NCBI GenBank assembly: GCA_015490805.1
Contig: WFXC01000002.1
Coordinates: 34,437 to 98,436, forward strand
DNA length: 64,000 bases
From: Candidatus Kapaibacterium sp.
Lineage (GTDB): Bacteria; Bacteroidota; Ignavibacteria; Kapaibacteriales; WFXC01
Direction of reading: 5' to 3'
Below, piece after piece: positions 1 through 64,000 of the stretch (position 1 is its first letter; every line of letters starts with the position of its first letter). The notes beneath the pieces were generated by a model, which was given only the letters and a program-made list of their open reading frames with translations, was not told the DNA's origin and searched no databases. The position numbers were made by a program, and so were the translations under genes.

Positions 1-77
1 ATGCCGGCTAAAGTCGGCGCTCCCAGTGTTGGCACTCCCCAGTCTGCTGGGAGCGCACACTTGAGCGTGCATCGTCC
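1..77 (-). repeat. Intergenic palindromic repeat (modules A+B, minus orientation)
   Basis: Reverse complement reads cgatgcacgctcaagtgtgcgctcccag...ctgggagcgccgactttagccggcat; the same two modules occur at 4869-5095 and 8815-8880. Confidence 0.75.
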
Positions 78-169
78 TTGTGCATTGATGGTATACTTCC
101 GGGGATTGTCAATGAACTGTGTCTCAGAATGCAGGGATGGAACAGATGGAAGTCTTTCGATAGATGCGT

Positions 170-886
170 CTACGAAGTTTTGCTCAACGCTTTCTTTTTG
201 AGCTCTGCAATGTGCCACGTAATGTTGATTTCCTTGGGGCACACCTCAACGCAATTAAAGATCGTATGGCAACGCCAGAGCCCGTCTTCCGTATCCACAA
301 TTGCCAGCCGTTCCGCAGCCGCACCATCGCGAGGATCAAACACGAATCGGTAGGCTTTCAGCAACGCTGCAGGACCCAGATAGTCAGGATCAGACCAGGA
401 TGAAGGACAGGAGGTAGAACAACAGGCACAAAGAATGCATTTGGTTGACTCCAGAATCCGATCCATTTCCTCCGGCGCAACCCGATATTCCCGCCCATCG
501 GCTGGTGGCGCTTCCTTGGGAATCAGGTAGGGTTTCACAATTTCGTACTTCTGGAAAAATTCGTCCATTTCCACCACTAGATCCTTGATGATCGGCAGAT
601 AGGGCAACGGTTCAATGACCACCGGTTTGTCAATGTTGAGATTCTTCAGCAACGTTGCACACGCCAGCGCATTCTGTCCATTAATCCGCATTCCATCGGA
701 TCCACACATACCGTGGGCACAGGAGCGGCGGAACGCTAAGGTCCCATCGATTTCCCACTTAATCCGATGCAAAATGTCCAGCACTCGGTCCGTTGGATGC
801 ACATTGTCCAGCGTGTAATCTTCATAATGCGGTTCCTGGTCCACATCGGGATTGTACCGGAGAATGCGAAACGTGACCTTCATCAC
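170..886 (-). CDS. sdhB: Succinate dehydrogenase/fumarate reductase iron-sulfur subunit
   Basis: CAHGMCGSDGMRINGQNALAC [2Fe-2S] motif, CILCACCSTSCP and CVEVCPKEIN cluster motifs. Confidence 0.95.
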   Translation of the reverse strand: MMKVTFRILRYNPDVDQEPHYEDYTLDNVHPTDRVLDILHRIKWEIDGTLAFRRSCAHGMCGSDGMRINGQNALACATLLKNLNIDKPVVIEPLPYLPIIKDLVVEMDEFFQKYEIVKPYLIPKEAPPADGREYRVAPEEMDRILESTKCILCACCSTSCPSSWSDPDYLGPAALLKAYRFVFDPRDGAAAERLAIVDTEDGLWRCHTIFNCVEVCPKEINITWHIAELKKKALSKTS

Positions 887-927
887 TCAATCCTTTCCTG
901 CTAAACCGTCCGATCGCTACGAAAGTA

Positions 928-935
928 CAAATATA
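928..935 (-). promoter_or_regulatory. TAnnTTTG-type -7 box candidate upstream of sdhB
   Basis: TATATTTG on minus strand, 41 nt upstream of the sdhB start; matches the Bacteroidota -7 consensus. Confidence 0.35.
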
Positions 936-1021
936 CGAAAACAAAGGGGGGCAAGAAAACGTTTAACAGGTTTTATTGGAGCGATCGTAAACCAACCAAC
1001 AAAACAAAGGAAAAAAGCGCG

Positions 1022-2950
1022 ATGCGTGCACTGGTCCTGCTACTCAGTTGCTTGCTCAGCATCCCTGTCTGGAGTCAAGAAAGCTTTATCCGATGGTCCT
1101 TCGGTGGCTATGGCGGGATCCACAATAATTTTCACCGGACGGACTTTCCCATTCCATCCCCGGTAGACACCAATCTCGTGCCTGCTCAAGGGCGATTTGA
1201 TCAGGGTACTAACCGCCTGGGATGGCACGCTGGCTTGCTCGGCGAATACGCTTTTACACCTCGCCTCCACGCAATGCTTCGGCTCGGTTACCACACTGCC
1301 GGTGGCACCATCGAAACGACGGGCAAGCGCTCGGAGCCCGGCGATTCCACCGTTCGCCTTCAACTGCAGAGTAGCCTGGGATATCTGGAGTTAGCGCCTG
1401 CCATCGCTTTCTACGATATTGCTGGCATCCCGGCTTTCTGGGGACTTGGCGGCATCGCTGTCAGCGTGCCGCTGCTGCAACGGTATACTCTGACAGAGCA
1501 GCGATCGCAGGGAGATGTTCAATATGCCTCTGACGCTGATCTTCCGGCAACCACTCGCATCGCCCTGCGTCTCGGCATTGGCTACACTTTTTCGCTCTCA
1601 CCCCAATGGTCCCTTGCCCCCAGCATCGAGTTTGCATTTCCCCTGAATCAGGTAGCAACAGCAACCGAATGGCAATCGTGGCGCATTCCACAACTGCGGT
1701 TTTCGCTCCAGCTTAAATTCAATCTGGCAGAAACGGCTCCACCGCCACCAGCACCGTTGACGTTACAAATGCAGGTTGGCTATTATGATGCCGTCGGCAA
1801 TTATGCGCCGCTGGAAAAGATTCGGGTCGAGGAAATCGCTTACGCCGAACTGTATCCCATCCTGCCTTACCTGTTTTTTGAGCCTAACAGCGCTGAGATT
1901 CCTCCGCAGTATTTGCAATTCCGCAAAGCAGGAATGCCGGCTGGACAAACCGGGGACACTCTTCAAGATGCAGTTCGCCAGAACTACGCTGTCCTCCAGC
2001 TCATTGGTCGACGAATGCAGGAATTTCCGAAAGCATCGTTGAAAATCGTTGGGACAACCGACGGCAAAGAACCCTTAGCCATCGCGCAACAGCGAGCGGA
2101 GGCAGTCAAAGTGTATCTGGTTTCCACCTTCGGCATTGCGCCCGAACGGATCTTGGTCGAAGCGCGCCGGCTGCCGGAAAAACCTTCGGCGATCAACGAT
2201 CCGGATGGACAGGTAGAAAATCGACGCGTAGAGTTCTATCCCTCCATCCCGGAAATCTTAGAACCGGTTTTCGTCGAAAAAGAGCGGCAGCGCATCGCAT
2301 TTCCCAACCTCATTGAATTCCGCCCGATCGTATCGGGACTGGACTCATCGGCGCTGATTACGTATACAATGAGCATTGAACAGGCAGGCAAAACCTTCCG
2401 GAACATCCGGCGTCGCGGACTCCCATCCATCATTCGCTCCATTCGATGGCGCATCGTCCCCGACGAGTTAGCAGCAGATAACCTTCCGGTAGAGTATCAA
2501 TACACTCTGCGCGATGCACACCATCGGGAAGCAGCCGTCCAGGATCTCATCCCGGTGGAGTTCCTTTCCAGACAGCGAAAAGTGGAAAATCGTTTACCAG
2601 ACCGTCGTATTCAGAAGTTCAGCCTGGTCCTGTTTGACTTTGACAAAGCAGACCTAACCCCCGCCAATCAGCGGATCTTAGACCGGTACGTGCTGCCAGC
2701 TATTCAGTTCAACTCTACGGTGAAAATCTACGGCTACACTGATCGTATCGGGGAAGCGGATTACAACAAACGCTTAGCGCAACAGCGGGCGGAAACCGTC
2801 AAGCAGTATCTGGCCTCCAGAGCGCGGGCAAAGCATTACGAAGCTATTGGTGTTGGGGAAGATCTGCTTCTGTACGATAACGACATTCCCATCGGTCGGC
2901 AGCTCAGCCGCACTGTCCAGATCATTGTAGAAACACCGATCAACAAATGA
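1022..2950 (+). CDS. Outer-membrane OmpA-family protein with two OmpA-like peptidoglycan-binding segments
   Basis: N-terminal signal peptide and beta-barrel-like region; PYLFFEPNSAEIP...RAEAVKVYL and VLFDFDKADLTPANQRIL...GYTDRIGEADYNKRLAQQRAETVKQYL. Confidence 0.85.
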   Translation: MRALVLLLSCLLSIPVWSQESFIRWSFGGYGGIHNNFHRTDFPIPSPVDTNLVPAQGRFDQGTNRLGWHAGLLGEYAFTPRLHAMLRLGYHTAGGTIETTGKRSEPGDSTVRLQLQSSLGYLELAPAIAFYDIAGIPAFWGLGGIAVSVPLLQRYTLTEQRSQGDVQYASDADLPATTRIALRLGIGYTFSLSPQWSLAPSIEFAFPLNQVATATEWQSWRIPQLRFSLQLKFNLAETAPPPPAPLTLQMQVGYYDAVGNYAPLEKIRVEEIAYAELYPILPYLFFEPNSAEIPPQYLQFRKAGMPAGQTGDTLQDAVRQNYAVLQLIGRRMQEFPKASLKIVGTTDGKEPLAIAQQRAEAVKVYLVSTFGIAPERILVEARRLPEKPSAINDPDGQVENRRVEFYPSIPEILEPVFVEKERQRIAFPNLIEFRPIVSGLDSSALITYTMSIEQAGKTFRNIRRRGLPSIIRSIRWRIVPDELAADNLPVEYQYTLRDAHHREAAVQDLIPVEFLSRQRKVENRLPDRRIQKFSLVLFDFDKADLTPANQRILDRYVLPAIQFNSTVKIYGYTDRIGEADYNKRLAQQRAETVKQYLASRARAKHYEAIGVGEDLLLYDNDIPIGRQLSRTVQIIVETPINK

Positions 2951-3699
2951 TACGGCTGAACGCACGATACAGACAACGCATCTGCAAAGAGCGATGCTTT
3001 CTGGACTGGCATTTGCTGCTCCTGCTTGTGTTTCTGGGGATTCCTCTGCTGGCTGAAGCGCAGGTGCCAAAACGTGCATCGGATTCTGTCGGACGCCCGC
3101 CGGGGCTTCCACAATTCACGCCGGAGCAGGACAGCGCCTATTACCGGGCAATCCGCCTGCACCTGCCGCCCGATCTCCGTTTCCAGCTCGATCTTCTGGC
3201 ACTCCGCCGCTACTGGCTCGAATATCAGGAGCAGCAACAACGTTCGCTCACAGCAACAATCCGCTCCCACTTGCAGTTACCGGACACAACGTGGCTGCCA
3301 ACGCCGCAGGAGCTGGTGCAGTACCAGTACAATCTGGCACAGGCTCGAATGATCCCTTCGGTGACAATGCAACAATTTCCGGGACTTACAGGATTGACCA
3401 TCCCACTGCAAACTATTGCCCAATTCCTTGGTATTGCTGCCGATACCGAACCGGAAATTTCCTTCCGCCTCCGTTCTTATGCCAACGTGGAAGTAGCGGT
3501 TTATTCTCCACAGGCAAAAAAAATTGCGACGATTGTTCGCGGGATGAAAGCACCCGGACGTTACACCATTCGGTGGAATGGGCGAACGGACCAGGGTTAT
3601 CCCGTCCCGTCGGGCGAATATGTTCTGGAAGTGCGCGTCTCCGGAGCGCAGGATCAATTTGTCCGGCGAAAACTTATTCAGTGGAAAGCCAGAAAATGA
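2947..3699 (+). CDS. Secreted protein with FlgD-like Ig C-terminal domain
   Basis: VEVAVYSPQAKKIATIVRGMKAPGRYTIRWNGRTDQGYPVPSGEYVLEVRV; overlaps the end of the upstream OmpA gene by 4 nt. Confidence 0.7.
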   Translation: MIRLNARYRQRICKERCFLDWHLLLLLVFLGIPLLAEAQVPKRASDSVGRPPGLPQFTPEQDSAYYRAIRLHLPPDLRFQLDLLALRRYWLEYQEQQQRSLTATIRSHLQLPDTTWLPTPQELVQYQYNLAQARMIPSVTMQQFPGLTGLTIPLQTIAQFLGIAADTEPEISFRLRSYANVEVAVYSPQAKKIATIVRGMKAPGRYTIRWNGRTDQGYPVPSGEYVLEVRVSGAQDQFVRRKLIQWKARK

Positions 3700-3709
3700 G
3701 GAATGACTG

Positions 3710-4360
3710 GTGATGGAACTCCAATTTTCAATGAGTCGAATGCGGCTGCTGCTGGCAATGCTCAGTTTCTACAGCGGAATGATCCTGACGGTCGGCAGTG
3801 CAACCTTTTTCGGCGTTGGTACTGCTGGTGTCATTTTCCAGGCGCTTCCAGCGAAAGACTGGGCAGGCGAGCTCAACGCTCTCATCTTGCAGCGCCTGAC
3901 CATTATCCAGTTCTTCGGTGAAGGACTCATCCTGCTGGGCATCCTGATTTTCGCCGGCTCTACTGGCAAACTGCTCCGCCGCATTCCGGTCTGGATTGCT
4001 CTGCTGATGATCCTGCTCACCATTGGCTACGGGGTAATCCTCTGGGGCTTTATGAATGAACTCCGCATCGCTATTACCAGCTTCGACCATCCAACTGCGC
4101 AGGATCAGCAATTGATCCAGCAATTCCAGCACTACCATTCCCTCTATACCACCCTGGCAGGAATCAACTGGGCATTAGGCGTGCTCCTCTTTCTCTGGCA
4201 AACGATCCAGTTTGCAATGAAACCCGTTGCCCAATCTACACCGACGCTTGCAGAACCGTTAATAACGGTAGAATCTTCCGCAACGGAATCGGATTCTTCA
4301 GAAACGCAAACAACACAGGGGCAGCAAACAGATGGCGGACAGGAAACAAACGGTGCGTAG
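3710..4360 (+). CDS. Multi-TM membrane protein, function unknown
   Basis: Several hydrophobic segments; long ORF co-directional with neighbours. Confidence 0.65.
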   Translation: MMELQFSMSRMRLLLAMLSFYSGMILTVGSATFFGVGTAGVIFQALPAKDWAGELNALILQRLTIIQFFGEGLILLGILIFAGSTGKLLRRIPVWIALLMILLTIGYGVILWGFMNELRIAITSFDHPTAQDQQLIQQFQHYHSLYTTLAGINWALGVLLFLWQTIQFAMKPVAQSTPTLAEPLITVESSATESDSSETQTTQGQQTDGGQETNGA

Positions 4361-4853
4361 CATTTCAGCATTGTGCGGTACTACAACGGCGGTAACCCTT
4401 GATCAGACAGAAGCAAAAACCGAACAACATCGCTACCAGATCATTCCAGACCCCGAACACTTCGCTGTCCTTAAAGTGCAGAAAAATGGGGAAATCATTC
4501 CGAGCTACGTTCGGGTTACCCCGGAATTTGTGGAGGTTGCGCTCCACGGCTATACCTACCGCTTTCAGGTGTTGACAGAACAGGAATATCAATTTTACCA
4601 GATCGTCCAATCTGCGCAGCAGCAGCAACAGCAACAGATCATCATCCGAGCGCCGATGCCCGGCTTGATTAAAGCCGTGACGGTTGAGCCCGGCATCCAC
4701 GTTGAACACGGGCAGCGCCTCTGTATCCTGGAAGCAATGAAAATGGAAAACGAAATTATCGCCCCCCACAGCGGCATTGTCAAGAAAGTCCACATCAAGG
4801 CTGGTCAGCCCGTGGAGAAAAACACTATTCTCTGCGTTCTGGAACCTGCATAA
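4332..4853 (+). CDS. Biotin/lipoyl-attachment domain protein (biotin carboxyl carrier protein-like)
   Basis: EAMKMENEI biotinylation motif, APMPGLIKAVTVEPG; Q-rich linker. Confidence 0.9.
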   Translation: MADRKQTVRSISALCGTTTAVTLDQTEAKTEQHRYQIIPDPEHFAVLKVQKNGEIIPSYVRVTPEFVEVALHGYTYRFQVLTEQEYQFYQIVQSAQQQQQQQIIIRAPMPGLIKAVTVEPGIHVEHGQRLCILEAMKMENEIIAPHSGIVKKVHIKAGQPVEKNTILCVLEPA

Positions 4854-4868
4854 CGGAGAAAACGCCGG

Positions 4869-5095
4869 GTGCGCTGACTTTCACTGGCAACAACTGGGAT
4901 CGCCAGCTTCAGCCGGCACAAAATGCACGCTCAAGGGTGCCTGCTCAGTAAACTGGTAGCGCCGGCTTCAGTCAGCAACAACTGGGAGCACCGGCTTTCG
5001 CCGGCATGTTACTGGGAGCGCCGACTTTAGTCGGCAAAGGAAATGCACCCTAAAGGGTGCGTTCCCAGTGAATGCGCGCTGAAACGTGCGCTTCC
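4869..5095 (+). repeat. Cluster of palindromic modules A (GCCGACTTTAGTCGGC-type) and B (GCACCCTAAAGGGTGC-type)
   Basis: Perfect 16-nt palindromes at 5020-5035 and 5045-5060 plus degenerate copies, separated by ctgggagc/cccagt spacers. Confidence 0.85.
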
Positions 5096-5284
5096 AGCCA
5101 GGGGCGGAGCGACGCTTCGTCCAAAGAGCAATCCAGCAAGTTACCCCTACAAATGGGATTCCAGACAATCACAGAACGTCATCCCTACCGATGAAATTTC
5201 CACCGTTAAACGCTGGCTGCTGGCAAACGGTCTCATAGCTCGATTTTTGGTAGCTTGTGTCACAAAAACGGAAGGAACCACACG

Positions 5285-6163
5285 ATGAAACGCCTCGTAA
5301 GCATCCTGATGCTGATGACCGCTATTGGCGTGCATCCGCTGTTTGCCCAACCGCAAACGCTGCGCCAGGCAATCTACGATTTTGCACAAAGGGAAATTTT
5401 TCCTAAACTCCTGGAATGGAAAGCGGAATTCGATCAGCAACTGGAACCGGCAGATCTGGAGCGGCTCAATCAATTGCGAGAACAGGCTTCTCAGCTTCGT
5501 CAAACATTCCGTCATCAGCGCCGCACTCTGCTGTACGAGCTCCGGTCACTGCGCCAACAGCAGGCATCACTGGAGCAACTGGCGCAAAAGCGAGCGGAGC
5601 TTCGCCGATTATTCCAGCAACGCCGGGACCAGATGCGGCCCCTCGTCCAGGAAGTCCGGGATCTTGCCAGAAAATACCGGGCATCGCTCAAAGCTATTTT
5701 CCAGAAAGCGAAGCCTTTCGTGACCCAATGGCGCAAGGACCTTGCCGCACTCCGCCAGCAATGGCGCACTCACCACACGGAACAGAGCCAATACTGGTTA
5801 CGGAAGCACCTGCGTGCTCCCACCCATTTTCGCCCCGTTATCCGCTTCCTTCTCTGGAATGGTGTGGTACCTGCAGAAGAACCCTCGCAACCCGAAGGCA
5901 GGAACATACCATCAAAACGCCCGGTGAAGCAGCACCTGCTTACCCAATCATCCCTTGCTCTTCCTACTACCGCCGTTCCGCTATCCTCCCGAATTCACCG
6001 GGCAGTGATGGTGGATCTTCAGGGTAGAGCAGTGTATCAGGCAATCGATCCTTCGCTGCCGCTGCATTTACCATCTCACTCGCTGCCCGCAGGTCCATAT
6101 TTCCTGCAGTTGCACCTTGACGATGGAACAGTTCAACAGCTACCGGTACAGGTGATGCACTAA
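5285..6163 (+). CDS. Secreted coiled-coil protein with T9SS-like C-terminal segment, function unknown
   Basis: Signal peptide MKRLVSILMLMTAIGVHPLFAQ, long QR-rich helical region; C-terminus RAVMVDLQGRAVYQ...LPAGPYFLQLHLDDG. Confidence 0.7.
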   Translation: MKRLVSILMLMTAIGVHPLFAQPQTLRQAIYDFAQREIFPKLLEWKAEFDQQLEPADLERLNQLREQASQLRQTFRHQRRTLLYELRSLRQQQASLEQLAQKRAELRRLFQQRRDQMRPLVQEVRDLARKYRASLKAIFQKAKPFVTQWRKDLAALRQQWRTHHTEQSQYWLRKHLRAPTHFRPVIRFLLWNGVVPAEEPSQPEGRNIPSKRPVKQHLLTQSSLALPTTAVPLSSRIHRAVMVDLQGRAVYQAIDPSLPLHLPSHSLPAGPYFLQLHLDDGTVQQLPVQVMH

Positions 6164-6181
6164 GCAGTGTACCCCCTGATG

Positions 6182-6222
6182 GCGATTCCTCCCTGGTAGG
6201 GCGGGAGGAATCGCTCTTTTTC
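6182..6222 (+). terminator. Rho-independent terminator
   Basis: 12-bp perfect stem gcgattcctccc/gggaggaatcgc followed by tcttttt. Confidence 0.9.
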
Positions 6223-6313
6223 TGACGTGCTTGCCCTTTCGCAAAAAGAAACCTCCCGGTTATCCGTTAACATCCCTTGCCCAAGGGAGAAAAACAACAA
6301 TAGTGAAGCGGGA

Positions 6314-7717
6314 ATGATTGAATTACCGATCGTAACGCAACCATCGGAAGCGACAACGTACGCAGCAGAACCGCAGGGGGAAGAGACGGCGGCTCAGGAG
6401 CGTCGGCTCTACATTGAAACCTACGGCTGCCAGATGAATGTCAACGATTCGGAGATCGTCAAAGGCATTATGCGCCGATATGGCTTCCGCCCGACGGATA
6501 AAATCGATCAAGCCGATGTCATTTTCCTCAACACCTGCTCGGTTCGGGAAAACGCCGAGCGGAAAATTTTCGAGCGCCTCCGCCATCTTCGCCACTTCAA
6601 ACGCAAAAAAGAGGAACTGGTCATCGGCATCCTGGGGTGTATGGCAGAACGGCTTCGCAAAGACCTGGTGCAGAAAGAACCCATCGTGGACTTAGTCGTC
6701 GGACCGGACGAGTACCGGAAACTGCCGACGCTGGTGCAAGCAGCTCAGCAGGGGGAAAAAGGCATTGCGGTGAAATTGAGCCGGGTAGAAACCTACGATG
6801 ACATTGAACCGCTGCGCACCGAAGGCATCAGTGCGTGGATCTCTATTATGCGCGGCTGCGATAAATTCTGCACCTTCTGTGTTGTTCCTTTCACGCGCGG
6901 GCGAGAACGTTCCCGTCCTCTCCGCTCCATCGTAGCAGAAGTGCAACGCTTGTGGGATCAGGGATTCAAAGAGGTCACCCTGCTGGGACAGAACGTCAAC
7001 AGCTACCGATGTCCCGATACCCAGCAGGACTTCGCAGATCTGCTGGCTGCGGTCGCTCGCGCCGTACCGGCGATGCGTATTCGGTACACCACTTCGCACC
7101 CTAAGGATATGAGCGACAAGCTCATTGAAACGATGGCAGCATACGACAACATCTGCAAATACATTCACCTGCCAGTACAGTCTGGTTCAGACCGAATCTT
7201 AGCGCTGATGAATCGAACGTACACAGCGGAACAATACCTGGAACGAATTGAAAAGATCCGTTCCATCATTCCTCACTGTACCCTGTCGACCGACATCATT
7301 GCTGGATTTCCCACCGAAACCGAAGAAGATCACCAGGCAACGCTGGAGCTAATGAAACAAGTGCGATACGATGGTGCTTATATGTTCAAGTATTCTCCTC
7401 GCGAGCGGACGAAGGCGTGGAAGATGGGCGACGACGTTCCGGAGGAAGTAAAGCTCCGGCGACTCCAGGAAATCATCGAGTTGCAGAACGCAATTTCCTA
7501 CGAAAAAAATCAGGAACTCATCGGCAGCGTTGAAGAAATTCTGGTGGAAGGTCCCAGCAAACGCAATCCCGAGGAATGGCAGGGCAGAACGGACGGGAAT
7601 AAAGTGACGATTTTCCCGTACGACCAGAACCTCCAACCGGGAGACCGGATCTATGTCCGGATTGTGCGGGCAACCAGTGCCACCCTGTTCGGCGAACGGG
7701 TTGAGCAGTCCCGTTGA
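6314..7717 (+). CDS. miaB: tRNA-2-methylthio-N6-dimethylallyladenosine synthase
   Basis: YIETYGCQMNVNDSE, radical SAM MRGCDKFCTFCVVPFTRGRERSRP, C-terminal TRAM-like region; the ORF is open from 6227. Confidence 0.95.
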   Translation: MIELPIVTQPSEATTYAAEPQGEETAAQERRLYIETYGCQMNVNDSEIVKGIMRRYGFRPTDKIDQADVIFLNTCSVRENAERKIFERLRHLRHFKRKKEELVIGILGCMAERLRKDLVQKEPIVDLVVGPDEYRKLPTLVQAAQQGEKGIAVKLSRVETYDDIEPLRTEGISAWISIMRGCDKFCTFCVVPFTRGRERSRPLRSIVAEVQRLWDQGFKEVTLLGQNVNSYRCPDTQQDFADLLAAVARAVPAMRIRYTTSHPKDMSDKLIETMAAYDNICKYIHLPVQSGSDRILALMNRTYTAEQYLERIEKIRSIIPHCTLSTDIIAGFPTETEEDHQATLELMKQVRYDGAYMFKYSPRERTKAWKMGDDVPEEVKLRRLQEIIELQNAISYEKNQELIGSVEEILVEGPSKRNPEEWQGRTDGNKVTIFPYDQNLQPGDRIYVRIVRATSATLFGERVEQSR

Positions 7718-7809
7718 AGTGGTGGACAGGTTGTCCAACACAAGAAGGAAACCGTTTTCGTCTCTGGGCTTCGCAAAACGTTCAGATAGAGCAAAAGGGA
7801 AAGGGTGTA

Positions 7810-8190
7810 ATGGTTACCGTGATGATGATTTTGTTGATCCTGCTGGCGATCATTCTGATCATCGCCGTTCTACTCCAGCCCGGTAAGGGAATGGGGCTGG
7901 TCAGTGAAGCTTTTGGGGGACTGGCAGGTCAATTCGGCAGCGTCTTTGGGGTGCGGCGAACGGCAACCTTCCTACAAAAAGTAACGATCGCAACAGGTGC
8001 AGCCATTCTGGTCCTTTCACTGCTCACCAACCTCCTCTTTGTCAGCAGTGTCAAAGAAGAAGAGCAGCGGCGACCGGCAACGGTGGGCGTGGAATTGCCA
8101 CCACCGCCGAGTCCGGCACCAGCAACGCCGCCGGTGCAACCGCAGCAACCGGCAGGAACGCCCCAGCAGTCGGCACCAAAACAGCAGTAA
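7810..8190 (+). CDS. secG: Preprotein translocase subunit SecG
   Basis: MMILLILLAIILIIAVLLQPGKGMGLVSEAFGG; two TM segments, Pro/Gln tail. Confidence 0.9.
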   Translation: MVTVMMILLILLAIILIIAVLLQPGKGMGLVSEAFGGLAGQFGSVFGVRRTATFLQKVTIATGAAILVLSLLTNLLFVSSVKEEEQRRPATVGVELPPPPSPAPATPPVQPQQPAGTPQQSAPKQQ

Positions 8191-8239
8191 TCCTTAGCGT
8201 CGACGCCAACCAGCGAACGCAACTGCTGATCACTTTCTT

Positions 8240-8779
8240 ATGCAGCGAAAAAAAGAAACGTTTCGACAGGCAGGGTATACTATTCTCACTCTCGTCGCTG
8301 TCTTAGCCAGTTTCTTCCTTGCCCGCTGGCTGCTGCAACTGTTCACCACGCCTGTGCGTGCAGATATTCAAGTTCATCCCGACGTTCTGGTCCTCTCCGA
8401 TACTACCGCCGCCCGGCTGAGCGTGCAACTGTACAATCAACTGGGACTGCCACTGGATCAGCATCCCCAGCTTATGCTGGAAATCGCGGAGGGATTCGAC
8501 TCCATTGTGATCGATACGGTTTATCCAGGTGGAGCGATTCTCCGAGCTGGTACTCAACCGGGAGTCGCAACGCTCCGCATCTGGATCGAAGGGTTCGCCT
8601 TTCCTTACGAAGTCACCATCCGTGTTCTCCCATTCCCCACAGGCATTGGATACAACCCGATATTCCAGTTTCCTTTCCACCGTACTCCTCCCACCGACAC
8701 GATGCGGATAATAACAGAGCAGTGTATTGCCAGATCCCAGAATAGGGTGTTCCTACCAGCAGCAAGACAGAAGGGGTAA
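8240..8779 (+). CDS. Membrane-anchored protein with Ig-like domain, function unknown
   Basis: N-terminal TM segment followed by beta-rich region. Confidence 0.55.
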   Translation: MQRKKETFRQAGYTILTLVAVLASFFLARWLLQLFTTPVRADIQVHPDVLVLSDTTAARLSVQLYNQLGLPLDQHPQLMLEIAEGFDSIVIDTVYPGGAILRAGTQPGVATLRIWIEGFAFPYEVTIRVLPFPTGIGYNPIFQFPFHRTPPTDTMRIITEQCIARSQNRVFLPAARQKG

Positions 8780-8814
8780 CCCGCAAACGACCAATGACAG
8801 GTCTACCGGCAGCA

Positions 8815-8880
8815 CCCGATGGGAGTGCCGACTTTCGTCGGCAAGAGAATGCACGCTGAAGGGCGCGCTCCCAGCAAGCG
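8815..8880 (+). repeat. Intergenic palindromic repeat (modules A+B)
   Basis: gccgactttcgtcggc (8827-8842) followed by aatgcacgctgaagggcgcgctcccag. Confidence 0.8.
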
Positions 8881-8904
8881 GATTTTACTGCAACCCGCAG
8901 CGAA

Positions 8905-11493
8905 TTATCGTATCAGTCGGAACTCTACGCGCCGGTTTTGTGCCCTCCCGGCTTCCGTTGCGTTACTGGCAACGGGATTGGCTTTACCTTTTCCAACGAC
9001 ACGGATCCGGTCTGGAGCGATTCCCAATTGTTGCAGATAGCGGGCAACGCTTTGCGCCCGGCGGCGCGAGAGTACAAGATTATACTCATCGCTGCCCACG
9101 CTGTCCGTATAGCCAATGATTTCCACCGTCAGCTCTGGGTACTCTTGCAGCAGTTGCGCCAACCGCCGGATCTCTGGCAGAGACTCAGGTCGAAGCTCAG
9201 CTTTATTGAATTCAAAGAAAATGTTCTTGAGCTCAAAAGATTGTTGCTGGAGTTGCTCAATGGGTACCAGCGTAATGTTTCGGTGGATCTCCGTTGTATC
9301 TGCATATTGCTGCTCGTCCCGAAGATCCAGATGCTGCGACAAAGGATAATAGCCATCCGCCACCGCATAGAATCCGTAATTTTTGCCCAACGGCAGTGCA
9401 ATGGTATACTGACCGGTTTGAGGATCCGAGGATAATTCTCCAATCACCTTACCTGTCCCCAGATCTTCCCATCGAATCTTTGCAAATAACGGTTGTCCCC
9501 CTGGCGACCGGACAGTTCCTGTGATGGTGACCACGTGGGAAGGGCGGGCTTTGTGGGGCAGTGTAATTTTGTAAATATCGTTGGCACCATAACCTTCAGG
9601 GCGAATCTGGGCACAATACGCGTATGATCCATTCCGGCTGACAACGTATCCCCAATCATCATCCGGGCTATTGATCGCCGCACCAATATTGACGGGCGTT
9701 GACCATTCAGTCCAACTGGTATCGGAAAGGCGAACCGCTTTAAACACATCTAATTTGCCCAAACCGGGATGTCCCGCCGAACTAAAATACAGAGTCTTAC
9801 CATCCGGATGCAGAAAAGGCGAACGCTCCGCAAAAGGCGTATTGATCACCGGACCCAGATTAATCGGCACTGTCCAGCCGGTATCCGTTCGGAACGTAAT
9901 GTAAATATCCAGATCGCCGCCCGTGAGCCCATCCTCACGGAAAGAATTTTTTCGCCACACTGGCTTTCCGGGAACGGGACGGTCAGAAATAAAGAGCAGT
10001 CCTTTTCCATCCGGCGTAAAGCAGGCATCACCTTCGAAATACTTTGAGTTGACCGGCGGTGGCAACGGTTGCGGCGCCGACCATTGACCATTACTATCGC
10101 GCCGGGCTAAAAAGAGATCTCCATTGCCAATGCCGTCCGGATAGTTACCAAATACCAGCAATTCCAGCCCATCAGGTGACACAGCCAGTGGTGCTTCGTG
10201 AGAGCGGGTGTTCAGTGGAGAACCGATATTCTCTGCTACCTGCCACTTTCCATTGCGCCATTCACTATAAAAAATATCCTCCCCGCCACTCCCATTAGGA
10301 CGATTCGCAGTGCCAAAGTATAATTGCCGCTCATCCAAGGTTAGCGTCGGTGCAAATTCGTGATACCGCGTGTTAATGGCTGGGCCTAAATTCGTAATAA
10401 CCACGGAATCCCAGGGCTCTTGGAGTATCTGAAGAATTTGCTCAATGCGTTCTTTCCACTGCGGATACCGCCGGGCATAGGCACGATACAATGCCCGGGC
10501 ACTGTCTTCCAGTCCCCGCTGAAGGAAGTAGCCAATGTAATTTTGGAGCGCTCGAAAAGCTGGCTCTGACGGTGCCTGCTCCTGAATGAATTTCTGATAT
10601 GCCGCTAAACGCTGGCGCGTAGCGACCAGATGCACGTATTGCAGATTGCGGTCATACTGCTGATAGTTGCCATTTTGCGTTACCGGCGGTGGATAGGAGC
10701 GAGTTCCAACGACAAACTCCGTTGCTACAAAATTTTCTGATTGCTGGGTTGCCGATAGAAAAAGCTGGGACATCGTGGCAGCCCGGGTATCCATCACCCC
10801 AATTTGCTTGCCCCAGTTCGTCCCTTTTGTGAGAACGGTCAAAAAATACTCTCCTAAAGCAGTCATCGCCGTGATGTGGTATCCCTGCTGCCACAACTGC
10901 ACCAGCGGATAATCACGGAAAGTGTCCAGTAGCAAAACTTGTTGTTGCTGATCCGGCTGGTAATTCCACACAAATAGGAGTGAATCGGCTACGATAGTTG
11001 CACATTGAATCTGCCATCCCTGTTCCCACAGCGGTTGCAATTGTTGCTGAATTTCATAAAGCGTCAACGAGGGGTCTACTTTTATGGAAGTTACTCGCTG
11101 ACGGAGCGGCGTTATTGGTTGTACCAAAAGGCATACCCATTGTTTTCCTTTATGGTCAGCATCGAGTATCATCCATCCCTGCGCCCACAATGCACGGATG
11201 GTATCTTCCGGGAAACCATCCTCGCTGAGGATCGTTCGATGCTGATACCAATCACCCGCCTCCGTATAGAGAATCGCCCATCGATTGCCACCATAATGGA
11301 CTCGAATAGGAAAAAACCCTTTTTGTCGTCGTTCTTCGATCCGCTGTATGGATAGTACGGAATCCAACTGGAAAGAAGTTCCTACATACGGCGTATTCGC
11401 AGTGACCACCAGCGTAAAGACCGTTGCCTTTGCAAACAGATTCACAACGCTGATCCCTGCCACCAGCGCCAAACTCCACCACCACTTATTCAT
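8905..11493 (-). CDS. PorE-like outer-membrane protein: N-terminal W/G-repeat region, TPR-like, PD40 propeller, CRD fold, OmpA domain
   Basis: PD40-type repeats (FAPTLTLDERQLYFGTANRPNGSGGEDIFYSEW), TGTVRSPGGQPLFAKIRWEDL CRD, FFEFNKAELRPESLPEIRRLAQLL...GYTDSVGSDEYNLVLSRRRAQSV OmpA. Confidence 0.85.
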   Translation of the reverse strand: MNKWWWSLALVAGISVVNLFAKATVFTLVVTANTPYVGTSFQLDSVLSIQRIEERRQKGFFPIRVHYGGNRWAILYTEAGDWYQHRTILSEDGFPEDTIRALWAQGWMILDADHKGKQWVCLLVQPITPLRQRVTSIKVDPSLTLYEIQQQLQPLWEQGWQIQCATIVADSLLFVWNYQPDQQQQVLLLDTFRDYPLVQLWQQGYHITAMTALGEYFLTVLTKGTNWGKQIGVMDTRAATMSQLFLSATQQSENFVATEFVVGTRSYPPPVTQNGNYQQYDRNLQYVHLVATRQRLAAYQKFIQEQAPSEPAFRALQNYIGYFLQRGLEDSARALYRAYARRYPQWKERIEQILQILQEPWDSVVITNLGPAINTRYHEFAPTLTLDERQLYFGTANRPNGSGGEDIFYSEWRNGKWQVAENIGSPLNTRSHEAPLAVSPDGLELLVFGNYPDGIGNGDLFLARRDSNGQWSAPQPLPPPVNSKYFEGDACFTPDGKGLLFISDRPVPGKPVWRKNSFREDGLTGGDLDIYITFRTDTGWTVPINLGPVINTPFAERSPFLHPDGKTLYFSSAGHPGLGKLDVFKAVRLSDTSWTEWSTPVNIGAAINSPDDDWGYVVSRNGSYAYCAQIRPEGYGANDIYKITLPHKARPSHVVTITGTVRSPGGQPLFAKIRWEDLGTGKVIGELSSDPQTGQYTIALPLGKNYGFYAVADGYYPLSQHLDLRDEQQYADTTEIHRNITLVPIEQLQQQSFELKNIFFEFNKAELRPESLPEIRRLAQLLQEYPELTVEIIGYTDSVGSDEYNLVLSRRRAQSVARYLQQLGIAPDRIRVVGKGKANPVASNATEAGRAQNRRVEFRLIR

Positions 11494-11529
11494 AAGCTCC
11501 CCTTTCAAACAAACCACACCCCTGTGTTA

Positions 11530-12435
11530 CTATCCATTGGACGGACGTTTGGTCACTTTCCTGTAGCCAGGAGATTCAAACTGCTGCTTGCGGATCCAGC
11601 GTATCTTGCGCAAATCAAGCGTAAAATTCCGGGGTGTCATCTCCACAAAGATATACGCCAAAACGGCTGCTAAGTCAAGATCTGAAACCTTGGGAGATAA
11701 AGGAGGCATTCGTCGTCCCTGATACACCACTCCATTGACTTTGATAGGACGCTGCAATCCAAAGACGACATTGTGAATTATAGTGTCGATCGGTTGCTGT
11801 GCCAGATAGTCAGAATTTTTCAGCGGTGGATAAACACTGGGTCTTCCTTTTCCATCCAGGCCGTGGCAATTGCGACAATACCATCGATATACCTTTTGCC
11901 CGTGTTTTAACAGTAGATCCCGCGGTATTTGCTCGATATCCAGTCCCTTCTGTGGCTCCAGTACTTCCGCCGTTGTTACTGGCTGTCCCTGTTGCCGATA
12001 GAACGCCACCGTATCAGCAGAGATGATGGGACCTAAATTCGTCCATGCATTGTAAACATACGACATCACTTGAGCCAACTGCTGATCTGTTAAGAACTGC
12101 GCAAAGGGCTGGTGGAAACTTTGGTATTCTTCATTGTTGACCACCATCCGTCCTTTGTACCCAAAGAGCAACAATCGAATGAGATGCTCCACCGGGTGAG
12201 TACGCAGATAATCTGCATTTGCCAATGGCGGCACTTCGCCGGGTATGCCTCGACCGTGGCTTTTGTGACAACTGGCACAATAGGTGGTGTAAAGCGGCTC
12301 CCCTGCCTGAACAGCCGCCGGGATAGCGGACTTATGCTGAAAGAACTCACTAATTGCTAAGATGCCAAATCCGACAAGAAGCAACACAACCACGACCAGT
12401 ACTACATATTTTCGACCCCACAATTCCATTGACAT
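11530..12435 (-). CDS. Membrane-anchored diheme cytochrome c
   Basis: TM anchor plus two CxxCH motifs (CASCHKSHG, CRNCHGLDGKG). Confidence 0.9.
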   Translation of the reverse strand: MSMELWGRKYVVLVVVVLLLVGFGILAISEFFQHKSAIPAAVQAGEPLYTTYCASCHKSHGRGIPGEVPPLANADYLRTHPVEHLIRLLLFGYKGRMVVNNEEYQSFHQPFAQFLTDQQLAQVMSYVYNAWTNLGPIISADTVAFYRQQGQPVTTAEVLEPQKGLDIEQIPRDLLLKHGQKVYRWYCRNCHGLDGKGRPSVYPPLKNSDYLAQQPIDTIIHNVVFGLQRPIKVNGVVYQGRRMPPLSPKVSDLDLAAVLAYIFVEMTPRNFTLDLRKIRWIRKQQFESPGYRKVTKRPSNG

Positions 12436-12586
12436 TGTCTTCCATCCCAATTCTATAACTGCTCATTTGCGAAGGAACCCAGCGCTATATAGCATCCTTC
12501 CAGTATTGCAATTGCTGGAGTTCGCCGCTGCCACTGTCCTCGCTCCGCCACTGTGTCCTACACCTGTGACTTTCCAAGGTTACTTC

Positions 12587-13018
12587 TTACCGACGCTTTA
12601 CGGAAACGACGATGTATTGTGATGGCTTTCGGGCAAAGGAAAACGCAACTTCAATGCTATCGCCAACTGATAGCGAACGCCTTAACTGAATTAACATAAT
12701 GTGATAATCACCGGGACGAAAAGAAAAAGTCGAATGTGGGGGAATCACCACTCCCTCGGGAACCGGCTGCATCATTGCAATCCCATCGGTATGAACCGTC
12801 CGATGGATTTCAGTCACCTTTGCCGCAGGACTGGTTACCGTCCGCAGCGTCTCCGGAAAATCCGTGTTGTTCTCAATGACGCCGTACAGAGCAGCATTGA
12901 ACCCCTCTTTTCCCGGCGTAGCCCGAAAATTCCGGAATTCAAGCTCTCCGGTGGAATCAGAGGAAGAACACGCCCATAGCAATAGGAGTAAGAAACCAAC
13001 AGCTCCTTGCCGCTTCAT
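12587..13018 (-). CDS. PCu(A)C-family copper chaperone lipoprotein
   Basis: Lipobox-like LLLLWACSSS; H/M motif EIHRTVHTDGIAMMQPV...GDYHIMLI. Confidence 0.85.
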   Translation of the reverse strand: MKRQGAVGFLLLLLWACSSSDSTGELEFRNFRATPGKEGFNAALYGVIENNTDFPETLRTVTSPAAKVTEIHRTVHTDGIAMMQPVPEGVVIPPHSTFSFRPGDYHIMLIQLRRSLSVGDSIEVAFSFARKPSQYIVVSVKRR

Positions 13019-13662
13019 TGTTGCGAAAGCAACTGCTGAACATCCCGCACTACCCTCTCCACATCTGCCTCACTGCCTTTATACCGCTGTCGTTCTCTCC
13101 CCTGGCGGTCGAATAAGCACAGAGCGTCGGTGTGGTTAATGAAATAGTAAGCAGTCCCGTCAGGCAACTTTTTTAGAGGCGATCGCACTGCGTAAATTTC
13201 CATTGCTGAGCGCAATGAGTCAATCGTCGCAATGGTTCCTGTCAACAGTCGCCACCGTTGCAAATCCAGTTGATACAAATCGGCATAATCTCGCAGTTGC
13301 TGTGGAGTATCCCGCTGCGGGTCCAGTGTGATCAGCACAAACCGTACCGGAAGTTCCTCCGGTATACGTTCGCTCGCTTGAAGAAGGCGATCGGTGGTAA
13401 GGGGACAAATATCGGGACAAGCGGTATAAGTGAAAGCTACCAACAACACTGTATCCCGAAAATCGGCAGGAAAAGCGACTGAACGCCCGTTCTGATCGAT
13501 AAGTCGAAACGCCTTCTTGGAAAGATCATGCTCGACTGGAAATTCGGAGGAACAGCGAACGAGCAGGATACTAACGACCAACAGAAACAGGATCTCAGAG
13601 AACCATCCTGGACGGCGATTCTCCGGCTTTTCGTTATTCTCCACTATTTTGCTGAGTGTCAT
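13015..13662 (-). CDS. SCO1/SenC family cytochrome oxidase assembly protein
   Basis: FTYTACPDICPLTTDRLL CxxxC motif, LITLDPQRDTPQQLRDYA. Confidence 0.9.
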   Translation of the reverse strand: MTLSKIVENNEKPENRRPGWFSEILFLLVVSILLVRCSSEFPVEHDLSKKAFRLIDQNGRSVAFPADFRDTVLLVAFTYTACPDICPLTTDRLLQASERIPEELPVRFVLITLDPQRDTPQQLRDYADLYQLDLQRWRLLTGTIATIDSLRSAMEIYAVRSPLKKLPDGTAYYFINHTDALCLFDRQGRERQRYKGSEADVERVVRDVQQLLSQQ

Positions 13663-15451
13663 CAGATGAGGACTCAGCCTGAGATTCCGCTGGGTTTGTT
13701 GCTTCGTTCTCTTCGGTCGCTTCGCCCTCTTCGTCTTCAAATTCTTCTTCCTCAAAATCCTCATCGTAATATTCTTCCTCTTCCTGCACCAATGGCGCCG
13801 GATTATGCGGATCGTATGGCGGCGACGTTCGAGTCGTACTACGCAACACGTCATAAATGACAGGGATATATGAAAGTACAATGAGAACCACCGCAATGGT
13901 TACCCACGGCTTGAAGTTCGCTAAGGCTTTGACCGGTCCTTCGTGATACGCTTCTGAGAGCGGAAATTCCAACTGCGCTTCTTCTTTAGCGGACGAGAAG
14001 AAGCTCACAAAAAAGGTGATGAAATAAACAATGACAGCAATAAACATCAGGATACCACCAATGGCAGTAATGATCACATACGGCTCCCACTCAGGACGAT
14101 AGAAGGGGCTATCCGGGTTCAGATACGTTAAACCCAAGTTCGTTCGCCGTGGTTCGCCGTGCAATCCACCCCGCATCATTCCAGCGGAGAAGATAAAGAG
14201 TCCAATCATCCATAGGTATGGTACGAGGATCGCAAATCCCTTGAGCTGCACGGGTTTACCCGTCATCTTCGACACCATATACAACGACATCCCCAGGAAC
14301 GCTAAGAAGACGGGACCAGCAACCGTCAGGTGGAAATGTCCCGGGATCCAGGAAGTATTGTGTACCAGCAAGTTCAGATTGTAGGACGCATTGACGATGC
14401 CCGAAATACCGCCGAAGATAAAAATAATGAGTCCAATCAGCAGATAGGGTACCAACCATCGGTTCGTGTCAAACCACGGCAGCTTTGCCATCCATCCAAA
14501 CGTTCCGGTTGCGCCGTTTTTTCGCCCGGCATATTCTAAGGAAGCAGCGATCGTAAAAGCAGTAATCAGGCTGGGCAAAGCAACTGCGAACGTAAAAACC
14601 GCGTGGAGAAACTTCCATTCTGAACCGATACCTGGGTCCGCATACTGATGGTGGGTCCCAACGGGAATAGAAAACACGATGAACAACATAAAGACCAGAC
14701 GACCTGCCCAATCGGAGTACAACTTTCCACCGGTCAATTTTGGGAGCATCGTATAGTACATCACATACGCTGGCAACAACCAGAAATAGACCAGCGGGTG
14801 ACCAAAGAACCAGAACAGTGTTCGCGCCAGCATTACATTGACGCTATCGGTCCATCCCATCGACCAGGGAAAGAGCATAAACAACACTTCTACGGCAACC
14901 GGGATCGTAGCAATTTGCCATACAATGAATGTTGCAAAGATCCCTACCACTGCCAGCGGCGTTTTCTGTCCCGGATTTTCCCGCCGCCATTGGAGATAAA
15001 CAGGAATCCAGTTCCAGAAAGCGACCCAGGATCCAACCACTGCTAGTGCTAACCCCAGATAAAACAGCGGATGCGCCTTCATTGGAGGATAGAACGTATA
15101 CAACACCGACGCCTGTCCGGTCAGCATTGCATAAGCAGCAAAGACAACGCCAATCACCATCAACCAGAATGACAACCACGCCACTTTCAGATTAATCGGC
15201 TTTTTCAGCGCATACCAGACCAGGGCATTGCCAAAAGCAACGGCAAAAAAGGTCGTAAACACAATAGCGTTAATCACACCGTGCAGCGTTAATCCCTGAT
15301 AGTATTCGATGCCCAACGCCTCGGTATTCTGTATCCATCCAGCGCGAAACAATACCTGCAACAACCCATCCAGCACTCCCAGAATCAAGAGCACCGTTGG
15401 GATAAACAGCAACCAGAGGGTTAGACTCTTGAGCGATTTATCAACTTTCAT
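13634..15451 (-). CDS. cbaA: ba3-type cytochrome c oxidase subunit I with acidic C-terminal extension
   Basis: GLTLHGVINAIVFTTFF, FWFFGHPLVYFWLLPAYVMYYTMLP, VGTHHQYADPG, NTSWIPGHFHLTVAGPV; tail QEEEEYYDEDFEEEEFEDEEGEATEENEA. Confidence 0.93.
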   Translation of the reverse strand: MKVDKSLKSLTLWLLFIPTVLLILGVLDGLLQVLFRAGWIQNTEALGIEYYQGLTLHGVINAIVFTTFFAVAFGNALVWYALKKPINLKVAWLSFWLMVIGVVFAAYAMLTGQASVLYTFYPPMKAHPLFYLGLALAVVGSWVAFWNWIPVYLQWRRENPGQKTPLAVVGIFATFIVWQIATIPVAVEVLFMLFPWSMGWTDSVNVMLARTLFWFFGHPLVYFWLLPAYVMYYTMLPKLTGGKLYSDWAGRLVFMLFIVFSIPVGTHHQYADPGIGSEWKFLHAVFTFAVALPSLITAFTIAASLEYAGRKNGATGTFGWMAKLPWFDTNRWLVPYLLIGLIIFIFGGISGIVNASYNLNLLVHNTSWIPGHFHLTVAGPVFLAFLGMSLYMVSKMTGKPVQLKGFAILVPYLWMIGLFIFSAGMMRGGLHGEPRRTNLGLTYLNPDSPFYRPEWEPYVIITAIGGILMFIAVIVYFITFFVSFFSSAKEEAQLEFPLSEAYHEGPVKALANFKPWVTIAVVLIVLSYIPVIYDVLRSTTRTSPPYDPHNPAPLVQEEEEYYDEDFEEEEFEDEEGEATEENEATNPAESQAESSSDDTQQNSGE

Positions 15452-15971
15452 CTCCCATTTCTCCCTCAATGTCACCTGCCGATCCATTCAGCGCTTCGTC
15501 AGTTCCCATATCTTCCGGCTGGAATTCCTCCGGACTCTTGACAACAATACTGCCAGCCATCATATGATGGGCAATACCACAATACTCGTGGCACAGGAAA
15601 TGATATGTTCCGGGTTCATCAAATTTCACGCGCAAGTAACTAATCTGTCCCGGAATTGCCATCATATTGATATCGGTATTGTCAATGTGCAATCCGTGAA
15701 CAACATCTGCTGAGGTTAAGTAAATATCCAGCGTAGCACCTACTGGAAGCTCAATTTGTGCAGGATTGAAATACCACATATGTGCCACGATCTGCAATTC
15801 ATAATGCAAATTGTCGTGCTGGATTAACTGTCCCTCCTCGAATGGCTCAACGTCTGTAATGCAGTCCGGGACTGTAATGCCCCATCCGCTGATAGCAGCA
15901 ACAATTGCAGCCATAAATAGCACCAATACACCAACAGACCAAGCCAGCGCCTGCTTTTCTGCTCGATCCAT
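15441..15971 (-). CDS. cbaB: ba3-type cytochrome c oxidase subunit II (CuA)
   Basis: CuA motif GTYHFLCHEYCGIAHHMMAGSIVV; single N-terminal TM. Confidence 0.93.
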   Translation of the reverse strand: MDRAEKQALAWSVGVLVLFMAAIVAAISGWGITVPDCITDVEPFEEGQLIQHDNLHYELQIVAHMWYFNPAQIELPVGATLDIYLTSADVVHGLHIDNTDINMMAIPGQISYLRVKFDEPGTYHFLCHEYCGIAHHMMAGSIVVKSPEEFQPEDMGTDEALNGSAGDIEGEMGDES

Positions 15972-16102
15972 CAGCTCCCCCTTTCAATTAACTCCAGATA
16001 AATCGAGCCCCACATCACTATGTACAACAAAATTAACAGTAGGAAGAAAGTAATCGCTCCCTTTGGAAAGAATTCTTCCCCTTCCATCTTTTCCGGAGCC
16101 AT
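15971..16102 (-). CDS. Cytochrome oxidase subunit IIa-like single-TM peptide (43 aa)
   Basis: Hand translation MAPEKMEGEEFFPKGAITFFLLLILLYIVMWGSIYLELIERGS*; stop overlaps the subunit II start; PKGA+TM pattern of ba3 subunit IIa; not in the ORF track. Confidence 0.8.
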   Translation of the reverse strand: MAPEKMEGEEFFPKGAITFFLLLILLYIVMWGSIYLELIERGS

Positions 16103-16228
16103 CGCACTACCCCACTTTATGGAACTCTACTCTCTAATGCCCTCTTTTCCACAGACAATGGTACCCATGGGCACACCATTTGCCACTTTCTCCCCTTTCC
16201 TGATTACACCACTGCCACCTCCAGTTGC

Positions 16229-16684
16229 TTACTTCTTCCGCTTCTTCCGTTTCTTCTTTCCTTTTTTTTTAATCGGGCCCTCTTTCTTCGCCTTCTTTAC
16301 ATCCTCAACTGTAATAACCCCCCCAGGATTACCCCAACTGTTGTACATATATGTTGCCACAGCAGCAATGTCTTTGTCTGTATATGTCTTTGGCAACGGA
16401 TTCATCACGCCGTTGTACCGCTTGCCATTGACTGTGATGGGACCACTTAATCCAAAAATAATCGCTCGCAGGACATAAATCTTATCGTGTTTCTTCAACC
16501 AGTCACTCTTTGCCAGCGGCGGATAGATTCCAGGCTGTCCCTCACCATCGGGACCGTGGCAGGTCATACAGTAACTCCTGTACACCTTTTTTCCCTTCAT
16601 CATCACCGCCTTGCTGGGCTTTTCTGCCCAAAGGGCAGACAGACTTAACCCCACCATCAACAATAACACACCGACTTTCCGCAT
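16229..16684 (-). CDS. Secreted c-type cytochrome with polybasic C-terminal tail
   Basis: Signal peptide, CMTCHGPDGEGQPG, distal MNPLPKTYTDKDIAAVATYMYNSWG; tail KKAKKEGPIKKKGKKKRKKRKK. Confidence 0.92.
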   Translation of the reverse strand: MRKVGVLLLMVGLSLSALWAEKPSKAVMMKGKKVYRSYCMTCHGPDGEGQPGIYPPLAKSDWLKKHDKIYVLRAIIFGLSGPITVNGKRYNGVMNPLPKTYTDKDIAAVATYMYNSWGNPGGVITVEDVKKAKKEGPIKKKGKKKRKKRKK

Positions 16685-16742
16685 CTTGCTTCTCCGTAGT
16701 TGATAAAACTTATCGCTTTCTGAAAAAGCTCTATCCGATTTA

Positions 16743-16750
16743 CAAATTTA
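16743..16750 (-). promoter_or_regulatory. TAnnTTTG-type -7 box candidate upstream of the oxidase operon
   Basis: TAAATTTG on minus strand, 58 nt upstream of the cytochrome c start. Confidence 0.35.
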
Positions 16751-16902
16751 GGATTTTTTGATCAATTGCCCAAACTCTGAGACCAAACATCTATGCAATC
16801 TACACAACCTACTCAAGCAACCCAGGTTATGAAACTACGCTTGCAACTGATAATGGCAGGTCCACAGCTCGAACTTGCAAAGCAGAATTCCACAACATCC
16901 CT

Positions 16903-17445
16903 TTACTTCCGGTAAATGCGTTCAGGATATTCCTGCACAAATTCTTTCCAGCTCTTGCTATGGTGCTGGGGCGTATGTTTCTTCAAGCCGTGGCATAAAG
17001 CAACGGCCAACGCATCAGTAACATCGTAAAACTCTGGAGTTTCTCGAATTGCCAGGAGCTTCTGCACCATATACTGCACCTGAGATTTGGCAGCATTGCC
17101 CCGCCCGGTTACCGCTTTCTTGACTTCGCGCGGGGAATACTCGACAATTGGAATATCTCGCAGGATGGAAGGAAGCAAAGCAGCACTGCGTGCCTGCGCT
17201 AATTTAACCAGAGAAGCAGCATTTTTGCCATAGAACAACGACTCGATCGCTGTTTCGTCCGGCAAACTACGTTCCACGACGGCTTCCATCCGACGGAAAA
17301 TATCGCGCAATCGAAGAGGAAGTGACCGGTGAGATTTTCCCACTTCGATAACACCATATTCCACAACCGTGAATTGCTGGCCCTGCTGTTCTACTACGCC
17401 GTATCCACAGAGCAAACTGCCGGGATCAATACCCAAGATACGCAC
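16903..17445 (-). CDS. ruvC: Crossover junction endodeoxyribonuclease RuvC
   Basis: MRILGIDPGSLLCGYGVV, AIESLFYGKNAASLVKLAQARSAAL, EVKKAVTGRGNAAKSQVQYMV. Confidence 0.95.
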   Translation of the reverse strand: MRILGIDPGSLLCGYGVVEQQGQQFTVVEYGVIEVGKSHRSLPLRLRDIFRRMEAVVERSLPDETAIESLFYGKNAASLVKLAQARSAALLPSILRDIPIVEYSPREVKKAVTGRGNAAKSQVQYMVQKLLAIRETPEFYDVTDALAVALCHGLKKHTPQHHSKSWKEFVQEYPERIYRK

Positions 17446-17473
17446 AATCGTGGCTCACTTCGTCTGTCACATT

Positions 17474-18235
17474 CTATTGCGATTGCGCCTGCAACTCTTC
17501 GAGAATTTCGTCGTCGACTTCAAAATTCGCATAGACATTCTGTACATCATCGTGATCCTCCAGCGCCTCCAGCAGCTTCAGCACCTTTCGAGCGACGGCT
17601 GGATCTTCTACTTTGAGTGTTGTCGATGGCACAAATTCCACTTTTGCTTCCTTCACACCGAGTTGCTGTTGTTCAAAAAACTGCTGGACCTGCGATAGTT
17701 TTCCCGGCTCCGTGTACACGATAAAGAAATCCGATTCTTCGACCATATCCTCCGCATCCGCTTCCAGCACGTACTCCAGCATCTGTTCTTCAGTTACCCC
17801 GTCTTTCTCTACGTAAAGCACACCCCGGCGTTGAAAATTCCACGCTACCGATCCCGCCTCTGCCATACTGCCACCGTGCCGACTGAGCAAGTGGCGCAAT
17901 TCCGAAACAGTTCGATTGCGATTATCAGTCATAACAGCGATCATCAGCGCCACACCACCGGGGGCATAGCCTTCGTAGATAACTTCCTCAATTGTATCAC
18001 CGCCCAACTCTCCCGTTCCCCGTTTAATCGCCCGTTGAATACTATCATTGGGCATATTCGCTGCCCGCGCATTCTGAATGGCTATGCGGAGCCGCGGGTT
18101 GTTCTCAGGATTGCCTCCCCCTTCACGGGCAGCAATGGTGATTTCCCGACTGAGCTTGGTAAATAACTTGCCCCGTTTGGCATCCATCGCCGCCTTGCGA
18201 TGCTTGATATTTGCCCATTTACTATGCCCTGCCAT
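17474..18235 (-). CDS. YebC/PmpR family DNA-binding transcriptional regulator
   Basis: MAGHSKWANIKHRKAAMDAKRGKLFTKLSREITIAAREGGGNPENNPRLR. Confidence 0.97.
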   Translation of the reverse strand: MAGHSKWANIKHRKAAMDAKRGKLFTKLSREITIAAREGGGNPENNPRLRIAIQNARAANMPNDSIQRAIKRGTGELGGDTIEEVIYEGYAPGGVALMIAVMTDNRNRTVSELRHLLSRHGGSMAEAGSVAWNFQRRGVLYVEKDGVTEEQMLEYVLEADAEDMVEESDFFIVYTEPGKLSQVQQFFEQQQLGVKEAKVEFVPSTTLKVEDPAVARKVLKLLEALEDHDDVQNVYANFEVDDEILEELQAQSQ

Positions 18236-18238
18236 CGC

Positions 18239-19966
18239 TCAATTTTCCACTTTGGACAACTTCGCTTCCTGAAAATACTCCTCCGTAAGACGAAAATCTT
18301 TCGCACTGAGATAAATTTGATTCCGCCCATTTTCCTCGATGGAAAAGACCATCGACAACGGCTGGTTGGAACGGAACAACGCCAGTCGGTCTTCCAAATT
18401 TTGGGCGACAACATCAATGACAAAATTCCCCTGTTTTGCCCGGAACCGATAGGTATTGCCCCCACTCCGGTACGGCATCTTGACGATTCGGACGTGGTGC
18501 GCAACAAAAAGTGGGTTCGGATTCTGATAACCAAAAGGCGCAAATTTTTGTAACCGCTTCAAAAATACCGGCGATAGATCATTAAAGTCCAGCTCGGCAT
18601 CAATCTGCAACTCTGGAATAAAGTGGTATTGCGCCAGGCTCCGGTGCACGATCCGCTCAAATGCCTGGCGAAAAGCATCGACATTGTGGGGATGGAGAGA
18701 AAGTCCCACAGCGTAACGATGGCCCCCAAACTGGATCAAGTACCGCCGCAACTGCTTCATTGCCCGGAGAATATCAAACGCCTGAAAACTGCGTGCAGAA
18801 CCCTTAACCTGTGATTCCACGTCGGTGAGCACAACCGTCGGAACGTGATACTTTTCCACCAGGCGACTGGCGATAATGTTAATGACCCCCGGATGCCACT
18901 TCGCATTATACAGCACCAGCGAATGATATCCCTGGTCCAAGTATTGCTGTGCCTGCTCCTGCGCTTCAGCAAACACCTGATCGTCTATGACCCGCCGTTG
19001 ATGATTCTTACTCTGAAGTTCCTGGGCATAGCGAAATGCTACCAGTTCATTGTCCGTCAGCAAAAGCTCCACCGCGATAGAGGCATCTCCCAGACGGCCA
19101 GCGGCATTAATCGGTGGTGACAGTGCATAGGTGACTGTCGTGGCACTCACCGGTCCATCGACCGTCGTACATTGCAGCAACGCCTCAATGCCCACACGAG
19201 GTTGAGCGTTGAGCTGTTTCAATCCAAAGTGGACAAAGATGCGATTTTCATCCACCAGAGGAACCATATCAGAAGCAGTTGCGATTGCCACCAGATCCAG
19301 GTATTCATATGCCTCCGTTGGATCATTTGAGAATTCTTCTGCCAGTGCCTGAAGCAATTTAAACGTTACTCCTGCTGCTGCCAGATAGGGAAAGGGATAT
19401 CGTGTCCGAGGACGCAATGGATTCAGCAGTGCCAGTGCTGGTGGCAATTGTTCAGCCGGTTCGTGATGATCGCAAATAATCACATCGATGCCCATACGAT
19501 TGGCATACACAACCGACTCTACGGACGTTGTGCCAAGGTCGACCGTAATGATGAGGGAAACTCCCGCCTCTTTTGCCTGCTGAATAACCGATTCTGACAA
19601 CCCGTATGTTTCGTCCTGCCGTTCCGACAATCGGTATTCTACTCTTCCTCCCTGCCGGCGAAGGTAATCCACCAGCAGCACCGTGCTGACAACCCCGTCA
19701 ACGTCATAGTCTCCATAAATCCAGAGGTTTTCACCCTGCTCAATCGCTGTCCGAATTCGAGCCACTGCTGCCGCCATATCCTCAAATAAATACGGCGAAT
19801 AAAGCTGCTCAAGTCCAGGATGGAAAAATGTCAAAGCTTTGTCAATACTTCCCATCCCACGAGCAACTAATACCTGCGCCAGTGCTCGCGGCAGCTTCAA
19901 CGCTTTTGCTATGACGTTGACGATCGCCTCATCTGTTCTCCGTTGTTTGATCCACCGATACTGCAA
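18239..19966 (-). CDS. recJ: Single-stranded-DNA-specific exonuclease RecJ
   Basis: DHH motifs IYGDYDVDGVVST, VIICDHHEP; INAAGRLGDASIAVELLL; GGHRYAVGLSL. Confidence 0.95.
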   Translation of the reverse strand: MQYRWIKQRRTDEAIVNVIAKALKLPRALAQVLVARGMGSIDKALTFFHPGLEQLYSPYLFEDMAAAVARIRTAIEQGENLWIYGDYDVDGVVSTVLLVDYLRRQGGRVEYRLSERQDETYGLSESVIQQAKEAGVSLIITVDLGTTSVESVVYANRMGIDVIICDHHEPAEQLPPALALLNPLRPRTRYPFPYLAAAGVTFKLLQALAEEFSNDPTEAYEYLDLVAIATASDMVPLVDENRIFVHFGLKQLNAQPRVGIEALLQCTTVDGPVSATTVTYALSPPINAAGRLGDASIAVELLLTDNELVAFRYAQELQSKNHQRRVIDDQVFAEAQEQAQQYLDQGYHSLVLYNAKWHPGVINIIASRLVEKYHVPTVVLTDVESQVKGSARSFQAFDILRAMKQLRRYLIQFGGHRYAVGLSLHPHNVDAFRQAFERIVHRSLAQYHFIPELQIDAELDFNDLSPVFLKRLQKFAPFGYQNPNPLFVAHHVRIVKMPYRSGGNTYRFRAKQGNFVIDVVAQNLEDRLALFRSNQPLSMVFSIEENGRNQIYLSAKDFRLTEEYFQEAKLSKVEN

Positions 19967-20093
19967 GGTTCTCTCTATTGCTATGATACCAATTCTGCTC
20001 GCTCATCTGTTCCCGCCAATACCCATTCAGCACAACCGTTGTTGCAATCCATATTCGTCAAACGGCGACGACGAACAATGCATACGAATCTGC

Positions 20094-21140
20094 ATGCGGC
20101 AGCGTAAGAGACGGACAGGGGTACTAAAAAGTTGGATTAAAGGTGGAGACAAAGCCCCGCTGAGCAAATTGCAAAAGAAGAAAATCCCTTTTGACAAATT
20201 GCGTCAGGGATGGGTTGTTGCGAATTCTGGTCGCTACTGGGTTGTCGAGGAGCAATCAACGGCCACTGAACTTTCTTCGAAGCTCTATCTTTGCATTCCT
20301 GCCCGAAGCATCACAACGGATAATTCCCCCAATACCTCGCTCTTAGCCGTCGGTGACCGCGTGTGGTTCCAGCCGGGGATACGCTACGGAGAAACGGTGC
20401 ATAATGAACAGGCAGTTGGGGTCATCTATTATGTAGAAAAGCGCCAGACTGCCCTGACACGAGCAAAACGCGGGCAATTCGAACAGGTTATCGCTGCCAA
20501 TGTGGAACAATTGTGTATTATGGTTGCGGCTGACAAGCCGCGCTATAATCGCCGCCTTATTGACCGCTACCTGGTCGCTGCCTTCAAGGGAGCATTATCT
20601 CCCTGCCTGATTGTGAACAAAATCGACCTGGTAGACAATCTATCTGAAATCCAACAGGATCTGGCAGTATACAGCGAGCAACTGGAAATTCCAGTTTTTT
20701 TCATCAGCATTTATGCCAATCTCCACATCGAACAGATCACCCGCCAATTACAGGGAACAATCTCTGTCCTCTCCGGTCCATCTGGCGTTGGAAAGTCCAC
20801 CCTTGTCAACCGTTTGATCGGTGATGCAGTACAGGTAACCGCCGAAGTTGGTAAACGGGGTAAAGGGATGCATACCACCACTGCCAGTCGAATGTTTCGC
20901 CTTCCCGGCGGTGGTTATATTGTCGACACTCCTGGAATCCGGGAATTCGGTATCTGGCAAGTACGGAAAGCGGAGCTTCGCCTCTATTTCCCTGAGTTTC
21001 TGCGCTATCACTGTCGATACCCGGATTGCACACACATACACGAGCCAGAATGCGGCGTTCGACAAGCTGTTTTAGAAGGGGAAATTGACCCAAAGCGATA
21101 CGAAAGCTACCAGCACCTTTATTTTTCGCTTCCCGACTGA
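20094..21140 (+). CDS. rsgA: Ribosome small subunit-dependent GTPase A
   Basis: Circularly permuted GTPase: NKIDLV, GPSGVGKSTLVN, DTPGIREFG, zinc motif CRYPDCTHIHEPECGV; start uncertain. Confidence 0.93.
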   Translation: MRQRKRRTGVLKSWIKGGDKAPLSKLQKKKIPFDKLRQGWVVANSGRYWVVEEQSTATELSSKLYLCIPARSITTDNSPNTSLLAVGDRVWFQPGIRYGETVHNEQAVGVIYYVEKRQTALTRAKRGQFEQVIAANVEQLCIMVAADKPRYNRRLIDRYLVAAFKGALSPCLIVNKIDLVDNLSEIQQDLAVYSEQLEIPVFFISIYANLHIEQITRQLQGTISVLSGPSGVGKSTLVNRLIGDAVQVTAEVGKRGKGMHTTTASRMFRLPGGGYIVDTPGIREFGIWQVRKAELRLYFPEFLRYHCRYPDCTHIHEPECGVRQAVLEGEIDPKRYESYQHLYFSLPD

Positions 21141-22189
21141 AAAGGTAGTGTCCCTCGCTGCTGCAATCGCTGCTGTTTCTGCCGTTTCGCCACTTCTCGC
21201 AAATCTGCTACCCGATCCGCTTCGTCAATGATCTCCACTCCTAACAACGTTTCAATGACATCCTCCAGCGTCACCAATCCTTCCACTCCTCCAAATTCAT
21301 CTGCCACCATAAACAGGTGCTCTTTACGCCGCAGAAATTCTTCCAGCAAACGGTCCAGTGGCATTGTCTCCGGAACGGTATGAACTGGCCGCGCTAAGGA
21401 ACGCAATGACATTGCCTTCTGACCATGAACAAAACTCCAGAGCACCTCCCGGCTCATCACATAGCCAATCGTTGAATCCAGATCTTTCCCTTCGGCGATG
21501 GGAATCCGGGAAAACTGCTGTATCCCCTCTGTCCGCACCGCTTCTGCAACGGAAAGATCCGCGGGGAGAAAGAATACTACCGTTCGGGGTGTCATAATAT
21601 CTGCGACCTGGACCTCTCCCAGTACCAGCACATTATGCAACAACTGATATTCTTCTTTCCCCAGTTGCCCCTCTTCTCGGGCACTTTCCAGCATCTCATC
21701 GATTTCCTCCAGTACATCCTGCTGTTGCGCTGTCCCAGTATACTGCCGGCGCAGCAGCCATCGAAGGGGTGCAGCTACCACATTGGCTACAACAATGGCT
21801 CGCTCCATCCAGCGGGCAATAGGGATAAACCAGATGCGCAGCAGCCGGGGTGCCAGCCAGAGGGGGAAAAAGACCGAGCCCAAGATAATGCCCCACAGAA
21901 GCACCAATTGAATTCCCAACCGGGATAACGGCTGCGGTTGTACAGCAATCCCAACGATCCAGAGAGAAAAACCGATGATAACGGACAACAGCAGGCTGTA
22001 AGACAGGGTAAGAATTGTCAACTCGTACTGCCGATGGTAGTACTGCTCCAATTGCTGGAACGGCACGTTCAATTCCTCTTTGTGCGCAAGTTGCGCCGGT
22101 GAAAAAGCCAGAAAAGCACCATAGGCAAACGCAAACATCGCTGCTAATGCAAAACATCCAAGTGCCAGTATCCAGAACAGCTCACCCAT
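21119..22189 (-). CDS. CNNM/CorC-HlyC family membrane protein (DUF21 + CBS pair)
   Basis: Hydrophobic N-terminus, VADIMTPRTVVFFLPADLSVAEAV, MVADEFGGVEGLVTLEDVIETLLG. Confidence 0.9.
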   Translation of the reverse strand: MGELFWILALGCFALAAMFAFAYGAFLAFSPAQLAHKEELNVPFQQLEQYYHRQYELTILTLSYSLLLSVIIGFSLWIVGIAVQPQPLSRLGIQLVLLWGIILGSVFFPLWLAPRLLRIWFIPIARWMERAIVVANVVAAPLRWLLRRQYTGTAQQQDVLEEIDEMLESAREEGQLGKEEYQLLHNVLVLGEVQVADIMTPRTVVFFLPADLSVAEAVRTEGIQQFSRIPIAEGKDLDSTIGYVMSREVLWSFVHGQKAMSLRSLARPVHTVPETMPLDRLLEEFLRRKEHLFMVADEFGGVEGLVTLEDVIETLLGVEIIDEADRVADLREVAKRQKQQRLQQRGTLPFQSGSEK

Positions 22190-22219
22190 TCAACATCGGA
22201 GTAACCTGATGGTACCTTC

Positions 22220-22885
22220 TTACCGACGAATGCGCGTCGCATCAACCCGGATGGGTTGTGGATAACGGTAGGTTCCTACAATGGGAATTTCCAGCGTTGG
22301 TTGCATTTCAAGCGCTATGCGATGTAATCCCTCCCCGCGAGCTAATTGGAGCGCCAGATCGAGCAATTGCTGGTACTGTTTGTTGCGAAAAAACCGCGCA
22401 AGATCTACGTTCACCTGTATCGGGATTACCATCGACTGTCCTGCCGGCACTCGAACCGGTTGCGTCACCGTACCAGCAACTGTTGGCTGCTGATCGATTA
22501 ACAACTGCCAGCGTATTTGTCGAATGGTAATCGGCACATTGCGAAGCGCAGCAGATTCCGAAATATTCACCACCTGGAGATGGGCTGTAAAGACCAAAGG
22601 CAGGGTTTGCTGTTGCAGCAATTGCTGTAATTGGAGCACCTGTTCCACTGTCAAATCCGCTGCTGAGCGGAGATTTTGCAGTGAAATACCTCCCAACTGA
22701 ACATCACTAACCCTGACCAAACGGAATCCCGGCAGCGCAATCTGACTCAGGGTTCGGGTAACGGACTGGACTGGGGAACACTGAACACCTCCGAGACTCA
22801 GCAACAGCGATACACAAAAGATCCGCAATACCTGAACCCCTGAGAACTTTCTCGACACAAGCCCGAGCGTGTCGTCTTCGTCCAT
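22220..22885 (-). CDS. LEA-type-2/WHy-like lipoprotein
   Basis: Hydrophobic segment with GGVQCS lipobox-like sequence; LPLVFTAHLQVVNIS...SMVIPIQVNVDLARFF. Confidence 0.55.
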   Translation of the reverse strand: MDEDDTLGLVSRKFSGVQVLRIFCVSLLLSLGGVQCSPVQSVTRTLSQIALPGFRLVRVSDVQLGGISLQNLRSAADLTVEQVLQLQQLLQQQTLPLVFTAHLQVVNISESAALRNVPITIRQIRWQLLIDQQPTVAGTVTQPVRVPAGQSMVIPIQVNVDLARFFRNKQYQQLLDLALQLARGEGLHRIALEMQPTLEIPIVGTYRYPQPIRVDATRIRR

Positions 22886-22891
22886 CGGCGG

Positions 22892-23377
22892 TTACTGTTC
22901 CATTCGCAACAACTCCAACCGGGAACGAATATCGTCGGGACTAGCACTGCCACTTAAACATTCTTCAACCATCGCTTCCAGGGCAGCAATGCGCTTGCGC
23001 TGCATACTCAAGGAAGTGAGAATTTTCACCTTTGCAATGAGCAGCTTATCCTCAATCGGTTTGCTAAGGAAATCATCTGCCCCACTCTCAATTGCCTTAA
23101 CCTGATTTGCAACATCATTCAATGCGGTTACAATCACCACGGGCAAATCTCGAGTTTTTGCATCGGCACGGATCCGCTGCACGGTTTCATACCCATCCAG
23201 CCGAGGCATCATCACGTCCAGGATGACAGCATCGGGCATTTCTTCCTCAATTTTTTCCAGACACTCCATCCCATCGTATGCCTCGGCGACTCGATATCCA
23301 GCAGCGGTCAGATACCGTGCCAGCAACTTCGTCGTGATCTTATTATCATCCACCACTAATACCAACGGCTGTGCCAT
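22892..23377 (-). CDS. Response regulator receiver protein
   Basis: LVVDDNKITTKLLARYL, DAVILDVMMPRLDGYE, VVIVTALND, GADDFLSKPI. Confidence 0.93.
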   Translation of the reverse strand: MAQPLVLVVDDNKITTKLLARYLTAAGYRVAEAYDGMECLEKIEEEMPDAVILDVMMPRLDGYETVQRIRADAKTRDLPVVIVTALNDVANQVKAIESGADDFLSKPIEDKLLIAKVKILTSLSMQRKRIAALEAMVEECLSGSASPDDIRSRLELLRMEQ

Positions 23378-23804
23378 ACTCCTGCTCCTGCTTCGATCTT
23401 ACATCTTTTTCACTTTTCCAATTTTCAAGTTAAAAAATTTCCGAGAACTGACCAAAGGTGATAGCAAACACAATCCAGAAAGCGTGCGCTTTTACTAACG
23501 AAAATCAACTCTCCCCCACCACCTTCCTTCTCTTTTTGGAAGATCTCCGCGAACGAAGAACTTCCACACAGGGGGAGCTGCTTTGATGAACAAAATCCTC
23601 TTTCATTCCCAATCTCTCCTCTGGGAAAGAGCACTTCCTGAAAGTCGAACTTGGTATTCTCGGCAAGACATCCGGTTTAGTATTTCCAGCAAGAGTGTTT
23701 CAAGAGAGTGCTCCCGGAATACACCTGTATGCAATGCCAGAAGCAAGGATGCGTTTTCTGGCTTTGTGCTCAAGGCGACGGGTATCAACAATACGGAAAG
23801 CGTG

Positions 23805-24887
23805 ATGCAGCGGTTTGCAATTATTATGGCTGGCGGTGTTGGTGAACGGCTCTGGCCCCTGAGTCGACGACGCCGTCCAAAGCAGTTACTGAGCTTCGGT
23901 TTCTCTGAATCCCTGCTCCAACAAACGGTTCAGCGATTGCTGCCCATCATCGACGCTGAGCACATCTGGGTTATTACCAGCGCTACGCTGCTGGACGCAA
24001 TCCGTACCGAGTTGCGTTCCCTGCTGCCAGCAGCGAATGTTTACGCAGAACCCGCGAAGCGCAACACTGCCGGGTGCGTTGCTTACGCTACTGCCTTGCT
24101 CCAGTCCCGCTATCCCGACACTCCTATCAGTGTTGGCATCTTTCCCGCCGATCATTTCATCCATCCCGCTGAACCATTTCACGCCGCTGTTACCACTGCC
24201 TTTGCTGCGGTCGAATCACAACCGGTCATTGCTACAATCGGCATCCGTCCCCGGTATCCTGCAACCGGTTATGGCTACATAGAAGTCGAATCCGAAGTTT
24301 CCGAAGGGACTGTTATTCCAGTACGCCAGTTTCGTGAAAAGCCGGATCGGGCAACAGCAGAAAGATTCCTCCAAACTTCCCGTTTCCTCTGGAATAGCGG
24401 AATGTTTTTCTGGTCGCTACAAACGATCATTTCCACGCTGGAGACAACGGCACCCGCCATTGGACAGATGCTTCCGAAGATGGTAGCGGCGCTACAGCAG
24501 CAGGATACCACAGCTTTGGCTACCGTGTTTCATCAGTTGCCGAATATTTCCATCGACTATGCAGTGATGGAGAAAGCAACGAACCTGGTCGTTGTTCCGG
24601 CAAGCTTCCAGTGGAGCGATATTGGATCTCTATCCGCACTGGCAGACATTCTGCCTCGAGACTCTGCAGGCAATGCAACGCAAGGTAAGCAACTTTTCAT
24701 CGTGGATAGCCAGTCGAACATTCTATGGAATACCGGAAGCACTCCGGTAGTAACGCTTGGCGTCGAGGATCTGATTGTCGTTGCGCTGGAAGATGTCATC
24801 TTTATCTGCCGCAAAGACCAGGCACAGCAGGTCCGCAAGGTCGTCCAGTATCTCCGGGATCACGGTCAAACTGATTTGATTGAATAA
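23805..24887 (+). CDS. manC: Mannose-1-phosphate guanylyltransferase
   Basis: IIMAGGVGERLWPLSRRRRPKQLL, FPADHFI, WNSGMFFW, SIDYAVMEKA; the ORF is open from 23583 but starts best here. Confidence 0.9.
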   Translation: MQRFAIIMAGGVGERLWPLSRRRRPKQLLSFGFSESLLQQTVQRLLPIIDAEHIWVITSATLLDAIRTELRSLLPAANVYAEPAKRNTAGCVAYATALLQSRYPDTPISVGIFPADHFIHPAEPFHAAVTTAFAAVESQPVIATIGIRPRYPATGYGYIEVESEVSEGTVIPVRQFREKPDRATAERFLQTSRFLWNSGMFFWSLQTIISTLETTAPAIGQMLPKMVAALQQQDTTALATVFHQLPNISIDYAVMEKATNLVVVPASFQWSDIGSLSALADILPRDSAGNATQGKQLFIVDSQSNILWNTGSTPVVTLGVEDLIVVALEDVIFICRKDQAQQVRKVVQYLRDHGQTDLIE

Positions 24888-24962
24888 AATGTCCATACCA
24901 CTTCATCCAGCCAGCGGAGCCGGTCTATTGCCGAAAGTCGCAAAACAGAGAGAGCATTGCTC

Positions 24963-25730
24963 ATGCGAGTAGCCATTCCTGAACATCCTTTTTACCAGCC
25001 ACTCACTGCAAATGTCGATGCTGTCTCCCGGCAATTCGGGTTACAGCTCCGCCGTGGTTCAGAACTCGAATGCGCCGTCTGGCTGAAGAATAATGCCGTA
25101 TCCTTAGCCCTGCTTTCTCCCCTTGGCTACGGACTGGGTGTGCAGAGTGTTGACTATCGTATCATTGCTGGTCCCGTTCTGGAGTTAGATAATTGCACTC
25201 ACGCTGCCAGCATTTACCTTAACCCTTCCCTGCGCGCAGCGGCCGAGCTACGATTTGCTTCTCCCACCGTTGAAGATTTCCTCATTCGTCTCGGTACTTT
25301 TGTGTTCCAGGAAAAGTACGATCGGGTTACCCATCTTTTCCGCGCCGATGGCACCATTGGCGCACTGCTCCAGCAGTATGATGGTGTCGTTGCGTGGGGA
25401 TTTGATCCTGCTTTTGAGCCGAGTCTGGACATCAGCGAGGAATGGCGGGATCTGACAAATGCTCCGCTACCTGCCGCTGTGTGGGTCTGCCGTCCGGAAG
25501 ACATGCGGGCAAACGTCACGACCATCGTCAAAGCGATGCAAGATTCCACGCTCCCTGCAGAGCGCACGATCCAGTGCCGGGGCATTAGCCGTACGGGCAG
25601 TATCCGGTATCAGTGGGGTGAATACACCGAAGAAGCGCTGGCGCTGGTACTGGAATTCCTATTTTACTACCAGCAATTGCCACGCATTCCGGCGGTAAAA
25701 ATCTGGGAACGTGATCCGTTTGAGGAGTAA
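24963..25730 (+). CDS. MqnA-like (futalosine-pathway menaquinone biosynthesis family) protein
   Basis: VSLALLSPLGYG, DCTHAASIYLNPSLR, EEWRDLTNAPLPAAVWVCR; divergent from the canonical family. Confidence 0.6.
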   Translation: MRVAIPEHPFYQPLTANVDAVSRQFGLQLRRGSELECAVWLKNNAVSLALLSPLGYGLGVQSVDYRIIAGPVLELDNCTHAASIYLNPSLRAAAELRFASPTVEDFLIRLGTFVFQEKYDRVTHLFRADGTIGALLQQYDGVVAWGFDPAFEPSLDISEEWRDLTNAPLPAAVWVCRPEDMRANVTTIVKAMQDSTLPAERTIQCRGISRTGSIRYQWGEYTEEALALVLEFLFYYQQLPRIPAVKIWERDPFEE

Positions 25731-25852
25731 AAAACATCTCCGGAATTTTTCTGGCTTGCTTCGCCAGGAAGTATTATTGCTGTCACTCGCCCAGCTCCTG
25801 TATATTGCTCAACGGCAGTTTTTCTCCACCCAGTGTTTTCTTTGCTGAAACT

Positions 25853-27103
25853 TTATGGCATCCTTGGCGGCGTCAAAGAAGTTTTCTTTTCCTCGATAGT
25901 GTCCGGCGAAGGGCGATGAACGGCGCCGATGAAAGGAGTAACATCCTCAAACAACCCTTCATTCGATTCCTGGTAAATGTACTCTACGACTTTTTCCAGA
26001 CTACCCGTTTCTTTGTACACCCGCAACTGCCGATCCGCGCTGGTACCGGTCTCCAGAATTTCATAGATGTAGTTGATTTCTTCTCGCGACCCAAGCTCAT
26101 CAACGACATCGTCGATGAAATCCAGCAATTCGTGGATCAAGTCCCTAGCGGGTAATTCTTTCTGTTTACCAAAATCGATCAGCTTCCCATCGATGCCATA
26201 GCGTACAGCTCGCCATTTGTTCTCCTGCAGCAGTTCAGGTCGGTAGATTCGAAAGCTCATATTCTGTGCATACAAAGAGTACAACTTTGCCGCCACTGCC
26301 TGACACAACGCAGCTATCGCAATGGTTTCATCAATCCGCATCGGTAGATCGCAAATGCGAATTTCTAAGGTAGGGAAGAAGGGATGCGGGCGAATGTCCC
26401 ACCAGATCTTCTTCGCATTATCAATGCAGCCGGTGCGGATCAGGATATTGACAAAATTCTCAAACTCTGCCCAACTGGCAAAGTATCCCGGAATGCCTGT
26501 TCGCGGAAAACGCTCGAACACTTTGGAACGGAAAGACTTCAGTCCTGTGTCAACTCCTTCCCAGAAGGGCGAACTGGTACTCAATGCCAGAATATGGGGC
26601 AGAAAGTATCGCATTTCATTCATAATCTGAATCTGAGTCTCCCGATTTTCAATACCGATGTGAATGTGCAATCCAAAAATCAGGAGCGAACGTGCCAGCA
26701 ATTGCATATCCTGCACAATGGTGTAGTACCGTTCGTTCGGAAAAATCTTTTGCTCCTGCCATCGGGCAAAGGGATGGGTACTGGCAGCACCGATCACCAG
26801 TCCGTGCTGCTTTGCCAGATGGGCAACGATCGATCGGATTTTGGTAATCTCGAACCGGGCTTCCTGAATATTGCGGCAGACGCCCGTACCAATTTCCAGC
26901 ATTGAACCTAAGAGTTCCGGCTTAATGTGTTCATGCAACACCATTTGTCCCCGGGATAAAAGCTCCAGATCCAGATGGGTCTTTAAGTTCCAGGTCTCCG
27001 GATCCAGTACCATATACTCTTCTTCGATGCCCAGAGAGAAGCTGGGGCGCTGTTGTGGATCCCACGATTCAAAATTGCCTCCCCGATGATCCGGATGCCT
27101 CAT
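25853..27103 (-). CDS. YbdK-type carboxylate-amine ligase / GCS2-family glutamate-cysteine ligase
   Basis: FSLGIEEEYMVLDPETWNL, GLHIHIGIENRE, WWDIRPHPFFPTLEIRICDLP. Confidence 0.9.
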   Translation of the reverse strand: MRHPDHRGGNFESWDPQQRPSFSLGIEEEYMVLDPETWNLKTHLDLELLSRGQMVLHEHIKPELLGSMLEIGTGVCRNIQEARFEITKIRSIVAHLAKQHGLVIGAASTHPFARWQEQKIFPNERYYTIVQDMQLLARSLLIFGLHIHIGIENRETQIQIMNEMRYFLPHILALSTSSPFWEGVDTGLKSFRSKVFERFPRTGIPGYFASWAEFENFVNILIRTGCIDNAKKIWWDIRPHPFFPTLEIRICDLPMRIDETIAIAALCQAVAAKLYSLYAQNMSFRIYRPELLQENKWRAVRYGIDGKLIDFGKQKELPARDLIHELLDFIDDVVDELGSREEINYIYEILETGTSADRQLRVYKETGSLEKVVEYIYQESNEGLFEDVTPFIGAVHRPSPDTIEEKKTSLTPPRMP

Positions 27104-27133
27104 TGGTATCCCCAGTTTATGCTACATCCTGAT

Positions 27134-28009
27134 TTATCGCCACAACAACCACGCTTTGAGCCATAGCCGCAGTGCGATCAGCGCTTTATGAGCCATTGAA
27201 ACTCGAATGTTTTTCTGGAAAACGTTGTAATTGTTCAATTCAATCTTTTCCAGCAAGCGGTAGTAAATCCGGTCCATTATTTGCGGTGCTACCAGGCGAC
27301 GGCGTTCATCCGATCGGAGCATCGAACGGGCTTTGTGATAGTAAGACCGGGCACGCTGCACCTCAAACTGCATCAACTCAATAAAAGCATCATTGTACAC
27401 TTCCTCCAGCAGCTCCTGCTCGGAATACCCAAATCGCCGCAGATCCTCTAAGGGCAGATAGATCCGTCCTCGGTCCTTATCCGCTTTGACATCCCGCAAA
27501 ATGTTCGTGAGCTGCAGAGCATACCCCAGATTGACCGCGTAGGACTTTGTCTGTTCATACCGATATCCAAAAATCTCGATAACGATTAACCCAACGATAC
27601 TGGCAACGCTGTAGCAGTATTCCCGTAACTCTTCGAAGGTTTCATACCGATGGACGATCAAATCGCGTTCGATCCCGTCTAACAGGGTAAGAAAATACTG
27701 TTTCGGAATGTTAAACCGCCGCACGACCCAATAGAGAGAACGGAAAAAAGGATGGCGCGCTTCTCCGGCATAACAGGCTTCTATTTCTTCCCGTAGCCAC
27801 TGCAATCGCTGGTGTTTGAGCTCAATGGAATGGGCGGTATTGCCTTCAGGAACGTCCACGACATCATCAGCATAGCGACAGAAAGCATACACCGTATAGA
27901 TAGCTTCTCGCTCCTCCTTCGGCAAAAACTGGAATGAATAGAAAAAATTTGTCTTAGCAGAACTGGGATAATATGCCGCCGTTTTCCCCATTGGCATCGT
28001 TGTGCGCAC
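27134..28009 (-). CDS. hpnD: Squalene/phytoene synthase family (HpnD-like)
   Basis: TNFFYSFQFLPKEEREAIYTVYAFCRYADDVVDVPEG, YALQLTNILRDVKADKDRGRIYLP. Confidence 0.88.
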   Translation of the reverse strand: MRTTMPMGKTAAYYPSSAKTNFFYSFQFLPKEEREAIYTVYAFCRYADDVVDVPEGNTAHSIELKHQRLQWLREEIEACYAGEARHPFFRSLYWVVRRFNIPKQYFLTLLDGIERDLIVHRYETFEELREYCYSVASIVGLIVIEIFGYRYEQTKSYAVNLGYALQLTNILRDVKADKDRGRIYLPLEDLRRFGYSEQELLEEVYNDAFIELMQFEVQRARSYYHKARSMLRSDERRRLVAPQIMDRIYYRLLEKIELNNYNVFQKNIRVSMAHKALIALRLWLKAWLLWR

Positions 28010-28014
28010 CCAAA

Positions 28015-28914
28015 TTACTTTGCCCGCCGTTTTATTCCGTTCGTAAAGATACGGAGAAAATCCCGATTGTGCAATAGAATACGATCAGCGACAAACAGGC
28101 GCGTACCTGCCGCCTGCAATTTCTCTACCATAGCGCTTGCTCCTCCCAAAATAAGCCTAAGAAATAACCGCCAGCGTCCGGTCAGCAACTCCGGTAGAAT
28201 GGTTGCTTTGCTGAGAAAGCGCTGCGTCATTTCCAGCACCTGCTTTAGGATATGGTGCTGCTGGCTGTGCGTAAGTCGCTGGTAATAGAAATCCTCAACC
28301 GAAGCGTTCACGGTATTGAGCACCTCTTCAGGAATGTAACAACGGTGGCGCTGCCGATCGGTTGTCAGATCCTGCCAGAAGTTGATCAACTGCAAGGCTG
28401 TACAAAGGGCATCGGAAAACGGGAGCATAGAACGTCGATGCTGTCGGGCAATCAACAACACCGCTTCCCCCACGGGATCTGCAGAGTGATGACAATACCA
28501 TTGCAATTGTTTCCAGCTTGGGAAAGGACGAAAATCCAGATCATACCGAAAAGCAACCAGCAGGCGATGAAAGATCGATGGCGGTATCTGATGCCGTTCC
28601 ATCGTGTCATAGACCGCTTCCAGGAACGGGTGAACAGGCTGCCGCTGCGCAATTGCTGCCTCCAATCGATCCAGTGCAGCCAGCCGCTGCGAAGTCGTCA
28701 AGGGAAGATCCGGACGATCGGCAATGTCATCTGCGAGGCGTGCAAAGGTGTAAAACGCCGCCAGCGCCCGCCGTTCAGAACGTCGGAGGAAAAAGCTCAC
28801 AACAGGAAAATTTTCGTAGTGCGAGTGCGCCACCGTAATGCAGTGCCTATAAGCCTCCCGCAATGTCCACTGGGGGGCTGGATGAGCATTCGGCACTGCA
28901 ATGTGCAGAGCCAT
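28015..28914 (-). CDS. hpnC: Squalene synthase HpnC-like
   Basis: AHSHYENFPVVSFFLRRSERRALAAFYTFARLADDIAD, ALQLINFWQDLTTDRQRHRCYIP; the ORF is open to 29010. Confidence 0.85.
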   Translation of the reverse strand: MALHIAVPNAHPAPQWTLREAYRHCITVAHSHYENFPVVSFFLRRSERRALAAFYTFARLADDIADRPDLPLTTSQRLAALDRLEAAIAQRQPVHPFLEAVYDTMERHQIPPSIFHRLLVAFRYDLDFRPFPSWKQLQWYCHHSADPVGEAVLLIARQHRRSMLPFSDALCTALQLINFWQDLTTDRQRHRCYIPEEVLNTVNASVEDFYYQRLTHSQQHHILKQVLEMTQRFLSKATILPELLTGRWRLFLRLILGGASAMVEKLQAAGTRLFVADRILLHNRDFLRIFTNGIKRRAK

Positions 28915-28936
28915 ATGGTCCAATAATGCTTCCACC

Positions 28937-30067
28937 TCAATGAATTGACCCCTGACGATCTCGCAAATGTCCACCACGTCGACCGTGGAGCACGGCGATG
29001 ATCTCTGCAATTACACTCAACGCAATTTCCATCGGCGTCTCCGACGCAATATCCAGTCCGGTCGGGAAATAAAGCACCGGCGACAGGGCTTCCACTGCAA
29101 CCCCTTCAGCGGTTAGCTCCTGAAAGATTCGGCGCGTCCGGCGCTTGGGACCAATAATGCCACAATACCGCAGGCGATCTGCAACGGCGGTCAGCACTCG
29201 CAAAATTTCTTTGTCACGAAGATACTGATGAGTCATCAGGAGCACGGCTGAAGGAATCGGGAATGCTACTGGCTGCACATATTGTTCTGGCTCCTGAATC
29301 ACTATCCGGCTGTTCGGAAACCGCTCCGGTGTTGCCAGTAACGACCGATGATCCACAACCGTCACCTCCCACCCCAGTTGTGCTGCCAGCGATGCCACTG
29401 GCTGCACATCATCATCGGCGCCAAAGATCACCAATGGGAACGGCGGTGGAATCCGCTCTACCAGCCATCGACCGGCGCGCTGCTGAGGATCGACGACTAC
29501 CGTTGCAGCGTTGCGGTCAGGAAACGATGGCAATTCCGATCGGGCTTTTTCCAGCAATCGCTCTGTGGCATCTGCAACCCGATCCGAAACCGTCGATCCA
29601 ATCCGCTGAGTATCCACCCAGGCAACAACATCTCCGGGACGAACCGTATGATCCGGATCTCCATCAATGGCGGTGCACAACCAACCAGTACGATGGTCGG
29701 AGCGAATCCGGGCCCACAATTGCTCCAAGATCGCCCGTTTTGCTGGCAGTAATGGCTCCAGCAGAATCTTGCTTACCCCACCACAACCAACACCGGTTCC
29801 CCACAGAAGGTCTTCTTCCGTTGTCGTGTCATACTCAATCACCGTCGGCTGCGTCGGCGGCGCATACTGAATGCGCGTTTGTAGGTCTTTTTCCACGCAA
29901 CCACTGCTGACATTGCCAACAGCAGTGCCATCAGGGACTAGCAGCAACTTTGCTCCCGGTCGCCGATAAGCAGAACCCGTAACTTCGATGACCGTTGCAA
30001 GAAACAAAGGCTGCTTTGTCGGCAAACGGCGAAAGGCATCGGCAATATGTTGCTCATCCAGATTCAT
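28937..30067 (-). CDS. XdhC/CoxF-like molybdenum-hydroxylase maturation protein
   Basis: FLATVIEVTGSAYRRPGAKLLL, GNVSSGCVEKDL, GTGVGCGG, VIFGADDDVQPVASLAAQLGWEVTVVDHR. Confidence 0.88.
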   Translation of the reverse strand: MNLDEQHIADAFRRLPTKQPLFLATVIEVTGSAYRRPGAKLLLVPDGTAVGNVSSGCVEKDLQTRIQYAPPTQPTVIEYDTTTEEDLLWGTGVGCGGVSKILLEPLLPAKRAILEQLWARIRSDHRTGWLCTAIDGDPDHTVRPGDVVAWVDTQRIGSTVSDRVADATERLLEKARSELPSFPDRNAATVVVDPQQRAGRWLVERIPPPFPLVIFGADDDVQPVASLAAQLGWEVTVVDHRSLLATPERFPNSRIVIQEPEQYVQPVAFPIPSAVLLMTHQYLRDKEILRVLTAVADRLRYCGIIGPKRRTRRIFQELTAEGVAVEALSPVLYFPTGLDIASETPMEIALSVIAEIIAVLHGRRGGHLRDRQGSIH

Positions 30068-31185
30068 CCGCTGACTCCTTTCCGAACGAATCGATGAATA
30101 AAACGCTCAAGACTCTCGATGTTATACACCGTTGCTTCCCCCGCAAGCCATTGTCGGACTGCCGCCAGCGCAGCAGTTTGCGGCTGCTGCTGATTGCGCA
30201 CCGGCAGTGGATAGAGCCACCAGATGGAGCGAACGCGCTGAGCGATACGGCGCATCGCTGTCTGTAAAAGTGTTGTCTCTCCAAAATCCAGTCCATCGCT
30301 GACAACAATCAGATGGGTATTCGAGCTTAGCAGAGCCGCATACTCCAGACGAAATTGCGCAAAAGCCGTTCCGATGCGGGTACCGCCACCGTGTTCTGGA
30401 AAAATTTCCGGTAAAATCCGGTGAAATTGTTCCGGCGCGCTCCGATGCATCCACGGGGTAAGCCGCTGGAGCTCTGTGCTGAAAACAAACACCTCCGTTG
30501 CCGGTAACGACTGGACGGCGGCATAGAGGAAATGGAGAAAGAAGCGAGCGAAGCGTTCCATTGAACGACTTACGTCGCAGACGAAGACAAACCGGGGTTT
30601 CTGACGCTCCCGCTGCCGGAACTGGAGTTCCAGCGGCAGACCGCCATAGCGCAGGCTTTTCCGAATCGTTTGCCGAAATGCCAGCAGCCCACTACGAGAT
30701 TGCTCTGTATACCGCCGGCGCAGGCGGACTGCAAACGAGCGTCCCAACTGATACGCCACGGGCAGAAGCCAGGCAATGGTTGCTGGATCCAATGCCGCTA
30801 TCTCCTGTCGTCCCAGCGCTGCATACGGACTGTACACCGTCTGCTGTTGGGTTTCTTCCACGGTCTGGCGTTTGCCTTCCCCCCATTTGCGAATATCCAG
30901 CAACGTCAATGAAGTTTTCGTTTGCTGCTGCTCTGACGAGGACTGGAGCACCTGCTGCCAGTAGTGTTCGAACAGTTCATCGAACAACTGCGCAAAAGCT
31001 GCACTTTTTGCCAGCGTCACCCGCAGTGCTTCTCGAAACACCAGGGGATCTGTCACCGGTACTGCCTGTAACGCCCGGAGCGCACTCAGGGCTTCTCCAA
31101 CGCCAACGGGCAATCCGCGGCTGCGCGCATAGCGGAGAAAGTGGATCAGATGTTCCGACAGATTATACTTTTTCCGAAAACTCAT
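30064..31185 (-). CDS. VWA-domain CoxE-like protein
   Basis: FVFVCDVSRSMERFARFFLHFLYA MIDAS motif; GGGTRIGTAFAQF. Confidence 0.88.
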   Translation of the reverse strand: MSFRKKYNLSEHLIHFLRYARSRGLPVGVGEALSALRALQAVPVTDPLVFREALRVTLAKSAAFAQLFDELFEHYWQQVLQSSSEQQQTKTSLTLLDIRKWGEGKRQTVEETQQQTVYSPYAALGRQEIAALDPATIAWLLPVAYQLGRSFAVRLRRRYTEQSRSGLLAFRQTIRKSLRYGGLPLELQFRQRERQKPRFVFVCDVSRSMERFARFFLHFLYAAVQSLPATEVFVFSTELQRLTPWMHRSAPEQFHRILPEIFPEHGGGTRIGTAFAQFRLEYAALLSSNTHLIVVSDGLDFGETTLLQTAMRRIAQRVRSIWWLYPLPVRNQQQPQTAALAAVRQWLAGEATVYNIESLERFIHRFVRKGVSG

Positions 31186-32119
31186 CTGATGGAGCCGATG
31201 GCTGTTCCTGCCGCATTTCTGCCAGGCGGAATCGAACGTTGAGTCGCTCCAGGAACTCCATAAACGAGGTCTTCATCACCTCGATGTCTTCGCGATCCTT
31301 GAACAATACTCCAATTGCCATTGCCAGGGTATCCGGCGTCAAGTGATCCTTATGCAATGAAACCAGCGCTCGTGCCCAATCCAGGGTTTCAGCGATACCG
31401 GGCCGCTTCTGCAACTGCCGTCGTCGCACCTGCTGCACAAACTGACAAATCTGCTCTGCCAGGTTTTCATCCAGCTCCGGTACTTTCTCTCGCACAATCG
31501 CCAGCTCTTTTTCATAACTGGGATAATCAATCCACAGGTACAGGCAGCGGCGGCGCAGGGCATCGGACAGCTCTCGAAAGCGATTACTGGTGATGATCGC
31601 ATACGGAATCGACGTTGCACGAATGGTTCCAATTTCCGGAATGGATATTTGCCAATCCGAAAGCACTTCCAGTAAAAAACTTTCAAATTCCTCATCCGCT
31701 CGATCAATTTCGTCGATCAACAAAACCGGCGGCTTCGGCTGCGTAATTGCTCGAAGTAAGGGGCGTTTCAAAAGAAACTTTTCGCTGAATATCGTTGACT
31801 CTTTCTCCTCTATGGTCTGATCCGACTGCTCAGTCAGTTTAATGTGCAAGAGCTGGTGCTGGTAGTTCCACTCGTACAGTGCAGCATTTGCATCCAGCCC
31901 TTCATAGCACTGGAGGCGAATCAACTCTGTATTGAGCACTTGCGCCAGCACTTTGGCAATTTCTGTTTTTCCCACACCCGGTGGTCCTTCGATCAGCAGG
32001 GGTTTTTGCAACCGCATCGAGAGGAAGACAGCCACGGCTATTTGACGATCAGCGATATAGTGCTGCCGGCGGAATTGCTCAATGATTTTCTCAAACGTTG
32101 GCAAACTGGTACGCATCAT
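31163..32119 (-). CDS. MoxR-family AAA+ ATPase (CoxD-like)
   Basis: LLIEGPPGVGKTEIAKVLAQ Walker A, VLLIDEIDRADEEFESFLLEVL Walker B; the ORF is open to 32248. Confidence 0.88.
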   Translation of the reverse strand: MMRTSLPTFEKIIEQFRRQHYIADRQIAVAVFLSMRLQKPLLIEGPPGVGKTEIAKVLAQVLNTELIRLQCYEGLDANAALYEWNYQHQLLHIKLTEQSDQTIEEKESTIFSEKFLLKRPLLRAITQPKPPVLLIDEIDRADEEFESFLLEVLSDWQISIPEIGTIRATSIPYAIITSNRFRELSDALRRRCLYLWIDYPSYEKELAIVREKVPELDENLAEQICQFVQQVRRRQLQKRPGIAETLDWARALVSLHKDHLTPDTLAMAIGVLFKDREDIEVMKTSFMEFLERLNVRFRLAEMRQEQPSAPSDEFSEKV

Positions 32120-32257
32120 CCTTAACGCCTTTGTGCTTGATTCCCTGATCCTTTGCCACACATCCGTTGACGCATTGAGCGGAACAACATTACCCATCAG
32201 CGCTACATTCCCACCCCAATCGCGAGACTTCTCCCCCCATAGCAGCACATTGGGATT

Positions 32258-33472
32258 TCAGGCTTTTCTTTGCAGCCGCGACGTTCGACGCAGATGTCGC
32301 CACAGTTGCATCCAGCATCCAAGGGCAAGGAGCTGGAGGACACCGACGATCAGCGGAATACTTCCCGGCTGGTAGCTATAGAGCCAGCCGATAACTGTGC
32401 CGCCGATCAGCCAGCCAATGCCATAGACAGTGTTAAAGATTCCATAAGCAAAGGCACGACGCTGAGGATGGATGGCATCTGCGATAAAGGCGCGAAGTAC
32501 CGTTTCGTGCAGCGCCATTGCCATCCCCCACACCAGAGCTGCTCCTACTAAAGCAGCAAAGTTTTCCTGAAATGCGCCAACGGCAATCATAGCGGTCAGC
32601 AGCGGCACACCCCAGAGAATCCGAACAGAGAAGCGGTCGTACCACTTTCCAAAAAGGAGTGCGGCAAGGCTATCAGCACCCATTGCAATAGCATAGAGTC
32701 CGGCGATCCAGGCGGGCGAAAGCAACTGGTGCTGCTCTGCGTGATACGCAATGAGCGCATACTGCACAAAGCCAACAGCGCTCCAGAAAGCAAAGGCAAG
32801 GTACCACCAGAAAAAAGCAGGATATGGCTGCTTTCCTCCCTGCTCCTCAGAGTCCTCGTAATGCTGCGGCTGTGGAGAATGGCGACGGGCAATCCAGAGA
32901 AACAGTAGCAGCAGGACAAGGGGAATTGCCGTCCATCGCAACACCATCGCATAATCTGCATTGCGGCTGAGCAACCATGCAAAGAGCAGGGGACCGATAA
33001 CCGCACCGATCTGATCGACTGCTTCGTGCAGCGCAAAGCCCCAGCCCCGTCCTACGGGTGCCGTTGCGTAACTCAAGATCGTATCACGGGCAGGCGTCCG
33101 TAACGCTTTGCCCAAGCGCTCCAGCACGAACAACACGGCAACGGTTTCCCACGCAGATGCCCATCCTGCCAGCGGAATAGCAGCAATCAGCGCATATCCC
33201 CACAGCGCAAAGCCCCAATAGTATCGAGTACGCTGCGCCAGGTATCCGAAAGCGAATCGGAGCCCATATCCAACGAATTCCCCAATACCGGCGATAACAC
33301 CAACCACAACGGCTGACGCTCCCAGGGTCTGCAAATACGGTCCAAGGATGCTCCGACCGCTTTCATAAATCAAATCTCCCAGGAGACTCACAGTGCCAAA
33401 AAGGAGAATGAGTTCGTATGCGCGCCGTCTTCGCGACCTTCCAGATTCAGAAACCGCCATTGTTGCAAACAC
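32258..33472 (-). CDS. MFS transporter
   Basis: About 12 hydrophobic segments; LERLGKALRTPARDTILSYA, GRGWGFALHEAVDQIGAVIGP. Confidence 0.9.
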   Translation of the reverse strand: MFATMAVSESGRSRRRRAYELILLFGTVSLLGDLIYESGRSILGPYLQTLGASAVVVGVIAGIGEFVGYGLRFAFGYLAQRTRYYWGFALWGYALIAAIPLAGWASAWETVAVLFVLERLGKALRTPARDTILSYATAPVGRGWGFALHEAVDQIGAVIGPLLFAWLLSRNADYAMVLRWTAIPLVLLLLFLWIARRHSPQPQHYEDSEEQGGKQPYPAFFWWYLAFAFWSAVGFVQYALIAYHAEQHQLLSPAWIAGLYAIAMGADSLAALLFGKWYDRFSVRILWGVPLLTAMIAVGAFQENFAALVGAALVWGMAMALHETVLRAFIADAIHPQRRAFAYGIFNTVYGIGWLIGGTVIGWLYSYQPGSIPLIVGVLQLLALGCWMQLWRHLRRTSRLQRKA

Positions 33473-33675
33473 TCCCGCTCCCCGATTGACGGTTTAATCT
33501 TCTGACGTGGTGGGACAACCACCATCGATGTTTTGTTCCATCCCACTGATAGGAGTAGCAATGACACACCGCTACTCCCAACCGCTGGATTCAAGAGGCA
33601 TCGAGCACAATCACTGCAAGCACTCGACTATGCCTTTGCCAACACCCATCTGGCCAGCACTTTTGCGAACTACTC

Positions 33676-36600
33676 TTAAGGCAGCAGCACGACTCGAGAC
33701 CACAGCATGCGCTGCCCATCATCGATGCGTACTGCGTAGCTCCCGGATGCCAAATGCGGCAGTATCCATCGCCACGGTTGCGAAGGGGCAACGGTAAACG
33801 TGCGGCTCCAGAGGCGCTGCCCTTGCACTGTGTACAGTGTAGCGCGTAGGAAAGGATATGATCGCTGGCTACTGACTTCCAGCGCTGGAGGATTCTGATG
33901 GAGTACGCGAACATTCAGACCAGTGTCGGAATGTTCTGGCACACTGGTCACCGTCCCGGTGCCAACTAACTGCACCGTCACCGTCCCATTGTCCGCATCA
34001 CTTTCCACCCGGAGCACAGCGGTGCGATTCCCCTCGACTGCTGGCTGGAATCGAATGCCCAGCGTTTTTTCCTCTCCCGGCTGAATTTTGTTCGGGAGTG
34101 TGTTGACCAGCACAAACTCATCATCCTGAGCATCCTGCGGCTGAATTGAAACAGCAGTAATCGTTACCGGCGCCTGTCCGGTGTTCTGGAAGCGCACAAA
34201 CTGCGTTGCCGTTGCGCCAACGGCGACATTTCCAAAATCCAGTGTTGAAACACTTGCCTCCAGCACTTTCGGAATCGGCGCTTCTTCGTACGGCAGATTC
34301 AAATAGCCTAAACCACGGGGACCGATATTCCAGATCCGCACCGTCGAACCTTGCCAGCTCAGTGCTGCCATCCGAGTCTGGGTCAGCTCTCTGGTCAACA
34401 TCACTTCCCACGAACGGCCATTATCTTCTGTCGCCAGCACCCGCCCGTTGTTATCAATGAGGTAATTCCATCGCGAATTTGCCGGAGCAAACGCCATTAC
34501 AGGTGTAATTCCCGCCTGCGTCAGCCGCACGTTCAGAGGCTGCCAAGTCGCCCCACCATCTGTCGTTGCGGCAACGAACGTTTCTCGAAAACTTCCCTGT
34601 CCCTTCTGGTACAAAGCAATCCCTTTTTGCGGCGTGGTGAAGGACAAAAATACCACCATAGCGGTCGGATCAATCGTGGACACTTTCCAGGTTGCTCCTT
34701 TATCGGTTGTGTAGAACACCCGTCCTTTCGTTGTTCCAAACCATCCAGCCTCACCAAGCCAGAACCGAGATCCAACCAATCCGGTTTCCTGCGGCTGCGG
34801 CGTCGGTAACCCAGTCTGGACTTCCCACGTTGCTCCACCATCGGTGGTTCGAGCCACCCCCCAACGTCCTCCCTTAGGATCTCCCAGAAAGATGCCTTCA
34901 TTGGAATTGAAAAAGTGAAGATCGTTGATAAAGTCCGTAATATGGGCAACGCTGACGGTCTGCCACTGTTGTCCTCCATTGGTAGTACGCCAGATGGTAG
35001 TGTTTCCTCCATTGGATCCGTTCGTCGAAATCCACGCTCGCTGGAGATCCAGTGCTGCAACGGCGAAGGCAGGATCAGCGGAGAAATTGGTAAAAGTCCC
35101 TACCCCAGCATTGACAACTTGGGACTGGGAAGCGGCCACGTAAATAGCACCAACACCAGATAAAAACCCCACAGCCCAAAAAGTAGAGGGTGAAGGCGAT
35201 TCTGCATCAAAGTACGAAACGTGTGTAAATGCTGGATGAGGAAGTGGAAAAGCGACATAAGTATGCGGAGAAGGAATCCGGACGGGAAGTTCGATACGCT
35301 GATAGTCCACATAATCACCATCTTGGAATACGACCAGAAAGTCCACCGTCCCTTCAAACCATCCCTGCAACGGAGAAAGCTGAACGGTAACATCCACATT
35401 CTGCGAATCCAGGGTACCAATGCTCCCAACTGTAATTGGTTGATCAGGCAGGATGGTAAAACCATCAAAGCTGAACAAGCGAAGCTGAAGATTGGATGTT
35501 GGCGCCAAGAAATTTTTGACCGTTAATCGAACTTGTACTGGATCATAAGTAGAAATCACGCCATTAGCAGCAGCAATGCCAATCGCCGTAATCTCAACGC
35601 CTGGTATCCGATCACCGGAAGAAAAACTCTGATTGAACTGCACTGCTTTGTATGCATTGACTCGCCCATAGAAGAACGGGCGAAGAGCAGGATTCTGTTG
35701 TACCTGTGGGAATATATTGTCTACCGTGCTCCGGATCTGGTGGGCGATCTGTTTCGGTGTCCAATCCGGATGAAGCGTTCGAATCAGAGCAGCAATACCG
35801 GAGACTATTGGAGCGGCAAAAGAGGTGCCACTCCAATTCGGATGGGATACGTAGCTATTACCTGGCATCGTACTCCAGTTAGCAACGCCAGGGGCATAGA
35901 CATCAACGGCAGTACCATAATGCGTAAAAGATGCTGGATTGTCATTGCGATCGCTGGCGCCAACCGTAAGAACGTTATCGTATTGCGCTGGAAAATAGGG
36001 GATATTGACATCGGTAAAAATCGAAAAATTCCCTGCAGAAGTGACTATGAGGCTTCCCATAGCCGTAGCTTGATTGATCACATCCTGTTCGTAACTGGCA
36101 TATCGCGGACTACCCCAACTGAGATTGATAACATCAGCACCCAATTGGGCGGCATAGAGGATTGCTTCGTACCCTCGCAGAATCCCCCCGACCGGTTGAT
36201 CGGAGCTCAATTTCACCGGAATCAACTTACACTGATAACCAATACTGGCAATGCCTTTACCATTATTGGTTACCGCTGAAGCATTGCCGGCAACATTCGT
36301 ACCGTGACTCCGAGTGTCATTGATTCCTGGGGGAGTGATATTTCGCACCTTCGGATCATTATCTTCACGGAAAATCCCCTGCTGAAGATCTTGTAGGCTC
36401 ACATCACCCACGAAATCCCACCCATGTACATCATCAACTTTGCCATTGCCATCATCATCGATCCCATTGTCAGGAATCTCATTCGGATTGGTCCAGATAT
36501 TATCCCGCAAATCTTCGTGCTCCCAATCAGTACCAGAGTCCAAAATAGCGATCGTAACTTCCCCACTGCCTTTGGTAACATCCCACGCGCGGGCTGCCTG

Positions 36601-37221
36601 GATAAGCTCCAAAGCCTTTTGCTGAGAAAACCGAGGATCATTGGGTTGAAACAGTGGCTGTCGGATATAAAGTGGCTCTGCATATTCGATCTCCGGATGC
36701 TGCTCCAGTTCACGACACAGGTCTACTGGATCCACCGGCGCTGTATAGCGGACTTCGTAAATGCGACGTACTCCAACATAGTCTGTCATCTGCTGTAACT
36801 GTGCAGCGTTGCCGCCAAACGGCTGGCGAATAGAGCGGATTCCATAGAGTTTGAAGATGGAATTCAAGCTGCTTCCGCCCAGTGCGCGATTTCCGTCGAC
36901 CACTGGAAACTGCTGTCGCGTTTTGATCACAACAACACCCGGCAAATAGCTACCCGGCTCTGGAACGCTGTGGGGCCGAACTTTTGCCGGCGTAAACAAG
37001 CCATCAGCTCGCTTCTTTCCGGGCGCAACGATCGTCGCCGGTCGCAGCGACGGAATTGCCCCAATACTCTGCCAGTTATGGTGGGCAAACGCCTGCATCG
37101 TTGCTGGAGATACAGCAGGCATTGTTCCATTATTATGCTGCATCCCACCTAATAATTTTGCTTCTACGGAAACCTGCGTCACAAAACAGCACAGAGCGAT
37201 GGCAAAGATCCACTGTCGCAT
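33676..37221 (-). CDS. Secreted subtilisin-family (S8) protease with YCF48-like repeats, ASPM/Hydin-like domain and candidate T9SS C-terminal domain
   Basis: Triad motifs ILDSGTDWEHEDL, HGTNVAGNASAV, GTSFAAPIVSGIAAL; TTDGGATW/TTDKGATW repeats; VLEASVSTLDFGNVAVGATATQFVRFQNTG. Confidence 0.9.
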   Translation of the reverse strand: MRQWIFAIALCCFVTQVSVEAKLLGGMQHNNGTMPAVSPATMQAFAHHNWQSIGAIPSLRPATIVAPGKKRADGLFTPAKVRPHSVPEPGSYLPGVVVIKTRQQFPVVDGNRALGGSSLNSIFKLYGIRSIRQPFGGNAAQLQQMTDYVGVRRIYEVRYTAPVDPVDLCRELEQHPEIEYAEPLYIRQPLFQPNDPRFSQQKALELIQAARAWDVTKGSGEVTIAILDSGTDWEHEDLRDNIWTNPNEIPDNGIDDDGNGKVDDVHGWDFVGDVSLQDLQQGIFREDNDPKVRNITPPGINDTRSHGTNVAGNASAVTNNGKGIASIGYQCKLIPVKLSSDQPVGGILRGYEAILYAAQLGADVINLSWGSPRYASYEQDVINQATAMGSLIVTSAGNFSIFTDVNIPYFPAQYDNVLTVGASDRNDNPASFTHYGTAVDVYAPGVANWSTMPGNSYVSHPNWSGTSFAAPIVSGIAALIRTLHPDWTPKQIAHQIRSTVDNIFPQVQQNPALRPFFYGRVNAYKAVQFNQSFSSGDRIPGVEITAIGIAAANGVISTYDPVQVRLTVKNFLAPTSNLQLRLFSFDGFTILPDQPITVGSIGTLDSQNVDVTVQLSPLQGWFEGTVDFLVVFQDGDYVDYQRIELPVRIPSPHTYVAFPLPHPAFTHVSYFDAESPSPSTFWAVGFLSGVGAIYVAASQSQVVNAGVGTFTNFSADPAFAVAALDLQRAWISTNGSNGGNTTIWRTTNGGQQWQTVSVAHITDFINDLHFFNSNEGIFLGDPKGGRWGVARTTDGGATWEVQTGLPTPQPQETGLVGSRFWLGEAGWFGTTKGRVFYTTDKGATWKVSTIDPTAMVVFLSFTTPQKGIALYQKGQGSFRETFVAATTDGGATWQPLNVRLTQAGITPVMAFAPANSRWNYLIDNNGRVLATEDNGRSWEVMLTRELTQTRMAALSWQGSTVRIWNIGPRGLGYLNLPYEEAPIPKVLEASVSTLDFGNVAVGATATQFVRFQNTGQAPVTITAVSIQPQDAQDDEFVLVNTLPNKIQPGEEKTLGIRFQPAVEGNRTAVLRVESDADNGTVTVQLVGTGTVTSVPEHSDTGLNVRVLHQNPPALEVSSQRSYPFLRATLYTVQGQRLWSRTFTVAPSQPWRWILPHLASGSYAVRIDDGQRMLWSRVVLLP

Positions 37222-37265
37222 TTGAATACTCCTCGGTTTGTTTTTCAACACACTCTGGAAAAACT

Positions 37266-37273
37266 CAAAAATA
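37266..37273 (-). promoter_or_regulatory. TAnnTTTG-type -7 box candidate upstream of the protease
   Basis: TATTTTTG on minus strand, 44 nt upstream of the start. Confidence 0.35.
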
Positions 37274-37464
37274 CAACTTTCTGGCTCAAAACTTATACCA
37301 TTCTCAACTGTCAACATTCCTAATTGCCCCAGTTTCTCTGTCGTCCTGCGCTGCCCAGCCTGACGCTCCAGCATTCTCCGCAAATGACATCGTGCCTGCA
37401 AAGCACCAGCGGCGACAGCTGCTCGTCTGAACGGCAGTAGTAGACCAAAATAAACGCTCTACGG

Positions 37465-39066
37465 ATGTTCCATCGCATCATTGACAGGATCTTCCACCTC
37501 TTGCCAGCTCCCAGAGTATCTTTTAAATTCCGACTCACCTTCTGGTACTCCTTCTTTGCAACGGTGACGCTTCTTATCTTCATCGCCATTGTGTACTACT
37601 CGGCAACTGAAGAGGTTCAGGACAGTCTGGATTCCTCTATGCTTCGCGTTGCAACGTCGCTGGATTATATTGTTCGCAAAAAACAGCAGGAGACCCAACA
37701 ACCATTGCGTCCAGCGCGGCAGCCGGAGCAGCACAGAAGATCCCGGTTTGCTTTTCTCCAGCAGGACACCCTGCCAAATTTTGTCGGTCCGCTGCGCCCT
37801 CAACCGGACACTGCCCGTCTTCGCACAGATCCAGTGTGGACAGCAGTCTACGAACACATTCTGCTCAATCCCAAAAACTACCTGATCCAGATTGCCGACA
37901 GCAGTGGTCAGGTGGTGTGGAAATCGGCCAATCTGCGAGATCACGTTTTGCCTACAGCAAAAGACCTTCCGTATTTTCCACCAACCGTACCCGCCCATCT
38001 TTTTCAGGATGCCTACTGGCAGGATGGAGAAGTAATGCGCGTCCTGTTTTACCGATCCGATTTGTTGCAGATTACTATTGCTTACGCCATCGACGAAGTG
38101 CGCAGCACACTCAATGAGCTCTTCAGTCTGATGCTCTACCTTCTGCCGATCATTTTCTTCGTATCCTTAGCCGGAGGATGGTGGCTGGCTTCTTATTCTT
38201 TGCAGCCCATCGAGAAGATTACACAAACGGCGCGTGAAATTACTGCACGCCGCCTGGATCAACGGATTCCTTCGCCACCAGCCGATGATGAAATTGCCCG
38301 ATTAGTCGCTACCCTCAATGATATGATTGCCCGCCTGGAAGCTTCGTTCCAGCAGATTCGGCAGTTCACCAGTGATGTATCACACGAACTCCGCACTCCA
38401 CTCTCCATCCTGATGGGTGAACTGGAATTAGCACTCCGCTCCCGCCGCTCGCCAGAAGAGTACGAACGTATTCTCTCGACCGCTTTAGAAGAAGTTGTGC
38501 GGCTTTCAAAACTGGTGCAGAATCTGCTGGAATTGTCTCGTGCAGAAACGGGGCAAATCAACCTCACAATGGAGCAACTGGACCTTTCACTTTTGTTGCA
38601 CGATATCGTGGAAGATGCTGAGATCTTAGCAGAAGCGAAAAATATCCAGGTACACTCTTCCATCGAAACACCCCTGTGGATCCAGGGGGACAAACACCGG
38701 CTGTACCAGGCTTTCCTGAATCTGGTTGATAACGCCGTGAAGTATACACCGGAGAACCAGACAATTGCCATTCGGGGCGCTCGGCAAGGAAAAAGCGTGG
38801 TTGTTGAGATCGAAGATACGGGCATTGGGATTCCGGAGAAAGAAATCCCGCTCATCTTCCGCCGTTTCTATCGGGTCGACAAAGCCCGGTCGCGCAAAAT
38901 TCAGGGACAGGGGCTGGGCTTAGCTATCGTGCAATGGATCATCCACTCCCACGGGGGCGACATTCAGGTCGAAAGCACACCGGGTAAAGGGAGCTGCTTC
39001 CGGGTCATCCTGCCAGCCGTGTATCCTGAGCAGGTGCCAGCGACCACCACCAGTGTTTCTTCGTAG
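37465..39066 (+). CDS. Sensor histidine kinase (HAMP-HisKA-HATPase)
   Basis: Two TM segments, FTSDVSHELRTPLSILMGELELAL, NLVDNAVKYTPE, VEIEDTGIGIPEKEIPLIFRRFYRVDKARSRKIQGQGLGLAIVQ. Confidence 0.95.
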   Translation: MFHRIIDRIFHLLPAPRVSFKFRLTFWYSFFATVTLLIFIAIVYYSATEEVQDSLDSSMLRVATSLDYIVRKKQQETQQPLRPARQPEQHRRSRFAFLQQDTLPNFVGPLRPQPDTARLRTDPVWTAVYEHILLNPKNYLIQIADSSGQVVWKSANLRDHVLPTAKDLPYFPPTVPAHLFQDAYWQDGEVMRVLFYRSDLLQITIAYAIDEVRSTLNELFSLMLYLLPIIFFVSLAGGWWLASYSLQPIEKITQTAREITARRLDQRIPSPPADDEIARLVATLNDMIARLEASFQQIRQFTSDVSHELRTPLSILMGELELALRSRRSPEEYERILSTALEEVVRLSKLVQNLLELSRAETGQINLTMEQLDLSLLLHDIVEDAEILAEAKNIQVHSSIETPLWIQGDKHRLYQAFLNLVDNAVKYTPENQTIAIRGARQGKSVVVEIEDTGIGIPEKEIPLIFRRFYRVDKARSRKIQGQGLGLAIVQWIIHSHGGDIQVESTPGKGSCFRVILPAVYPEQVPATTTSVSS

Positions 39067-39203
39067 AACCACTGTTGCGGCTGGATCTCTGCTTGTATAC
39101 CGCTATTGTAAACCGCCACAGCTCTATCGGGCTGCACTCTCTGAAGCACTGGTTTTTTCCCCGGTACCTCTGATCAAGCTTGAATCGTGTTCGCCTGCTG
39201 CCT

Positions 39204-39965
39204 TCACAACAGTGAAAAATTCAAGTAGCGATTCCACTGGAGAAACAACTGCCACGTTGCCCGGACATCCTGGAGGCAGTATTCAGCAATCGGCAACAAT
39301 TTTCCCTGCCGGAAAAATTCGCCAACGGTATAGCCGTGCACTTCCCCACCTTTCGGTGACGGGATACCGAAGGCGTGAGCATAGAAATCAAAGTTATACC
39401 GACGTTGGGGACCGGTCTGCCCACCACCAAAGAAGCTCAGTTCATCTGCTAGATCCGTATGTCGATCGTACCGCCAGCGCGTTCCCGCCATCAGGTTCAC
39501 CGACGGGCGAATATGCAGTACGGCGGAACGAAGCATAAGGAATGGCGCATCAAACGTTCGTCCATTAAAGGTCACCAGATGTGCATGAGCATAGCGTTCT
39601 AAGGTTTTCCAAAAAAGGCGGAGTACCTGGGTTTCCGTTGCAGCAATGACCGGTGCACCATCCTCTAATTGCAATTTTCGCTGCTCCTCGCCTGAGCACT
39701 GAGGATCCACTAAAAGCACCGCTTCTTTCTCGACTTTTCCCTCGTACCCTTCTTCCCGCTGCTGAAGATCATACCGATACAGTGCAAGACCAACGCAGAC
39801 TATTTGTGCTGTCAACGGCGATAATGCCATCAACTGCTTTTGTTCTTCTTGCTCTGCTTCCGTTTCACATCCGCGCAGTAAATACTCCTGCTGCGACGGT
39901 GTCAATTGATCCCACTCAATCCCTGCAGTTTCGATATCAAAAACCAGAAACAACTTCTCAGCCAT
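39204..39965 (-). CDS. 3'-5' exonuclease, PolB-exonuclease-like
   Basis: LVFDIETAGIEWDQL, HLVTFNGRTFDAPFLMLRS, EYCLQDVRATWQLF. Confidence 0.8.
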   Translation of the reverse strand: MAEKLFLVFDIETAGIEWDQLTPSQQEYLLRGCETEAEQEEQKQLMALSPLTAQIVCVGLALYRYDLQQREEGYEGKVEKEAVLLVDPQCSGEEQRKLQLEDGAPVIAATETQVLRLFWKTLERYAHAHLVTFNGRTFDAPFLMLRSAVLHIRPSVNLMAGTRWRYDRHTDLADELSFFGGGQTGPQRRYNFDFYAHAFGIPSPKGGEVHGYTVGEFFRQGKLLPIAEYCLQDVRATWQLFLQWNRYLNFSLL

Positions 39966-40860
39966 CGTGCTGCCTTTCTCCCCCGGAACGACACAACAAT
40001 TGATAAAGCTCAGGACGGCGGTCCCTAAATAGATCGTTCAGATCATTCAGTCGCTTTCGTCGAACCTTCAACGGCTGAAGGGATGCAACTGCCACCCCCT
40101 CATTTTCCTGATCTAATTGCGCCATCAACTGCCCATTGTAATGAACCACGGCTGAACCACCCATAAAGTGAAGCTGTTCACCTTCCCGCTCCTCTGACCC
40201 ACAGCGATCAGCAACTGCGATATACACCTTGTTTTCTATCGCCCGGATGCGGACAATGTCCAGCCAGATGGGTGTTACAAAATTTGCAGGGAGCGCGATA
40301 CAATCGGCTCCTTGCAGTGCCAGCGACCGGGCAACTTCAGGAAAGCGGAAATCATAGCAAATCATTACTCCCAGCCGCAGGCGATTCTGCAAAATGGGAA
40401 AAACGGTTAGTTCTCGATCACCAGGGGCAAACACCATTTTTTCCTTGTAGAACAAATGCGCCTTCCGATATGTCCACACTGCAAGCGAAGGATCGAACAC
40501 CCACGCACTGTTAAAGAGCCTCTGCGTCGCTTCGTCCCATTCCGGCGCCCCGACGACAATCACACACCGGGTCGTTGTAGCAAGGTGCTGGAAATGGTGT
40601 ACCTGCGGATGTTCCCGATCCCACGCCAGAGGACGGAGCTCATCCGGCGAAAGGAAAAAATACCCTGAAGTTGCCAGTTCGGGAAAGATCAATACATCGA
40701 CTGCAGAAGCAGCATCGGTAACAATGCGCACCATTCGATCAAAGTTCCCATCTCGATCTCCCCATCTGGGAACAAACTGGACAACTCCTACCCGAATTTC
40801 CTCATCCCTGTGCTTCGGAGTTTCTTCCATTATATTCAATCCCTTCACGATCGCCAGCAC
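39958..40860 (-). CDS. Carbon-nitrogen hydrolase (nitrilase superfamily)
   Basis: Nitrilase Glu-Lys-Cys triad: LIFPELATSGYF, YRKAHLFYKEK, GVMICYDFRFPEVARSL. Confidence 0.9.
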   Translation of the reverse strand: MLAIVKGLNIMEETPKHRDEEIRVGVVQFVPRWGDRDGNFDRMVRIVTDAASAVDVLIFPELATSGYFFLSPDELRPLAWDREHPQVHHFQHLATTTRCVIVVGAPEWDEATQRLFNSAWVFDPSLAVWTYRKAHLFYKEKMVFAPGDRELTVFPILQNRLRLGVMICYDFRFPEVARSLALQGADCIALPANFVTPIWLDIVRIRAIENKVYIAVADRCGSEEREGEQLHFMGGSAVVHYNGQLMAQLDQENEGVAVASLQPLKVRRKRLNDLNDLFRDRRPELYQLLCRSGGERQHDG

Positions 40861-40996
40861 AGATTTCTGGCCACCGGACTCCCAACTTGCTCCTCCCCCG
40901 GCATTTGGGTATTCCCATCTCTCTTCTTAGCCGCTTCCCTTAGGTTCAAGCAGCATTCCCGAACCGTTTACCAGCGAATTTGCAAATTGCAAGGCC

Positions 40997-42358
40997 TTAC
41001 TTTTTCTTCTGTTTTTTCTGTTTCTTTGCCTTAGACTTCTTTGCCGAAGCCTTTTTTGCCGTAGTGCGCTTCTTTGCTGTGGAGGATTTTGTTGCCTTTG
41101 TTGTTTTCTTTGCCGTCTGCTTCTTTGTTTTCCCGGCTGTAGCAGCCTTTGTCTTCTTTGTCGCGCGCTTTTTCTCCTGTTGCGCACCCTTCTTTTTCTT
41201 CGTTACCGTTTTCTTCTTTTTCGTCTCCTGCTGTTCTGGCATTTCCGCTGGTGCTTCAGTTACTGGCTCAGCGGCTTCCTTCGCCGTGGAGACTTCCGCT
41301 GCTTTGGGCGCGCGGCGACGGCGGCGGAAGAAATCATCTTCGACCTGAAATTCCACTACCAATTTGCCGAACTGCATTCCACGCCGCATCACATCGAAAG
41401 CCTCCAGAATCTGATCAAAGGCGTAAACAGTATCAATGACGGGTTTAATCCGGTGTTTCTGGACAAATGCCACCATTTCTGCAAATTCCTCATCATTCCC
41501 CATCGTCGTTCCTTGGATACAGAGCTGCCGCCAGAAAACGCGGTGAAGATCCAGTCCGCTGGGTCTACCCAGGGTAGCACCGTACGTTACCAGAATACGA
41601 CCGGGTTTGAGGAGTTTCAGCAACGTATTCAATTGATCGCCACCGGCGGAATCAATAATGACATCGAAACCCCCTGTTTCCCGCAGCAATTGCGTATCCC
41701 ACTCAGCCTCCTGATAATTGACGCCCCCAGCTGCGCCACTTTCCAGCGCTCGCGCCAGCTTCCATTCGCTACCGGTGGTTACCCACACTTCGGCGCCGAC
41801 CGTTTTCGCAAAAAGAAATGCCATCTGCGCTACGCCACCCCCAATGCCGGTAATGAGCACTTTGTCCCCTTTCTGGACATCAGCCTGCGTAAAAACGGCT
41901 CGATAAGCGGTGAGTCCTGCCAGCGGGAGCGCTGCTGCTTCTGCATAGGAAAGGTGCTCCGGTTTGACGGCTAATCGATCAGAGGGAACGACCACATATT
42001 CGGCAAAGGTTCCTTTGCGCGGCATTCCCAGAATTTCAAAATCATTACTCTGCGCTCGAGGATCCGGTCCCCAGTTGATCGCCGGGTTGATAATCACTTC
42101 CTTCCCGATCCAGTGCCCGTCCTCCATACTGCCCGTTCGTTCCACAACCCCACAGCCATCCGATCCCAGGATGGTAGGATAACGAATCCCGGCATATTGT
42201 CCCTCGACAATCCACAAATCCCGATGGTTTAGTGCTGCAGCAAAGACCCGAACCAGCACTTCTCCCGGCTTTGGTCGCGGCTTGGTAATTTCCCGAATCA
42301 TCAAGTTACTCCAACCGCCCGGCTTTTGCAATACTAAGGCTTTGATTTTCGTTGCCAT
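40997..42358 (-). CDS. Zinc-type (MDR) dehydrogenase/quinone oxidoreductase with C-terminal histone-H1-like Lys/Ala/Thr-rich tail
   Basis: ALNHRDLWIVEGQYAGIRYPTILGSDGCGVVE, VLITGIGGGVAQMAFLFAKTVGAEVWVTTGSEWK; tail ETKKKKTVTKKKKGAQQEKKRATKKTKAATAGKTKKQTAKKTTKATKSSTAKKRTTAKKASAKKSKAKKQKKQKKK in the same frame. Confidence 0.9.
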   Translation of the reverse strand: MATKIKALVLQKPGGWSNLMIREITKPRPKPGEVLVRVFAAALNHRDLWIVEGQYAGIRYPTILGSDGCGVVERTGSMEDGHWIGKEVIINPAINWGPDPRAQSNDFEILGMPRKGTFAEYVVVPSDRLAVKPEHLSYAEAAALPLAGLTAYRAVFTQADVQKGDKVLITGIGGGVAQMAFLFAKTVGAEVWVTTGSEWKLARALESGAAGGVNYQEAEWDTQLLRETGGFDVIIDSAGGDQLNTLLKLLKPGRILVTYGATLGRPSGLDLHRVFWRQLCIQGTTMGNDEEFAEMVAFVQKHRIKPVIDTVYAFDQILEAFDVMRRGMQFGKLVVEFQVEDDFFRRRRRAPKAAEVSTAKEAAEPVTEAPAEMPEQQETKKKKTVTKKKKGAQQEKKRATKKTKAATAGKTKKQTAKKTTKATKSSTAKKRTTAKKASAKKSKAKKQKKQKKK

Positions 42359-42416
42359 AGGTGTCCCTCGTTGGTTTGTCCAACACACTGCATTAACAGT
42401 GGAACAAAGTTAAAAA

Positions 42417-43493
42417 ATGCTTCCCAATGAACAGATAGGTGCTGTTTCCCGCTCATTGATTTTTCCCATTGTGCTGCCGAATGAGCGTTCACCCTTTGCC
42501 TTTCCGCCCCAATCCACATATCGCAAAATTCCGAATTTTTCCCACAACAGCAAGAGCAACGCGGCGCCTGTCCGTTCACAGCCTGATTCTGCAACGGCAT
42601 TATTGCCGCAATCCAGAAAAGCACCATTAGCTCCAACCGCCCGCTTTGGGCAACCCCGACAGCCTATCCTATCACCACAATCGCCAACAGATAGCGACAC
42701 GAAAGGTGCAGGTTTTGCCAATCAGCAAGACATCCTGGAACTCTCACCCCGAAGCCAGCAGGAACTTTCGGATCAGGAGAAGCGGGAAATAGAACGGCTG
42801 CGGCAAATCGACCGAAAAGTGCGTGCACACGAGGCAGCGCACCAGGCAGCCGCAGGCTCCTTAGTACGCGGCAAAAGTTTTCGCTATGAACGTGGGCCGG
42901 ATGGGAAGCAGTATGCCGTCGCTGGAGAAGTCCGAATCGACACCAGTCCCGTACCGGGGAACCCAAGAGCAACTATCCGTAAAATGCAACAAGTCCAGCG
43001 GGCAGCCTTAGCCCCTGCTGATCCTTCTCCCCAAGACCGTAGTGTAGCTGCTCAGGCCCAACGACAACAGATGCGAGCACGACAAGACCTGATGAATCAG
43101 CGACGTGTTCAGCAGCGCGGTGATCAGAACAACGCACGCATCCAGCAGGCAGCTTCTTCTGTTCGCTCGTTTGGACCAAAAGCACCATTTCCATCTTCCC
43201 CCGCTTCTCGCTCCGTACCACCCAGCGCCGAGAGACAGCCGTCAACTCTCGATAGAACCCAAAGAATTTTCTCCCGCATCCCTTCATCAGTACAACCTGC
43301 ATCCCGATACCGGCAACAGCAGACGCCGGGACCAACGTTTCGGCAATCTCTGGTCCAGCGCTATCACAATGCAGCTCCATCCACCCCATTTTCTGCCAGA
43401 ACACCTATAGCTCCAGACTTTGCCCCGACACCATCCTCACCTGGAGCGCCACTTCCGGGAACAACTGGCACAATTTTTGATCGCTATGCGTAA
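42417..43493 (+). CDS. Putative metalloprotease CJM1_0395 / SprA-related family
   Basis: DRKVRAHEAAHQAAAGSLVRGKSFRYERGPDGKQYAVAGEVRIDTSPVPGNPRATIRKMQQVQRAALAPADPSPQD, HExxH included; low-complexity flanks. Confidence 0.8.
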   Translation: MLPNEQIGAVSRSLIFPIVLPNERSPFAFPPQSTYRKIPNFSHNSKSNAAPVRSQPDSATALLPQSRKAPLAPTARFGQPRQPILSPQSPTDSDTKGAGFANQQDILELSPRSQQELSDQEKREIERLRQIDRKVRAHEAAHQAAAGSLVRGKSFRYERGPDGKQYAVAGEVRIDTSPVPGNPRATIRKMQQVQRAALAPADPSPQDRSVAAQAQRQQMRARQDLMNQRRVQQRGDQNNARIQQAASSVRSFGPKAPFPSSPASRSVPPSAERQPSTLDRTQRIFSRIPSSVQPASRYRQQQTPGPTFRQSLVQRYHNAAPSTPFSARTPIAPDFAPTPSSPGAPLPGTTGTIFDRYA

Positions 43494-43519
43494 TGAAATA
43501 AACCTGTTGCTCAATCTTA

Positions 43520-44386
43520 TTGGACAACAGTATGGTAACAACGCAAACGTGTGGTATGCGGTGGTGGTACATTAGTATCCTCAGCTTGAGCTGCCTGGGC
43601 ACTTTATTTTCGCAGCCCCTCCCGTTTCGGGAGTGGATGCCGGTATATGATACTGTCTACGTACTGGGTAACATATACTTGGAAGTCTCTCTGGTCGAGC
43701 AAAAGCTATGGGTACACCGCCGGAACGCCCCGCCGATTGCGATGCCGATTTCCTCCGGCACTTCCAGCATTCCAGAAGGGATGGAAACACCGACAGGCAT
43801 CTTCACCATTCAGAACAAAGCCCGATTGGCAATTTCCCGCCAATTTGACAGCACCCGAATGTACTGGTGGATGGGATTCTCAGGCAATTTCGGCATTCAC
43901 GCCCTGGATGGTTACGGTTACTACCGCTACCTGGGCAAAAAACCTTCCTCTCATGGTTGCATCCGTATTGCGCGGGAAGATGGAGAGAGACTCTACCAAT
44001 GGGTTTCGCCTGGCACTCCCATCATTATCTACATCCTGCCGCCAGCTCGAATCCTGGCATTTGCTGACTCCACCTTTGATACCACTGTCGCCGTTCGGCT
44101 GACCGAACGATCCTGGCAACTGGAGCAATATCTGGAAGAGCGGCTGTGCCGATTGTACGCTGGCGAATACTTTCTGGCTCACTTTCCGCCGCTCTTTCTG
44201 GATGGCACTACCGTTCTTCGCCGCGCAGGATTTGACACTGGCGATTTTTATCGAATTCCCCTCCGGCAAAAATTGCCGTGGTACAGCATGACGCCGCCTC
44301 CTGTTTTGTCTCTCCCCCCTCCTTCTTACCCGAAACAACCGATCGTGCCAATCAGCATCGACGATACCGTCATTGCGGATAAATAA
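43520..44386 (+). CDS. L,D-transpeptidase (YkuD domain)
   Basis: MPISSGTSSIPEGMETPTGIFTIQNK, NFGIHALDGYGYYRYLGKKPSSHGCIRIAREDGERLY. Confidence 0.92.
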   Translation: MDNSMVTTQTCGMRWWYISILSLSCLGTLFSQPLPFREWMPVYDTVYVLGNIYLEVSLVEQKLWVHRRNAPPIAMPISSGTSSIPEGMETPTGIFTIQNKARLAISRQFDSTRMYWWMGFSGNFGIHALDGYGYYRYLGKKPSSHGCIRIAREDGERLYQWVSPGTPIIIYILPPARILAFADSTFDTTVAVRLTERSWQLEQYLEERLCRLYAGEYFLAHFPPLFLDGTTVLRRAGFDTGDFYRIPLRQKLPWYSMTPPPVLSLPPPSYPKQPIVPISIDDTVIADK

Positions 44387-44475
44387 TTGCCCATCCCTTC
44401 CCGGCAAATCTTCCTCTCTCACCATCATCCTTCACCCGATCCTCTCTGAAACTCCTGCTATCTGTCAGCCAGCGG

Positions 44476-44508
44476 ACAAATTTGTTCAAACAATAGTTGT
44501 TGCAACAA
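44476..44508. promoter_or_regulatory. Two adjacent palindromes upstream of yceI; operator candidates
   Basis: acaaatttgt (44476-44485) and ttgttgcaacaa (44497-44508), both perfect. Confidence 0.4.
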
Positions 44509-44568
44509 ATAATCATTTGGAATCTTCGTATGCGAAGTCGTCACGTTTAATATGTTTCACAAACAAAG

Positions 44569-45174
44569 GTGATTCCAATGAAGCAACATCGAAGCCTCAC
44601 ACTTGCAACATTCCTTTGCATTCTGGCGCTTCCGCTTTTTGCCCAAAAGACGAAGTGGGTTGCTGATCCGGCGCACAGCCGAATTGGCTTTATCGTCAGC
44701 CATATGGTTATCACGGAAGTAGAAGGCAAATTCGACAAATTCACGGTGGAAGTCTATTCTGACAAACCGGATTTTTCGGACGCTCGCGCCATCGTAACGA
44801 TCGACGTCAACAGTATCAACACCGGCAATGCCAAGCGGGATAATCACTTACGGTCTCCAGACTTTTTCGACGCTGCTAAGTATCCCACTATCAAGTTTGT
44901 GTCAAAGAAGATGCAGCGGGTTGGCAAGAACCGGTACAAGCTGATTGGCGATCTCACTATTAGAAATGTCACTAAGGAAGTAGCATTGGATGTAGAATTT
45001 CGGGGCATCGTTCGTGATCCGTGGGGAAACACCCGGGCAGGTTTCAAGGTTAGCGGGGAGATCAATCGACAAGACTTCGGCGTGTCTTGGAACAAGACGT
45101 TGGACCAGGGTGGGCTGGTCGTAGGCAACACAGTCAAATTCGACATTGATCTGGAACTGATCAAGCAAGAGTAA
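44569..45174 (+). CDS. YceI family protein
   Basis: KWVADPAHSRIGFIVSHMVITEVEGKF, DNHLRSPDFFDAAKYPTIKFVS, DFGVSWNKTLDQGGLVVGNTVKFDIDLEL. Confidence 0.95.
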   Translation: MIPMKQHRSLTLATFLCILALPLFAQKTKWVADPAHSRIGFIVSHMVITEVEGKFDKFTVEVYSDKPDFSDARAIVTIDVNSINTGNAKRDNHLRSPDFFDAAKYPTIKFVSKKMQRVGKNRYKLIGDLTIRNVTKEVALDVEFRGIVRDPWGNTRAGFKVSGEINRQDFGVSWNKTLDQGGLVVGNTVKFDIDLELIKQE

Positions 45175-45196
45175 CACATCAGCAATTATGGCATCA

Positions 45197-45222
45197 CAGC
45201 GGGCGACATCTGTCGTCCGCTG
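45197..45222 (+). terminator. Hairpin downstream of yceI (possible terminator, no clear T-run)
   Basis: cagcgggcgaca/tgtcgtccgctg inverted repeat with one non-Watson-Crick pair. Confidence 0.4.
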
Positions 45223-45261
45223 ACTGTTATATACCCCCAACTACAATTATACCAATGGACA

Positions 45262-45711
45262 ATGCGGTTAGAAGAGGAAATCCTGCAAGACAGCTTCCAG
45301 AGTGAATGTCATCGGGCAATTTTGAACATTTTCTACACCTACCACTGGCTGGTGGAACGGTTGCGCACCATCTTAAAGCCGTTTGGTATCACGATGCAGC
45401 AGTATAATATTCTGCGCATCCTGCGAGGGCAACAGCGTCAGCCGATTGGGATTCAGGAGATCCAGCGGCGCATGCTGGACAAAAGTTCCGATGTTTCCCG
45501 CCTGGTCGACCGATTAGTCCGTCGAAAACTTGTCACCCGAACCGAAAGTCAGGCTGACCGTCGCCGCAAAGAGGTAGTGATCACCGAGCAAGGATTGCGA
45601 CTTCTGGAGCGTCTCGATCCTCAAATTCAAGCGATGGACCAAGTATGTCGGACGTTATCGGATCGTGAAGTGCAATTACTGAACGAACTGCTGGACAAGC
45701 TGCGCGGGTAG
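45262..45711 (+). CDS. MarR-family transcriptional regulator
   Basis: QYNILRILRGQQRQPIGIQEIQRRMLDKSSDVSRLVDRLVRRKLVTRTESQADRRRKEVVITEQG. Confidence 0.93.
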   Translation: MRLEEEILQDSFQSECHRAILNIFYTYHWLVERLRTILKPFGITMQQYNILRILRGQQRQPIGIQEIQRRMLDKSSDVSRLVDRLVRRKLVTRTESQADRRRKEVVITEQGLRLLERLDPQIQAMDQVCRTLSDREVQLLNELLDKLRG

Positions 45712-45826
45712 ATCCATCGTTCGCAGAGCCAACGGGTAACAGCGTGCAGAAGGAGGGCACAACAATTTGTCCCAACATTCGTGATTTGCAATTTCTTTGT
45801 TTTTCCGAAACAAGGGGTAGGAAGGA

Positions 45827-45979
45827 ATGAAGCGCACGTACCAGCCGCACAATCGGAAACGGCGGAACAAGCATGGATTCCGTGCCCGGATGGCAACTCG
45901 TGGTGGTCGCAAAGTACTGAGTCGACGGCGCAAAAAGGGACGGCATAAGCTCACAGTCAGTGATGAGTTTCGCCGGTGA
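45827..45979 (+). CDS. rpmH: 50S ribosomal protein L34
   Basis: Hand translation [50 protein letters not shown]; below the ORF track length cutoff. Confidence 0.97.
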
Positions 45980-46395
45980 TTATCCACATTCCGCATCCAT
46001 CGGCTCCAGTACGCTTGGAATCGTTGCGGGGCAAGCGTGCATTCCGTTTGCTTTTTGCTTCTGGCAAGCGTCTGCTCCATCCATCGTTAGTTTTGATCGT
46101 GCGGTATCGGGCACAACCACAGCAAACGCCACCGTATCGCATCGCTTTCGGCGTCAGTATCCGGCGGGGCAGTTCCGCCGTGGTTCGCAACCGGGTGCGG
46201 CGTTTGCTACGCGAGAGTCTACGTCAGTATTTTTTCGAGCATCCAGCCGATGCTCGGATCTTTGATGCCCTTATTCTTATCTGGCGTCGGCATCCACCAA
46301 AGCCGTCACGACTGCAACTTAAAGATGTTTATCCTGTGGTTTCACAAATGCTCCGGCAGGCAGTTCGCCAGTATGAAGAGCAAATGGCAACGTAG
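45976..46395 (+). CDS. rnpA: Ribonuclease P protein component
   Basis: [48 protein letters not shown]; position after rpmH. Confidence 0.93.
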
Positions 46396-46639
46396 CGTTC
46401 GGCGTCTTGCGGTGTGGATGCTTCGATTGTATCAAATAGCCATTTCACCGCTTTTTCCTGCCAGTTGCCGTTTTACTCCTACGTGCTCTCAGTATGCGAT
46501 CGAGGCAGTAGAACGCTTTGGCGTTGTCAAAGGTGGATGGCTGAGTCTGAAACGCATCGCCCGCTGCCATCCTTTTCATCCCGGCGGGTACGACCCGGTT
46601 CCGGAACAGGAAATGAACAACAAAAAGGGAAATCGATGA
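46373..46639 (+). CDS. yidD: Membrane protein insertion efficiency factor YidD
   Basis: [61 protein letters not shown]. Confidence 0.95.
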
Positions 46640-48522
46640 ATCCTGAACGACAGGCATTGATTGGCATTCTCCTCATCAGCATTATTCTGACTGCCTGGCT
46701 TGTTTATGTCTCCATAGAACAACGTCCGCTGCCGCCTGAGCAAGATGCCACGAGCGAACAGACTACATTGGCTCAGCGTGAGACCTCTCGCCATCCAACC
46801 GTTCCTTCGCTGCCAGTATTGCGAGATTCAACGTTCCGTCCCTACCTTGCCACCCATCAGGAATTTGTCACGATTGAAACGCCTTTATATAAAGCAATTC
46901 TCAGCTCACGCGGCGCAACAATCCGCCGCTGGTTTTTGAAACATTACCGCACGTGGAATGGATATCCTGTTCAATTGATCCCCTGGAGTGACACGCTGGG
47001 TGGCTTCGGTCTCTCATTTGTCTCGCCCAACGTTCAGGAAATTGACACCCGGTGGTTGCACTTCCGATGGATTCTCCCAACTGACCAACGGACATACCAT
47101 CTGGACAGTACCGACACACTCCGGCTCCAGGCAGTTTTAGATTTTGGCGATGGACGACACATCCTCAAAACCTTCACATTCTATGGCGATCGCTATTCCA
47201 TTGATGCCGACGTGCAGCTTCAAGGACTGCACACCCTCATTGCCAACCGCCGTTACGATATCCTCTGGAACGATCTGATCAAGTATCAGGAATGGAGTAG
47301 CGTTGACGAATCCCAGTATGCCTACGCGGCAATTTCTCTCAATGGCGATCTGGAAAAATTCGATGCTACTGACATCAGCGCGGTTCACAAAACTCATGCT
47401 TCAGGGAAAATCGACTATCTGGCAGTCAAAACGAAATTCTTCGTTGTCGGCATCGTTCCCAAAAATCCCTCAGATGAAGCCGTAGGATACTTAAGTGGCA
47501 AAGCATATCCAGCTCCTAATGAAGGACTTTATGAACGCTACAACATCCGCTACCGCCTGCCTTACCGGGGTAATCGTCAGGAGAACCACTTTACTCTGTA
47601 CTTAGGCCCCTTAGACTACGATCTGGTGGAACCCTTTGGAATGGAGGCGCTGATCGATTTGGGCTGGGAATGGATCGTGCGCCCCATTGGCGAATACTTT
47701 ATGATGCCTATCTTCAAAGCGGTGCACGCTTTGATTCCTAACTATGGATTTGCCATTATCATTTTTTCCATCCTGATCAAACTCCTGCTCCATCCGCTGA
47801 CGATCCAGCAGCTACGATCGGCGGAGAAAATGCGACTGCTCCAGCCGGAAATGGAAAAGATCCGCAAGAAGTACAAAGACGAACCCAAACTCCAACAGCA
47901 AGAAATCCTGAAACTATACCAGCAATACCACATCAATCCTGCTGGCGGGTGCCTACCGATGCTTTTACAACTCCCCATTCTGTATTCCCTGTATATGCTG
48001 TTTAATTCCTTCATTGACCTGCGGCAAGCTCCCTTTATTCTCTGGATTCACGACCTTTCTATCCCCGACTTTGTCATAACGTTTCCCTTCCGCATTCCGC
48101 TGTTCAACGTTGACAAATTGTCGGGACTGGCGATCTTAATGGCAGCTTCCTTACTGATCCAGCAGAAAATGACTATCACCGATCCTCGCCAAAAAGCGTT
48201 GGTATACATTATGCCGATCCTGTTTCTGTTTCTCTTTTCCAACTTCCCCAGCGGCTTGAACCTGTACTACTTCACCTTCAACATCATTGGCATTTTCCAG
48301 CAATTGTACCTCCGCAAATATTCCAAAAACAAAATCACCTTAGAAGATCTGAAGCGGAAACCAGGAAAAGAGAGCTGGTTCCAGCGGCGGCTTCGGGAAA
48401 TGCAGGAGCTGGCGGAAACGCAGAACAAATCCATTCCGGGCTTGCCAAACGTCACAACTGCTCAGCGGCAAAAGCCGACCAAGAGCAAGTACCAGCGGAA
48501 GAAAAAGCGCCGTCGATCATAA
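46636..48522 (+). CDS. yidC: Membrane protein insertase YidC
   Basis: [93 protein letters not shown]; basic C-tail. Confidence 0.96.
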
Positions 48523-48546
48523 GCAGCATACAACAATCAGCGCGAG

Positions 48547-49245
48547 TTACCGCACCGTATCCGTATGCCGGGCAACAGGCGTGAAGACCTCGGCAAAAGC
48601 AGTCACACACCGGCGCTTCACCTCTGTCATCGATACGGCTTTACCGAGCTCCCGCTCGATCGAGGTGACGCCTCGATCGGCAATGCCACAGGGAACGATG
48701 TATTGAAACTCGCTGAGATCGTTTGAAACGTTCAGTGCAAAACCGTGCATTGTGACCCATCGAGAAGCGTGGATGCCAATAGCACAAATTTTTCGCTGTT
48801 CTTCAATCCACACCCCTGTCAGCCCCGGCACACGTCCGGCAACGATACCGAAAGTCGCTAGAAGCCGGATGATACTTTCTTCAATTGCCCGAAGAAACCA
48901 ATGCAAATCTTCTTTGAAATCGCTCAGGTGGAAAATGGGGTATCCTACTAACTGCCCCGGATTGTGTAAGGTAACATCCCCTCCCCGTTCGATCGGCACA
49001 ATCGGGATGTTTTGTGCCTGTGCAAACGCTTCTGGGATACGGATATGTTCCTGCTTGCTCAGCCGTCCCAGAGTAATGACCGTTGGATGTTCACACAGCA
49101 CTAAGGTACTGCGGCGCTGCCGTTGCTGGACCTGCTGCAAATACGTTCGCTGTCGCTGCCACGCCTGATGGTACTCAATCAGTCCCCAATCTTCCACATC
49201 AAAGGGCAGTGGGACAGCGTGCTCAGAAATTGACCGACTCACCAT
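48547..49245 (-). CDS. lipB: Lipoyl(octanoyl) transferase
   Basis: EHPTVITLGRLSKQEHI, ERGGDVTLHNPGQLVGYPIFHL, GVWIEEQRKICAIGIHASRWVTMHGFALNV. Confidence 0.95.
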   Translation of the reverse strand: MVSRSISEHAVPLPFDVEDWGLIEYHQAWQRQRTYLQQVQQRQRRSTLVLCEHPTVITLGRLSKQEHIRIPEAFAQAQNIPIVPIERGGDVTLHNPGQLVGYPIFHLSDFKEDLHWFLRAIEESIIRLLATFGIVAGRVPGLTGVWIEEQRKICAIGIHASRWVTMHGFALNVSNDLSEFQYIVPCGIADRGVTSIERELGKAVSMTEVKRRCVTAFAEVFTPVARHTDTVR

Positions 49246-50626
49246 ACGCCTCTGCCGCAGCCTCCATAATCGCCTCACTCAGTGTCGGATGCGGATGAAT
49301 GGTCTTTATGATCGTTTCCGCTGTCGCTTCCAGATTCCGGGCTAAGGTCAGCTCCGCCACCATTTCCGTTACATCAGGTCCGATCATATGGGCGCCCAGT
49401 AGTTCACCGTATTGATCATCAAAGACCAGCTTGACGAACCCCCGCGCTTCGCCGATCCCGTGCGCCTTGCCATTGGCTGTATACGGAAACTTCCCAACTC
49501 GCACCGTGTAGCCCGCTTCTTTCGCCTGCTGTTCGGTCAATCCCACGCTGGCAACCTGCGGCTGACAGTAGGTACAGGCGGGGATGTTCTGGTAATCAAT
49601 GGGATGGACAGATTTGCCAGCAATAAACTCTGCACACAGGATCCCTTCTGCCGATGCTTTATGAGCCAGCCACGGCGCTTTCGCAACATCGCCGATAGCA
49701 AAGATGTTCGGAATGTTGGTCCGCATATACTCATCCACTTTGATCTGTCCCCGTTCAAATTCAACCCCCACCTGTTCCAATCCAATGTTTTCTACATTCC
49801 CCTGCACTCCTATAGCATTCAGCGCATAATCAGCCGTCAGCGTTTGTTGCGTTCCGTCTTTCTTCTCGATCACCACTTCGACGCCGTTGCCCTTGCGGCG
49901 GGCGGAGACAACCCGCGTGCTGGTCAACATCGTAATGCCATACTTCCGAAAATGCCGCGACAACTCCTTGGAAACCTCTGCATCTTCCAGTGGCAAGATC
50001 CGATCCATCAACTCGATCAGGGTCACCTTTGCGCCAAAGGCATTAAAGTAGTAAGCAAATTCCACTCCGATAGCGCCAGCGCCCATAATAATGATAGACT
50101 CTGGCAGAGTATCCAGCAACAATGCCTCTTTGCTGGTCAAAATCCGTTCTCGATCGACTTCGATCCCTGGAATCATTCGCGGGCGAGCACCGGTGGCAAT
50201 GATGATATACCGGGTTTCGATCCGATCGGTCACGCTGCCACCCGCATCCAGCACATCCACCTGCTGCGGTGAGCGGAGCACCCCAAAACCCTGAACGTGG
50301 TGTACCTTGTATTTTTTGAACAGAAATGCCACTCCATTGGACATCCGATCCGCTACTTTCCGGCTGCGGCGGATGACGGCTGGAAAGTCCACCTGATACT
50401 GTTCGATTGCGATGCCGAAGTCCTTCGAATGCTGGAGAAAATGCATATATTCAGCGTTTTTCAGCAACGCTTTGGTAGGAATACAGCCCCAATTCAAGCA
50501 CACGCCACCCAGTCGATCAACTTCCACGCAAATGGTTTTCAACCCCAACTGCGCTGCACGAATTGCCGCAACATAACCGCCGGGACCGGATCCAACGACC
50601 ACAACATCACACGTATGGGTTGTCAT
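49223..50626 (-). CDS. lpdA: Dihydrolipoyl dehydrogenase
   Basis: VVVGSGPGGYVAAIRAAQLGLKT, GGVCLNWGCIPTKALL redox motif, HPHPTLSEAIMEAA. Confidence 0.97.
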   Translation of the reverse strand: MTTHTCDVVVVGSGPGGYVAAIRAAQLGLKTICVEVDRLGGVCLNWGCIPTKALLKNAEYMHFLQHSKDFGIAIEQYQVDFPAVIRRSRKVADRMSNGVAFLFKKYKVHHVQGFGVLRSPQQVDVLDAGGSVTDRIETRYIIIATGARPRMIPGIEVDRERILTSKEALLLDTLPESIIIMGAGAIGVEFAYYFNAFGAKVTLIELMDRILPLEDAEVSKELSRHFRKYGITMLTSTRVVSARRKGNGVEVVIEKKDGTQQTLTADYALNAIGVQGNVENIGLEQVGVEFERGQIKVDEYMRTNIPNIFAIGDVAKAPWLAHKASAEGILCAEFIAGKSVHPIDYQNIPACTYCQPQVASVGLTEQQAKEAGYTVRVGKFPYTANGKAHGIGEARGFVKLVFDDQYGELLGAHMIGPDVTEMVAELTLARNLEATAETIIKTIHPHPTLSEAIMEAAAEAYGESVNF

Positions 50627-50676
50627 CGCTCCACTTCCTTTGTTGTTCTTGCTCTTCGACCACCAGCTACAAACTG

Positions 50677-50684
50677 CAAATATA
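50677..50684 (-). promoter_or_regulatory. TAnnTTTG-type -7 box candidate upstream of lpdA
   Basis: TATATTTG on minus strand, 50 nt upstream of the start. Confidence 0.35.
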
Positions 50685-50847
50685 CGCAGATTTCAATGAG
50701 CTAACAGCAGAGCGCTCAAATGAGATTCGGAAAATGCGTATAGGCAAGCGCATCCTGCACCACAAGATCCGCGCGCCAAAATGAAAGCGGTGGTAGTGCG
50801 TTACTTTACGGTCTTTTCTGTCAACAAAGGGGAAAAGCAGCAGCAGG

Positions 50848-52419
50848 ATGCAGCGAAAACTCAGTGATCAAGAAATTCGCCGGCGAGAGGAGCTGGAAGC
50901 GTTGCGGGCAAAAGGGATCGACCCCTATCCCTACGAATACAATCGAACGCACACCGCAGAGGAAATTCTCACCCGCTATTCCGATGAAGATGCCGATGCC
51001 TTAAAAGATGTCTCCGTTGCCGGGCGTATTATGACCATTCGTCGAATGGGAAAAGCAACTTTCTGCCATATTCAGGATGCAACGGGACGCATTCAACTCT
51101 ACTTCCGCAAAAACGATCTGGGGGAATCGTACGATCTGCTCAAATTGCTGGACATTGGCGACATCATCGGTGCCAGAGGGTTTGTTTTTCGCACGCGAAC
51201 CGGTGAAATCACCGTCCACGTCCAGCAATTTCAGTTGCTGACAAAATCATTGACGGTCCTGCCCATTCCCAAGGAAACGATCGAGGATGGAAAGCGCGTC
51301 GTACACCATCCTTTCCGGGACAAAGAACTCCGTTATCGTCGCCGCTACATCGATCTGATCGTCAACCCTGAAGTTCGGGAAATCTTCCGCAAGCGAGCCG
51401 AAATCATCCGGGTCATTCGCCAGTTCTTCGATGAGCGCGGCTGGCTGGAAGTTGAAACCCCGATTCTGCAACCAATCTACGGCGGCGCTTTTGCCCGTCC
51501 TTTTGTTACCCATCACAATGCACTGGATATCGATTTGTATCTCCGGATCGCAACCGAACTGTACCTCAAGCGCCTGATTGTCGGCGGTTATGAAGGCGTG
51601 TATGAGATTGGCAAAAACTTTCGCAATGAAGGAATGGACCGAATGCACAATCCAGAGTTCACCGCCCTGGAGCTGTACGTTGCCTACAAAGATTACAACT
51701 GGATGATGGAACTGGTTGAACAACTGCTGCTGGAGATCGTGCAAAAGGTTTTTCATACCACAACCCTGAAAATTGGCTCAGACGAAATCGATTTCTCTCC
51801 ACCCTATCGCCGGATCCCTCTGGTCGAAGCAATTGAACAAGCAACCGGAATCAACGTGTTGAGCGCTTCTGAAGACACGCTTCGATCCTCCTTAGAGCAA
51901 CGAGGCATAGAAGTGGAAGAAAGTGCTGGCAAGGGCAAACTGATCGATGAATTGTTCAGCGAATTTGTCCAGCCTACACTAATCCAGCCTACCTTCATCA
52001 TCGACTATCCCATTGAATTGTCCCCACTGGCAAAACGCCATCGCTCCAAGCCCGGATTGACGGAACGATTCGAATTGTTTATCGCCGGCACGGAGCTGGC
52101 AAATGCCTTCTCAGAACTCAATGATCCCATCGATCAACGACAACGCTTCGAAGAGCAGGCACGGCTACGGGCAGGCGGCGACGAAGAGGCAATGGTCATC
52201 GATGAGGATTTCCTCTACGCCTTAGAAGTCGGTATGCCCCCAACGGCGGGTTTAGGCATTGGGATTGATCGACTGGTAATGCTCCTGCTCAATCAGGAAT
52301 CTATTCGGGAAGTGATTCTCTTTCCCCAAATGCGCCCGGATAATCCAGCGCTATCGACTGCAACAACCCAGCAGCAGGAAGCGTCAAGCCCACCCGGGCA
52401 GGAAGTCTCGGAACAATAA
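50848..52419 (+). CDS. lysS: Lysyl-tRNA synthetase (class II)
   Basis: [79 protein letters not shown]. Confidence 0.97.
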
Positions 52420-52436
52420 CAGATGCAGCAACACTG

Positions 52437-55400
52437 ATGTTTCTATCGGAACTGGAACTGGTCGGATTCAAATCCTTTGCAGACAAAACCACTCTTAAAT
52501 TCACCAGTGGCTTGACCGCTATCGTCGGACCCAATGGATGCGGCAAAAGCAACATTGTGGATGCGATCCGGTGGGTCCTGGGTGAGCAGCGCGTCTCGGT
52601 CCTTCGAGCCGATGCGATGCAGAACGTGATTTTTAACGGCAGCCGAACGCGCAAACCATTGAGTATGGCGGAAGTCAGTGTGACATTTGAAAACTCACGA
52701 AATCTCCTCCCAACGGAATATACTGAAGTTCGCATCACGCGCCGCCTTTTCCGGGATGGGGAAAGCCAGTATCTGCTGAACCGTAGCCGGTGCCGATATC
52801 GCGATATTCAGGAACTGTTGATGGATACAGGTATTGGCGCTAATGCGTATTCGGTCATTGAACTGGGAATGATCGACGCCATTCTCAGTGAGCGTCACGA
52901 TGAGCGAAGAAAAATTTTCGACGAAGCTGCGGGAGTGACTCGATACAAACTCCGACGGCGAGAAACGCAGCGTCGGTTAGATGCCCTCCAATCGGACATT
53001 GCGCGCATTCAGGATCTGGTCACGGAGGTTGAACGTTCCGTTCGTTCTCTTTCCCGACAGGCAAAGAAAGCGGAGCGCTACGAACAACTCAAGCAGCAGG
53101 TGCTCCAGCGACTTCAGTGGCTGCTGGTGCACGATTATCAGCGATACCACCAACAACGCCAGCAACTGGAGCGCCAGATTGAAGCACTGCAAGCAGAAAA
53201 GCAGGCAGGAGAAGAAGCGCTGGTTGACCAGGAAATTGCCATCGCAAGCCTGGAAGAAACCCTTCACCGGGCAGAAACCGAGCTGGCACGTGCTCGCGAT
53301 CAACTTGGACAATTACGATCGCAACGCCAGAGTCTGGAAAAAGATCTTCTGGTAACCACCGAGCGGATTGCTGCGCTCCAGCGTTCGCAGGAGCAGTTGG
53401 AAGCGGAAAAGAAACGCATTCATCAGCGCCTCCAATCTTTAACGGAAGAGCTCCAGCAGGTTCAACAGCAGTGTGAGCAACTGGAAGCGGCGGTGCAGCA
53501 AAAGCAGCAGCAGGTCGATGCCGCCAATGCCGCTGCGGTCCAGCAGCGATTGCAACTGGATCAGCAGCGGCGCGAAGTGGAACAACTTCGGCAGCAACAA
53601 CTGGAATTGCTGGAATATCTCAACAAGCTTCAGGCAGAGCAGGAACGGGAAAAAACCCGACTGGAAACTATTGACCGCCGAATCGAAGAAATCCAGCAAT
53701 CGATGCAGGAACAACAGGAACGCCGAGAGCAACTGCTTGCCCAGCTCCGCCAATTGCAGCAGCAACAGCAAAAATCAGCAGCACAAATTGAAGAATTGGA
53801 ATCACAACTCCATCGGGAGGAAGCAAAGAAGGAGCAACTGGAACAGGAGCGACAACACCTGCTGGAACAGATAGGGGAATTACGATCCGAGCTTCGGCAT
53901 ATCGAAGCAGCGCTGGAGTTTCTCCAGAACCTGGCAGTTTCTGCAGAATCTTCCCGATTCCTCCTGGAACATCCCGAATGGGCACGCCGCTATCATCCCA
54001 CTTCCTTCGCCGAGCTTCTACAAGTGCCGGCAATGTATGAAGAAGCGTTCAGCTCTTTGCTGGAGCCGTACTTGCAGATGGTGGTTGTATCAGATGCGGC
54101 AGCGGCAACGGCAGCAATGGCATTACTACGGTCCGAACAAAAAGGTCGAGCATCTTTGCTAGTGCTGGAGCAGATTCCGGCGCAACCGGATCCTCCACCA
54201 CTTCCCGAATTGCCCGGCGTCATTGGCTACGCCAGCGAAATACCAGAAGTCAGCGACCCTCGTCTCCGCTTTGCGCTGCGAGCCCTGCTGGGCACTGCTC
54301 TTATCGCGGAAAATGCGGAGGCAGCGCACGCTTTACTCCGCCAGGGCATTACTCCGATCGTCGCTACGACAAACGGCACCGTGCTTTCCAGCTATGGACT
54401 GCACCGCGGAGGAAGTCGCGAGCCGGCACAAACGGCATTGTTAGGACGGCAGCAAAAAATCCAATCGCTTCAGTACCAACAGAAGCAGCAGCAAGCAGCG
54501 CTGGAAGCGGCACAGCAGCAACTGGCACGCATTGAAAAGGAGCGGCAACAGCTCCGCATCGCCGAGCTTCAGCAGCAACTGCGAACGGCGCAGCAGCAAC
54601 GCAATCAAATTGAACAGGCAATTGCCCGAACGGAATCGCAACTATCCAGCATTGAGCGGATGCTGCAACGACTCCACCAAGAACTGGAAGCTCTGGAAAG
54701 TGATCGCCAGCACGTCCGCCAGCAGACCGAGCGGGACAGCAGTGTTGTGGAACAGGTGCAACGCCGCAAAGTGAAATTAGAGGAAGAACTCGCTGCAGCG
54801 CAGCACGACCTCCACCAGTTCGAAACCGCTGTTGATCAGGCATTGCAAAACCTCAAAGCGCTGGAGGCGGCGCTGGTTGATCTCAAAGCGCAGCTCTCTG
54901 CTGCGCAACTCCGGAAGGACCAACTGGAACGCGAACAACAGCAGCAACAGGAACGCCTGGAGCACATTGAGGTGCAGAAGCAGAAGATGGAACAGGAACA
55001 CCAGCAGTTAATCCTGCAGCGGGAGCAGATACAGCAACAGCTTTCGCAGTTGTCCACCCTGTTATCCAGACACCAGCAGGAACTGGAAGAACAGGAACAG
55101 GAGGTTCAAAAACTCCGCGCCCAGCTTCAGACAAAAATCCGATCGCTGCAAGATGATCAACATCATCTCCAGACGCTCCAGCAAGAGCTCTACGAACGCC
55201 AGCTCCAGTTGCAAACAGTTTCCTCCCGCATCGACCGTCTGGAAGAGCAGGCACAAGAACATTTCGGGGTTTCGGTGTTCCAGCTGGAGCGACCTTCGCT
55301 GACCGAAGAATCGGACATCGATGTTGAAGCCATACGGCAGCAATATCAGGAACTCAAAGCGAAGCTGGAAAACTTCGGTCCTGTCAACCTTTTAGCCTTC

Positions 55401-56018
55401 GAAGAGTATAAAAAGGAAAAAGATCGTCTGGAATTTCTCCACACGCAACTGGCAGATTTGTTAGAAGCAGAGAGAACGCTCAAAACGACGATTCAGGAAA
55501 TCAATCGAACCGCTGTCAAACAGTTTCAGGAAGTGTTTGAACAAATCCGCAAGCGCTTTCAGGAACTATTCCAGTTACTCTTCGAACCGGGCGATCAAGC
55601 GGATATTCTCTTAGAAGGCGATGACCCGCTGGAAGCCCGAATTGAAATTACCGCAAAGCCGCGAGGCAAGCGCCCTCACTCAATCGATATGCTTTCTGCC
55701 GGGGAAAAAACCCTTACCGCAATCGCCCTGCTGTTTGCCATATACTACGTCAAACCCAGTCCGTTCTGCATTCTGGATGAAGTCGATGCTCCCCTGGACG
55801 ATGCGAATATCGACCGTTTTCTGAACCTGCTCCGCGACCTCAACGAACACACACAGTTTATCCTCATCACGCACAACAAAAAAACGATGGAAGCTGCCGA
55901 TGTGCTTTACGGGATCACGATGGGCGAGGACGGCGTATCAACCGTCGTTTCTGTCCGACTGGCGGAAGCTCCAGCACCCGGTGGCAATGGCAGCATAGAA
56001 ACACCGGCACAGCGCTAA
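52437..56018 (+). CDS. smc: Chromosome segregation protein SMC
   Basis: FADKTTLKFTSGLTAIVGPNGCGKSNIVDAIRWVLGEQ Walker A, long Q-rich coiled coil with hinge, LSAGEKTLTAIALLFAIYYVKPSPFCILDEVDAPLDDANI. Confidence 0.98.
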   Translation: MFLSELELVGFKSFADKTTLKFTSGLTAIVGPNGCGKSNIVDAIRWVLGEQRVSVLRADAMQNVIFNGSRTRKPLSMAEVSVTFENSRNLLPTEYTEVRITRRLFRDGESQYLLNRSRCRYRDIQELLMDTGIGANAYSVIELGMIDAILSERHDERRKIFDEAAGVTRYKLRRRETQRRLDALQSDIARIQDLVTEVERSVRSLSRQAKKAERYEQLKQQVLQRLQWLLVHDYQRYHQQRQQLERQIEALQAEKQAGEEALVDQEIAIASLEETLHRAETELARARDQLGQLRSQRQSLEKDLLVTTERIAALQRSQEQLEAEKKRIHQRLQSLTEELQQVQQQCEQLEAAVQQKQQQVDAANAAAVQQRLQLDQQRREVEQLRQQQLELLEYLNKLQAEQEREKTRLETIDRRIEEIQQSMQEQQERREQLLAQLRQLQQQQQKSAAQIEELESQLHREEAKKEQLEQERQHLLEQIGELRSELRHIEAALEFLQNLAVSAESSRFLLEHPEWARRYHPTSFAELLQVPAMYEEAFSSLLEPYLQMVVVSDAAAATAAMALLRSEQKGRASLLVLEQIPAQPDPPPLPELPGVIGYASEIPEVSDPRLRFALRALLGTALIAENAEAAHALLRQGITPIVATTNGTVLSSYGLHRGGSREPAQTALLGRQQKIQSLQYQQKQQQAALEAAQQQLARIEKERQQLRIAELQQQLRTAQQQRNQIEQAIARTESQLSSIERMLQRLHQELEALESDRQHVRQQTERDSSVVEQVQRRKVKLEEELAAAQHDLHQFETAVDQALQNLKALEAALVDLKAQLSAAQLRKDQLEREQQQQQERLEHIEVQKQKMEQEHQQLILQREQIQQQLSQLSTLLSRHQQELEEQEQEVQKLRAQLQTKIRSLQDDQHHLQTLQQELYERQLQLQTVSSRIDRLEEQAQEHFGVSVFQLERPSLTEESDIDVEAIRQQYQELKAKLENFGPVNLLAFEEYKKEKDRLEFLHTQLADLLEAERTLKTTIQEINRTAVKQFQEVFEQIRKRFQELFQLLFEPGDQADILLEGDDPLEARIEITAKPRGKRPHSIDMLSAGEKTLTAIALLFAIYYVKPSPFCILDEVDAPLDDANIDRFLNLLRDLNEHTQFILITHNKKTMEAADVLYGITMGEDGVSTVVSVRLAEAPAPGGNGSIETPAQR

Positions 56019-56123
56019 GTGTCGAACCACCGACGCGATACTACAGCCAGGGCTATTGACTTTTTCTCTCAAAATCCGGAACCAGAACACCTATCACCTG
56101 TGTATAGCATTGTCACAAAGCGC

Positions 56124-57506
56124 TTATTCCAGCAAAAGCAATCGTGCCCCGCTTTGTCCTCTCCACTGCCATCGGAGCACATAGACACCCGATGGTAGCC
56201 AGTGGAGATCGACGGATCGTTTCCAGCCAGCAGCAGGCAGTTGCCATTGATAATGCGCAACGGCTGCGCCGGTGAGGGTATAAATCCCCAAACGTAGGGT
56301 ACTCCCACCCATTTGGTCGCTTCCAGCAGTCAACCAGCGTCCGGACAGCCTCAAAGAGAATGGATCCTCGATGACTGTCTCTGCAACGCTGGTGGGTTCG
56401 CCCCCAAGGGGCCACAGGAAAACGTCGCGCTGCACGCCCACTCCACTTTCAGATTCACCAGTAGCCACCACGCCCTGTGCCGTCCGGGTAACAGCCAACG
56501 CCCGATCGTTGCCATCACCGGGATTGAGAAGCAGGGAATCCAGCAGCGTCCCATCCACCGCAATCTTCCAGAGTGCAGCGTCATAGCCCGTAAATACACT
56601 AAACGTCCACCCGGCAACCCAGAAACTGCCATCAGTGATGGGGGTCATCGCTCTGGCGCCGTCCAGATTCGTCGGTGTGCCATACACGTGTGACCAGAGG
56701 CTATCGCCCTGAGCATTCAGCTTCATCACCCACATATCCGGGATACCATTTCGACCAAACGTCACTGCGGTACCAACGATCCAGATATCTCCGTTCGATG
56801 TGACAGCAACATCATTGAACTCATCCGGCATCACCGCTCCGAACGTCCGATGCCACTCTAAGGTTCCTTCTTTGTCGATTTTTGCCACAAATGCGCCATT
56901 ATCCCTTGTCCCAACCACAACATACCCGCTGTCTGGCGTTTGGGCAAAGGCGGTAGGAACACCGCTGGGCTGGTCATACACCTGAAATTTTTTCTGCGTC
57001 CCCGAAGAATCCAGTGTCAGCAGGAAAAATTTTGAATTGCCGGGATCGACCTGTTCCCAACTGCCAAGCATCACAAAATCGCCATCACTGGTTTGCTGAA
57101 TATCCACCACCTGATCCAGCAATGGGGAGCCATCCCGATAGCTCCAGATGCGGTTGCCTGCGGCATCACATTTCCACACGAAGAAATCCCCCGGCGTGCC
57201 AATGCTGCCTGCACAAAGAAAACCATCAGCCGTCGCAACGACCGCCCGCACCCATCCCGCACTGTCTGACCGATACGTCCAGAGCGTATCTCCCTGCGCA
57301 TCGGTTCTGATGAGCAGAATCTTTCCCAAGAATGTACTGAGTGTATGCGCACCCCCTATGAGAAAACCACCAGCAGGCAGTGCCGCAACAGCATAGCCTG
57401 CTTCCGCATCACCAAAATCATAAAAACGCGCCGGTTCGTTCTCTTGCGCCGACAGCACCGCTGCTCCAGCGATGAACACCATCCACAGCACCCAATATCG
57501 CCGCAT
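56124..57506 (-). CDS. Secreted beta-propeller-like repeat protein with candidate T9SS C-terminal domain
   Basis: Repeats such as DTLWTYRSDSAGWVRAVVATADGFLCAG; terminal LRLGIYTLTGAAVAHYQWQLPAAGWKRSVDLHWLPSGVYVLRWQ. Confidence 0.75.
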   Translation of the reverse strand: MRRYWVLWMVFIAGAAVLSAQENEPARFYDFGDAEAGYAVAALPAGGFLIGGAHTLSTFLGKILLIRTDAQGDTLWTYRSDSAGWVRAVVATADGFLCAGSIGTPGDFFVWKCDAAGNRIWSYRDGSPLLDQVVDIQQTSDGDFVMLGSWEQVDPGNSKFFLLTLDSSGTQKKFQVYDQPSGVPTAFAQTPDSGYVVVGTRDNGAFVAKIDKEGTLEWHRTFGAVMPDEFNDVAVTSNGDIWIVGTAVTFGRNGIPDMWVMKLNAQGDSLWSHVYGTPTNLDGARAMTPITDGSFWVAGWTFSVFTGYDAALWKIAVDGTLLDSLLLNPGDGNDRALAVTRTAQGVVATGESESGVGVQRDVFLWPLGGEPTSVAETVIEDPFSLRLSGRWLTAGSDQMGGSTLRLGIYTLTGAAVAHYQWQLPAAGWKRSVDLHWLPSGVYVLRWQWRGQSGARLLLLE

Positions 57507-57668
57507 CGATGTACTCCTTCTTTGAGACACAAACTTTCTGGATCATTTGGCAGAATAAAGACGAATCAGGGCTGCGAGGTTGACTGCACTCCCTTTCGGA
57601 ACCTGTGATCACCGGGGGCGGCGTGATCCTCCTGGAAGCAGATCACTCCACGTGCCAGTGACAACGGG

Positions 57669-59123
57669 CTACCACCCCACTGGCAGCAATACCCGCCCGG
57701 TGCGACGATTTGTCCGCACAATGCACGGATAGACGCCCGGTGGTAAACTGATCGCTGGAACAGGAAAGACAGAATTTTGCGGTTGCAGTGACAACAGCGG
57801 TTGTCCCGTTAGCGTAAAGAGCTGAAAATTGAGCAAACGCTCGCCCGGCTGTAGCCCTGTTACCCGGCATTCGCCAGCGGTATAGGTGACTGCAATCGGG
57901 GACATTTCCTGCGACACGGTTGGCACGGCACTGAGAATAAGCGGGAAAAGTGCTCCACTACGTCGGATCCCATTAAGTTTGATAAACCGATAATGAAAAG
58001 GTGGAGGATTAGCACTTTTCGGTCGCACTTTCAAATAGGCAAGGACTCCTTCGATGGGAACCTCAGGATCGGGATAGAGATTGCCGGCAGCAATATCACA
58101 ATACGCTTTGTCCGCAAAAATTCGGGCAAAGAATCCCTTTGTTGGCGGAAAGATATTCCCTCGCAGAACGCCGACCACTTCATAATCCTGCTGCACCTGC
58201 TCCCATGACACCCGCGCTGCAACACCCATTGCCATCACGCCTGTGCGTAACTCGATGGGCACCAGTTGCACATCTTCTCCCTCCACCTGTGGATCTGGTT
58301 CCGGCACCGGCCATTCTGCCGTAGGCGTCGCTGGAGTTGCTTTGGAATGTGTCTTCGAGAAATTGGCATAGATCACCAGCACATCGTTAATATCAATGCG
58401 TCCACTACCATCACAATCGGCATAGGTTACCCGCACACTATCCCACGCCAGCGCAGGCTGGGCTGCCCAGATAGTGCTGGCTGGCTTCCGCGGATACCCG
58501 GTGATTCGACTGCCGGGACCACCTTCATCGTAGAACAAGGCAATTATCGTCCCATCGCGGCTATCGACAATCCCATCATTATTGGCATCGCCGGGCCAAA
58601 CGTCGACATAGCTGTGAACGTTGAAAATCGTGGGCGTGCCGGAAAGCCGCACAACGGTGCCACCATTGGCAGCCACAACTGCTTCTGCATTCCGGAAGTT
58701 GAAAACAATGTTCGCATTGTGAATGGCATCAGGAGGAACAATGAAATCGAGCTGCACAACCGCCGGATCAATCAATCCCCCGGCGTTGGGCGGCGTTCCC
58801 AGCATTGCAATGACCGTAACGCTGCCAATCCCCGTAACGTAGTTGGAATTGTCCACAACCACAACATTGCTGGCAGGAAAATCCAGTGCTGTCCAACTGC
58901 CTGCAAACCGCACGTTGCGCGCATCAGTGAACTGGAGTTCAAAGGAAACGGCACTACAATCACTTACCCCTGCAACATCAATTTCTACAGTGAAGGTCTT
59001 CGTTGCTGTCACAAAGTGATCTTTCTCCGGCACCACGCCAACTCGCGATAGGGTAATGGTTTGCGCCAGCAACAGCGGCGTTACTATTATCCACCATCCC
59101 AGCGTATACTGCCATATCCGCAT
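57669..59123 (-). CDS. Secreted cohesin-like/dockerin protein with candidate T9SS C-terminal domain
   Basis: Cohesin-like N-terminus; two dockerin-type Ca loops GDANNDGIVDSRDGTIIALF and ADCDGSGRIDINDVLVIYANF; terminal LFTLTGQPLLSLQ...LPPGVYPCIVRTNRRTG. Confidence 0.75.
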   Translation of the reverse strand: MRIWQYTLGWWIIVTPLLLAQTITLSRVGVVPEKDHFVTATKTFTVEIDVAGVSDCSAVSFELQFTDARNVRFAGSWTALDFPASNVVVVDNSNYVTGIGSVTVIAMLGTPPNAGGLIDPAVVQLDFIVPPDAIHNANIVFNFRNAEAVVAANGGTVVRLSGTPTIFNVHSYVDVWPGDANNDGIVDSRDGTIIALFYDEGGPGSRITGYPRKPASTIWAAQPALAWDSVRVTYADCDGSGRIDINDVLVIYANFSKTHSKATPATPTAEWPVPEPDPQVEGEDVQLVPIELRTGVMAMGVAARVSWEQVQQDYEVVGVLRGNIFPPTKGFFARIFADKAYCDIAAGNLYPDPEVPIEGVLAYLKVRPKSANPPPFHYRFIKLNGIRRSGALFPLILSAVPTVSQEMSPIAVTYTAGECRVTGLQPGERLLNFQLFTLTGQPLLSLQPQNSVFPVPAISLPPGVYPCIVRTNRRTGRVLLPVGW

Positions 59124-59171
59124 TGGATGCTCTGCTCCTTTTGTTGCATTACCTCGCACGCCTGCAAAGCG

Positions 59172-59738
59172 TTATGCTTTGCGGTGATGATCTTTATGCA
59201 ATAACCGTTCCGGGGCTAAGTGATGGAGAATAGCATCCAATACGCCATTGACAAAACTGGTGCTCTTTGCAGTGGAGAATTTTTTCGCCAGTTCAACTGC
59301 TTCGTTGATCGTGACTTCCATTGGAATATCCGGGAAAGCCAGAAACTCCGTAATTCCCATTTTTAAAATCACTCGATCAACGGGGGTCAACCGTTCGTAA
59401 GTCCAATTCTCAGCAAATTGCTCAATAAGTTTCACCACCTGATCACTGCGCTGCACGTACTCTTCAACAAACTGGCGCGCAAATTGAAGTTCTGCATCGC
59501 TCCATTGAATCCGAATATCTGAATCCAGCGCCTCAATTTCTTCAGGGCGAAGGGGACGTCCCGAAGAGGGCGTTGGCGTTTCCATCCGAAAGTTAAAGGG
59601 AAACACATAGGGAAACAATTGCCGCGGATCAGTTCGGGAAATCTCTGCGGCGAAAAATACCTGCAACAATTTCTCCCGCGCTAAGGTCCGCGATCCGGGA
59701 ATAACAGGGGTGGTAATAGAAATCTTCCGGGATGCCAT
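59172..59738 (-). CDS. nusB: Transcription antitermination protein NusB
   Basis: SRTLAREKLLQVFFAAEI, ERLTPVDRVILKMGITEFLAFPDIPMEVTINEAVELAKKFSTAKSTSFVNGVLDAI. Confidence 0.95.
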   Translation of the reverse strand: MASRKISITTPVIPGSRTLAREKLLQVFFAAEISRTDPRQLFPYVFPFNFRMETPTPSSGRPLRPEEIEALDSDIRIQWSDAELQFARQFVEEYVQRSDQVVKLIEQFAENWTYERLTPVDRVILKMGITEFLAFPDIPMEVTINEAVELAKKFSTAKSTSFVNGVLDAILHHLAPERLLHKDHHRKA

Positions 59739-59764
59739 ATTCGTTCTGGAAAACACCTGTCTGG

Positions 59765-60853
59765 TTATACTCTATGAATCCGCGGATGCCCGGTATAATG
59801 CCGATGAATTCGGGCAACCTTTGCAATGCGCTCTTCTGCCAGCCGATTCGCTGCTTGCAACGGCAACATATTTTCAGCCTCAGCTTTCTGATAAATATTG
59901 AGCAGCGTGTTATAAATCGTTTCAACCCGCCGCAATGCCCGCTCCTTGTTGTATCCTTCCAACTCTGTAGCGACGTTAATTAACCCACCAGCGTTAATGA
60001 CGTAATCGGGGGCATATAAAATGTCCCGTTCTGCCAGCAACTGAGAATCTCGCTCTTCATCTTCCAGTTGATTATTTGCAGCACCAGCCACAATGGAGCA
60101 TTTTAATCGCGGGATAGTTCGCGTATTAATCACTCCACCTAAAGCGGCCGGGCAAAAAATGTCGCACTCGACATCATAGATTGCCTCAGGATCTACATAG
60201 ATAGCGCCCGTAGCATCACACACTTTTTCCGCCTTTTCTCGATAAATATCAGTGATGTACACCTTCGCCCCTTCTTTGGTAAGATATTCCGCCAGATGGG
60301 AAGCAACGTGCCCGGCACCCTGAATGGCGACGGTGCGATTGGAGAGGGAATCGGATCCGAATTTATACTTCGTCGAGGCTTTCATCCCGTGATACACGCC
60401 ATAGGCGGTAAAAGGAGAAGGATCACCGCTACCGCCCGGTCCCAGAACACCAGTGACGTACTGAGTTTCCATCCGAATCCATTCCATATCGTAGACGGAA
60501 GTCCCAACATCTTCAGCGGTAATGTAATGCCCACCTAATGCTTCCACAAATCGGCCGTAGGCACGAAACAGAATTTCGTTTTTATCCTTGTTCGGATCGC
60601 CGATGATCACTGCCTTCCCGCCTCCCAGGTTCAAGCCGGCTGCTGCTGCCTTGTATGTCATTGCCCGGGAGAGCCGCAACACGTCATACAAAGCATCTGC
60701 CGTCGATTGATAATTCCACATCCGCGTGCCGCCAAGCGCTGGACCTAAGGTTGTATCGTGAATTGCAATGATGGCTTTCAACCCGACTTCCCCATCTTGG
60801 CAGAAAACCACCTGCTCATGATCCTGTTCTGCTAACAATTCAAACATTTCCAT
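59765..60853 (-). CDS. Leucine/Glu/Phe/Val-type amino acid dehydrogenase
   Basis: GLKAIIAIHDTTLGPALGGTRMWNY, AAAGLNLGGGKAVIIGDP, VAIQGAGHVASHLAEYLTKEGAKVYITDI. Confidence 0.93.
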   Translation of the reverse strand: MEMFELLAEQDHEQVVFCQDGEVGLKAIIAIHDTTLGPALGGTRMWNYQSTADALYDVLRLSRAMTYKAAAAGLNLGGGKAVIIGDPNKDKNEILFRAYGRFVEALGGHYITAEDVGTSVYDMEWIRMETQYVTGVLGPGGSGDPSPFTAYGVYHGMKASTKYKFGSDSLSNRTVAIQGAGHVASHLAEYLTKEGAKVYITDIYREKAEKVCDATGAIYVDPEAIYDVECDIFCPAALGGVINTRTIPRLKCSIVAGAANNQLEDEERDSQLLAERDILYAPDYVINAGGLINVATELEGYNKERALRRVETIYNTLLNIYQKAEAENMLPLQAANRLAEERIAKVARIHRHYTGHPRIHRV

Positions 60854-60908
60854 AGCAGTCCCCTTTCTTACCTTGTCCTCTCACCTCTTCACAAAAGCTA
60901 TAGAACGA

Positions 60909-60916
60909 CAAAAATA
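60909..60916 (-). promoter_or_regulatory. TAnnTTTG-type -7 box candidate upstream of the amino acid dehydrogenase
   Basis: TATTTTTG on minus strand, 55 nt upstream of the start. Confidence 0.35.
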
Positions 60917-61051
60917 CAAAAAACGCTACAATAATGGGGCGAACGAAGTATAAAGCTATCCTTCGGGAATCGCCCCGTACACAGTACATCAAAATGCGCT
61001 TCTGCACGTCCTCATTTTGCGGTAGTGCTCTCTGGATCGAGGAATCGAATA

Positions 61052-61993
61052 ATGATACAGAACCGTGTTTCCCGGCGGCGGTTTATCAAACTTGCTGCTC
61101 TTGTAGCGGGAGCAACAGCTCTCCGCCCCATCTATGATCGTGCCACTACTGCTTATGGTTGCGTTCCTCCACCTCACTCCCCTGCTATTGACCAATGGAG
61201 CTCAGATACTATCACCTTGGGATGGATTGGTCACTCCACAATTCTTATTCGCTTTTTCGATCGCTGGATTTTAACGGATCCTCTCCTGTTCGACCGTATC
61301 GGTATTGATGTTTTTGGACTGATTACCCTGGGACCGCAACGAATCTTTGCGCCAGCCCTTACACTGGAACAACTACCTAAACCCGACCTTGTGCTTCTGT
61401 CCCACGCCCATATGGATCACATAGATACTCCATCGCTTCGAGCTCTGACCGAGCGCTTTCCCAAACAGTTGACTGTCATTACCGCTGCCAATACGGCTGA
61501 CATCATCAAATCTTGTGCCTGGAAACAACTCGTTGAATTAGACTGGGGGGAGCAACATCGGTTCGCAGGCTTAACAGTGGAAGCAATACCGGTTAAACAC
61601 TTTGGATGGCGCTTCCCGTGGGAACGCGACCGCTCCCGCGGTGCTCAAAACGGCCGTAGTTACAATGCGTATCTGCTGGAGTACCGCAATCGAACGATTG
61701 TTTTTGGAGGTGATACGGCTTTCACTGATTCTTTCTCCCGGTACTCGAACATCGACATCGCCCTCCTTCCTATTGGAGCATATAAGCCGTGGCGCCACGC
61801 CCACTGCACACCCGAAGAAGCTATTGAAATGGCACAAATGATGGGAGCATCCATCGTTGCTCCAATGCATTGTACCACCTTCCTCCACGGGCGGGAACCG
61901 TTCTGGGAACCACCGAAACGATTCCTGACGGCTATCCGCAGGACATCTTTGACCCCGGCGTGGATTACCGTGGGACAAAGTTTCGTTCTATGA
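61052..61993 (+). CDS. MBL-fold metal-dependent hydrolase (UlaG/NAPE-PLD-like) with Tat-like signal
   Basis: SRRRFIKLAALVAGATA; GWIGHSTILIRF, LLSHAHMDHIDTPSL, VFGGDTAFTDSFSRY. Confidence 0.88.
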   Translation: MIQNRVSRRRFIKLAALVAGATALRPIYDRATTAYGCVPPPHSPAIDQWSSDTITLGWIGHSTILIRFFDRWILTDPLLFDRIGIDVFGLITLGPQRIFAPALTLEQLPKPDLVLLSHAHMDHIDTPSLRALTERFPKQLTVITAANTADIIKSCAWKQLVELDWGEQHRFAGLTVEAIPVKHFGWRFPWERDRSRGAQNGRSYNAYLLEYRNRTIVFGGDTAFTDSFSRYSNIDIALLPIGAYKPWRHAHCTPEEAIEMAQMMGASIVAPMHCTTFLHGREPFWEPPKRFLTAIRRTSLTPAWITVGQSFVL

Positions 61994-62128
61994 TTGCTTT
62001 CCTTTTTTCCCTTGAGCGAAACAATAGTGAGCACAGAAAACCTTGAAGTCCCCGTCGTTGTTGTATCATTATTGACCCAAAAGTTGCAAATTTGCGAGGT
62101 GGGAAAGTTGAACAGGTGCAGCAACACA

Positions 62129-64000
62129 ATGAGACACCGACATATATGGACTGTCAGTGGAATACTATGGCTTCTGAGCTGTATTGCCGCAGGTACTATT
62201 AGCGGTTCTTTTGCCTGGGAAATCTTTCTTGTTGGCACCCTTATCTTCGGTGCTGCTATCTACCTTGCACAGCAACTGTCTCCTCTGGTATATGCCATAT
62301 TCAACCTCGCTGCTGCTGCTGCCCTGTTCTTTGGCTTTCACACTCCTGCCGTGGCAGCAATTTATGCTCTTTGCCACTTAGTTACTTTGAGTTTGTTGCG
62401 GGACATCCCCAGTTTCGCGACTTTTAGCGGCGCTGGCATCCTTGCCCTTCTTACCAGTCTGTGGCTGGACACTGGCTTTACCACTGCTTACTTCTGGTTG
62501 GGACTGGCCAGTTGGATTCTGCTCAGCCTGCTGACTGGTTGGACGCTGTGGCAGCTCCGCTACGCAGAGCAGCAGCGGCATCAATGGCAACAGCAAGCAC
62601 AGCAGCGGCAGCAGCAACTGGAAGAACTCCAGCAGCAGATAGCCGAGCTGCAACAACAAATTACGGCAGCACAGCAGCAAGCAGTGCAAGAACAACAACG
62701 ACTGGAAAATCGATGTAAGCAGGTCTCTGAAGGTCTCCGGATCTGCCGCCAGGCGATGGAACAATTGGCATCGTATAAGCTGGGCTTCCACCTGCCAGAA
62801 ACCAGCGAACCAATGGTGGATCAGGTCATCGAAGCACTCAAAACGGCAGAGAAAAATTTGAGCATGATGCTCCTCTACTACCAAAGCCTTTCCTCCAACC
62901 TGGCACAGTCAGCAGATGTCATTGCAGAGCATGCCAAAACGGTTCAGAAGCTGCTGGAAGATCAAGCAGCCCAAGTCACTGGATTAGCCTCGGCAGTTGA
63001 AGAATTGAGCAGTACGGCTGAGGATGTAGCGCGTACTGTGACGGTCACCGCAGAAACGTCCGAGCAAACAGCACAACAAGCAGAAGAAGGACAACAAGCT
63101 ATTGCAAAAACGATCGACGAAATGAAAGCGATTATCGAATTAGTCCAGCAAACGACTAAATCGGTAGAAGCACTCAGCGAATCCTCCACTCAGATCAATG
63201 CCATTGTGCAGATGATTGAAGAAATTGCGGAGCAAATTAACCTGCTGGCTCTCAATGCCGCCATTGAAGCAGCCCGAGCCGGTGATGCCGGACGAGGTTT
63301 TGCTGTTGTTGCAGATGAAGTTCGCCGGTTAGCCGAACGAACGCAAGAAGCAACGCGCGAAATTGCTGCGATGATCGAGCGGGTTCACTCTCAAACACAG
63401 GAAACGGTAGCGATTGTCAATGAGAGTAACGAAAAAGCAGAAACAGGAATCGAATTAGCAGAGGAAGCTGGCGAAGCACTGGAGAAAATTGTCCGGGGCA
63501 TCGCGACGGTCAGCGACCAGGTATCCCAGATTGCTACAGCGGTTCAGCAGCAGGCCAGTACAACAGCGGAAATGAGTCGGAACATTGGTGAACTCCGAGA
63601 ACGGTTTAGCAATATTGAGCAGAGTGTTGCTGAAGTCACCAATGAACAGGAAACCTTAGCTCGAGAAACGAAAAATCTTCAGGAAATTGCTTTTGAGTTT
63701 GACGTTGGCGAGGAGCGGCGCCAGTTCATTGAGATCACGCGGCAGCGGGCACAGCAATTTGCTCAGGAATGTGCTCGAATTCTGGAAGAAGGGATTCAGA
63801 AGGGCATTATATCCGAAGAAGACCTGTTTGATCGCACGTACGAGCCAATCCCGAACACCAACCCTCAAAAATACCACACCAAATTCGACGCGTTCACCGA
63901 TAAATACATCCAGGACGTGGAAGAAAAATATCTGGCAATGGATGAGCGGTATCGCTTCGCTATTTTGGTGGACGACAATGGCTATGTACCCAGTCACAAT
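62129..64000 (+). CDS. Methyl-accepting chemotaxis protein, partial (runs off right edge), with C-terminal sensor-like region after the signalling domain
   Basis: Hand translation from ATG 62129: hydrophobic N-terminus, Q-rich coil, [47 protein letters not shown], then [47 protein letters not shown]; not in the ORF track because it has no stop in the window. Confidence 0.92.

Follow-up and report, generated by a model that had tools for sequence, protein, structure and literature searches.

It is well established that bacterial proteins can carry lysine-rich tails. In the Pseudomonas proteins AlgP and PhaF a disordered lysine-rich C-terminal tail is carried by an unrelated N-terminal domain, and the C-terminal domains of both proteins bind DNA (PMC9239181, PMC3574117). 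Actinobacterial topoisomerase I (TopA) also has a C-terminal tail that is lysine-rich and H1-like, and in this enzyme the lysine repeats stabilise the protein on DNA and keep it there (PMC7398561). The protein described here, a reductase of the MDR superfamily, likewise ends in an H1-like tail. In contrast to AlgP and PhaF, where the tails are of K/P/A type and the carrier is a phasin or a helical domain, the tail is of K/T/A type and sits on an enzyme. DNA itself is what TopA acts on, whereas the MDR reductase is without a known nucleic-acid substrate. To our knowledge the MDR reaction has no link to nucleic acid. A literature search turned up no description of an H1-like tail on an MDR dehydrogenase, although one may exist; as far as searched, carriage of such a tail by a metabolic MDR reductase is apparently unreported, in keeping with the first-pass annotation of this DNA, which had called it unusual.

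The gene lies in the window, the whole 64,000-nucleotide stretch of DNA that was analysed, on contig C14 of the host genome G000 (2.67 Mb, 97%-complete). It occupies positions 42358–40997 of the minus strand and encodes 453 residues in a frame that is open from ATG 42358 to TAA 40999–40997. The comparison set consists of three congeneric species of a small genus of uncultured bacteria, G000 and the MAGs G001 and G002. The features of the gene are:

42359..42375, minus strand: possible ribosome-binding site GAGG upstream of ATG 42358 (suggested by the sequence)
41345..42358, minus strand: MDR reductase domain, residues 1–338, NAD(P)H quinone oxidoreductase/enoyl-reductase-like (Pfam ADH_N and ADH_zinc_N; end-to-end alignment with 2eih and 9mc1)
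41300..41344, minus strand: junction with an RRRRR cluster, residues 339–353 (sequence)
41219..41299, minus strand: mildly acidic linker, residues 354–380, net charge −5 (charge count)
41000..41218, minus strand: K/T/A-rich polycationic tail, residues 381–453, net charge +34, presumed disordered (charge count; no indel in G001 and G002)
40997..40999, minus strand: stop codon TAA (sequence)

The MDR assignment is given by Pfam matches above cut-off to PF08240 (ADH_N, 1.1e-20) and PF00107 (ADH_zinc_N, 3.1e-23), which correspond to a GroES-like N domain and a Rossmann domain. The glycine-rich cofactor motif TGIGGGVA at residues 170–177 is invariant across the three congeners. Profile and PDB-chain alignments identify residues 6–337 as a complete MDR reductase fold. 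Over this range the catalytic and nucleotide-binding fold is common to PIG3-like NAD(P)H quinone oxidoreductases, trans-acting enoyl reductases and the alcohol dehydrogenase 2eih, in comparison with which the present protein has about 115 extra C-terminal residues. The best PDB chains, 2eih and 9mc1, extend only 2 and 1 residues, respectively, beyond the position aligned with query residue 336; since the enzyme fold stops where the homologous chains stop, the tail is read as an addition to a complete enzyme. In place of the structural-zinc cysteine lobe of 2eih (CGRC-ERC), the alignment displays the cysteine-free stretch WGPDPRAQ. The profile TIGR02824 (PIG3-type quinone oxidoreductase) scores 171.4 bits, below its curated cut-off of 296.8, and every listed NCBIfam equivalog and subfamily cut-off is missed, so that the substrate class is left unassigned. 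The missing 2eih-type structural-zinc cysteines and the missed NCBIfam cut-offs together lead to the label of a probably zinc-free MDR reductase. The enzyme is probably dependent on NAD(P)H, as its place in the MDR family would suggest.

The dehydrogenase frame was first described as running without a stop into about 100 residues dominated by K, A and T, with the composition of H1-like proteins, and both points are borne out. Within the 453 open codons, residues 345–453 (41326–41000) contain 36 K, 20 A, 16 T and 7 R and carry a net charge of +35, while domain residues 1–338 have a net charge of −2. Against a background of 3.9% K in 181 long sampled frames, the binomial probability of at least 36 K in 109 residues is ~1e-23; K per 100 residues reaches 35 here and 19 in the next highest of the 181 frames. 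AAG is used over AAA in the tail (23/36 lysine codons versus 39% in the background, P = 0.003). The tail DNA has a GC content of 50%, which excludes an AT-rich slip. Tail prolines are confined to residues 351–374. KPAA-type tandem repeats in the style of AlgP and PhaF are absent from the tail, a Pfam search with residues 345–453 gives nothing up to E 5, and the PF07432 profile (Hc1/H1-like nucleoid protein) gives no match over its cut-off. Tryptic peptides of the linker include AAEVSTAK and EAAEPVTEAPAEMPEQQETK. From its composition the tail is presumed to be disordered; an AlphaFold2 model built on a 3-sequence alignment has a mean pLDDT of 34.5 and is equally low in information for domain and tail.

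A frame error near the junction was an early concern with this gene. The scan of contigs for relatives, whose reach is limited to close kin, returned the two congeners only. In G002 the whole gene lies within one contig, is 96% identical and has a tail of the same length with neither indel nor stop. In G001 the gene is split over two contig ends at the tail start, which would favour an assembly join or sequencing frame error; against this, the two ends have 8 nt in common at that point and, once joined, yield the frame of G000 at its full length, with no indel and no stop. The same in-frame junction is located inside single contigs of G000 and G002, and codon-level purifying selection, described below, extends across the tail. 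The three assemblies thus display no sign of error and confirm that the dehydrogenase–tail junction is no assembly or frame artefact, an error at this point being extremely improbable. The tail might also be produced as a separate H1-like protein of ~130 residues from a start inside the dehydrogenase gene, as G000 has a GGAGG eight bases ahead of an in-frame GTG-ATG at residues 323–324. In both congeners, however, this Shine-Dalgarno-like element reads GGAAG and ATG373, a second in-frame start close by, is replaced by ATC, while comparable internal sites occur in 34/181 sampled frames. A separate start for the tail was rejected on the non-conserved GGAGG, and such a product is very unlikely.

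The net charge of the tail is +35 in G000, +33 in G002 and +34 in G001. Pairwise comparison of the three species gives a dN/dS of 0.27, 0.17 and 0.15 for residues 339–453 (Fisher 0.012, 1.9e-6 and 1.5e-5), and by these ratios the tail is translated and under purifying selection. This selection is less strict than that on the fold: in the codon comparison of the three species the domain has a dN/dS of 0.04–0.05 versus 0.15–0.27 for the tail, and tail dN is 2–3 times domain dN. In the strictly K/T part, selection is clear in both comparisons with G001, the G000–G002 pair alone being compatible with neutrality.

Synonymous divergence between G000 and G002 is low over 41000–41344 of the minus strand (6/107 tail codons versus 69/309 in the domain, P = 3.6e-5). 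Against G001 it is near normal in the tail, the G001–G002 comparison included, which speaks against a hidden nucleotide-level constraint or second function. Because the low value is confined to G000–G002, it suggests local history, perhaps recombination. Copying of the tail from another K-rich gene was considered and rejected, genome-wide DNA and protein searches returning the locus itself only.

A survey of homologues, as the first-pass annotation had proposed, separates the genus from its surroundings. The MDR domain is present in 62/123 genomes of the order and in 62/396 genomes sampled across the phylum at the cut-offs of the search. The three congeners carry the tail and all inspected relatives outside the genus are without it. 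The extra-genus relatives whose C-terminus was read all end 7–17 residues past the GK(L/I)V motif; in the remaining relatives of order and phylum, with C-termini judged from match ends, the match extends no further than query residue 369. By these short ends, the tail was added to an already complete enzyme in this genus alone. The family is represented here by one genus only, so the time of tail origin cannot be narrowed further. Separate dehydrogenase and H1-like genes in relatives would have spoken against a genuine fusion; no relative was found to have an H1-like gene downstream of the dehydrogenase. In G000 a small Hc1-family (PF07432) ORF without a lysine-rich tail lies apart on contig C37 (L217:334–558, minus strand), and this separate ORF means that the MDR tail is no displaced Hc1. 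Hc1 matches occur in 28/41 genomes searched around the genus.

Other proteins of G000 are also lysine-rich. A protein assigned to HU by Pfam (L080; C12:30194–30577) has a KT-rich tail very similar to the MDR tail in composition and in KKT/KKA phrasing. A DNA similarity search with 40900–41500 gives the gene itself as sole significant genomic match, and common descent of the HU and MDR tails is therefore not shown. K-rich HU tails are also found in other families of the order. Lysine-rich stretches are located in proteins that we take, by recognition of their sequences, to be IF-2, L24 and DnaA, in the latter in the N-terminal region. The window contains a second K-rich tail, at 16232–16684 of the minus strand, on an exported-looking cytochrome c (PF00034, Pfam) that ends KKAKKEGPIKKKGKKKRKKRKK, with the K-rich end KKKGKKKRKKRKK; this gene adjoins cytochrome-oxidase-like genes.

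K-rich segments on several unrelated proteins of one genome, a tail restricted to one genus and a tail dN of 2–3 times that of the domain would fit a low-complexity expansion under weak constraint and peculiar to this lineage, which would have no particular ligand and be retained mainly for solubility or stability, or simply not have been lost so far. The tail, however, keeps its length exactly and its charge almost exactly across the three species; in the HU tail of the genus, by contrast, a codon indel is present. The tail dN/dS is also well under 1, and the preference for AAG would avoid long A runs. We regard such an expansion as unlikely.

Nucleic acid is the most natural ligand, because K-rich stretches are located mainly on nucleic-acid proteins of the same genome, and the nucleic-acid anchoring first suggested for the tail is plausible. 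The exported-looking cytochrome c indicates that a K-rich tail alone need not imply nucleic-acid binding in this genome. The tail might instead bind another polyanion (acidic lipids of the inner membrane face, polyphosphate or acidic proteins), placing the reductase at the quinone pool or at a granule. Membrane proximity would profit a quinone-oxidoreductase-like enzyme, the AlgP tail works at polyphosphate granules (PMC9239181), and the K-rich cytochrome c of the same window is near cytochrome-oxidase-like genes. On the other side, hydrophobic residues of the sort usual in polybasic membrane anchors are missing from the basic tail, and a search for PPK1 alone did not find it in the 97%-complete genome, which makes polyphosphate less likely and weakens the earlier proposal of polyphosphate anchoring. 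Binding to another polyanion is a realistic but rather doubtful alternative.

The preferred reading, to which we assign a probability of about one half, is that the polycationic tail holds the reductase on nucleic acid, was gained in the genus ancestor and has been kept by selection. A complete MDR reductase would have acquired in this ancestor a C-terminal extension that begins with the arginine cluster, continues as a short acidic linker and ends in a disordered polycation of ~73 residues. The tail would bind electrostatically and non-specifically to DNA, or to ribosomal or other RNA, and such binding would concentrate or retain the reductase on nucleic acid. In the cell the tail-bearing enzyme is thus probably bound to DNA or RNA, with a possible effect on catalysis or nucleoid structure. 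A bolder version, in which a metabolic NAD(P)H-dependent reductase resides at the nucleoid or ribosome through its H1-like tail and couples local redox chemistry or cofactor state to nucleic acid organisation or translation, is improbable, and the "redox-responsive nucleoid protein" of the first-pass annotation gained no specific support. If a selected H1-like tail does sit on a metabolic reductase, the same cheap polycation module that is known from DNA-binding, granule and topoisomerase proteins would also serve to place metabolic enzymes in the cell, and the tail-less related enzymes offer a natural comparison with and without it.

Two further lysine-rich proteins of G000 were observed. One, presumably a DksA/TraR-like zinc-finger protein by recognition of its sequence (L086; C33:22741 region), has a K/T/S-rich N-terminal extension of ~85 residues, with a K fraction of 0.35 over 60 residues that is above all 28 inspected extra-genus relatives; the N-terminal extensions of DksA-like proteins in other families of the order are mostly less lysine-rich. 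The other, on contig C34 (L157:880–1332, plus strand), is a small, highly charged protein with the K-rich end KKAAKKSAKSASSTKKTSSSKKKKKK.
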